The translations under genes were made by a program, and so were the position numbers. A DNA stretch of 38,492 nucleotides, from the IMG/VR virus record IMGVR_UViG_3300047564_001292, positions 1 to 38,492 of that record. One strand, 5' to 3'. Below are positions 1 to 38,492 of the stretch, piece after piece. The stretch is from a virus. How positions within the stretch are numbered: position 1 is the first letter of the stretch; every line of letters begins with the position of its first letter. The notes below the pieces were generated by a model. That model was not told the DNA's origin, ran no database searches, and saw only the letters and a program-made list of their open reading frames with translations.

Positions 1-1
1 A

Positions 2-1591
2 ACAGGTGGTTATGGATATCAGAAGGGTGATGTTCTTTCTGTAGATCAACTTGGTGATCAAACTTTAGGTAGAAATTTACTTCTCACAGTAGATAATATC
101 ACAGCATATAATCAACTCATTATTGATAATGTTGAAGGAGATTTCTTGACAGGAATTGGATATACATTGAGATATACTAAAAATACTGGAATTAATACAG
201 ACTTGAACTTTAGTTATACTCCCGCAATCTACATTAATGATATTGAAGTTGAAACTGATGGATTGCATATTAAAGTAAATCATCCAAATCATGGAATGCA
301 TTCTGAAATTAACACAGTAACCATTTCAAATGTTCAATCTGATATTCTTCCTGTAAAATTAAGCTCTAATCTTGCAGCAACTTCAGAGGTAACTTCATCA
401 ATTCCTTTAAATTCTTCAGTTGGATTTGGAACATTTGAAAATGTATCTGTAGGGGCAACTACTCCTGGATATATCCTTATTAATAATGAAATAATTAGAT
501 ATACCGGAGTTTCTGGAAATGAACTAACTGGTATTACTAGAAACTTTGATAATACTCCTTCTCAATCATATTTTGCAAACACTAATGTTTATAAGTATGA
601 GTTGAATGGGGTTTCTTTAAGGAGAATTAATAAGTCTCACGAACTACAGGATGCTAGTGTTTTAAATCCTATTGGTCTAGATTACTATCACTTAAAAATT
701 AATACTTCAGATAGAGATCCATCTTTGGGAAGTTTGTATTTTTATGATTCCAAGTCTGCAGGTGGATCAAACGTTAAAGCGTCTAAGAATATCCAATTTG
801 AAATTATTAAACCAAATATTCAAATTATGACCCTGCCACAAACAAGTGTTGCTTCCGATATGAGAACTATCTCTGCAACAAGTGTGAGTGGAGTTGAACC
901 TTCATTCGTTGATCAAGGATATGAGAGAGTTGATTTTAATGTTGACAATTACCCAACTACCAGTCGTTTGATTTGCTCTAAGATTAATGAATTAACTAAA
1001 TTATCTGCTCAACCAGCAAATAAGTCTTTAGAAATTAGAGCTTTCTTAACAACTGAAAATGATAGATTGAGTCCAGTTATAGACCTTGATAGAGTAGGTG
1101 CAATTCTAGTAACAAATAGAATTAATAGTCCAATTGTAGATTATGTAAATGATTCACGCCCATCAACTCTGAATAAAGATCCTATCGCATTCTCTTATGC
1201 AACTAAACCAATTAGTTTAGAGGTTGCTGCAACTTCAATGAGAGTATATGTTGCAGGGTATATCAATAGAAACTCAGATCTAAGAGCATTTTATGCAGTT
1301 CTGAAAGATCCTGCGGAATCTCCCATTTATTATCCATTCCCTGGATATGCTAATAGAATTATCTCTGGAGAAGTTATTGATATTAATAATAGTAATGGAT
1401 CTCCAGATAAATTTGTAGCAAATAATGATATTTTTGGAAATGGCAATTCTCAAAATTATTTCAAGGACTATGAATTTAGTATAGATAATCTTGCAGCATT
1501 TAGATATTTCAGCATTAAACTTGTTGCAACATCAAATATCCAAGTATATCCTCCAAAATTAAGAGATCTTAGAGTCATTGCATTGGCATAA
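2..1591 (+). CDS. Large virion structural protein, 5' truncated by the window
   Basis: The reading frame is open from the window edge to the stop at 1589-1591, so this is the last 529 residues of a longer protein whose start lies upstream. It is rich in beta-branched residues, Asn and Ser, with no signal peptide or membrane segment. A module near nt 460-560 (LINNEIIRYTGVSGN followed by LTGITR) looks like a beta-hairpin repeat also present at the end of gp15. The C-terminus (FSIKLVATSNIQVYPPKLRDLR) resembles that of baseplate-associated structural proteins placed just before gp13 in cyanomyoviruses. Its position after the baseplate genes and before the neck genes suggests a baseplate wedge or peripheral baseplate protein. 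No T4 gene number can be assigned from this fragment. The TAA stop is 3 nt before the next gene. Confidence 0.7.
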   Translation, partial: TGGYGYQKGDVLSVDQLGDQTLGRNLLLTVDNITAYNQLIIDNVEGDFLTGIGYTLRYTKNTGINTDLNFSYTPAIYINDIEVETDGLHIKVNHPNHGMHSEINTVTISNVQSDILPVKLSSNLAATSEVTSSIPLNSSVGFGTFENVSVGATTPGYILINNEIIRYTGVSGNELTGITRNFDNTPSQSYFANTNVYKYELNGVSLRRINKSHELQDASVLNPIGLDYYHLKINTSDRDPSLGSLYFYDSKSAGGSNVKASKNIQFEIIKPNIQIMTLPQTSVASDMRTISATSVSGVEPSFVDQGYERVDFNVDNYPTTSRLICSKINELTKLSAQPANKSLEIRAFLTTENDRLSPVIDLDRVGAILVTNRINSPIVDYVNDSRPSTLNKDPIAFSYATKPISLEVAATSMRVYVAGYINRNSDLRAFYAVLKDPAESPIYYPFPGYANRIISGEVIDINNSNGSPDKFVANNDIFGNGNSQNYFKDYEFSIDNLAAFRYFSIKLVATSNIQVYPPKLRDLRVIALA

Positions 1592-1594
1592 ATT

Positions 1595-1816
1595 ATGAAA
1601 TACAGTAGAGTTCAAGGACACGATCATCTTTTAAGAGATGAATCTACAAAGTCTATTATAAACACAAATGTTTCTGAATATGAAAATTATATCAAAATGA
1701 AACAGATTAAAGAAAGTGAAGTTGAAAGAATTAAAAGAATTGAAACTGATTTAACTTCTCTAAAGGGTGATATTGATGAGATTAAATTTTTACTGAGGAA
1801 ATTATCTAATGATTAA
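1595..1816 (+). CDS. Small conserved coiled-coil protein (73 aa)
   Basis: A 73-residue protein with the N-terminal motif SRVQGHDHLLRDE and then a charged, heptad-like helix from about residue 28 to the end (many Lys, Glu, Ile and Leu). It looks like a small virion or assembly protein of the kind that sits immediately before gp13 in cyanomyoviruses. It starts 3 nt after the structural protein stop and overlaps the next small gene by 8 nt, indicating tight translational coupling. Its function is not known to me. The helix suggests oligomerisation or binding to a partner, which is inference. Confidence 0.75.
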   Translation: MKYSRVQGHDHLLRDESTKSIINTNVSEYENYIKMKQIKESEVERIKRIETDLTSLKGDIDEIKFLLRKLSND

Positions 1817-1976
1817 TCCTAATGAGATTGAATTGGAAAATATGAGCAAACTTTTTGAATATGAAAAAATCTCTAGAGATATAGATAGTATAGATGATAT
1901 TGAACTAGTTAAAAATTTTGCAAAAGCATATGTTAGATTATATTTAAAACAGCAAGAAGTTGTATCTAAACTATAA
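1809..1976 (+). CDS. Very small hypothetical protein (55 aa) upstream of gp13
   Basis: An ATG at 1809 opens a 55-codon frame that ends with TAA at 1974-1976. It overlaps the previous gene by 8 nt and the gp13 start by one base (TAATG). The product is acidic and helical, beginning MINPNEIELENMSKLFEYEK and ending QQEVVSKL. The double overlap fills what would otherwise be a 160-nt gap in a region with no other gaps, which is the main reason to believe it is real. No known domain is recognised. A stop-rich non-coding gap would be unusual here, but the short length keeps confidence moderate. Confidence 0.7.
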   Translation: MINPNEIELENMSKLFEYEKISRDIDSIDDIELVKNFAKAYVRLYLKQQEVVSKL

Positions 1977-2809
1977 TGGCACAACCATCCTCAAGGCAAG
2001 AACTAATAGACTATTGTTTAAGAAAATTGGGAGCACCAGTTTTAGAAATAAATGTTGCTCAAGAGCAAGTTGAAGATCTTGTTGATGATGCCATTCAGTT
2101 CTTTCAAGAAAGGCACTTTGATGGCGTAATTCAAAATTACCTTAAATATCAAATAACTCAAGAAGATATTGATAGAGGTAGGGGAAATGTTGGAATTACT
2201 ACAACAACAGTAAGTAATACTATTAATGCCGTAACAACTCAGTATGATTACAAAGAGAATAGTAATTACTTACCTGTTCCATCAAATGTAATTGGAGTAA
2301 ATAAAATTTACCAATTTGAAGGTACTAACTCGATTTCGAATAGTATGTTCAGTATTAAATATCAATTATTCTTAAATGATGTTTATTACTGGGGTTCATT
2401 AGAACTATTGACTTATTCTATGGTTAAGAGATATCTTGAGGATATTGACTGGTTATTAAATACGCAAAAACAAATAAGATTTAACAAGAGACAAGATCGT
2501 TTGTATATGGACATCGATTGGTCCAGTTTAATTCCCGGACAATGGTTGATTATTGATTGTTATCAAGTTATGAATCCAACCGATTTTACTCAGGTTTGGA
2601 ACGATTCTTTCTTGAAACCATATTTGACTGCTCTTATTAAGAGGCAATGGGGGTATAATATTTCAAATAAATTTAGAGGATTGAAACTTCCAGGTGGTGT
2701 TGAGTTGGATGGAAGAACTCTTGTTGAAGATGCTCAGAGAGAAATTGATACTCTGATGGACAAGATGTCATCTACTTATGAACTCCCACCTCTAGATATG
2801 ATCGGATAA
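1976..2809 (+). CDS. 13: gp13, neck protein (head completion)
   Basis: This 277-residue protein matches the cyanophage version of T4 gp13 in start (SSRQELIDYCLRKLGAPV), in the following helix (VEDLVDDAIQFFQERHFDG) and in a later segment (IKRQWGYNISNKFRGLKLPGG). T4 gp13 is 309 aa, so the length is ordinary. gp13 joins gp14 in the neck that seals the packaged head and provides the surface where the tail attaches. The ATG overlaps the previous stop as TAATG, and gp14 follows after 4 nt, the expected neck operon order. No insertion or truncation is evident. Confidence 0.9.
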   Translation: MAQPSSRQELIDYCLRKLGAPVLEINVAQEQVEDLVDDAIQFFQERHFDGVIQNYLKYQITQEDIDRGRGNVGITTTTVSNTINAVTTQYDYKENSNYLPVPSNVIGVNKIYQFEGTNSISNSMFSIKYQLFLNDVYYWGSLELLTYSMVKRYLEDIDWLLNTQKQIRFNKRQDRLYMDIDWSSLIPGQWLIIDCYQVMNPTDFTQVWNDSFLKPYLTALIKRQWGYNISNKFRGLKLPGGVELDGRTLVEDAQREIDTLMDKMSSTYELPPLDMIG

Positions 2810-2813
2810 AAAT

Positions 2814-4220
2814 ATGTTAAATCCATTCTTTTTAAACGGTTCTAAGGCAGAACAGGGATTGATGCAAGACCTGATTAATGAATCTATTAGAATGTATGGT
2901 ATTGACGTATATTATTTACCTAGACAATATGTAACAGAAAGAACAGTCATAAAAGAGGTTATAGAATCTGAATTTAATTTTGCATATCCAATTGAGGCAT
3001 ATGTCGATTCATATGACGGATATGGTGGTCAAGGAACTATTCTATCCAAATTTGGTATTCAAGAACTAGATGATTTAAAAATAATAATTTCCCAAGAGAG
3101 GTTTAGTAATTATATTACACCTTTGATGGAAAAATTACCTGATGTTAAACTTGCAACTCGTCCTAAAGAGGGTGATTTAATTTATTTTCCTTTAGGTGAT
3201 CGTTTGTTTGAAATAAAATACGTTGAGCACGAAAAACCCTTCTACCAACTTCAAAAAAACTATGTTTATGAATTAACTTGCGAACTCTTTAGATATGAAG
3301 ATGAAGTTATTGATACTGATATGGGATTCATCAATGATAATATTGAAAACGAAGGATATATACAAACTATTCAAATGATTGGTATTGGATCTACAGCATC
3401 TGCTATAGCATCTGTTGTTAATGGTGGTGTAAGATATATTACTATAACCAATAGAGGTTCTGGATATACTGATCCACCCAAGGTTGTATTTTCTTCAGCT
3501 CCTCCCGGAGGAGTGACTGCTACCGGAGTTGCAGTTATGATTAGTGGAATAGTTGATTTATGCGAATCTGATCCAAATCTGTTACGAGTTCAAGCAATTC
3601 AACTCACAAATGCCGGATCAGGTTACACAGTTGCTCCAAAAATATCTTTTGTTGGTGGTGGCGGATCCGGTGCTAAAGCAGAAGCAGTTATTGGAGATGG
3701 AATTGTGGGTGTTATTACAGTCACAAATCCTGGATCTGGATATAGTTCTCCACCTTCAATTTCATTTACTGGCATTTCAAGTGTTGGAGCAGCAGCTACA
3801 GCAATTCTTTCAGCATCAGGTTCTGTAAGTTCCATTAGAATTACAAATTCTGGATTAGGATATACTTCCACTTCAGTTCAAATAGGTTCACCAAATACTA
3901 TGGTAGGTTTTGGAACCTACATTTATAATGAAAAATTAACCGGAAGTGTTAGTAATGTTAAGGCTAGAGTTAAGTCTTGGAATTCTCAATCTAAAATACT
4001 TGAAGTATCAAATATTACTGGAAACTTTAAACCTGGGGAAAATATAGTCGGATCTCAATCTGGAGCAGTTTATGCTATTGGAAGTATAAATACTAACAAT
4101 CTAGCAGATCCTTTAGATAAATTGAATGTGAGGGGTAAATTTGCCCAAAACGATATTATTGAAGAAGAAGCGGATGAAATTTTAGATTTTAGTGAAAAAA
4201 ATCCTTTTGGAACTCCATAA
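2814..4220 (+). CDS. 14: gp14, neck protein with an inserted GSGY-repeat region
   Basis: The N-terminal about 180 residues (LNPFFLNGSKAEQGLMQDLI, then YYLPRQYV, and later FYQLQKNYVYELTCELFRYE) and the C-terminal tail (EEEADEILDFSEKNPFG) are characteristic of T4-type gp14, which closes the head with gp13. At 468 residues it is far longer than T4 gp14 (256 aa). The extra length is a central beta-rich insertion, about residues 190-360, containing four units of the pattern ITNxGSGYxxPP: near nt 3440, 3605, 3720 and 3840. A further module follows (VSNVKARVKSWNSQSKILEV). The insertion probably forms surface decoration on the neck. The start at 2814 is 4 nt after gp13, and gp15 follows after a 14-nt gap containing AAGAGG. 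Confidence 0.9.
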   Translation: MLNPFFLNGSKAEQGLMQDLINESIRMYGIDVYYLPRQYVTERTVIKEVIESEFNFAYPIEAYVDSYDGYGGQGTILSKFGIQELDDLKIIISQERFSNYITPLMEKLPDVKLATRPKEGDLIYFPLGDRLFEIKYVEHEKPFYQLQKNYVYELTCELFRYEDEVIDTDMGFINDNIENEGYIQTIQMIGIGSTASAIASVVNGGVRYITITNRGSGYTDPPKVVFSSAPPGGVTATGVAVMISGIVDLCESDPNLLRVQAIQLTNAGSGYTVAPKISFVGGGGSGAKAEAVIGDGIVGVITVTNPGSGYSSPPSISFTGISSVGAAATAILSASGSVSSIRITNSGLGYTSTSVQIGSPNTMVGFGTYIYNEKLTGSVSNVKARVKSWNSQSKILEVSNITGNFKPGENIVGSQSGAVYAIGSINTNNLADPLDKLNVRGKFAQNDIIEEEADEILDFSEKNPFGTP

Positions 4221-4234
4221 ATTAAGAGGTTACG

Positions 4235-5236
4235 ATGTTTGAATATTACTATCACGAAATATTTCGAAGAACTATAGTTTCATTCGGAACATTATTTAAT
4301 AACATATCAATTAAGCATTTTAATGATGCGGGAAATGTAACCTCAGTAATTAAAGTTCCTCTAGCATATGGTCCCACACAGAAATTTCTAGCAAGGTTAG
4401 AACAACAACCTAATCTGAATGCACCTGTTCAAATGTCTCTTCCAAGAATGTCATTTGAATTTGTTGGACTTTCTTATGATGCCGGTAGAAAATTAACAAC
4501 TACTCAAACATTTTTAACTTCCTCCACTGAAGATAAAACAGATATTAAAAAAGCATATATGCCAGTTCCATATAATATGGATTTTGAACTGAGTATAATG
4601 TGCAAAATAAATGATGATATGCTGCAGATAATTGAGCAGATTTTACCATATTTTCAACCATCATATAATCTAACAGTTGATCTAGTTAAAACAATTGGAG
4701 AAAAAAGAGATATTCCAATTGTTTTAGAAAATATTAGTATGGATGATACCTACGAAGGTGATTTTAATACTAGAAGAGCATTAATTTATACTCTTAGATT
4801 TACTGCAAAAACTTACCTGTTTGGTCCTATTGTTTCTGGCGTATCCAAAGATATCATCAAAAAGGTTACTGTTGGTCTTGTTGCTGGAGATTCTCGCTCA
4901 ACCGCAAGAGATCTTACATATTCAGTTGAACCAGTTGCTACAACTAGTTATAGTGATAGTTCAATTACTACATTATCTCAAAATATTGGACCAACAGATT
5001 CTTCAATAACTGTAGACAATTCATCTTCAATTCCAGCACAATCTCACATTGTTCTAAATGATGAAACAATGCAGGTAACTAAAAAGGTTGGAAATGTTTT
5101 GACCGTGGTTAGAGGTTCTTACGGAACCCCAATATTAGATCACGTTTCTGGAACCCCAATTAAATTAATTACAGAAACTGATAATTCACTCATCGAATTT
5201 GGAGATGATTTTGGATTTAGTGGATCTTCATTTTGA
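4235..5236 (+). CDS. 15: gp15, tail sheath stabiliser / tail completion protein
   Basis: The N-terminus (MFEYYYHEIFRRTIVSFGTL) followed by FNDAGNVTSVIKVPLAYGP and PRMSFEFVGLSYDAGRK is the recognisable cyanophage form of T4 gp15, the terminator hexamer that caps the tail and contacts the neck. T4 gp15 is 272 aa; here 333 residues are predicted. The excess is C-terminal (about residues 245-333): a beta module with SIPAQSHIVLNDETMQVT and NVLTVVRGSYGT, resembling one in the first structural gene of the window. An AAGAGG ribosome site lies 8 nt before the ATG. The order 13-14-15-16 supports the call. Confidence 0.9.
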   Translation: MFEYYYHEIFRRTIVSFGTLFNNISIKHFNDAGNVTSVIKVPLAYGPTQKFLARLEQQPNLNAPVQMSLPRMSFEFVGLSYDAGRKLTTTQTFLTSSTEDKTDIKKAYMPVPYNMDFELSIMCKINDDMLQIIEQILPYFQPSYNLTVDLVKTIGEKRDIPIVLENISMDDTYEGDFNTRRALIYTLRFTAKTYLFGPIVSGVSKDIIKKVTVGLVAGDSRSTARDLTYSVEPVATTSYSDSSITTLSQNIGPTDSSITVDNSSSIPAQSHIVLNDETMQVTKKVGNVLTVVRGSYGTPILDHVSGTPIKLITETDNSLIEFGDDFGFSGSSF

Positions 5237-5242
5237 TTTTTT

Positions 5243-5689
5243 ATGGATAAAGACTATAATAAGTTAGATGATATTTTTAATGTATCTGGAGAAATAATTC
5301 ATAAAACCTCAGAAGAAGACTCTTCGATCATCCCTAAGGTGGTTGAAGGTAACTCCGATCAAAGAAATATTGACTTAAAAAATGATTATGAATATACAAG
5401 AGGAACGATATATTCTCTGGTAGAAAAGGGTCAGGAATTGATCAATGGAATACTTGAAGTTGCACAAGAAACAGAATCTGCAAGAGCATATGAAGTTGCG
5501 GGGCAGTTGATTAAAAGTGTATCTGATGCTACAGATAAATTAATCAATCTCCACAAGAACTTGAAAGATATTGAAGAGGTTAAGCAGGCTGGTCCTACAA
5601 ATGTTACTAATGCTCTTTTCGTAGGTTCGACAGCAGAATTGTCAAAACTTTTAAAATCTCAAAGGAAAGAAAATTCAGAAGATAAATAG
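5243..5689 (+). CDS. 16: gp16, terminase small subunit
   Basis: A 148-residue, mostly helical, charged protein (T4 gp16 is 164 aa). An acidic N-terminal segment is followed by NDYEYTRGTIYSLVEKGQEL, a helix pair ending in DKLINLHKNL, and a C-terminal NVTNALFVGSTAELSKLLK. These features match the cyanophage small terminase, which forms a ring, recognises viral DNA and stimulates the ATPase of gp17. Its position after gp15 agrees. The ATG follows gp15 by 6 nt in a T-rich stretch with no clear Shine-Dalgarno, so translation may be coupled to gp15. Unlike T4, gp17 does not follow; it lies about 32 kb downstream. Confidence 0.88.
   Translation: MDKDYNKLDDIFNVSGEIIHKTSEEDSSIIPKVVEGNSDQRNIDLKNDYEYTRGTIYSLVEKGQELINGILEVAQETESARAYEVAGQLIKSVSDATDKLINLHKNLKDIEEVKQAGPTNVTNALFVGSTAELSKLLKSQRKENSEDK
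5681..5688 (+). promoter_or_regulatory. Late promoter-like octamer GATAAATA
   Basis: GATAAATA overlaps the gp16 stop codon and lies 20 nt before the next start at 5709. It fits the T4/cyanomyovirus late promoter NATAAATA, and would launch the accessory block separately from the neck operon. AT-rich sequence makes chance matches possible. Confidence 0.5.
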
Positions 5690-5708
5690 TTAAAAATATT
5701 TTATTCCA

Positions 5709-6050
5709 ATGGCAGTTGCTGAAATTAACAGTTTAACTATCGAAAGAGGGACTGATTTTGAAGCGACTTTTAAAATTTTAGAAGCAGATTCATCTCCAGT
5801 AACTCTTTCTTATTATACTGGGATTTCTAAAATAAGAAAATATCCCTCCTCACCCACATATCATTCCTTTACGGTCGGTATTACAACTGCAACTGGTGAG
5901 GTAAATATTTCTATGGGGCAAACTACTACCCGTCTATTAACTCCTGGTAGAAATTACTTTGATATTATCATTATTAGTCCAGATATTTCTGATAATATGA
6001 CGACAAAAGTAGTTGAAGGGACAATTATTGTTTCGGAGAGTAGTTACTAA
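5709..6050 (+). CDS. Small beta-rich virion protein (113 aa)
   Basis: A 113-residue protein beginning MAVAEINSLTIERGTDFEA, with alternating hydrophobic strands and a C-terminal segment TPGRNYFDIIIISPDIS then VVEGTIIVSES. The layout (an early RGTDF motif, then a compact beta sandwich ending in a conserved G-x-I strand) recalls small N-terminal domains of phage baseplate or fibre-attachment proteins. No family is firmly recognised. It lies first in the accessory block after gp16 and its TAA overlaps the next ATG (TAATG), so the two products are probably made together and may act together. A structural role is inferred from position. Confidence 0.65.
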   Translation: MAVAEINSLTIERGTDFEATFKILEADSSPVTLSYYTGISKIRKYPSSPTYHSFTVGITTATGEVNISMGQTTTRLLTPGRNYFDIIIISPDISDNMTTKVVEGTIIVSESSY

Positions 6051-6361
6051 TGGCAGAATTTAATATAAAACTTAGTTCAAAGCCAAAATTCAAAGTCGTT
6101 GCTACTACTGGGGGTGTTCAAGTGCCAGCAAGATTTCAGGATCTAATAGATTTTGACCCTACTGATAAAAATGACAAATACGTTATAATGTATAATGGAG
6201 CAACTGGAAAATATCATTTAGTTAATCCAGATGAAGTTCTAAATGCTGCTGCATCTACAGAAACATTGCAACCGGGATTGGTTGGATTTGCAACTGCGTT
6301 CTTAGACAGGGTAGATATTGATTTAGATAATAGAATTGATGTTGATGCCGGAAGTTTCTAA
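6050..6361 (+). CDS. Small virion-associated protein with VDAGSF C-terminus (103 aa)
   Basis: A 103-residue protein starting MAEFNIKLSSKPKFKVVATT. Its middle (DKYVIMYNGATGKYHLVNPDE) and end (VDIDLDNRIDVDAGSF) look like the beta-rich peptide-like proteins that accompany fibre genes in cyanophages. Its last residues, VDAGSF, closely resemble the end of the following 519-aa fibre-like protein (VDGGSFT), suggesting a shared C-terminal docking or trimerisation tail. It overlaps the preceding gene by one base. A 107-nt gap with a late promoter octamer follows. I do not recognise a specific function. Confidence 0.65.
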   Translation: MAEFNIKLSSKPKFKVVATTGGVQVPARFQDLIDFDPTDKNDKYVIMYNGATGKYHLVNPDEVLNAAASTETLQPGLVGFATAFLDRVDIDLDNRIDVDAGSF

Positions 6362-6366
6362 ATTTT

Positions 6367-6374
6367 TATAAATA
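6367..6374 (+). promoter_or_regulatory. Late promoter, exact TATAAATA
   Basis: An exact copy of the T4 late promoter octamer lies in the 107-nt gap, 94 nt before the fibre gene start at 6469. It is followed by a long AT-rich leader containing a small hairpin (ACTTGA, loop TTA, TCAAGT at 6430-6444) upstream of the GAGG ribosome site at 6460-6463. Confidence 0.65.
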
Positions 6375-6468
6375 AATACATATGGTGTTAAATTTATATA
6401 ATATTAATAATATTTTTGGTGTGGGTTTGACTTGATTATCAAGTTTGTATCTTTACATAGAGGAAAAA

Positions 6469-8028
6469 ATGCCAGCACCCGCACCTACAATTCAACTTAA
6501 AAGAGGTCTTTTCGTAGATCTACCTGGTCTTAAGGCAGGTGAACCAGGATTTACTACGGATACCAATGATCTGTATATTGGTATCAATAGCACAACTCAG
6601 GATAATAAGTTCTTTGGCAGTTCTAGATACTGGGAAAGAGAGAACAATTCAAACAATACTTCTGCTGTTTTAAAACTATATAACCCAGCTGGTAGCGGAA
6701 GTATTAATTTAAATGCACCAGTGGGCCATTCTGGTGTCACAACTTATACTCTCCCTTCAGTTGCTCCTGTAGGAACAGGACACTTTTTAACTGCTGATGC
6801 CAACGGCGTTCTTTCTTGGGAAAGTGTTAGCGCATCGGCAACATTTAGTAATGCCAATTTAACTGGAATTACTACAATTGCATATATTGATGGAACAGAT
6901 GCTACTTTCACTGGAATTGTAACTTCATCTTCTTTCTATGTTGATACCACCAAGGTTCTTTCAACAGAAGGTGGTCTAGTTACTCTTTCTGGAATTGCAA
7001 CAATTGATTCTACAACTAAGTCAACTTTAGAGTCTATTCTAAGTCTTGACCCCAATGATTTCGATACTCTTAATGTAACTGGTATTGGAACATTTGGTGG
7101 TCTTCTTGATGCTAATGCTGGTTTAGATGTTACTGGTCACACTGAACTCGGTGACCTAAATGTAACTGGAGTTGCAACATTCACTAGCGCAATTAATGCA
7201 GATCTCTCAGGAAATGCTGGAACTGCAACTTCCCTTGCTAATGCTAGAGATTTTGACATTAGCGGATCTTTTGTAACTGCAACTGCGGTTTCTTTTGACG
7301 GAACAGGTAATGTTTCATTAGCGGCAACAATCGCTCCAAACTCAATTACACTTGGAACTTACACTTCAGGTGATTATGTTGCATCATTCACCGCAGGTGA
7401 TGGTTTAACAGGAGATGCTTCAGGAGCAGGTTCAACTCCAACACTTTCAGTTAATGTTGGTGCTGGTATCACTATTGCATCTGACAATGTTGCTTTCAAA
7501 AATGCTAGTTCTTTATCAGATAATACACTCCAAAAGTGGGATGACACTAATGAGCAATTAGTCAATTCCATCATTAGTGATAATGGAACTACTGCTACTG
7601 TTACTGGTGGATTAACTGTTACTGGTGATTTAACAATCAACGGAACAACAACTCAAGTTAATACTACTGAGTTGACTGTTTATGACAGAACTATTACCCT
7701 CGGTATTCAGACTGGATCAACTCCAGTTGATACAAGCTGGGATCTTGGAGTTCTGATGAATTATGGTGATGCAGGAGTTGCTAAGACTGCTGGTTTTGTT
7801 TGGGATTTTGGAACTAAGAGATTCCAATTTGCTTCTAATGCAGACAATCCTGCGGTCGGTGTTAATACAACAACTCCAGATATTACAGTTTCTGATTTTG
7901 CTTCTATTGAAGTTGGGGGTCTTTGGATTAACAATGGCTGTTCAAGTGGCACTAAAGAGATTATTGGATGCACCAACTCAGAATTGCATCTAATGAATAT
8001 AATTGTTGATGGTGGAAGTTTCACCTGA
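6469..8028 (+). CDS. Tail fibre-like virion protein with tropism-determinant-type N-terminus
   Basis: The start is placed at the ATG at 6469, preceded by AGAGGAAAAA, rather than an in-frame TTG 24 nt upstream; the product is 519 aa. The N-terminus (IQLKRGLFVDLPGLKAGEPG, then FTTDTNDLYIGI) matches the pattern of the major-tropism-determinant N-terminal domain seen at the front of many phage fibres. The rest is repetitive beta structure (units such as GIGTFGGLLDANAGLDVTG and NVTGVATFTSAINADLSGNA), then a NGTTTQVNTTELTVYDRTIT module that recurs in both collagen-like fibres of this window. It ends in VDGGSFT. A strong terminator follows. The role is probably receptor-facing or peripheral baseplate fibre; the precise virion location is unknown. 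Confidence 0.75.
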   Translation: MPAPAPTIQLKRGLFVDLPGLKAGEPGFTTDTNDLYIGINSTTQDNKFFGSSRYWERENNSNNTSAVLKLYNPAGSGSINLNAPVGHSGVTTYTLPSVAPVGTGHFLTADANGVLSWESVSASATFSNANLTGITTIAYIDGTDATFTGIVTSSSFYVDTTKVLSTEGGLVTLSGIATIDSTTKSTLESILSLDPNDFDTLNVTGIGTFGGLLDANAGLDVTGHTELGDLNVTGVATFTSAINADLSGNAGTATSLANARDFDISGSFVTATAVSFDGTGNVSLAATIAPNSITLGTYTSGDYVASFTAGDGLTGDASGAGSTPTLSVNVGAGITIASDNVAFKNASSLSDNTLQKWDDTNEQLVNSIISDNGTTATVTGGLTVTGDLTINGTTTQVNTTELTVYDRTITLGIQTGSTPVDTSWDLGVLMNYGDAGVAKTAGFVWDFGTKRFQFASNADNPAVGVNTTTPDITVSDFASIEVGGLWINNGCSSGTKEIIGCTNSELHLMNIIVDGGSFT

Positions 8029-8050
8029 TAATTAAATAATACATTTCTAA

Positions 8051-8080
8051 ATAGGGGGGTATATACCCCCCTATTTTTTT
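8051..8080 (+). terminator. Rho-independent terminator, perfect 24-nt palindrome plus T-tract
   Basis: The half-site ATAGGGGGGTAT (8051-8062) is followed directly by its exact reverse complement (8063-8074), giving a stem with six G-C pairs, and then a T-run through 8080. This is the strongest terminator in the window and should end transcription of the fibre gene. The next ORF starts at the very next base (8081). Confidence 0.9.
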
Positions 8081-8272
8081 ATGAATGAAGAAGATTATAA
8101 AGCAGTAATTGCTTCATACCAACAAAAAGCATTTGAATTGTTCAATCAAAATATTGTTTTAGAAACTCAGATTAGTAGTTTGAGAAAAACTGTTGAAACT
8201 TTGACGATTGAAAATGAAAAATTAAAAAAAGTTAAAAAACCCACTAAGCAAGATGCCGGAGACTTTGTTTGA
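8081..8272 (+). CDS. Small coiled-coil protein (63 aa) between two palindromes
   Basis: A 63-residue, strongly helical protein: MNEEDYKAVIASYQQKAFEL, then a leucine-zipper-like stretch (ETQISSLRKTVETLTIENEK) and a lysine-rich end. Its ATG abuts the T-tract of the upstream terminator, so there is no room for a normal ribosome-binding site and the hairpin lies directly before the start codon. A second perfect 24-nt palindrome lies 36 nt after its stop. Similar short coiled-coil proteins accompany fibre genes in T4-like phages (assembly chaperones or trimerisation partners), but this assignment is inference. Codon use and frame are consistent with real coding. Confidence 0.6.
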   Translation: MNEEDYKAVIASYQQKAFELFNQNIVLETQISSLRKTVETLTIENEKLKKVKKPTKQDAGDFV

Positions 8273-8296
8273 TTATTACTTTGCATTTAAATAATA

Positions 8297-8304
8297 CATA
8301 AATA
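8297..8304 (+). promoter_or_regulatory. Late promoter-like octamer CATAAATA
   Basis: CATAAATA lies 57 nt before the beta-helix gene at 8362 and just ahead of the 8309-8332 palindrome, so the palindrome would form at the 5' end of the transcript. Confidence 0.5.
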
Positions 8305-8308
8305 ATAA

Positions 8309-8332
8309 AAAACCTTTTATATAAAAGGTTTT
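8309..8332. terminator. Perfect 24-nt AT-rich palindrome, possible bidirectional terminator
   Basis: The half-site AAAACCTTTTAT (8309-8320) is followed by its exact reverse complement (8321-8332). The stem is AT-rich and the trailing T-run is only four bases, so termination is likely weaker than at 8051-8080. It could equally be a 5' leader hairpin of the next gene, because a late promoter octamer sits immediately upstream. Confidence 0.6.
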
Positions 8333-8361
8333 ACGGTAAATACCATTTATGGGGTTAGTGA

Positions 8362-10716
8362 ATGGCAGCACCTATAATTAGGATTAAAAGATCTTCAGTT
8401 CCCGGAAAACGCCCTTCAGTAGAGCAACTTCCATCGGGGGAACTCGCTTTAAATACTTATGATGCTGAATTATTTGTAAGAAGAGAGCGTTCTGGAATAG
8501 GCACTGATGTTGTAAGAGTCGGTGCTGGAGCAACAGTAACAAATATTTTATATGTCACAAAAGATGGAAGCGATACAAACACAGGAAAAAAACTTGGAGA
8601 CGCAAAGGCAACCATCAAAGGAGCGATCTCAGCAGCAACAGAAGGAACAGTTATTAAAGTTTCTGCTGGATCTTATGTAGAAAATAATCCCATTGAGCTG
8701 CTGCCTCAGGTTAGTATAGTTGGAGATAGTTTAAGAGAAGTATCAGTTTCTCCTTTAAATTCTGGACAAGACTTATTTCATGTTGCTCCGGGAAATTATA
8801 TTACTGATATGTCCTTTACTGGGACTATGAACTCCGGTTCAGCAATTTGTGCATTTAACCCAAATACAGTTAGATATTTTGATCAATCACCTTACATAAG
8901 AAACTGTACCAATTTCATTCATAATAGCACTGGTCTAAAAATAGACGGTCAGCACGCTATTGGTAAACTTAAAAGTATAGTAATTGACTCATTTACTCAA
9001 TATAATCAAGGTGGTATTGGCGTTTCCATTACAAATGAAGGATATGCTCAGTTAGTTTCTTTATTCACGATTTGTAATGATGTTGCAGTTTTTTGTGGAA
9101 GTGGGGGTGCTTGTGATTTAACAAACTCAAACTCCTCTTTTGGTAACTATGCATTAGTTGCCGATGGAGTAGGTCCAAAAAAATATACTGGAATTGTTAC
9201 TAGTTCTCAATCTGTGAATAGTGACACTTTTGTGATTGATTTAAATGTACCGACATTAAATATAACTTCAGCATTTTATAATAATACAACTGGAATATTA
9301 ACAGCATATACTTCTTCTGCACATAAGTTTTCTGTTGGGATGGGAGTATCTATTGCTGGTCTTGGATTTACTTGCCAATCTGGGCCAGGAATTGTTACGT
9401 ATCCTTCAGGAAATCAGGGGGGTTATGTTTTTAGAGTAAATACTGTTGCTCCTGGTAGATATATTGATTCTTATAACTTAATACAAGCAAATAGACAAGA
9501 AATTATTGATACAGCATATGCGCAAATTGCAATATCACATCCGTTTTTTACAAATCCAAATCCCAATAAATGTAAAAGAGATATAGGGTATTTGGTCGAT
9601 GCAGTTTCTTTAGATGTTAGAGACTATACCGATGAGCAAACAATTAAATTTGTAAAAGCATATTTTGACAAATCTGGATTTTTAATCGTAAATGGACTTG
9701 ATGGAGAGACGCAAGAATCAATTACTGCATTTAATAAAGCTAGAGATTTAATGAAACTTGCGATTACTAATAATTTAACAGTAAAAGATCTTAGTATTAC
9801 CGCAGACCCAGCAACCGGATCAAATACAAGTCAATCATCTTGCTCAGATGTTAGAACATTTATTGACAATTTAGTTTCTATTGTAACAACTCCGATAGGT
9901 GAAGGTGATACGAGTTCTTTACCAGCAAATGTTTCTATGGCAAGCACTATTTTTAGTGCATATGTAGGAACTTCTACTTTACCCCACACTTATAATTCTG
10001 GAGGAACTGTAAAAATTGATGTTGTTAGACCTTTCGATGGGCAAGTAGTTTATTTTGGAGATCTTTATTATACTGTTGGCAGTATTTCAGTTTCTGCAGG
10101 GGGAACTGGTTATACTGGAAATGCAGATGTTACAATCTCACCACCAGATACTAATTGGGGAGTTCCTGCATCTGCTGTAGCGGAAGTTAAAAATGGATCA
10201 ATTGTTGGAATTGAAATGGTTTCTAGTGGTAGGGGATATAGTTATCCCCCATCAGTTTCAATAAGCTCACCTAATGTGGGAATAAATACAGCAACAGCTA
10301 CTGTTAATTTAGTTCCAACTTATTATGTAATTACTTCTTCTACTCCCATTTCCGCTGGTATATGCACTATTACATTGAGTGATAATGTTCCTTATGAGGT
10401 TGGAGTTGGTACTGCAGTTCCATTTTTTAAACAAAGTAGATTATTAGCTTCTGGACATTCTTTGGAGTATATTGGATCTGGAACTAATATTGATACGGCC
10501 CTTCCTTCAACGGGTGGAGTTCCCATTCAAGACCAGGAAGTTGATATGAGAAATGGTGGTCTTGTTGTTTTTACTTCGACAGATCAGTCTGGTAATTTTA
10601 GAATTGGTGATGGTGTTGTTGTTAATCAGCAAACTGGAACCATTTCTGGAACATTCTATTCTAAGAGTTTGTTTTCATCATTAACACCATTTATTCTAGC
10701 ATTAGGAGGAGAATAA
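8362..10716 (+). CDS. Large virion protein with beta-helix domain (784 aa)
   Basis: The N-terminus (IIRIKRSSVPGKRPSVEQLP then SGELALNTYDAELFVRR) is the short fibre N-terminal type common in cyanophages. From about residue 65 (YVTKDGSDTNTGKKLGDAKA) to about 290 the pattern is that of a right-handed pectate-lyase-like beta-helix, including KVSAGSYVENNPIEL and VSIVGDS. Around residues 375-480 a helical insert appears (ANRQEIIDTAYAQI, CKRDIGYLVDAVSLDVRD). Near residues 575-640 two GTGYT/GRGYSYPP units resemble the repeats in gp14. It ends SLTPFILALGGE. The catalytic residues of a true lyase cannot be judged by eye, so depolymerase activity is possible but unproven. GGAGGAG at its 3' end serves as ribosome site for the next gene. 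Confidence 0.8.
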   Translation: MAAPIIRIKRSSVPGKRPSVEQLPSGELALNTYDAELFVRRERSGIGTDVVRVGAGATVTNILYVTKDGSDTNTGKKLGDAKATIKGAISAATEGTVIKVSAGSYVENNPIELLPQVSIVGDSLREVSVSPLNSGQDLFHVAPGNYITDMSFTGTMNSGSAICAFNPNTVRYFDQSPYIRNCTNFIHNSTGLKIDGQHAIGKLKSIVIDSFTQYNQGGIGVSITNEGYAQLVSLFTICNDVAVFCGSGGACDLTNSNSSFGNYALVADGVGPKKYTGIVTSSQSVNSDTFVIDLNVPTLNITSAFYNNTTGILTAYTSSAHKFSVGMGVSIAGLGFTCQSGPGIVTYPSGNQGGYVFRVNTVAPGRYIDSYNLIQANRQEIIDTAYAQIAISHPFFTNPNPNKCKRDIGYLVDAVSLDVRDYTDEQTIKFVKAYFDKSGFLIVNGLDGETQESITAFNKARDLMKLAITNNLTVKDLSITADPATGSNTSQSSCSDVRTFIDNLVSIVTTPIGEGDTSSLPANVSMASTIFSAYVGTSTLPHTYNSGGTVKIDVVRPFDGQVVYFGDLYYTVGSISVSAGGTGYTGNADVTISPPDTNWGVPASAVAEVKNGSIVGIEMVSSGRGYSYPPSVSISSPNVGINTATATVNLVPTYYVITSSTPISAGICTITLSDNVPYEVGVGTAVPFFKQSRLLASGHSLEYIGSGTNIDTALPSTGGVPIQDQEVDMRNGGLVVFTSTDQSGNFRIGDGVVVNQQTGTISGTFYSKSLFSSLTPFILALGGE

Positions 10717-10720
10717 TAAA

Positions 10721-11062
10721 ATGGCATTAGCACTTAATGTATTCCAGACTGTTACCTCAGTTATCACAACTAATCCAGTTGGAATTTATACTGCTCCAGT
10801 TGGATATACTGGAGTTATCCTCCTAGCACAAGTTGCAAATATTGGTGGAAATTCTGAAGATATTTCTTTATCACATCAAAGATCAGTTGCTGGAATAGCA
10901 GTAACTACGGAAATGTTAAAGCAATATCCCATTTCGGCAAATGATACTGTTAATTTACTTTCCGGAAAATTAGTTCTTGAAAGTGGCGATACTTTAGTTC
11001 TTTATGGTAGCAATGGATCTAATTTAAAATTTGTTGCAAGTATTTTAGAAACACTTAACTAA
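10721..11062 (+). CDS. Small virion structural protein (113 aa)
   Basis: A 113-residue beta-rich protein starting MALALNVFQTVTSVITTNPV. It has TAPVGYTGVILLAQVANIGG in the middle and SGDTLVLYGSNGSNLKFVAS near the end. The layout resembles a compact jelly-roll or capsid/fibre accessory domain found widely in cyanophage structural regions. It starts 4 nt after the beta-helix gene with a strong GGAGGAG site overlapping the end of that gene, so both are probably translated at high level. The giant fibre follows after 12 nt. No enzymatic motif is seen. Confidence 0.7.
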   Translation: MALALNVFQTVTSVITTNPVGIYTAPVGYTGVILLAQVANIGGNSEDISLSHQRSVAGIAVTTEMLKQYPISANDTVNLLSGKLVLESGDTLVLYGSNGSNLKFVASILETLN

Positions 11063-19354
<8,292 letters not shown>

Positions 19355-19355
19355 T

Positions 19356-19787
19356 ATGAGAGAAAATTATACTTACAATTGGGAAATACTTTCTATTACC
19401 AAAATGAATCTTGAAGATAACAATAATGTAATCTTCAAGATTATATGGAGATTGATTGGAATAGATCCAAATGGTGTAGAGGGAGTATTTAAGGGATCCA
19501 CCGAACTAACACTACCAGATCAATTTGATGATAATTTTATCGAATATGAAAATATAACCCAAGAAAATATTATTAACTGGATTCAGCAGATTTTAAATAT
19601 GGATGATGTTTATTCTGCTATAGATGATGATATGGAAAAAAATAAAAAGCAGATAGAAATTGTTTTTAATGGACAATATCCTTGGCAACAAATTACTATA
19701 GATCCGACTCCAGTAGATCCATCCACAATATTACATGATGCTACGGGTTTACTCACAATATCACCAGAACAAAGTTTCTCTAATTAA
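19356..19787 (+). CDS. Small conserved cyanophage virion-region protein (143 aa)
   Basis: The start is taken at ATG 19356 (MRENYTYNWEILSITKMNLE), one base after the fibre stop, rather than an upstream in-frame TTG inside the fibre gene. The pattern W-E-I, then a strand-rich centre with GVEGVFKGSTELTLPD, then ITQENIINWIQQIL and a C-terminal PWQ motif is a layout repeatedly found beside fibre genes in cyanophages. Its biochemical role is unknown to me. One-base spacing from the fibre implies translational coupling, so it could be an assembly partner of the fibre; this is inference. Confidence 0.65.
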   Translation: MRENYTYNWEILSITKMNLEDNNNVIFKIIWRLIGIDPNGVEGVFKGSTELTLPDQFDDNFIEYENITQENIINWIQQILNMDDVYSAIDDDMEKNKKQIEIVFNGQYPWQQITIDPTPVDPSTILHDATGLLTISPEQSFSN

Positions 19788-19789
19788 AT

Positions 19790-21829
19790 ATGGTATTACA
19801 AAGCAGCGGCGCTATTAGCTTATCTAATATTCAAACGGAATTTGGAGGAACTAATCCGATTTCAATCAGTGAATATTATGCTGCAGCTGCAGGTGTTCCT
19901 TCTAGTGGGGCTATAGATTTTAGTGATTTTTATGGGAAGTCTTCGACTCCAGCTCCAGCAACAGGAAGAGGTCTTTTTGCAGGAGGTTATAATACACCAA
20001 CACCTACTACGTCTATAACTTATAATATAATAGATTATGTCACAATATCAACAGCAGGAAACGCAACTGATTTTGGTGATTTAACTGTAGGACGCAGATA
20101 TATTTCAGGATGTTCCTCAAGCACTCGTGCAGTTTTTGGTGGTGGTCAGGCGACTACCGTAGTTATCAATAACATAGACTATGTCACAATAGCAACCACA
20201 GGAAATGCTATTGATTTTGGGGATTTAACCGGCGCAACTCGCTATGGATACGGATCATTTTCCAATAGCACTCGTGGAGTTTTTGGTAGCGGTCAGTCGG
20301 TCACGCCGGCGGTGGTGGTGTTAAACGTAATAGACTATGTCACAATAGCAACTACAGGAAATGCTACTGATTTTGGGGATTTAACTTTGGCACGTTCAGC
20401 TGCTTCAGGTTGTTCTTCACCAACTCGTGGAGTTTTTAGTGGTGGATTTGTTTCTCCAATTGCATATAATATAATAGACTATGTTACAATAGCAACCACA
20501 GGAAATGCTATTGATTTTGGGGATTTAACTGCAGCACGCAGTATTATTAGTTCATGTTCTTCAAGCACTCGTGGAGTTTTTGGTGGGGGTGGATATTTAA
20601 ACATAATAGACTATGTCACAATAGCAACCACAGGAAATGCTACAGATTTTGGTGATTTAAGCGGAGATCGGGTGGGTGCGGCCGCACCTTCCAATAGTAC
20701 TCGCGGAGTTTTTGGTGGTGGAGCTACATTTATAACGCCAGCAATAATATACATTAACACAATAGAATACATTACAATAGCAACCACAGGAAATGCTATT
20801 GATTTTGGTGATCTAAGTATAACGAGAGGGGATCTTGCAGGATGTTCAGACTCTCACGGCGGTCTCGATGGCGGCGGTGGTGGTGGCGGCGGGATTGGAA
20901 GAGGTGTCTTTGCTGGTGGCGGCATACTTCCTTCCACAGTTCTAAACACTATAGAATACATTACAATAGCAACAACAGGTAATTCTACCGATTTTGGTGA
21001 TTTAACCGTAGCACGGAATGTGGCAGCATGTTCCTCAAGCACTCGTGGTGCATTTGCTGGTGGAGCAGTTGGCGCAGCACCAACAACAACATATTATAAT
21101 AATATAGACTATATCACAATAGCAACGACTGGTAATGCTATTGATTTTGGTGATTTAACCGTGACAAGAAGCGGTTCTAGGGCTTGCTCTTCAAGCACTC
21201 GTGGTGTATTTGGTGGTGGTTTCTCTCCAACATTATATTTAAACACTATAGACTACATCACAATAGCAACAACAGGTAATACTATTGATTTTGGTGATTT
21301 AACCGCGGCTCGAACAGGTCTATCGGCATGTTCTTCAAGCACTCGCGGGATATTTAGTGGAGGCAACGCTGCTGCACCTGCTATAACACCAGCAACATTC
21401 TATAATACTATAGAATATATAACTATAGCAACAACAGGTAATGCTACTGATTTTGGAGATATGCTCACAAGACGCACATCCCTATCGGCATGTTCTTCAA
21501 GCACTCGTGGATTATTTGCAGGAGGTACATCACCATCGCCAATAGCAAATGTATATTATAACATTATAGAATATATAACAATAGCAACGACTGGTAATGC
21601 TACTGATTTTGGTGATTTAACTGTCCCGCGTGGATATTTTGGTGCATGTTCCTCAAGCACTCGTGGAGTTTTTGCTGGTGGATATGATATTCTTTCACCT
21701 GTTGTAACTTATAATACGATAGACTACATCACAATAGCAACAACAGGTAATGCTACTGATTTTGGTGATTTATCAGCATTAATTTATTCATTGGACGGAT
21801 GTTCAGACTCTCACGGGGGTCTAGCATAA
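19790..21829 (+). CDS. Kelch-like repeat protein, two fused six-bladed propellers
   Basis: The N-terminal about 50 residues (GAISLSNIQTEFGGTNPISI then SGAIDFSDFYGKS) form a cyanophage virion-attachment motif. Twelve repeats follow, each about 45-55 residues: R-G-V-F-x-G-G, a variable segment, then IDYVTIATTGNA-DFGDL and CSSST. Repeats 1-6 end at residues 352-359 with CSDSHGGL. A Gly8 linker (residues 361-368) joins repeats 7-12, which end in the same CSDSHGGL at the C-terminus. This is best read as a duplicated six-bladed beta-propeller. A receptor- or glycan-binding role is plausible. The ATG lies 2 nt after the previous stop. Confidence 0.8.
   Translation: MVLQSSGAISLSNIQTEFGGTNPISISEYYAAAAGVPSSGAIDFSDFYGKSSTPAPATGRGLFAGGYNTPTPTTSITYNIIDYVTISTAGNATDFGDLTVGRRYISGCSSSTRAVFGGGQATTVVINNIDYVTIATTGNAIDFGDLTGATRYGYGSFSNSTRGVFGSGQSVTPAVVVLNVIDYVTIATTGNATDFGDLTLARSAASGCSSPTRGVFSGGFVSPIAYNIIDYVTIATTGNAIDFGDLTAARSIISSCSSSTRGVFGGGGYLNIIDYVTIATTGNATDFGDLSGDRVGAAAPSNSTRGVFGGGATFITPAIIYINTIEYITIATTGNAIDFGDLSITRGDLAGCSDSHGGLDGGGGGGGGIGRGVFAGGGILPSTVLNTIEYITIATTGNSTDFGDLTVARNVAACSSSTRGAFAGGAVGAAPTTTYYNNIDYITIATTGNAIDFGDLTVTRSGSRACSSSTRGVFGGGFSPTLYLNTIDYITIATTGNTIDFGDLTAARTGLSACSSSTRGIFSGGNAAAPAITPATFYNTIEYITIATTGNATDFGDMLTRRTSLSACSSSTRGLFAGGTSPSPIANVYYNIIEYITIATTGNATDFGDLTVPRGYFGACSSSTRGVFAGGYDILSPVVTYNTIDYITIATTGNATDFGDLSALIYSLDGCSDSHGGLA
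20870..20893 (+). repeat. Octaglycine linker between two propeller halves
   Basis: Eight consecutive Gly codons (GGC/GGT/GGG mixture) directly follow CSDSHGGLD and precede IGRGVFAGG, which restarts the blade pattern as after the N-terminal domain. Confidence 0.85.
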
Positions 21830-21832
21830 ATA
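21825..21832 (+). promoter_or_regulatory. Late promoter-like octamer CATAAATA
   Basis: It overlaps the stop codon of the propeller gene and lies 24 nt before the ATG at 21857, a spacing shared with other octamers in the window. Confidence 0.5.
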
Positions 21833-21856
21833 TCATTAGACAATGATTTGAATTAT

Positions 21857-22705
21857 ATGTCATCAGAACTTAGTATTAATATTTCATCAATACATAAGGA
21901 CCTTTCAACACTTCCACAAGAATACACTGGAATGTTGAGTCATATTAGAGAAGGTCTACCAGCAGTCGAAAGAGTCACAGAAAACTTTTACAAGTCTGGT
22001 TCTCAGTTTAAAAATGTAACTCTGGATATTACTGATTTAACACCAATCAGTAGTGTTAAGCATATTCTTGCGTCTATTAATAAAACCAAGATGGCACTTA
22101 CTGAAGCTCAACTTGGAAGAAAAAAAACAGAGATCAATCTAAAAAAGAAACAAAAAGAACTCGAAACAATCGAAGATGAATTCGATAGAGAACTTTGTCA
22201 AATTGAAATTATTGAAATGATGAGTGGGTTAAAGACCTCAGAAGATGTTATGAAAGGTGCGATCAGAAAACTTTCATTTCTGATGACACAATATCAATCG
22301 GTTATGGATCATCTTGGAAAAGATCATTTAACCGAAGAAGATTACGAAAGAGAAGAAAGACGATATCATATTATGACTGCATTTAAGCAAGCATTGAACT
22401 CATCTCGCCCAAGACAAGGTGTTATGGATGAAGGAAATTCAATTTATATGTTTGAACTTGGTATCAATGTTGGTCACGCTCAAGCAGAAATTCTCAATTA
22501 CCTTCGGATGGAACATCAGTTGTTCCAAGAAGGAAAGGTTCCAACTCACGAAATGACAATAAAGTGGTTAGAGGCTTGTGCGGATTTATTTGAAAATTGT
22601 CCAGAAAAATTTGCAGAAAGTCGTGGATTTAAAGTTTTAGATCAAAAATCATTAGCAGCACCAGAACCTTATAAATCAATCGAAGCATCAAAAACTGAGG
22701 AATAA
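21857..22705 (+). CDS. Conserved coiled-coil protein of unknown function (282 aa)
   Basis: The start is chosen at ATG 21857 (MSSELSINISSIHKDLSTLP) over an in-frame TTG 9 nt earlier. A long charged coiled coil covers about residues 75-115 (LGRKKTEINLKKKQKELETI), followed by helices with EEDYEREERRYHIM and FKQALNSSRPRQG, then FELGINVGHAQAEILNYLRM. No catalytic motif is seen. Similar soluble helical proteins occur in marine T4-like phages without an assigned role. It precedes the glycosyltransferase by 3 nt, so the two are very probably co-translated and may be functionally linked. Confidence 0.7.
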   Translation: MSSELSINISSIHKDLSTLPQEYTGMLSHIREGLPAVERVTENFYKSGSQFKNVTLDITDLTPISSVKHILASINKTKMALTEAQLGRKKTEINLKKKQKELETIEDEFDRELCQIEIIEMMSGLKTSEDVMKGAIRKLSFLMTQYQSVMDHLGKDHLTEEDYEREERRYHIMTAFKQALNSSRPRQGVMDEGNSIYMFELGINVGHAQAEILNYLRMEHQLFQEGKVPTHEMTIKWLEACADLFENCPEKFAESRGFKVLDQKSLAAPEPYKSIEASKTEE

Positions 22706-22708
22706 ATT

Positions 22709-23473
22709 ATGTTTCATCTTGCTATTGGAACTCCAATGTATGGAGGTCAGTGTACTAGTGAATATACACAATCCGTTTTAAATTTAACAGAAGCAATTAA
22801 CACAAGCGGCAATAGAGTAACTTCAATTTTTCTTGGAAATGAGTCATTAATTCAAAGAGGAAGAAATACAATTGCTCACCATTTCTTAAATACAGATGCC
22901 ACACATCTGATCTTTATTGATGCTGATATTAAATTCAGACCTGGCGACATCGCTAAAATGATCAAGGCAGATAAAGAATTAATCATTGGCCCAGTTCCAC
23001 TAAAAGGTATTGACTGGGAAAACGTAAGAATGTGTGCTCTTGAGGGAAAGGAAAATCTTTGGAAACAGGGTGGTGTGTTTAACATTAATCATCTTGATGG
23101 GCATTTTATGCAAGATGAAGAAGAACCTTTTGAAATTAAGCACGGTGGTGGTGCAATGATGCTCATCAAAAGAGAAGTATTTGAAAGTCTAATTCCACAT
23201 ACGGACACTTACATTAATGGTGGAGTGACAATTCCACAAGGAAAAGAGATTTATAACTTCTTTAGAGTTGAGATTAACGAAGAAAAACAACTTTTATCTG
23301 AAGATTATTTCTTCTGCGAATCTTATAGGAAAATTGGTGGAAAAGTTTGGTGTGCTCCTTGGTTTGATGTGGGGCATTTTGGATCTTACCTATTCTCAGG
23401 TAAGTATTCTGAAACTTTTAAACCAGAAATCACCAAGCCCAAGTCACCGCAGAATATCTTTTCCCAACTGTAA
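22709..23473 (+). CDS. GT-A type glycosyltransferase (254 aa)
   Basis: The sequence IGTPMYGGQCTSEYTQSV near the start, RGRNTIAHHFL, and then THLIFIDADIKFRPGD with a D-A-D metal site (residues 71-73) mark a GT-A nucleotide-sugar transferase of the Anp1/GT2-like kind. The downstream KHGGGAMMLIKREVFE and SEDYFFCESYRKIGGKVWCA (SED at residues 197-199) supply the usual acceptor-site acid, and GHFGSYLF a late His. The product is soluble, with no membrane segment. The target could be a phage fibre or host surface glycan; this is unknown. Its last 44 nt overlap the end of the convergent oxygenase gene. Confidence 0.8.
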   Translation: MFHLAIGTPMYGGQCTSEYTQSVLNLTEAINTSGNRVTSIFLGNESLIQRGRNTIAHHFLNTDATHLIFIDADIKFRPGDIAKMIKADKELIIGPVPLKGIDWENVRMCALEGKENLWKQGGVFNINHLDGHFMQDEEEPFEIKHGGGAMMLIKREVFESLIPHTDTYINGGVTIPQGKEIYNFFRVEINEEKQLLSEDYFFCESYRKIGGKVWCAPWFDVGHFGSYLFSGKYSETFKPEITKPKSPQNIFSQL

Positions 23474-24011
23474 CTTCTTTAACTTGATGTGGATACATAA
23501 AATTACTCGGGAACATAATAATGTCTCCACATCCAAGTTTTACTGCCTGATCTCCCCAGAATACTAACTCACCACCAGTATAATCATCATTAAAATTTAA
23601 AATGAAACTGAGAACTGGAATTCCTTTTTCGTTACCATCAAATATTGAATGAATATGGTCAAAGTGTTCTCTCATTATTTGACCTTTTGAATAACGATTA
23701 AACCGAATATTGCAAAATTTATTCATAATTTGGCACATTCTTGGAATATCCAAATAAGCAAACTTTGAATTATAAATTGCTCCCGCTTGAATGACATATG
23801 GAGTAAGAACTTGATTCAACTCTGGAGATGCAGTTTGTACATCCAATTCCATCGTTTCTTCGCTACTAGCATTGTTACTAATAGGACTATGCCATTGATG
23901 GGGGGACCATTGATTTTCCTCTATTTGTTGAATAATATCAACGCATAAATCTTTTGGAATAAATTCTTTTTCCAAATGAACATAATCTTTAATATTTTCG
24001 TATCTAATCAT
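23430..24011 (-). CDS. 2-oxoglutarate/Fe(II) oxygenase, prolyl-4-hydroxylase-like (193 aa)
   Basis: The double-stranded beta-helix signature is visible: H-F-D at residues 116-118 inside MREHFDHIHSIFDG, the strand region GIPVLSFILNFNDDYTGGEL, the distal His in YPHQV (residue 175), and the 2OG-binding Arg185 in GKRYSAVTW. These are the two-His-one-carboxylate iron site and the cosubstrate Arg of P4H-like oxygenases. The substrate is unknown; protein, sugar and nucleotide targets all exist in the superfamily. It is translated after the upstream minus-strand oxygenase through an ATGA overlap, and its 3' end overlaps the glycosyltransferase gene by 44 nt. Confidence 0.88.
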   Translation of the reverse strand: MIRYENIKDYVHLEKEFIPKDLCVDIIQQIEENQWSPHQWHSPISNNASSEETMELDVQTASPELNQVLTPYVIQAGAIYNSKFAYLDIPRMCQIMNKFCNIRFNRYSKGQIMREHFDHIHSIFDGNEKGIPVLSFILNFNDDYTGGELVFWGDQAVKLGCGDIIMFPSNFMYPHQVKEVTVGKRYSAVTWAW

Positions 24012-24628
24012 TTTAGTGGAAGGTAAGTTAAGGATTCAATTTTACCAAGAGACTCTGTTTCAAATGTATTAAATGCAAGGCTAATTCTTGGAGTTGTAGA
24101 TACATTTTCAGGGACACCATGATAAAGTGTTGATGGAAATAAAATAAGTTCTCCAGTTTCTAACGGGAGTAAAAATGTTTCTGCATTAAAATTATTATGA
24201 TTTTTAATGGTGAATGAATACATTTCATTATTTTTGTTTCTAAATTCAATGGGTGGAAGAGTTTTGTTTATTTGAAAATAAAATACTCCACTAACAATAC
24301 TATTAGGATGCCGATGTTCGTGATGTTTTTTTCCATTGTCAGTAATATTTGCCCAAGATTGTGTAATTTTTAATTTATTTGAGCATTCGAGGACATCATT
24401 AACGTAAAAATTAATTTGAGAATCAATAAATTCTCTGATATTTTTTAGTTGAGGGTTATCTAATAAAAAAGTATCAGAAGATTGTTTGCTATATATTTTT
24501 TGCGTTTCTGGAGTATTTAAATTATATTCTAAACTCTTTACATATTCCAATTCTTCAGACAAATCTTTTTCATATTTTGAAATAAGAACCGGAATTGGAA
24601 ATAATTGTAGAAGTTCTCTATTTGACAT
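24008..24628 (-). CDS. 2OG-Fe(II) oxygenase of the LFP-type family (206 aa)
   Basis: The N-terminus MSNRELLQLFPIPVLISKYE matches the LFPtPv opening of the TIGR02466/2OG-FeII_Oxy_5 group. A central SWANITDNGKKHHEHRHPNS and SGVFYFQINK is followed by ELILFPSTLYHGVPEN and RISLAFNTF, giving the His-rich metal region, distal His and Arg expected. An ATG 51 nt upstream is in frame, but a sigma70-like promoter lies between it and the chosen start, and only the internal start gives the family N-terminus. Its TGA overlaps the next minus-strand ATG (ATGA). The substrate is unknown; roles in nucleotide, sugar or peptide hydroxylation are possible. Confidence 0.82.
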   Translation of the reverse strand: MSNRELLQLFPIPVLISKYEKDLSEELEYVKSLEYNLNTPETQKIYSKQSSDTFLLDNPQLKNIREFIDSQINFYVNDVLECSNKLKITQSWANITDNGKKHHEHRHPNSIVSGVFYFQINKTLPPIEFRNKNNEMYSFTIKNHNNFNAETFLLPLETGELILFPSTLYHGVPENVSTTPRISLAFNTFETESLGKIESLTYLPLK

Positions 24629-24650
24629 ATATTTAAAGATACATATAGAA

Positions 24651-24680
24651 ATTATACAATATTCATATTGAATATGCAAA
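24651..24680 (-). promoter_or_regulatory. Sigma70-like promoter for the oxygenase pair, with a dyad in its spacer
   Basis: On the minus strand TTTGCA (24680-24675) and an exact TATAAT (24656-24651) are separated by 18 nt. A 17-nt dyad (ATATTCA, spacer TAT, TGAATAT; 24659-24675) fills the space between the boxes. Initiation near 24644 would leave a leader of about 16 nt before the ATG at 24628. Confidence 0.5.
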
Positions 24681-24709
24681 TTTTGAGGTTTAATTCATTA
24701 TAAATCAAT

Positions 24710-24717
24710 GATAAATA
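24710..24717 (+). promoter_or_regulatory. Late promoter-like octamer GATAAATA
   Basis: It lies 55 nt before the GTG start of the second collagen-like fibre in the divergent gap 24629-24772, which otherwise holds only the minus-strand promoter. Confidence 0.55.
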
Positions 24718-24772
24718 ACTAAAGCATTTTTTAAATTATATTAGTGAGTAAATATCCTAGGAACCGAAGAAC

Positions 24773-27700
24773 GTGGCATATTTAAGTACTTTACTTGGGG
24801 CTAATTTCACTGGAGCACAAGGTACTCAAGGTGTCCAGGGAAGGCAGGGAACTACTGGCACTCAAGGAGCAACAGGAACACAAGGACTTCAGGGAATTCA
24901 GGGATCTTTAGGTCCTCAAGGAATTCAGGGAATTACAGGATCTCAGGGAGCAACAGGAACCCAAGGTCTTCAGGGAATTCAGGGAACTATAGGTCCTCAG
25001 GGTATTCAGGGAACTATAGGATCTCAAGGTATTCAAGGACGTCAGGGTATTCAGGGAACTATAGGTCCTCAGGGTATTCAGGGAACTATAGGATCTCAAG
25101 GTATTCAAGGACGTCAGGGTATTCAGGGAACTACAGGATCTCAGGGAACTACAGGTGCAACTGGTGCGACTGGATCTCAAGGAACTACAGGAACTACTGG
25201 AACTACTGGTGCGACTGGATCTCAAGGAACTATAGGATCTCAAGGAACTGCAGGCGCGACTGGCGCGACTGGATCTCAGGGAACTGCAGGATCTCAAGGA
25301 ACTATAGGATCTCAGGGTATTCAAGGTGTTCAAGGTATTCAAGGACGTCAGGGTATTCAGGGAACCACAGGAACTACAGGTTCTCAAGGAACTACAGGAA
25401 CCACAGGAACTACAGGTTCTCAAGGAACTACAGGAACCCAAGGAACTACAGGAACCACAGGAACTACAGGTTCTCAAGGAACAACTGGATCTCAAGGAAC
25501 AACTGGATCTCAAGGTGTTCAGGGTCGTCAAGGGACTACAGGTGCATCAGGAGAAACTGGTGCTACTGGTGCTCAAGGAACTACAGGTTCTCAAGGAATC
25601 CAAGGAATTACAGGTCCAGTAGCAGGTTCCGCAAATCAAGTTGTATATAAAGACGGATCTAATAACCCAACAGGTTCTAGTAATTTAACTTTTAATGGAA
25701 CTGCACTTTATGCAAATCAAATTACTGGTCCAGCGGAACTTGTAATTGATCCAACGTCTATTGGAGATAATACTGGAGCAGTAAGAATTAAAGGTGATTT
25801 ATATGTTGATGGTTCAAACTTCATAGTCAATTCATCAACAATTGAGTTGGCAGATTTTGTGGTTGGTATTGCATCTACAGTAGCAACAAATGCACTTCTT
25901 GATGGAGCTGGTATTGGTATTGGATCCGTAGGAATTCGCAAGACAATTACTTGGAATAATACTGCAACCGCATTAACATCGAGCGAAGATTGGAATCTTG
26001 CTTCAGGTAAGCAATATAAGATTAATGGAACTTCGGTATTAACTTCAACAACACTAGGTTCTGGAGTTGTCAATTCATCTTTAACTTCCGTTGGAACATT
26101 AGGTCTATTAAATGTTACTGGTATTGTTACTGCATCTAGATTTGTTTCTAATGTGGCAACAGGAACTGCACCATTCACAGTCTCTTCAACGACTCTTGTA
26201 TCTAATTTAAATGCCGATTTACTTGATGGGTTAAATTCCGCATCGACAAACACAGCATCAACTATTGTAGCAAGAGATGCTTCAGGTAACTTTAGTGCTG
26301 GCACTATTAGTGCTTCGTTGACAGGTTCTGCTTCAAACAACGTGTTGAAAGCAGGCGACACGATGACAGGTCAATTGATTTCAACTCTTGCAAATAATAC
26401 TGCAACTGGTGGTGGTCAAATATACCTGAATGGGGCAAATGGAAATAGAATTGATTTTAATACAAATGGTGTTGCTGCTCCGACAACTACAACAAGAAGT
26501 GCTGGAACTAAGTTAGTTTTATGGCCAGGACTAAGTGCAACTAATGTTGATTATGCACTTGGTATTGATAGTTCTACTATGTGGTATTCTGTTGATACTA
26601 CTTCAGCACAATTTAAGTGGTTTGCAGGAACTAGTAATGTCGCCACTTTAACTGGCGCCGGAAACTTCAGTGCGACTGGAAGTATTACTGGAAATACAAT
26701 CGTAAAATCTGGAGGAACTTCGTCTCAGTTCTTAAAAGCAGATGGATCTGTAGATACTAATACCTATATTACTTCTGCTTCTGTAGGCAATGGAACTCTG
26801 TCTTTAGCAGTTTCCGGAACTGGTCTTTCTGGTTCAGCATCATTTACTGCAAACCAAAGTGGAAATACAACTTTTACAGTAACATCTAATGCAACTTCAG
26901 CAAACACAGCATCTGCAATAGTTGCTAGAGATGCTTCGGGTAACTTTACTGCGGGAACAATTACTGCAAATTTAACAGGAAATATAACAAATACAGTTAC
27001 AGGAACTAATTCAACTGCACTAGTTTATGGTAATATGGCAGATAACGACCAATTTAGAATTTTAATTGGCGGAACTGCTTCTAATGCTGGATATGTTGAA
27101 ATTGCAACAGCAGATGACGGAACTGAACCAATTTATGTAAGACAATATACGGGCGTATTTACAACACTTGCAAGAACTGCCACACTACTTGATGGAAGTG
27201 GAAATACTAGTTTTCCTGGCAGTGTTACAGGAAATACAATCGTAAAATCTGGAGGAACTTCTTCTCAGTTCCTAAAAGCAGATGGATCCGTTGATTCTAA
27301 TACTTATATTACTTCAGCTTCTGTAGGTAACGGAACTCTTACTTTAGGAGTTTCTGGAACTGGTCTTTCTGGTTCCGCATCATTTACCGCAAACCAAAGT
27401 GGTGCTACCACATTCACTGTAACTTCGAACGCGACTTCAGCAAACACAGCATCTGCAATAGTTGCTAGAGATGCTTCTGGAAACTTTACTGCTGGAACTA
27501 TTACTGCTACAAGTTTCTCAGGTTCCTTAGCAAACACATTAACTTTAAATACCTCAGGAACTGGATTATCTGGATCCACAACATTTAATAACTCTGGTGC
27601 AGCAACATTTACCGTAACATCTAACGCGACTTCTGCAAACACAGCATCTGCAATAGTTGCTAGAGATGCTTCCGGAAACTTTACTGCTGGAACTATTACT

Positions 27701-30043
27701 GCTGCAACTTCATTTGTAAAATCTGGAGGAACTTCATCTCAGTTCTTAAAAGCAGATGGTTCTGTTGACTCCAATGCTTACATTACTTCTGCTTCTGTAG
27801 GCAATGGAACTCTGACTTTAGCAGTTTCCGGAACTGGATTATCTGGATCTGCATCATTTACGGCAAACCAAAGTGGTGCGACAACATTCACAGTAACCTC
27901 TAATGCAACTAATGCAAATACAGCATCTGCAATAGTTGCTCGTGATGCTTCGGGTAACTTTAGTGCTGGCACAATATCAGCAGGATTATCCGCTTCTGCA
28001 GACGCGGCAATTGTCAATCAAAACAACGGAAACTCTGCTGCTTGGTATGGTAGAATTCTTTCTAAAAACTCAACCAGTGATAAAGCATCATTCTTAGGAA
28101 CTTATGGTAGTATTGCTGGAGTTTTTGCACATAATAATGCTCTAAGTGCTTGGACGGATTTATATGTGAATACCGTTGATGGTGGAAGCAATGGTGGTAC
28201 AGTAAGAATGCCCCCCTCCGTCTTAGTCAATGGAAGCCAAGTTTGGCACGCTGGTAATGATGGTGCAGGTAGTGGATTAGATGCCGATTTAATTGATGGT
28301 ATTAATTCCACTGGTTTATTCAATAATATGGGAGCTCTTCACTCTACAAGAAGTAGTTTTGATGCCACAACACCTTCTTATGATTTTGGTTTTAGATTTG
28401 TTCAAGGAAGCACCAATGGTCCAGGAACTTCTGGATCTCAATTCTATTCTTGGTATATTGGTCTAGGTTCTGAATATGCAGCGACTGGTGCTGGTTCTTA
28501 TGGAGCAATGTTTGCTGTTGATAGAAATGTCACCAACCCATATTTAACAGTTAGATATAATGAAGGAAATTCTTTCACTTCCTGGTATAAGATCAGAGCA
28601 GGTGCTGCGGACCAAGTAATAAATTCAGTTACCTTTAATAACGGTGGTGCTGGTGGTGCATCTGGTAGCACATTTAATGGAAGTGGTGCTTTAACAGTTT
28701 CTTATAACACAATCGGTGCATCTCCGTTAGCAGGTTCCACTAGTTTAACCACCACTGGTACTGTAACTACTGGTACTTGGTCTGGTTCTTTTGGTGCTGT
28801 ATCTGGTGCTAACTTAACTAGTCTTACTGCAGGAAACTTAAGTGGAACAATACCTTCAGCAGTATTAGGTAACTCAGTTCACTTCATTGGCACTACTTCT
28901 ATTGCACTAAACAGAGCATCTGCTGCTCAAACTTTAACTGGAGTAAATATTGATGGCAGTTCTGGTTCTTGTACTGGTAATGCTGCCACAGCAACTAGTG
29001 CCGACCAAATAGACGGAATTGCATTTAGAAATTCAAATAGCACATCAGCGATTAGTGCTCCAGATACATTAGATAGCAATGGAATTGGATATGTAACTAA
29101 TATATCACTTTATAGCCAAACTGACGGTGCTTTATATGCACAAGCATATAGTGCAGCTTGGCAACATCAGATATATGGAGATTATAGAACTGGTCAAATA
29201 GCAATAAGAGGTAAAAATAATGGAACTTGGCAGGCTTGGCGTAATGTTCTCGATAGCACTAATTACACTACATATGCTGCTGCAAGTAACCATACACACG
29301 GTAATATTACCAATGCTGGTGCTATTGGTTCTGTAGCAAACCTACCAATTATTACAACAACAAGTGGTGTATTAACTACTGGTTCATTTGGTTCAGCAGC
29401 AAATACTTTCTGTCAAGGTAATGATTCTCGTCTAAGTGATACTAGAAACACAACTAATAGCATTACGTTTAACAATGCTGGTGCTGGGGATGCCAGCGGA
29501 ACAACTTTCAATGGATCCACCGCAAGAACAATTTCATACAACACAATCGGCGCATCTCCGTTAGCAGGTTCCACTAGTTTAACTACAACTGGCACCGTAA
29601 CTAATGGTACTTGGTCTGGTACTTTTGGTGTCGTATCTGGTGCTAACTTAACTAATTTGACTGCAGGAAACTTAAGTGGAACAATACCTTCAGCAGTATT
29701 AGGTAACTCAGTTCACTTCATTGGTACTACTTCTATTGCACTCAATAGAGCATCTGCTTCACAAAGTTTAACTGGCGTAAGCATTGATGGTTCTTCAGGT
29801 TCTTGTACTGGCAACTCTTCTACTGCAACAACCTTACAAACAACAAGAACTATTTGGGGTCAAAACTTTAATGGTAGTGCCAATGTTTCTGGTGCATTGA
29901 CTGGAGTAACTAATATAACTGCTACTGGCAACATTGCTGCCGATGGTGCATTCCGTGCAGAGTCTTCAGACTCTACACAAAGATTTGATATTTACTATAA
30001 TGAGACTACTGATAGTCTTGATTTTGATTATCTCACCGCATAA
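24773..30043 (+). CDS. Second collagen-like long tail fibre (1756 aa)
   Basis: The start is a GTG at 24773 (AYLSTLLGANFTGAQ), preceded by AGGAACCGAAG. About residues 14-283 are Gly-X-Y repeats with the same [18 protein letters not shown] module as the giant fibre. The distal part is T4-fibre-like: NADLLDG, VARDASGNFTAGTITA and SGGTSSQFLKADGSVD units, VWHAGNDGAGSGLDADLIDG, and a 1200-1300 region with FRFVQGSTNGPG and YSWYIGLGSEYA. It ends ESSDSTQRFDIYYNETTDSL-DFDYLTA with no S74 chaperone, so folding may depend on the small proteins that follow. Two 367-nt repeats (offset 834 nt) lie near its end. It is most likely a long fibre subunit involved in host binding. Confidence 0.85.
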   Translation: MAYLSTLLGANFTGAQGTQGVQGRQGTTGTQGATGTQGLQGIQGSLGPQGIQGITGSQGATGTQGLQGIQGTIGPQGIQGTIGSQGIQGRQGIQGTIGPQGIQGTIGSQGIQGRQGIQGTTGSQGTTGATGATGSQGTTGTTGTTGATGSQGTIGSQGTAGATGATGSQGTAGSQGTIGSQGIQGVQGIQGRQGIQGTTGTTGSQGTTGTTGTTGSQGTTGTQGTTGTTGTTGSQGTTGSQGTTGSQGVQGRQGTTGASGETGATGAQGTTGSQGIQGITGPVAGSANQVVYKDGSNNPTGSSNLTFNGTALYANQITGPAELVIDPTSIGDNTGAVRIKGDLYVDGSNFIVNSSTIELADFVVGIASTVATNALLDGAGIGIGSVGIRKTITWNNTATALTSSEDWNLASGKQYKINGTSVLTSTTLGSGVVNSSLTSVGTLGLLNVTGIVTASRFVSNVATGTAPFTVSSTTLVSNLNADLLDGLNSASTNTASTIVARDASGNFSAGTISASLTGSASNNVLKAGDTMTGQLISTLANNTATGGGQIYLNGANGNRIDFNTNGVAAPTTTTRSAGTKLVLWPGLSATNVDYALGIDSSTMWYSVDTTSAQFKWFAGTSNVATLTGAGNFSATGSITGNTIVKSGGTSSQFLKADGSVDTNTYITSASVGNGTLSLAVSGTGLSGSASFTANQSGNTTFTVTSNATSANTASAIVARDASGNFTAGTITANLTGNITNTVTGTNSTALVYGNMADNDQFRILIGGTASNAGYVEIATADDGTEPIYVRQYTGVFTTLARTATLLDGSGNTSFPGSVTGNTIVKSGGTSSQFLKADGSVDSNTYITSASVGNGTLTLGVSGTGLSGSASFTANQSGATTFTVTSNATSANTASAIVARDASGNFTAGTITATSFSGSLANTLTLNTSGTGLSGSTTFNNSGAATFTVTSNATSANTASAIVARDASGNFTAGTITAATSFVKSGGTSSQFLKADGSVDSNAYITSASVGNGTLTLAVSGTGLSGSASFTANQSGATTFTVTSNATNANTASAIVARDASGNFSAGTISAGLSASADAAIVNQNNGNSAAWYGRILSKNSTSDKASFLGTYGSIAGVFAHNNALSAWTDLYVNTVDGGSNGGTVRMPPSVLVNGSQVWHAGNDGAGSGLDADLIDGINSTGLFNNMGALHSTRSSFDATTPSYDFGFRFVQGSTNGPGTSGSQFYSWYIGLGSEYAATGAGSYGAMFAVDRNVTNPYLTVRYNEGNSFTSWYKIRAGAADQVINSVTFNNGGAGGASGSTFNGSGALTVSYNTIGASPLAGSTSLTTTGTVTTGTWSGSFGAVSGANLTSLTAGNLSGTIPSAVLGNSVHFIGTTSIALNRASAAQTLTGVNIDGSSGSCTGNAATATSADQIDGIAFRNSNSTSAISAPDTLDSNGIGYVTNISLYSQTDGALYAQAYSAAWQHQIYGDYRTGQIAIRGKNNGTWQAWRNVLDSTNYTTYAAASNHTHGNITNAGAIGSVANLPIITTTSGVLTTGSFGSAANTFCQGNDSRLSDTRNTTNSITFNNAGAGDASGTTFNGSTARTISYNTIGASPLAGSTSLTTTGTVTNGTWSGTFGVVSGANLTNLTAGNLSGTIPSAVLGNSVHFIGTTSIALNRASASQSLTGVSIDGSSGSCTGNSSTATTLQTTRTIWGQNFNGSANVSGALTGVTNITATGNIAADGAFRAESSDSTQRFDIYYNETTDSLDFDYLTA
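24812..25621 (+). repeat. Collagen-like block of the second fibre (270 residues)
   Basis: A continuous Gly-X-Y run beginning GAQGTQGVQGRQ. It contains two identical adjacent 72-nt copies (24982-25053 and 25054-25125) and ends in the junction [16 protein letters not shown] shared with the giant fibre. Confidence 0.95.
26701..27972 (+). repeat. Repeated fibre shaft modules
   Basis: The module SGGTSSQFLKADGSVD followed by YITSASVGNGTL, GTGLSGSASFTANQSG and TASAIVARDASGNF starts near 26701, 27241 and 27714, with a half copy near 27541-27712. Synonymous differences separate the copies. Confidence 0.85.
28624..28990 (+). repeat. Copy A of a 367-nt intragenic direct repeat
   Basis: It encodes TIGASPLAGSTSLTTTGTV through SIALNRASAAQTLTGV and SGSCTGNAATA. 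Copy B lies exactly 834 nt downstream without net length change. Confidence 0.85.
29458..29824 (+). repeat. Copy B of the 367-nt intragenic direct repeat
   Basis: It encodes the same series (TIGASPLAGSTSLTTTGTV, then SIALNRASASQSLTGV) with scattered substitutions relative to copy A. Confidence 0.85.
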
Positions 30044-30057
30044 TATAAATATAAATA
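30044..30057 (+). promoter_or_regulatory. Double overlapping late promoter TATAAATATAAATA
   Basis: Two exact TATAAATA octamers overlap by two bases immediately after the fibre stop and 20 nt before the ATG at 30078. This is the best late promoter candidate in the right half. Confidence 0.65.
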
Positions 30058-30077
30058 AATTTTTACTATTCTAAAAA

Positions 30078-30290
30078 ATGACTGACCAACAACAAGATCT
30101 AAAAAATATTATTGAGACACAAAAAACTTTGATCAACGAAATCAATGAACTCAATAATTCCATTGCCGTGAAAAAGGAATTAGCACTAAAGTATCAAGGA
30201 ATTATTGAGTATCTGACTGCTTCAGGTGTTACTTTGCCTGAACCAGAAACAGAAGAACAGGCCATTGAAATTCAATCTGAGGGAGAATAA
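30078..30290 (+). CDS. Small coiled-coil protein after the long fibre (70 aa)
   Basis: A 70-residue helical protein: MTDQQQDLKNIIETQKTLIN, then heptads to about residue 45 and an acidic tail (PEPETEEQAIEIQSEGE). Size, charge and position directly downstream of a fibre that lacks its own chaperone recall small fibre-assembly factors (as T4 gp57A or gp38 act for T4 fibres), although no sequence identity to those is claimed. A double late promoter precedes it. A GGGAG sequence at its 3' end lies just upstream of the next start. Confidence 0.65.
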   Translation: MTDQQQDLKNIIETQKTLINEINELNNSIAVKKELALKYQGIIEYLTASGVTLPEPETEEQAIEIQSEGE

Positions 30291-30295
30291 ATGCA

Positions 30296-30610
30296 ATGAC
30301 GGAAGAAATGCAACCTGGTATATCATACCCAGTTATTACATATACTGTTGGTGATTATGTTGAAGGTGATAATTCTGTAGAAGTCACCTACACGAATAGT
30401 CAAGGATTTATCTACAAGAGAATGGTCAATATTCCATATCTAGAAATTGGACAATATGAAGAAGGTGAAAGTTCTATTGACCAACCATACTTTCAAGAAA
30501 TTCTTGAAGGGCAATTGATGGGAGTTATTAATAAAGCAAGAATGGGTCTTATTACTTTTATAGATCCAAATGCACCAACAGAACCAGTAGGAATAGGAAC
30601 GACTTCATAA
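30296..30610 (+). CDS. Small beta-rich protein of unknown function (104 aa)
   Basis: The ATG at 30296 is used; another ATG 5 nt earlier is out of frame and closes at once. The protein contains ISYPVITYTVGDYVEGDNSV, QGFIYKRMVNIPYLEIGQYE and GVINKARMGLITFIDPN, ending EPVGIGTTS. The VEVTYTNSQGFIYKR segment suggests a beta-sheet protein. No family is recognised. It lies between the coiled-coil protein and the glycine-rich adhesin-like gene with gaps under 10 nt, so it belongs to the fibre operon. Confidence 0.6.
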   Translation: MTEEMQPGISYPVITYTVGDYVEGDNSVEVTYTNSQGFIYKRMVNIPYLEIGQYEEGESSIDQPYFQEILEGQLMGVINKARMGLITFIDPNAPTEPVGIGTTS

Positions 30611-30619
30611 TCTTAACCT

Positions 30620-32386
30620 ATGACTATAGCAGCAAGACTCACCAGTATCGGCACCTTTTTCGCATATGATTATGACGAAACTGTGGTGACCAAATTTAGA
30701 ATAGGTAGTGATGGAACTGCTTATTCTAATGAGTTTGATGAAAATACTTCAACAACACTAAGTGGCACTAAAAGAATGAGTGTCACTTCTCTTGGGAATT
30801 TGATTGTTTTAGATTCAATTAATGAGATTGATCCATTTATAACCACAGTTCCAACAACTGGACTTCAACTTAATATTGATCCAGCACAACCACCTGCATC
30901 TGAAACTCTTCCAGTAGGTCAGCAAGCATATACAACAGCACAAACTACAACTTTCACTGTTCCCAATGGTTGTACTTCAATTTCTGCAGTCTGTATCGGT
31001 GGTGGTGGAGGAGGTGGTGGATCTGATTCCAGAAGTGAAGGAACTCAAGGTGGCGCTGGTGGGGCATTATGCTATGGAACGATAGCAGTAACACCAGGAG
31101 AACAACTTACAATAGTTGTTGGTTCTGGTGGAAATGGAGGTGGTTCTGGAAATGATGGTAGTAATGGCGGAAATACCTCAATATCAAGAGGTGCCACAGC
31201 ATTATTGACTGCAAATGGAGGAAGCGGAGGAAATGAAAGGAGCACTGGTGCTGTAGGCGCAGCAACATATACAGTCAATACTACATTTGTTACCAGTAGT
31301 GGTGGTGGCAATGGTGGTGGTTGTAATGGTAGTTCTAATAGCGGTGGCGCTGGCGGTGGCGGTGCTGGTGGATATTCTGGCAATGGTGGAACTGGTGGTG
31401 GAGGAACAACAGGTGCTAGTGCTGGGCAAGGAGGAGGATCTGGTGGTGGTGGCCACACGACTTCAGGTTTAGGCGCAGGCGGTGGTGGAACTGGAATTTT
31501 AGGTTCTGGTTCAAATGGAGCTGCTGGAACTTCTGGCGCAACACCAACTGGAGGTGGAAGAGGTTCTTACATATCAGGTTCTTTCCCAACTTCTGGAACA
31601 AGAGCTGCCGGTGGAGCATATGGCGGTGGTGGTGGTGGATATGCTGCAAATGCTAATGGTTCTGGTGGCAATGGTGGTGTTGGTGCTGTAAGAATTATTT
31701 GGGGAACTGGTAGATCTTATCCTTCAACCAGTGTTGCTGATGCTACTGTGGTTAATTATGCATTCACTTTATCAGACTTAAGTGGCAATTCAAGAACCGC
31801 AAGTGCTGTAAATGGAGCAAGTCGCAATGCTTCACTTAATGGTGGTGTTGTAGTTTATGATGGAACAAACGATTATATGACTGTTACCTCATATAAAGGT
31901 GTGACAGGAACTGGTGCAAGAACTTCTATTGTGTGGTTCAAAGCAAGTGTTCCAAACACTTTTGATCGAATTATGGGTTGGGGGGCAACAACGGCAGCAG
32001 GAAATAAATGGGGAATGGAACCCGATTCCACAACATTTAAACTTCATCTATCAACTTCAAACGGAGCATATGCTGTTGGTGGTTCAACAACTCCTAATAT
32101 TATGGATGGAAAATGGCATATGATTGCAGCATCAGTTGGTGCAAGTCAAACTGTAAATGATATTAAGTTATATGTGGATGGAAATTTATTGACTGATGTA
32201 ACCCGTGCTCTTGGGGCAACAGCAATTAATACATCTTCAAGTGCTGATGTGTCTTTTGGTGCATCACTTGCCGATGCTTCTCCAGAATATTTAAATGGTC
32301 ACACTTCCCAAGTTTTAATTTATAATGTTCAGTTAAGTGATCTAGAAATAAAACAAGTTCATAGAACGATTCTTAATCGTTTTTAA
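30620..32386 (+). CDS. Glycine-rich adhesin-like virion protein with LamG-type C-terminus (588 aa)
   Basis: Residues 1-105 form an attachment region (FRIGSDGTAYSNEFDE). From about 110 a glycine-rich domain begins TFTVPNGCTSISAVCIGG and runs to about 365 with many G2-G8 clusters, TPGEQLTIVVGSGGNGGG and GAVRIIWGTGRSYPST. This resembles the glycine-rich domains of receptor-binding adhesins that fold as polyglycine-II sandwiches. Residues about 380-588 (VVVYDGTNDYMTV, TSIVWFKAS, DGKWHMIAASVGA, IKLYVDGNLL, QVLIYNVQLSDLEIKQVH) are a concanavalin/LamG-like carbohydrate-binding fold. It is probably a host-recognition protein. A weak terminator overlaps its end. Confidence 0.8.
   Translation: MTIAARLTSIGTFFAYDYDETVVTKFRIGSDGTAYSNEFDENTSTTLSGTKRMSVTSLGNLIVLDSINEIDPFITTVPTTGLQLNIDPAQPPASETLPVGQQAYTTAQTTTFTVPNGCTSISAVCIGGGGGGGGSDSRSEGTQGGAGGALCYGTIAVTPGEQLTIVVGSGGNGGGSGNDGSNGGNTSISRGATALLTANGGSGGNERSTGAVGAATYTVNTTFVTSSGGGNGGGCNGSSNSGGAGGGGAGGYSGNGGTGGGGTTGASAGQGGGSGGGGHTTSGLGAGGGGTGILGSGSNGAAGTSGATPTGGGRGSYISGSFPTSGTRAAGGAYGGGGGGYAANANGSGGNGGVGAVRIIWGTGRSYPSTSVADATVVNYAFTLSDLSGNSRTASAVNGASRNASLNGGVVVYDGTNDYMTVTSYKGVTGTGARTSIVWFKASVPNTFDRIMGWGATTAAGNKWGMEPDSTTFKLHLSTSNGAYAVGGSTTPNIMDGKWHMIAASVGASQTVNDIKLYVDGNLLTDVTRALGATAINTSSSADVSFGASLADASPEYLNGHTSQVLIYNVQLSDLEIKQVHRTILNRF
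32365..32384 (+). terminator. Weak hairpin overlapping the stop of the adhesin-like gene
   Basis: AACGAT, loop TCTTA, ATCGTT is followed by a short T-run; the stem includes the last codons of the adhesin-like gene. Only six paired bases, so activity is uncertain. Confidence 0.45.
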
Positions 32387-32387
32387 T

Positions 32388-32395
32388 CATAAATA
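32388..32395 (+). promoter_or_regulatory. Late promoter-like octamer CATAAATA
   Basis: It lies immediately after the adhesin-like gene and 22 nt before the ATG at 32418. Confidence 0.55.
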
Positions 32396-32417
32396 TTAAA
32401 AAAACGATAGTTGCAAT

Positions 32418-33071
32418 ATGGCAAAACTTAAAAGTGGAACTAGAGTTTATGGTAATTTGCTAGTAGATGGTGTAGTTGATTTGACTGCATCAGCTTTAGC
32501 AACTGCGGTTTCTGGTGAAGTTCAATTTGATGGAACTGCATTTTATGGATCTCCTGCTGCGAGCACAAGAGGAGTAATTCCAACAGAACATTTAATTGTT
32601 TTATCTTCCACAAACACATTAACTTCTCAAACTGGTGTTCAACCACTCTTTGATGGTGGTGGTGGTCCTGCAGGTGGAGCAATTACTTTACCAGTAGGTA
32701 CATATAAATTTGAGTGCTTTTATGCTCTTGCATCAATGTCTACTTCTAGTGGTTCTTTTGGATTTGCTCTTGGTGGGACGGCAACAAAAACTGAAGGTTG
32801 GCACGCTTCTGCTACAAAATCTGCATTTACAACTGCCAGTACTCTTCAGGGAACTTGGAATACTGGTGCCAATACTTCTTTAGTTACTGCTAATACTACT
32901 GCTACTGGACATGCTTTCATTAGAGGTCATTTTCGTATTACTGTAACCGGAACTATTATTCCTCAAGTATCCTTAGGTGTTGGGGCAGCAGCAGTAGTTC
33001 AAACAAATAGTCACTTTATTTGCAATCCAGTTGGTAGTGCAACAGTCGTCAGTGTAGGAAACTGGGCGTAA
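32418..33071 (+). CDS. Beta-rich virion protein (217 aa)
   Basis: The N-terminus (MAKLKSGTRVYGNLLVDGVV) is a short attachment motif used by cyanophage fibre-like proteins. The remainder (TEHLIVLSSTNTLTSQTGVQ, GAITLPVGTYKFECFYALAS, FIRGHFRITVTGTIIPQVSL, ending VVSVGNWA) is a single beta-sandwich or C1q/jelly-roll-like domain. No catalytic motif is visible. It sits at the end of the fibre block with its own late promoter octamer and probably forms a small virion appendage or decoration. Confidence 0.7.
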   Translation: MAKLKSGTRVYGNLLVDGVVDLTASALATAVSGEVQFDGTAFYGSPAASTRGVIPTEHLIVLSSTNTLTSQTGVQPLFDGGGGPAGGAITLPVGTYKFECFYALASMSTSSGSFGFALGGTATKTEGWHASATKSAFTTASTLQGTWNTGANTSLVTANTTATGHAFIRGHFRITVTGTIIPQVSLGVGAAAVVQTNSHFICNPVGSATVVSVGNWA

Positions 33072-33096
33072 TATTAATATTGCATTCATAATATCG

Positions 33097-33104
33097 AATA
33101 AATA
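33097..33104 (+). promoter_or_regulatory. Late promoter-like octamer AATAAATA
   Basis: It lies 33 nt before the GH130-like gene at 33138, in an AT-rich 66-nt gap. Confidence 0.45.
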
Positions 33105-33137
33105 AAACAAATTAAAGTATTTTGCTTTGAAATCATA

Positions 33138-34124
33138 ATGACAAATTTTGTTAAACTTGCATTAGATAATGGTGGATCTATTAAACCCCTACTCATTAAT
33201 TCTAAAGATCTTTTAGGACCATCCCTCACAAATCCGTCAGTTCTTGTAGTTGATGATAAGATTTTAGTAAATATCAGAAACGTAAATTATACACTATATC
33301 ATTCGGAATTAAGCAAGTTTGAGCATTTGTGGGGTCCTCTATCATACATTCACCCCGAGAATGATATGCATTTGAGGACTACAAATTATATTGCAGAGTT
33401 GGATGAAAATTTAGATACAATTTATTACACAAAAATAGATACTTCTAAATTTGATACTTATCCACCACAATGGGATTTTGTTGGTCTTGAAGATTGTAGA
33501 TTAATCAATTGGGAAGACAAGATCTATGTTTGTGGCGTAAGAAGAGATCTAGATACAATCGGAACTGGGAGAATGGAACTCTCAGAACTCGAATTTGATG
33601 CGGGCGCAGTAAAAGAGGTTCTGAGGTATAGAATACCTGGGCCTCCACCAGATGATGAATATTGTATGAAGAATTGCACTCCAATCGAAGATATGCCATT
33701 TCATTTGATGAAGTGGACAAATCCAACTGCTTTGATGAAATTTAATATTGATGGAAGTCAAACAGAAGTCTTTGAAGTCAATTCTCGCGTCCCGATGCCA
33801 AAGGATATGAGAGGTGGATCTCAAGTAATCAAATATAATGGCGGTTATTTAACTCTAATTCACGAAACTGATTTATACAATTCAGAGCAAGGAAGAAAGG
33901 ACGCAACTTATCGTCATAGATTTGTTTGTTGGGATGGAAACTTTAAAAATCAAAGATTTTCTAAAGTATTCTCATTTTTAAATATGAAGATTGAGTTCTG
34001 CTGTGGACTTGCAGAATATAAAGATAGTTTTCTTATTACATTTGGCGCTTCAGATAATGCTGCTTATATCTTAAAAATTTCTAAATCATTTGTGGAGGAT
34101 TTTATCAATGAAGGAAGTAATTGA
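33138..34124 (+). CDS. GH130-like five-bladed propeller protein (328 aa)
   Basis: Repeated blade patterns are visible: NPSVLVVDDKILVNIRNVNY, GLEDCRLINWEDKIYVCGVR (residues 116-135), GGSQVIKYNGGYLTLIHE, and FCCGLAEYKDSFLITFGASD. The G-L-E-D-x-R-L motif corresponds to the acid-bearing signature of GH130 mannoside phosphorylases and related glycosidase-like propellers. Whether it is catalytic (phosphorolysis or hydrolysis of mannosides) or only glycan-binding cannot be told by eye. Its last 17 nt overlap the start of the methyltransferase fusion gene, whose ribosome site TGGAGGA lies inside this gene, so the two proteins are translationally linked. Confidence 0.65.
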   Translation: MTNFVKLALDNGGSIKPLLINSKDLLGPSLTNPSVLVVDDKILVNIRNVNYTLYHSELSKFEHLWGPLSYIHPENDMHLRTTNYIAELDENLDTIYYTKIDTSKFDTYPPQWDFVGLEDCRLINWEDKIYVCGVRRDLDTIGTGRMELSELEFDAGAVKEVLRYRIPGPPPDDEYCMKNCTPIEDMPFHLMKWTNPTALMKFNIDGSQTEVFEVNSRVPMPKDMRGGSQVIKYNGGYLTLIHETDLYNSEQGRKDATYRHRFVCWDGNFKNQRFSKVFSFLNMKIEFCCGLAEYKDSFLITFGASDNAAYILKISKSFVEDFINEGSN

Positions 34125-36576
34125 TTTTTCATTAGATACTGAGAATGGAGAAAAAAATTATACTCTTGCTCAATGGTATGAGAAGCAAGGACATACTGCG
34201 CCGGCACATACTTATTATTTGAGAGCAGCAGAAAGAACTGATGATAAAATTCTTGCTTACAAAGCATTATTAAGGGCATCTTTCTGTTATAAATCTCAAG
34301 GTTCTAGAGATGGAACTGAAAAGATTTTACTAGAAAATGCTCTGAATTTTATTCCAGAAAGACCTGAAGCATATTATTTTCTTTCATTGCTGTATGAAAG
34401 AAAGGCAGAATGGCAGAACTGCTACATTTATTCAAACTTAGGATTGCAGTGCTATTCTCCGGATATTGAAGATATTAATCTTCCAGAATATCCTGGAATG
34501 TATTCACTCATTTTCCAAAAAGCAGTTGCTGGATGGTGGTGGGGTAAAGGACCAGAGTCTAGAAAATTATTGTGGAAACTGGTCGATGAATATTGGAATG
34601 TTATGGACGAAAGATTTAAATATAGTGTTGAAAATAACATTTCAAGAATAGGTTCTGGTCCAAAGTCCCAAGATGCTGTTTTTTATTCAAAGGCAAATTA
34701 TAATAACCTAAGACATAAATTTAACGGATCTGAAAGTATTTCAGTAAATCACGCTCAAGCATTTCAAGACATTTTTGTCTTAACTATGCTAAACGGAAAG
34801 AGAAATGGAACATTTCTTGAAATAGGAGCATCTAAACCATTTGAAAGAAATAACACTGCTCTTCTAGAGAATACTTTTGGTTGGTCTGGTGTTGCAGTTG
34901 AACTTGATAAAGAATTTGCTACCTCATATGAATTGTTAAGACCTAATATAAAGGTCTTATGCCAAAATGCACTGCAGATTGATTATTCTGAATTATTAGA
35001 AGAAAATTATACTAAAAATGTAATCGATTATCTTCAATTAGATATTGAGCCTGCAAGGAATACTTATGAATGTATGCTCAAAATTCCGTTTGATAAGTAT
35101 AAATTTGCGGTCATTACTTATGAGCACGATGATTACATTGACATAACTCGCTCGTGTAAAAAGAAATCCAGAGAATTTTTAGAAGAAAGAGGATATGTTT
35201 TAGTCGTAAATGACGTATCAGTTGATGGCATTTCAACGTTTGAAGATTGGTGGGTGCATCCAGATTTAGTTGATCAGAATACCATTAACATTATGAGATC
35301 TGATTTCAATAAGATTACAAATATCGGAGAATATTTTTACTCTAAGAGATACTACGGTGAGTTTGATACTGACAAGTATATTAGAGAACATTATTTTCCA
35401 GATATGAATTATACTGGAGTTTTTGTTGACGTTGGGGCAGGTCCACCGACATTTATAAGTAACTCAAAGCACTTCAGGGATAGTGGATGGAGAACTATAT
35501 GCGTAGAACCAAATCCAAAATTTGCAAAACAGCATAAAGATGCTGGTAGTGAAGTATATGAATATGCTTGCTCAAATAAAGAAGGTAAGAGTAGTTTTAT
35601 TATTAACTACAATAATGATAATTGGTATTCAAAAGAAAATGATGGGGTTAGTTTTTCTTCTTTAGGTATTAGGTATAAAGGAGTTCCCGCTCACAATACA
35701 CAAGAAACTATTGAAGTTGAGACTATAAAGTTGAATACTTTACTGGAAAAAATTGATATAAATCGAGTAGATGTTCTTTCTATTGATACTGAGGGGTGGG
35801 AACTGGATGTATTAGATGGATTTGATCATATTAAGTATAATCCAAAAGTTGTTGTCCTAGAAAATTTTGAAAAAGTTTCAAAATATGAACAGTATATGAA
35901 TAGTATCGGATATAAAAAAGATTTTTCTTTGGGACATAATGAAATATATTCGAAGGAAAAATCTACCTCTACAATATCTGCAATATATACACCAACTTTC
36001 ACAAAGGCTAAAGGAACTTCTTGGATCGTAGATAACTTTTACGAAAATCCAGACGAAGTCCGAAAATTTGCTCTGAATATAGATTATTTTGAAGGAGGTA
36101 TTGGTAGAGGATTTATCGGCAGACGATCAAAAGAACAATATCTATTTTCAGGTCTTAAAGAAAGATTTGAGGAGATAATGGGTAAGAAAATTACCGGATG
36201 GGAAGAATATGAGATGAATGGTAGATTTCAGGTTGCTTGGGCAGGAGAACCTTTAGTATGGCATTGTGATAGTCAGCAATGGGGTGGAATGCTCTATCTA
36301 ACTCCAGAAGCACCATACCAATGTGGAACAACTTTGTATGCACATAAGAAGACTAGAGCAAGAACTTATTATGATCAAGGATGGGATGCTGCGTGGACAA
36401 ATGTTCCCGGAGATTGCCACCTCGACGGAACACCATTTGAACCTGTTGATGTTCTTGGGAATGTTTATAATCGTCTTGTAATTTTTGATGCAAGTTGTAT
36501 TCATTCTGCTTCAGAATACTTTGGAACAGTAATGGAAAATGCAAGAATGTGGCAAATGTTCTTCTTTGATACTTGA
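34108..36576 (+). CDS. Four-domain fusion: TPR-like, FkbM-like MTase, FkbM-like MTase, 2OG oxygenase-like
   Basis: The start is the ATG at 34108, with TGGAGGAT 10 nt upstream, not the earlier in-frame TTG; 822 aa. Residues about 10-150 are TPR-like helices (YYLRAAERTDDKILAYKALL, RPEAYYFLSLLYERKAEWQN). Residues about 215-360 carry a first SAM-binding fold (GTFLEIGASKPFERNN, VIDYLQLDIEP). Residues about 415-610 carry a second (VFVDVGAGPPTFISNS, CVEPNPKF, VDVLSIDTEGWELDVLDG) of FkbM type. Residues about 640-822 are DUF6445-like oxygenase (WHCDSQQWGGMLYLTPEAP with H719/D721, H799 in CIHSASEYFG, R813). A multifunctional glycan- or protein-tailoring enzyme is suggested; the substrate is unknown. 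Confidence 0.8.
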   Translation: MKEVIDFSLDTENGEKNYTLAQWYEKQGHTAPAHTYYLRAAERTDDKILAYKALLRASFCYKSQGSRDGTEKILLENALNFIPERPEAYYFLSLLYERKAEWQNCYIYSNLGLQCYSPDIEDINLPEYPGMYSLIFQKAVAGWWWGKGPESRKLLWKLVDEYWNVMDERFKYSVENNISRIGSGPKSQDAVFYSKANYNNLRHKFNGSESISVNHAQAFQDIFVLTMLNGKRNGTFLEIGASKPFERNNTALLENTFGWSGVAVELDKEFATSYELLRPNIKVLCQNALQIDYSELLEENYTKNVIDYLQLDIEPARNTYECMLKIPFDKYKFAVITYEHDDYIDITRSCKKKSREFLEERGYVLVVNDVSVDGISTFEDWWVHPDLVDQNTINIMRSDFNKITNIGEYFYSKRYYGEFDTDKYIREHYFPDMNYTGVFVDVGAGPPTFISNSKHFRDSGWRTICVEPNPKFAKQHKDAGSEVYEYACSNKEGKSSFIINYNNDNWYSKENDGVSFSSLGIRYKGVPAHNTQETIEVETIKLNTLLEKIDINRVDVLSIDTEGWELDVLDGFDHIKYNPKVVVLENFEKVSKYEQYMNSIGYKKDFSLGHNEIYSKEKSTSTISAIYTPTFTKAKGTSWIVDNFYENPDEVRKFALNIDYFEGGIGRGFIGRRSKEQYLFSGLKERFEEIMGKKITGWEEYEMNGRFQVAWAGEPLVWHCDSQQWGGMLYLTPEAPYQCGTTLYAHKKTRARTYYDQGWDAAWTNVPGDCHLDGTPFEPVDVLGNVYNRLVIFDASCIHSASEYFGTVMENARMWQMFFFDT

Positions 36577-36587
36577 GGTCGTTAAAT

Positions 36588-36595
36588 AATAAATA
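36588..36595 (+). promoter_or_regulatory. Late promoter-like octamer AATAAATA
   Basis: It lies 12 nt after the fusion-gene stop and 24 nt before the ATG at 36620, and may drive the last two genes including gp17. Confidence 0.5.
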
Positions 36596-36619
36596 ACTTT
36601 AACCACCACTGACTATTCT

Positions 36620-37906
36620 ATGGCAAAGATTAAATCACATAAATCAGTTGAACAAATTGCCAAAAAGCATAAGGTTAGTGTATCTGATATTGAAAAGCAA
36701 CTCAAGATTGGTGTTCCTATTGAGCACGAACATACAAAAGATAAAGATCTAGCAAAAGATATTGCCCTTCAGCATTTAGGTGAATTTCCCGACTATTATA
36801 CCAGACTTTCTAAAATGGAAAAATCAGCAAAGAAACTCAAAGAAGCACACGAAGAGTCAAGGTTCTGCCCTCTCTGCGATAAGAGGGAAAAGAGATCTGA
36901 GTGTGGTTATGGTGAGCAGGCGTGGGACAAGGTCTCAGTGAAAGACGAAGAATATTCAATGGCACGTTCTGAACTGAAGACCATTGATGATGCTGTTCAG
37001 AAGTTGATGATGAAAGTTGGAAAAGGTGAGGGTAATCTAGAAGCGTGGGTTCAATCCAAGATCACTAAGGCAGCAGATTATATTGATACTGCTGCAGATT
37101 ATGTTGCAGGTGGAGAAATGGAAGAGTCCAAGTCTCCTCTTGTATCTAAGATTATTGGTGAAGAGAAGAAGAAAATGAAAGGTAAGGATCCTTGCTGGAA
37201 AGGATATGAAATGGTTGGAACAAAGAAAAAAGGTGGAAAGGAAGTTCCCAATTGTGTTCCTAAAGAGTCAGTAACTATTCAAGATGCTGATGGAAATGAT
37301 TATGTTGAGTTTATTGATATAGTTAAACCAGAACCTATCAAATCAATTGCAGAAGCAACTACTCGTCTTCAGGCACAGACTGGTAATTTGATTGCCGTTA
37401 TTCTTTCTTGGAAGGGAAAGACTTATTCATTAACAATGTTCTTCCCACAAGTGAAGATGCCTTCAAGAAAGGATGTGGAAGATGAAATTCAAAAAGTATA
37501 TCCAGGTTCAAGAGTTCTCCAATTTAACGTCACAAGTGTAAGAGGAGACCAACCAATTCTTCAAGTTCAGAATAGTAGATCAAAAAATTATCTTCTGAAT
37601 AATAAAACTATTGGAGAAGAGGTTGAAATATCAGAAGCAAAAAAGTCTGAGATGCCTTGTAATAAACCCAAGGCAGAAGCACACGGTTCAGGAGAAACTG
37701 GCAAGTCTCACGTCGTAAAAGCGTGTGAAGGTGGAAAAGAAAAACTTATTCGTTTTGGGCAACTGGGTGTCAAAGGTTCTCCTAAGAAAAAAGGAGAGTC
37801 CGAAGCATATGCAAGTCGTCGTCATAGGTTCCAAACCAGACACGCTAAGAATATTGCAAAAGGAAAAATGTCTGCTGCCTTCTGGGCCAATAAAGTAAAA
37901 TGGTGA
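36620..37906 (+). CDS. Modular phage protein of unknown function (428 aa), upstream of gp17
   Basis: Three recognisable phage modules are strung together. Residues about 18-68 match the DUF5661 pattern (IEHEHTKDKDLAKDIALQHL then PDYYTRLSKME). Residues 83-95 contain a CPLC...C cluster that could hold a metal. Residues about 190-216 carry DPCWKGYEMVGTKKKGGK followed by PNCVP, a short motif seen in many marine phage proteins. The C-terminal about 90 residues (EKLIRFGQLGVKGSPKKKGE, RRHRFQTRHAKNIAKGKMSA, FWANKVKW) form a basic module also seen alone in other phages and possibly DNA-binding. The gene lies 8 nt before gp17. Involvement in packaging is only suggested by position. Confidence 0.7.
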   Translation: MAKIKSHKSVEQIAKKHKVSVSDIEKQLKIGVPIEHEHTKDKDLAKDIALQHLGEFPDYYTRLSKMEKSAKKLKEAHEESRFCPLCDKREKRSECGYGEQAWDKVSVKDEEYSMARSELKTIDDAVQKLMMKVGKGEGNLEAWVQSKITKAADYIDTAADYVAGGEMEESKSPLVSKIIGEEKKKMKGKDPCWKGYEMVGTKKKGGKEVPNCVPKESVTIQDADGNDYVEFIDIVKPEPIKSIAEATTRLQAQTGNLIAVILSWKGKTYSLTMFFPQVKMPSRKDVEDEIQKVYPGSRVLQFNVTSVRGDQPILQVQNSRSKNYLLNNKTIGEEVEISEAKKSEMPCNKPKAEAHGSGETGKSHVVKACEGGKEKLIRFGQLGVKGSPKKKGESEAYASRRHRFQTRHAKNIAKGKMSAAFWANKVKW

Positions 37907-37914
37907 GATAATTT

Positions 37915-38492
37915 ATGCCAGCTGATCATTATCTTGGTAATCCGCTTCTTAAAAAAGCGAATACCGTTGTTGAATTTACTGAAGATCAAGTTTTAGAATT
38001 TGCACAGTGTCAGGAAGATCCCTTATACTTTACTAAAAAATATATTCAGATTGTTACTCTTGACCACGGATTACAACCAATTAAAATGTATCCGTTTCAG
38101 GAGAGAATGGTTAAACGATTTCATAACAATCGTTTTAATATATGTAAGCTTCCTCGCCAGTCAGGTAAGTCTACGATTGTTGTATCTTATCTTCTACATT
38201 ATGCGATCTTTAATGACAACGTAAATATAGCAATCCTTGCAAACAAGGCATCAACCGCAAAGGATCTGTTAGATCGACTTCAAACTGCATACGAGAACCT
38301 TCCTAAGTGGTTGCAGCAAGGCGTTCTGATATGGAATAAAGGGTCATTGGAACTAGAGAATGGTTCTAAGATTATTGCGGCATCTACGAGCGCCTCAGCG
38401 GTTCGTGGTGGTTCTTATAATATCATCTTCTTGGACGAATTTGCGTTCATTCCAAATCATATTGCAGACCAATTCTTTAGTTCTGTATATCC
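37915..38492 (+). CDS. 17: gp17, terminase large subunit, 3' truncated by the window
   Basis: The ATG at 37915 opens a frame that runs off the window after 192 codons. It encodes the N-terminal ATPase of the packaging motor: an adenine-binding motif (KMYPFQERMV, about residues 57-66), Walker A RQSGKST at 81-87 (compare SRQLGKTT in T4), and Walker B IIFLDEFAFIPN around residues 170-181 with the catalytic Glu175. The C-terminal nuclease domain lies outside. T4 gp17 is 610 aa, so about two thirds is missing here only because of the window edge. An open frame on the same strand at 38000-38224 is out of phase with this gene and is not real. Confidence 0.95.
   Translation, partial: MPADHYLGNPLLKKANTVVEFTEDQVLEFAQCQEDPLYFTKKYIQIVTLDHGLQPIKMYPFQERMVKRFHNNRFNICKLPRQSGKSTIVVSYLLHYAIFNDNVNIAILANKASTAKDLLDRLQTAYENLPKWLQQGVLIWNKGSLELENGSKIIAASTSASAVRGGSYNIIFLDEFAFIPNHIADQFFSSVY

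Follow-up and report, generated by a model that had tools for sequence, protein, structure and literature searches.

A phage protein predicted to carry two six-bladed Kelch-type propellers, from a family in which whole rings seem to be gained and lost

Introduction

How does a phage come to encode a protein with twelve similar repeats, do these repeats build one structure or two, and what could such a protein be for? The question is raised by an ORF of 679 aa with an ATG start (19790..21829, plus strand) in the window, that is, the whole stretch of 38,492 nucleotides of viral DNA analysed here. A sequence-only reading had proposed that the ORF arose by in-frame fusion of two tandem copies of a six-bladed propeller gene. 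The explanation that we favour, and that we hold to be rather probable, is that the ORF encodes a two-headed virion adhesin composed of six-bladed rings, whose number changes as whole rings are gained or lost.

Results

Repeat organization and predicted fold

The ORF call, the repeat layout and a blade HMM delimit the following architecture, all on the plus strand. A non-repeat N-terminal plug or adaptor (aa 1-58; 19790..19963), common to many propeller-free proteins and modelled with low pLDDT, precedes a first ring (aa 59-359; 19964..20866) defined by its repeats, the blade HMM and the model. Its six Kelch-like blades start at aa 59, 112, 161, 212, 260 and 304, and it ends with the motif CSDSHGGL (aa 352-359; 20843..20866). 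A D-G8-I linker (aa 360-369; 20867..20896), predicted to be flexible (pLDDT <50 at 361-368), leads into the second ring (aa 370-678; 20897..21823), recognized by the same evidence, with blade starts at aa 370, 418, 470, 518, 572 and 624 and a second CSDSHGGL (aa 671-678; 21800..21823) that adjoins the C-terminus. Blades start with sequences of the GRGLFAGG/TRGVFGGG type, form repeats of 44-54 residues (the two terminal ones excepted) and conform to the consensus TRGVFAGG...N.IDYITIATTGNATDFGDLT.AR....ACSSS; all twelve are matched by the blade HMM, with domain E-values from 8e-18 to 3e-24. The layout described from the letters alone is thus confirmed: six repeats precede each CSDSHGGL, D plus eight glycines join the halves right after the internal copy, and the halves restart alike, with GRGLFAGG (after PAT) in the first and GRGVFAGG in the second. 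An Rfam scan of 19000-23000 returned no element at gathering scores.

AlphaFold2 modelling of the whole protein, using an alignment that included 40 two-ring relatives, gave a mean pLDDT of 84.5, with runs below 50 only at residues 1-56 and 361-368, and the best PDB match of this model in Foldseek was the Kelch domain of KEAP1 (TM 0.89 on target). The whole-protein VIA-align listing covered ring 2 (370-673), with 7onh as the best match (Z 39.2, rmsd 2.4 over 296 residues) together with 7onc (Z 38.9, rmsd 1.9 over 280 residues), and ring 1 was for this reason modelled separately (aa 58-360, 54 sequences in the alignment). On its own, ring 1 reached a pLDDT of 95.4 and a pTM of 0.92; its best match was 7onc, a six-bladed Kelch design (Z 39.2, rmsd 1.9 over 277/281 residues), and Keap1 5wfv matched with Z 37.5. 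Since both halves match six-bladed Kelch structures, each is predicted to form a closed, Keap1-like propeller of six blades, and the models bear out the two separate rings anticipated by the earlier reading. A continuous twelve-bladed ring or solenoid was dismissed, because each half fits a complete six-bladed ring and the linker between them is modelled with low confidence.

The resemblance to Kelch lies in the fold and in part of the repeat signature. Across 2440 blades, the di-glycine after the second strand is present (GG at columns 7-8, 1.05 and 0.66 bits). The Kelch repeat has in addition a conserved Tyr and Trp; in the same blades a Tyr stands at column 19, and the consensus lacks the Trp and carries F31-G32-D33 in its place. 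No Kelch model appeared among the Pfam matches of the window protein up to E 10, no NCBIfam model scored above cut-off in the family members tested, and a search of PDB sequences with the propeller alignment returned a single row (E 0.23), nothing convincing.

In Keap1-type Kelch propellers, blade 1 is completed by the C-terminal strand. In each window ring the chain begins with strand b (RGLFAGG), and its last strand is an a strand, at the place taken by CSSSTRG in other blades. DSSP assigns strands at 350-353 and 669-672, which correspond to GCSD of the motif region, and the Keap1 alignments reach residue 609. In the predicted models, DSSP and the fold matches suggest that CSDSHGGL is best read as a putative ring-closing strand plus tail, beyond a fossil C-terminus; it would be more than a relic because a closing strand is expected at this position. 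The proposal that the old C-terminus is preserved inside the protein thus holds as far as the presence of the internal motif is concerned, but this motif lies where ring-closing strand a would be expected and does not simply mark a former terminus.

A family of single, double and triple rings

Single scans of IMG/VR yielded 257 relatives of the window protein and 401 of the related protein encoded by L091, a 22-kb contig described below. The loci analysed were the best 80 of 257, the best 80 of 401 and, for the partner gene introduced below, the best 80 of 531, and they lean towards window-like sequences; certain loci share one contig (e.g., L004 and L158). Blades were counted in one ORF per distinct last 250 residues, ORFs open at a contig end being dropped. 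Among the resulting 312 distinct complete ORFs (211 loci), six blades were found in 173, twelve in 120 and eighteen in 5. As these 298 ORFs carry multiples of six, the twelve-repeat layout of the window protein is more than chance. The other 14 comprise 8 ORFs with 10-11 hits across a span of about twelve blades, in which weak blades were probably missed, and 6 that are short or split. HGG[LIV] occurs within the last 20 residues of 126/173 six-blade, 104/120 twelve-blade and 4/5 eighteen-blade ORFs, and the single-ring homologues ending in CS[ND]xHGGL that the fusion proposal had led one to look for are common among the relatives. Single-, double- and triple-ring genes therefore all exist, and the two-ring architecture is not peculiar to the window phage, since two-ring proteins are widespread in the family. 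Ring number also varies behind plugs of one class: those of the MANYPQLD type (n=37) are followed by double rings in 29 cases, single rings in 5 and triple rings in 3, and those of the GVWTLDQVAYW type (n=35) by 28 doubles and 7 singles.

The seams between rings are diverse. In many doubles near the window protein the internal seam is of the CSSAAAAVQPTPTS type, without HGG, and the poly-glycine linker is found in the window protein alone among the doubles compared, as well as in L091. Because other doubles use other linkers, several of them without an internal HGG, the glycines and the internal HGG are both dispensable for a two-ring protein. The single-ring genes of L040 and L042 end in HGGLNDGYQGT[KR] followed by a stop codon, while sister doubles run the same linker into ring 2.

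Arrays of at least two propeller ORFs are frequent, with up to seven in L163. In L065 (1238-8056), six single-ring propeller genes lie in tandem in one reading frame throughout, with ends lacking HGG. Genes split across frames were seen in L058 (3947-5843, 3+9 blades) and L006 (3514-4697, 2+4 blades), and frameshifts or sequencing errors may account for this. Synechococcus phage S-SKS1 (two entries) is the only isolate with propeller relatives in 50,697 phage records, and Vibrio phage F86 matches the plug only; the matching stretch of S-SKS1 (L080, 4343-6226) lies partly where no gene is annotated. Seven propeller loci (L224-L230) were found in bacterial genomes, on MAG or single-cell contigs that are possibly phage sequence, and a plasmid search found no relatives. 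The window gene is real and well-formed, and belongs to a large family from which cultured members are almost absent.

A close relative differing by one ring

The L091 contig shares with the window a collagen-like region upstream of the propeller gene (79% DNA identity) and a similar plug. Its propeller gene carries an extra ring, A, which ends with CSDSDGGI and is followed by a poly-glycine linker and by ring B, the orthologue of window ring 1 (84% aa and 87% DNA identity); a second glycine linker and the first residues of a third ring follow before the contig ends. From the sequences, the two loci, closely related as they are, apparently differ by one complete ring, which was either gained in one or lost in the other.

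Entropy across 2440 blades peaks in the b-c loop (columns 9-14, 2.8-4.0 bits) and in the d-a connection (columns 36-41, 2.7-3.8 bits); nearly all insertions fall at column 12, within the b-c loop, and conservation is greater at the c-d and a-b turns. The topology of a four-stranded meander places b-c and d-a connections on one face. When window ring 1 is compared with L091 ring B, 29/103 residues differ in the b-c/d-a stretches (28%) versus 18/196 elsewhere (9%; P 4e-5), in a split that used the window's own conserved motif and thereby favours the result. Synonymous change at conserved residues is similar in both (15/74 in the loop stretches, 31/178 elsewhere). The face of each ring that bears these loops carries most of the variation and presumably binds a ligand on the host surface.

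Plug, neighbouring genes and a conserved partner

The plug was found in 58 loci and is coupled to propellers only in the window's own two contigs and in L091. No propellers were seen in the other plug loci, a few of which end at a contig end, and the plug there occurs with other C-terminal domains. Upstream of the ORF, matches to neck, sheath-stabiliser and tail-fibre PHROGs define a tail or structural region, whose sheath stabiliser is closest to those of T4-like cyanophages. A collagen-like protein of 2,759 aa, with an S74 intramolecular chaperone domain at its C-terminus, is encoded just upstream (11075-19354), and further downstream (24773-30043) a 1,756-aa ORF matches collagen-like minor tail and tail fibre PHROGs. 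The interval 22709-24679 contains a glycosyltransferase-like gene and two 2OG-Fe(II) oxygenase genes (minus strand), with homologues in 46-54/149 propeller loci; virion proteins, the collagen-like ones for instance, might be modified by their products.

Directly downstream of the propeller ORF, as of propeller arrays in general, stands a conserved partner gene of 285 aa with a weak match to phrog_1409 (21848..22705, plus strand). Homologues of this gene accompany 108/149 propeller loci versus 0/55 plug-only loci, many of the loci without a partner ending too early, and 89/109 partner copies begin right after the propeller ORF. In the reverse direction, a single scan provided the 531 partner relatives, and among the best 80 a propeller ORF was found upstream in 65 of the 73 loci with at least 400 nt of upstream sequence, on contigs that partly overlap those of the earlier scans. 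The partner is well conserved, with 75% mean column identity in 30 sequences versus 44% and 47% in the propeller alignments. Of these 30 members, 28 match phrog_1409, a group of unknown function, weakly (best 4.5e-10). Searches with the partner gave no match of weight in Pfam (best E 0.0084), no match among PDB sequences and no homologue in isolate phage records. As a guess, the partner could be a chaperone or hub for the propellers.

Origin of the two halves

Both trees group the window halves, and a common origin for them is likely. In a tree of 246 distinct rings, from which, as from the register test, 7 proteins whose blade hits are not a multiple of six were left out, the halves are sisters (0.966), and no other double has its own two halves paired. 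A tree of 430 rings pairs ring 1 with L091 ring B (0.996) and then adds ring 2 (0.994). One gene duplicated in tandem in recent times, with subsequent loss of the stop codon, would account for the grouping, and the two CSDSHGGL copies share 6/8 codons; we nevertheless regard such an event as possible but somewhat doubtful. It would predict a correspondence that is absent, as a register of blade i with blade i+6 is not favoured (protein rank 127/720, synonymous codons 72/720; p 0.18), and ring 1 is equally near the single ring of L003 and ring 2 (64% identity in both cases). Moreover, the split between the halves is older than the divergence of window and L091, so that a duplication would not be very recent. 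The codon identity of the motif, considered as proof of recent duplication, was discarded as weak, being just mildly unusual (P 0.05-0.09). The window rings also rank 4th and 5th of 246 by internal blade similarity, i.e., they are among the most consensus-like, and could on that account be drawn together in the tree.

The two halves may instead derive from the fusion of two non-identical adjacent propeller genes, or one ring may have been acquired from another array, an origin that we consider quite possible while stopping short of calling it probable. Adjacent propeller genes are, as described above, common, and the first and second rings of most doubles fall in different old lineages: the nearest neighbour of a first ring (D1) is another D1 in 100/120 doubles and that of a second ring (D2) another D2 in 109/120, the window included. 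These like-position neighbours imply that most doubles are old two-ring designs, from which that of the window is separate. Synonymous codons are likewise shared more among blades inside each window half than across halves (partition rank 4/462), although the placement of both halves together in the two trees speaks against a fusion of unlike genes. The codon rank hinted as well at ongoing homogenization of blades within rings, a candidate that was set aside as not strong because a collinear alignment of ring 1 with L091 ring B shows 84% identity, versus a mean of 63% among the blades of ring 1.

Discussion

The concentration of variation in loops, the presence of the plug on unrelated domains and the tail genes upstream together suggest a virion adhesin, and the division of labour expected of such a protein is seen in a plug common to varied proteins and in variation gathered in one set of loops. 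According to the model that we favour, the N-terminal plug (aa 1-58) would presumably dock on the virion, and two closed six-bladed Kelch-type propellers would be carried on a poly-glycine tether. Each ring would be entered at strand b of blade 1, which the final strand a with CSDSHGGL should complete, and the variable b-c/d-a face would contact the host-surface ligand. The possession of two rings could confer avidity or two specificities. The count of six blades per ring would hardly change, whereas polypeptides would differ in how many rings they contain (1-3) and arrays in how many genes, whole rings being gained or lost at linker seams. The repeat layout, the predicted six-bladed folds, the variation in ring number, its counterpart in the loop sequences, the sharing of the plug and the linkage to the partner gene come directly from the analyses; we infer that the protein is on the virion, that it binds a ligand, that two rings bring avidity and that recombination takes place at the glycine seam.

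The Kelch domains known so far mostly bind proteins inside cells, which counts against an adhesin, and those of known structure among our matches are largely binders of peptides or inhibitors (Keap1 and KLHL entries). The window protein could accordingly be conceived as a soluble intracellular protein-binding scaffold, or as a counter-defence protein. We consider this unlikely, given that the gene is placed after tail and collagen-like genes, that the plug is common to diverse domains, that divergence is concentrated in loops and that Kelch virion proteins exist in other phages. In a more far-reaching version of the adhesin model, which we put forward tentatively and with some doubt, the family would form a two-part system of bead-like arrays of 1-3-ring propellers and one conserved partner acting as chaperone or hub; whole rings would be the evolving unit, linker seams the exchange points, and the poly-glycine stretches of the window/L091 group recombination seams at which rings are added or removed.

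As the family is abundant in uncultured phages, lacks Pfam and NCBIfam matches in the members tested and has one cultured example, it plausibly represents an unlabelled set of host-recognition proteins. Its one-, two- and three-ring members provide a natural series for testing avidity and specificity, and the partner gene is a marker for locating further arrays.

Comparison with known systems

Kelch repeats carry Trp at the position of the DFGD of the window blades. Either window ring resembles the KEAP1 Kelch domain and the SAKe designs in being a six-bladed closed propeller (Z 37-39, rmsd 1.9-2.6 over 270-296 residues) with Gly-Gly after strand b, and differs from them in its low identity (12-21% in the matched rows), in having no Pfam Kelch match, in that DFGD replacement, and in the presence of two rings per chain together with a phage plug. 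Kelch proteins of giant phages (CBB, PhiPA3, Noxifer, Phabio and PS119XW) share with the window protein a Kelch-like predicted fold, and some are annotated as virion structural proteins, but their identity to it is 12-16% in the listed rows; one of them, CBB_552, has been identified in mature phage by mass spectrometry (PMC5259590). The closest viral fold matches are an uncharacterised propeller protein of S-SKS1, M4QT40 (24% identity, TMq 0.72; 29% by tblastn), and A0A6J7WZC1 of an uncultured phage (44% identity, TMq 0.93). PHROG 19111, a 443-position profile of unknown function, matches the window protein at aa 61-365 and again over another stretch (full-protein E 1e-31).

In the literature searched on Kelch and propeller proteins in phages, no title or abstract describing this propeller family was found; the fold is known, and as far as searched the whole-ring modularity and the linkage to a partner gene have not been described. 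Propellers are usually described as expanding one blade at a time, through amplification of single blades (PMC9218822). In contrast, blade number in the family presented here is near-frozen at six while whole rings come and go, and it is whole rings, not single blades, that seem to be the unit added or lost.

Follow-up and report, generated by a model that had tools for sequence, protein, structure and literature searches.

We propose that an 822-aa open reading frame (ORF) of a virus probably belongs to a modular glycan-tailoring family of cyanophages that works with a β-mannoside-forming propeller enzyme. The ORF occupies positions 34108..36576 on the plus strand of the window, by which we mean the entire 38,492-nt stretch analyzed, a 38-kb IMG/VR record (IMGVR_UViG_3300047564_001292). 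The ORF list, Pfam, PHROG and relatives together describe a four-domain protein consisting of a TPR domain, two methyltransferases (MT1 and MT2) and a DUF6445 domain. A sequence-only reading of the same DNA had proposed this ORF and this domain content; the ORF was borne out as intact, with an ATG start and no internal stop, the four domain calls are supported by profile matches, and the two SAM-binding motifs and four candidate oxygenase residues described below lie at the residue numbers given in that reading. Elsewhere the window carries T4-like genes for head, tail and terminase, and among named phages its best relatives infect Synechococcus; from these T4-like, Kyanoviridae-type relatives we infer a cyanobacterial host. 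No RNA families or tRNAs were found in the window. Late-promoter-like sites (TATAAATA) were too few for use.

The TPR domain (residues 1-200; 34108..34707, plus strand), delimited by profile and model, is the constant module of the family. Its helix-pair repeats are recognizable in both sequence and fold: its profile matched TPR structures, including that of O-GlcNAc transferase, at E 2e-25 in a PDB profile search, and its model aligned with the LGN TPR domain at Z 17.4. Structure comparison also showed similarity to the TPRs of O-GlcNAc transferase, SPINDLY and viral GT2 proteins. The domain may act as a docking scaffold; it may hold the substrate, as had been proposed from the sequence, but binding of the propeller enzyme is just as possible.

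The two methyltransferases differ in how readily they are recognized. MT2 (residues 401-620; 35308..35967, plus strand) is an FkbM methyltransferase, matching PF05050 at E 1.3e-23 (84.4 bits against a cut-off of 22.7; residues 441-603, profile positions 1-172 of 173) and PDB 2py6, 'Methyltransferase FkbM', at E 0.004. MT1 (residues 201-400; 34708..35307, plus strand) scored below the PF05050 cut-off (17.1 vs 22.7 bits, E 0.006) and is filed solely under the FkbM superfamily, on the basis of homology, SAM motif I and an acidic motif. PF05050 was matched by MT1 in 18 of 34 TPR-MT1 relatives, some of them above the cut-off (best E 4.5e-6), and profile-profile alignment of MT1 with MT2 (hhalign 95.8%, E 8e-9) indicates that the two are homologous. 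Through these relatives and this alignment, the methyltransferase identity that had been proposed for residues 211-400 held up. SAM-binding motif I, identified by motif conservation, reads GTFLEIGAS in MT1 (residues 234-242; 34807..34833, plus strand) and VFVDVGAG in MT2 (residues 438-445; 35419..35442, plus strand). Both domains retain their SAM motifs among relatives, and the MT1 family additionally conserves a DYLQLDxEP motif. FkbM enzymes act on several kinds of substrate.

The C-terminal domain (residues 636-821; 36013..36570, plus strand) belongs to DUF6445 (PF20043), with E 1.5e-5 and 25.5 bits for the whole protein and E 2e-7 and 31.6 bits for the domain alone, against a cut-off of 24, and it matched phrog_1644 at E 4e-33. 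All 22 domain members matched PF20043, and one weakly matched PF13640. To our knowledge, no function has been assigned to DUF6445. Across 23 dereplicated domains, the candidate iron ligands H719-x-D721 (36262..36270) were conserved in 100%, and the candidate third ligand H799 (36502..36504) and a candidate 2-oxoglutarate-binding arginine, R813 (36544..36546; all plus strand), in 96% each. This HxD...H triad plus arginine, conserved in 96–100% of domains, makes the domain a probable iron/2-oxoglutarate (2OG) oxygenase. A PDB sequence search with the DUF6445 profile returned chance matches only, hhalign against three cyanophage 2OG oxygenases was uninformative, and in the full-length AlphaFold2 (AF2) model the DUF6445 region, a putative double-stranded β-helix, was mostly below pLDDT 50, probably because the input alignment mixed architectures. 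AF2 input alignments excluded rows from the annotated-phage loci L001 and L002.

Directly upstream lies the partner gene (33138..34124, plus strand), encoding a 328-aa protein with the five-bladed propeller fold of GH130 and GT108, as seen in an AF2 model and a weak Pfam match. It overlaps the 822-aa ORF by 17 nt and contains a GGAGG Shine-Dalgarno-like site 9 nt before the ATG (34094..34098, plus strand), which supports the translational coupling to a GH130-like propeller that had been suggested from the sequence. The all-beta propeller model (pLDDT 88.7, pTM 0.90) matched β-mannoside phosphorylases, a mannoside synthase and GDP-mannose-dependent Leishmania mannosyltransferases over nearly its full length. 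Its Z scores were 20.7-23.9 for GH130 structures, including RaMP1 (5ay9, 23.9) and MGP (3wau, 23.5), and 17.5-18.2 for Leishmania MPT (MPT-2, 6q4z, 18.2), with GH43 entries at 17.9 or less. Because the match to Pfam Glyco_hydro_130 (PF04041) fell below the cut-off (E 0.018; 14.4 vs 26 bits), we describe the protein as having the GH130/GT108 fold and do not file it as a GH130 member. It is only 10-16% identical to GH130/GT108 structures, and a PDB sequence search with its profile yielded chance matches only. D119, in an invariant GLEDxR segment, is a candidate catalytic residue only. GH130-fold proteins include mannoside-degrading enzymes as well. The modeled fold makes the propeller a candidate β-mannosyltransferase or mannoside phosphorylase/synthase; GH130 and GT108 have the fold and an inverting mechanism in common (PMC8950772).

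We collected the family with two viral-contig scans, one for the TPR protein and one for the propeller. Domains were called with profiles built here and seeded from the window, ORFs at contig ends were left out of the architecture count, some starts may be mis-set, and dereplication used a simple similarity ratio. Within these bounds, 138 TPR-containing ORFs yielded 66 complete, dereplicated proteins with 22 domain architectures. What remains constant is the TPR domain and an upstream propeller gene of ~325 aa, usually overlapping by a few nucleotides (most commonly 8 nt). Since the query used to fetch a locus partly determines how conserved the pair looks, we give the two directions separately: starting from the TPR protein, the propeller gene was upstream in 30 of 32 dereplicated relatives and directly adjacent in 22, and of the two exceptions, L042 does carry a propeller gene, which overlaps the called start; starting from the propeller, a TPR protein was downstream in 44 of 48 loci and adjacent in 30. 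In a genome scan, the pair also turned up in three bins of bacteria or archaea, which we suspect to be binned phage contigs.

Around this core, the attached domains vary widely. The commonest forms among the 66 proteins were TPR-MT1 (17), TPR-MT1-DUF6445 (11) and extension-TPR-MT1 (9); the four-domain form of the window had 4 representatives after dereplication, and further forms add a third methyltransferase. In different relatives the TPR is accompanied by MT1 alone, by DUF6445 alone, by one to three methyltransferases, by radical SAM/SPASM domains or by glycosyltransferases, and the parts added to it, mostly sugar enzymes, include GT2, GT25, GT17, GT11, WavE, Methyltransf_24, FkbM and radical SAM/SPASM by Pfam. 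Order in the family is a matter of position along the chain: glycosyltransferase domains are mostly N-terminal of the TPR, MT1, where present in a TPR fusion, always comes immediately after the TPR, and DUF6445 is last whenever it is fused to the TPR protein. Because domain content varies in this way, the ordered scheme proposed from the sequence, in which two methylations and a hydroxylation act on one substrate, is not a family rule.

Comparisons of close relatives show that the shuffling is recent. Loci L104 and L098 have propellers 97% identical and 625 common amino acids 94.7% identical, and DUF6445 is present solely in L104, directly after the TPR; L112 and L109 have propellers 100% and DUF6445 domains 99% identical and differ by one whole methyltransferase domain; and L016 and L017, with propellers 81% identical, represent fused and split versions. 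The earlier remark that these domains are usually separate genes is only partly right: fusion is common in this family, and the survey of homologues suggested with it found both forms coexisting. This coexistence, together with the rapid change of architectures, might be taken as a sign of chance fusion, mis-assembly or a decaying gene with no joint function, which we regard as highly improbable. The same architecture appears in independent assemblies, with copies of the ORF 100% and 97% identical in L004, L005 and L006 and the four-domain order kept at ~70% identity in L007-L009. Compared with L006, the closest non-identical copy, dN/dS was 0.03-0.11 in each of the four domains, all of which are thus under purifying selection, and their motifs are intact. 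On these grounds, mis-assembly and decay were rejected.

The companion sugar enzymes and the propeller fold of the partner together indicate a glycan, in line with the substrate class that had been anticipated from the sequence. A further pointer, to mannose, is the mannose-6-phosphate isomerase-type cupin that stands with a cytidylyltransferase-like domain beside the L049-type locus, and GDP-mannose and GDP-fucose pathway genes have been published in cyanophages (PMC9602691; PMC10611076). In the mechanism we propose, phages gain, lose and exchange the enzymes attached to a constant TPR scaffold. The scaffold would bring the enzymes together with the acceptor or the propeller; the translationally coupled propeller would add β-mannose, from GDP-mannose or mannose-1-phosphate, to the acceptor; MT1 and MT2 would then O-methylate sugar hydroxyls; and the DUF6445 domain would hydroxylate or oxidize the product. 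The radical SAM/SPASM partners, whose targets are often peptides, count against this glycan reading.

As the acceptor of such a glycan, we slightly favor a phage structural protein, possibly the collagen-like fibre, over a host surface polysaccharide, which we consider somewhat less probable. The candidate substrate is a collagen-like tail-fibre gene (24773..30043, plus strand), recognized from tail fibre and collagen-like PHROGs and from its repeat composition. Its 90 G-X-X triplets are rich in threonine (36% Thr in X; 54% Gln and 33% Thr in Y) and contain hardly any proline (4 in X, none in Y) and no lysine, a composition that would be more in keeping with O-glycosylation than with classical prolyl or lysyl hydroxylation. 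Among the matches listed, collagen-like proteins occurred in all 21 records tested, and the collagen-like gene nearest to the pair was at a median distance of 4.6 kb over 20 records, including partial contigs. A rough comparison with random placement, on the same listed matches in 15 records with near-duplicates removed, gave a combined p of 3e-4 for this proximity; late genes cluster anyway, and the closeness may have no other cause than a common late or host-recognition region. A fuller version, in which the constant propeller and TPR with their cassette-swapped modules give each lineage its own methylated and oxidized fibre glycan, is a speculative line that we hold to be rather unlikely as a whole; if true, such glycans would alter adsorption or recognition.

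The pair might alternatively alter the O-antigen or capsule of the infected host, for instance as a block to superinfection, with the propeller adding mannose and the TPR protein methylating or oxidizing cytoplasmic glycan intermediates before host export; we judge both this target and this route doubtful, if worth keeping in view. The LPS-type GT25 and WavE domains fused to the same TPR speak for it, as does the occurrence of standalone MT1 homologues in the genomes of Paraburkholderia and Herbaspirillum. Related pelagimyophages carry glycosyltransferases in their host-recognition region, and these have been interpreted as modifying the O-chain (PMC7029224); the O-antigen systems of Klebsiella include multidomain enzymes, of which some end in a methyltransferase and one contains a TPR-like bundle (PMC11231755). 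Nevertheless, a crude hydropathy scan found no polytopic membrane protein among 686 ORFs in 78 loci; since no ORF looks polytopic, no flippase, polymerase or oligosaccharyltransferase is seen near the pair, though host proteins could serve for export and polymerization. The window's propeller and TPR genes, moreover, lie between the collagen-like fibre gene and terminase, in a structural region. Direct hydroxylation and methylation of amino-acid side chains of a phage protein, with the propeller as a mere neighbor or as a later glycosylation step, appears improbable. It would fit the radical SAM/SPASM domains fused in some relatives, the peptide binding known for TPR scaffolds and the hydroxylation of proteins, collagens included, by 2OG oxygenases, but many relatives fuse glycosyltransferases to the same TPR, the propeller partner is near-universal, and the collagen-like repeats offer almost no proline or lysine.

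The reshuffled enzyme parts suggest an evolving kit that decorates a sugar chain carried by the virus or by the cell it infects. They indicate that a phage host-recognition region evolves not only by tail-fibre swapping but also by single enzyme domains within one protein, while a two-gene core stays fixed. If the virion is the target, the family would systematically diversify the sugar coats of abundant aquatic viruses and account for some unassigned cyanophage oxygenases and FkbM methyltransferases. The constant propeller-TPR pair is small, soluble and open to direct testing. In the open-access literature, the scope of our search, we came across no account of the pair or its domain shuffling; bacterial multidomain glycan enzymes and database TPR-MT1 phage proteins annotated as FkbM are already known.

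Among the latter, 'Methyltransferase FkbM' proteins of uncultured Caudovirales (for example, UniProt A0A6J5KVN0) share the TPR-MT1 core when models are compared (Foldseek E 4e-22), but at ~415 aa such proteins have no room for MT2 or DUF6445, and their annotation is of domains only. In Synechococcus phage S-SCSM2R (SSCSM2R_194-195) and phage DSL-LC02, a TPR protein again comes after the same propeller gene. It is TPR-MT1-DUF6445 without MT2 in S-SCSM2R and TPR-FkbM-radical SAM, with DUF6445 as a separate gene, in DSL-LC02; the records of these phages name CcmH/NrfG, 'MGP protein', FkbM and beta-mannosyltransferase and give no joint role. The partner shares its five-bladed propeller fold, at the low identity noted above, with GH130 mannoside phosphorylases and GT108 mannosyltransferase-phosphorylases. 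Polymerase-terminators of the WbdD/WbbB type (PMC11231755) and the capsule multienzyme of Actinobacillus pleuropneumoniae (8qoy) likewise join more than one glycan enzyme, methyltransferases among them, to a helical scaffold in a single chain, but these come from bacteria, have capsule or O-antigen as their target and in many cases use coiled-coil spacers, and neither DUF6445 nor a GH130-fold partner is described for bacterial multidomain glycan enzymes in the sources cited here. O-GlcNAc transferase and SPINDLY also place a TPR of similar structure beside a sugar-acting catalytic region; theirs is GT41, whereas the catalytic parts of the window's protein are methyltransferases and a DUF6445 domain.

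Between the four-domain gene (window 34108-36573) and its 97%-identical copy in a related locus (L006:1930-4395), dS was unequal among domains, at 0.34 for the TPR, 0.15 and 0.12 for the FkbM-type methyltransferases MT1 and MT2, and 0.52 for DUF6445, an inequality that may have arisen from recombination at domain borders. A natural difference of one domain separates two near-identical GT25-MT24-TPR proteins (glycosyltransferase, Methyltransf_24 and TPR; L104:1840-4305 and L098:4238-6127), one of which has DUF6445 joined straight onto its TPR end. Radical SAM/SPASM domains are fused C-terminally to TPR methyltransferase proteins at L002:5968-8118, L020:5980-8859 and L041:756-2828. In L024, the domains are spread across two TPR scaffolds, TPR-DUF6445 (5962-7155) and TPR-MT1 (7588-8841), with a DUF454 gene between them.

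Two genes for the GH130/GT108-fold propeller partner lie in tandem (4083-4979 and 5045-5953) upstream of a single TPR protein in L019, suggesting partner duplication. Beside the propeller-TPR pair of L049, a mannose-6-phosphate isomerase-type cupin fused to a cytidylyltransferase-like domain (9506-10261) suggests that the phage encodes its own supply of activated mannose. Three contigs assigned to Woesearchaeota, Verrucomicrobia and Rhodobacteraceae bins (L144, L145 and L146) also carry the pair; they are possibly phage contigs caught in bins, or L146 possibly a Rhodobacteraceae phage.

The DUF6445 domain (window 36013-36570) matches phrog_1644, labelled 'minor coat protein' in PHROG, as is a standalone relative in ACG-2014j; this label probably either misleads or points to an association with the virion.
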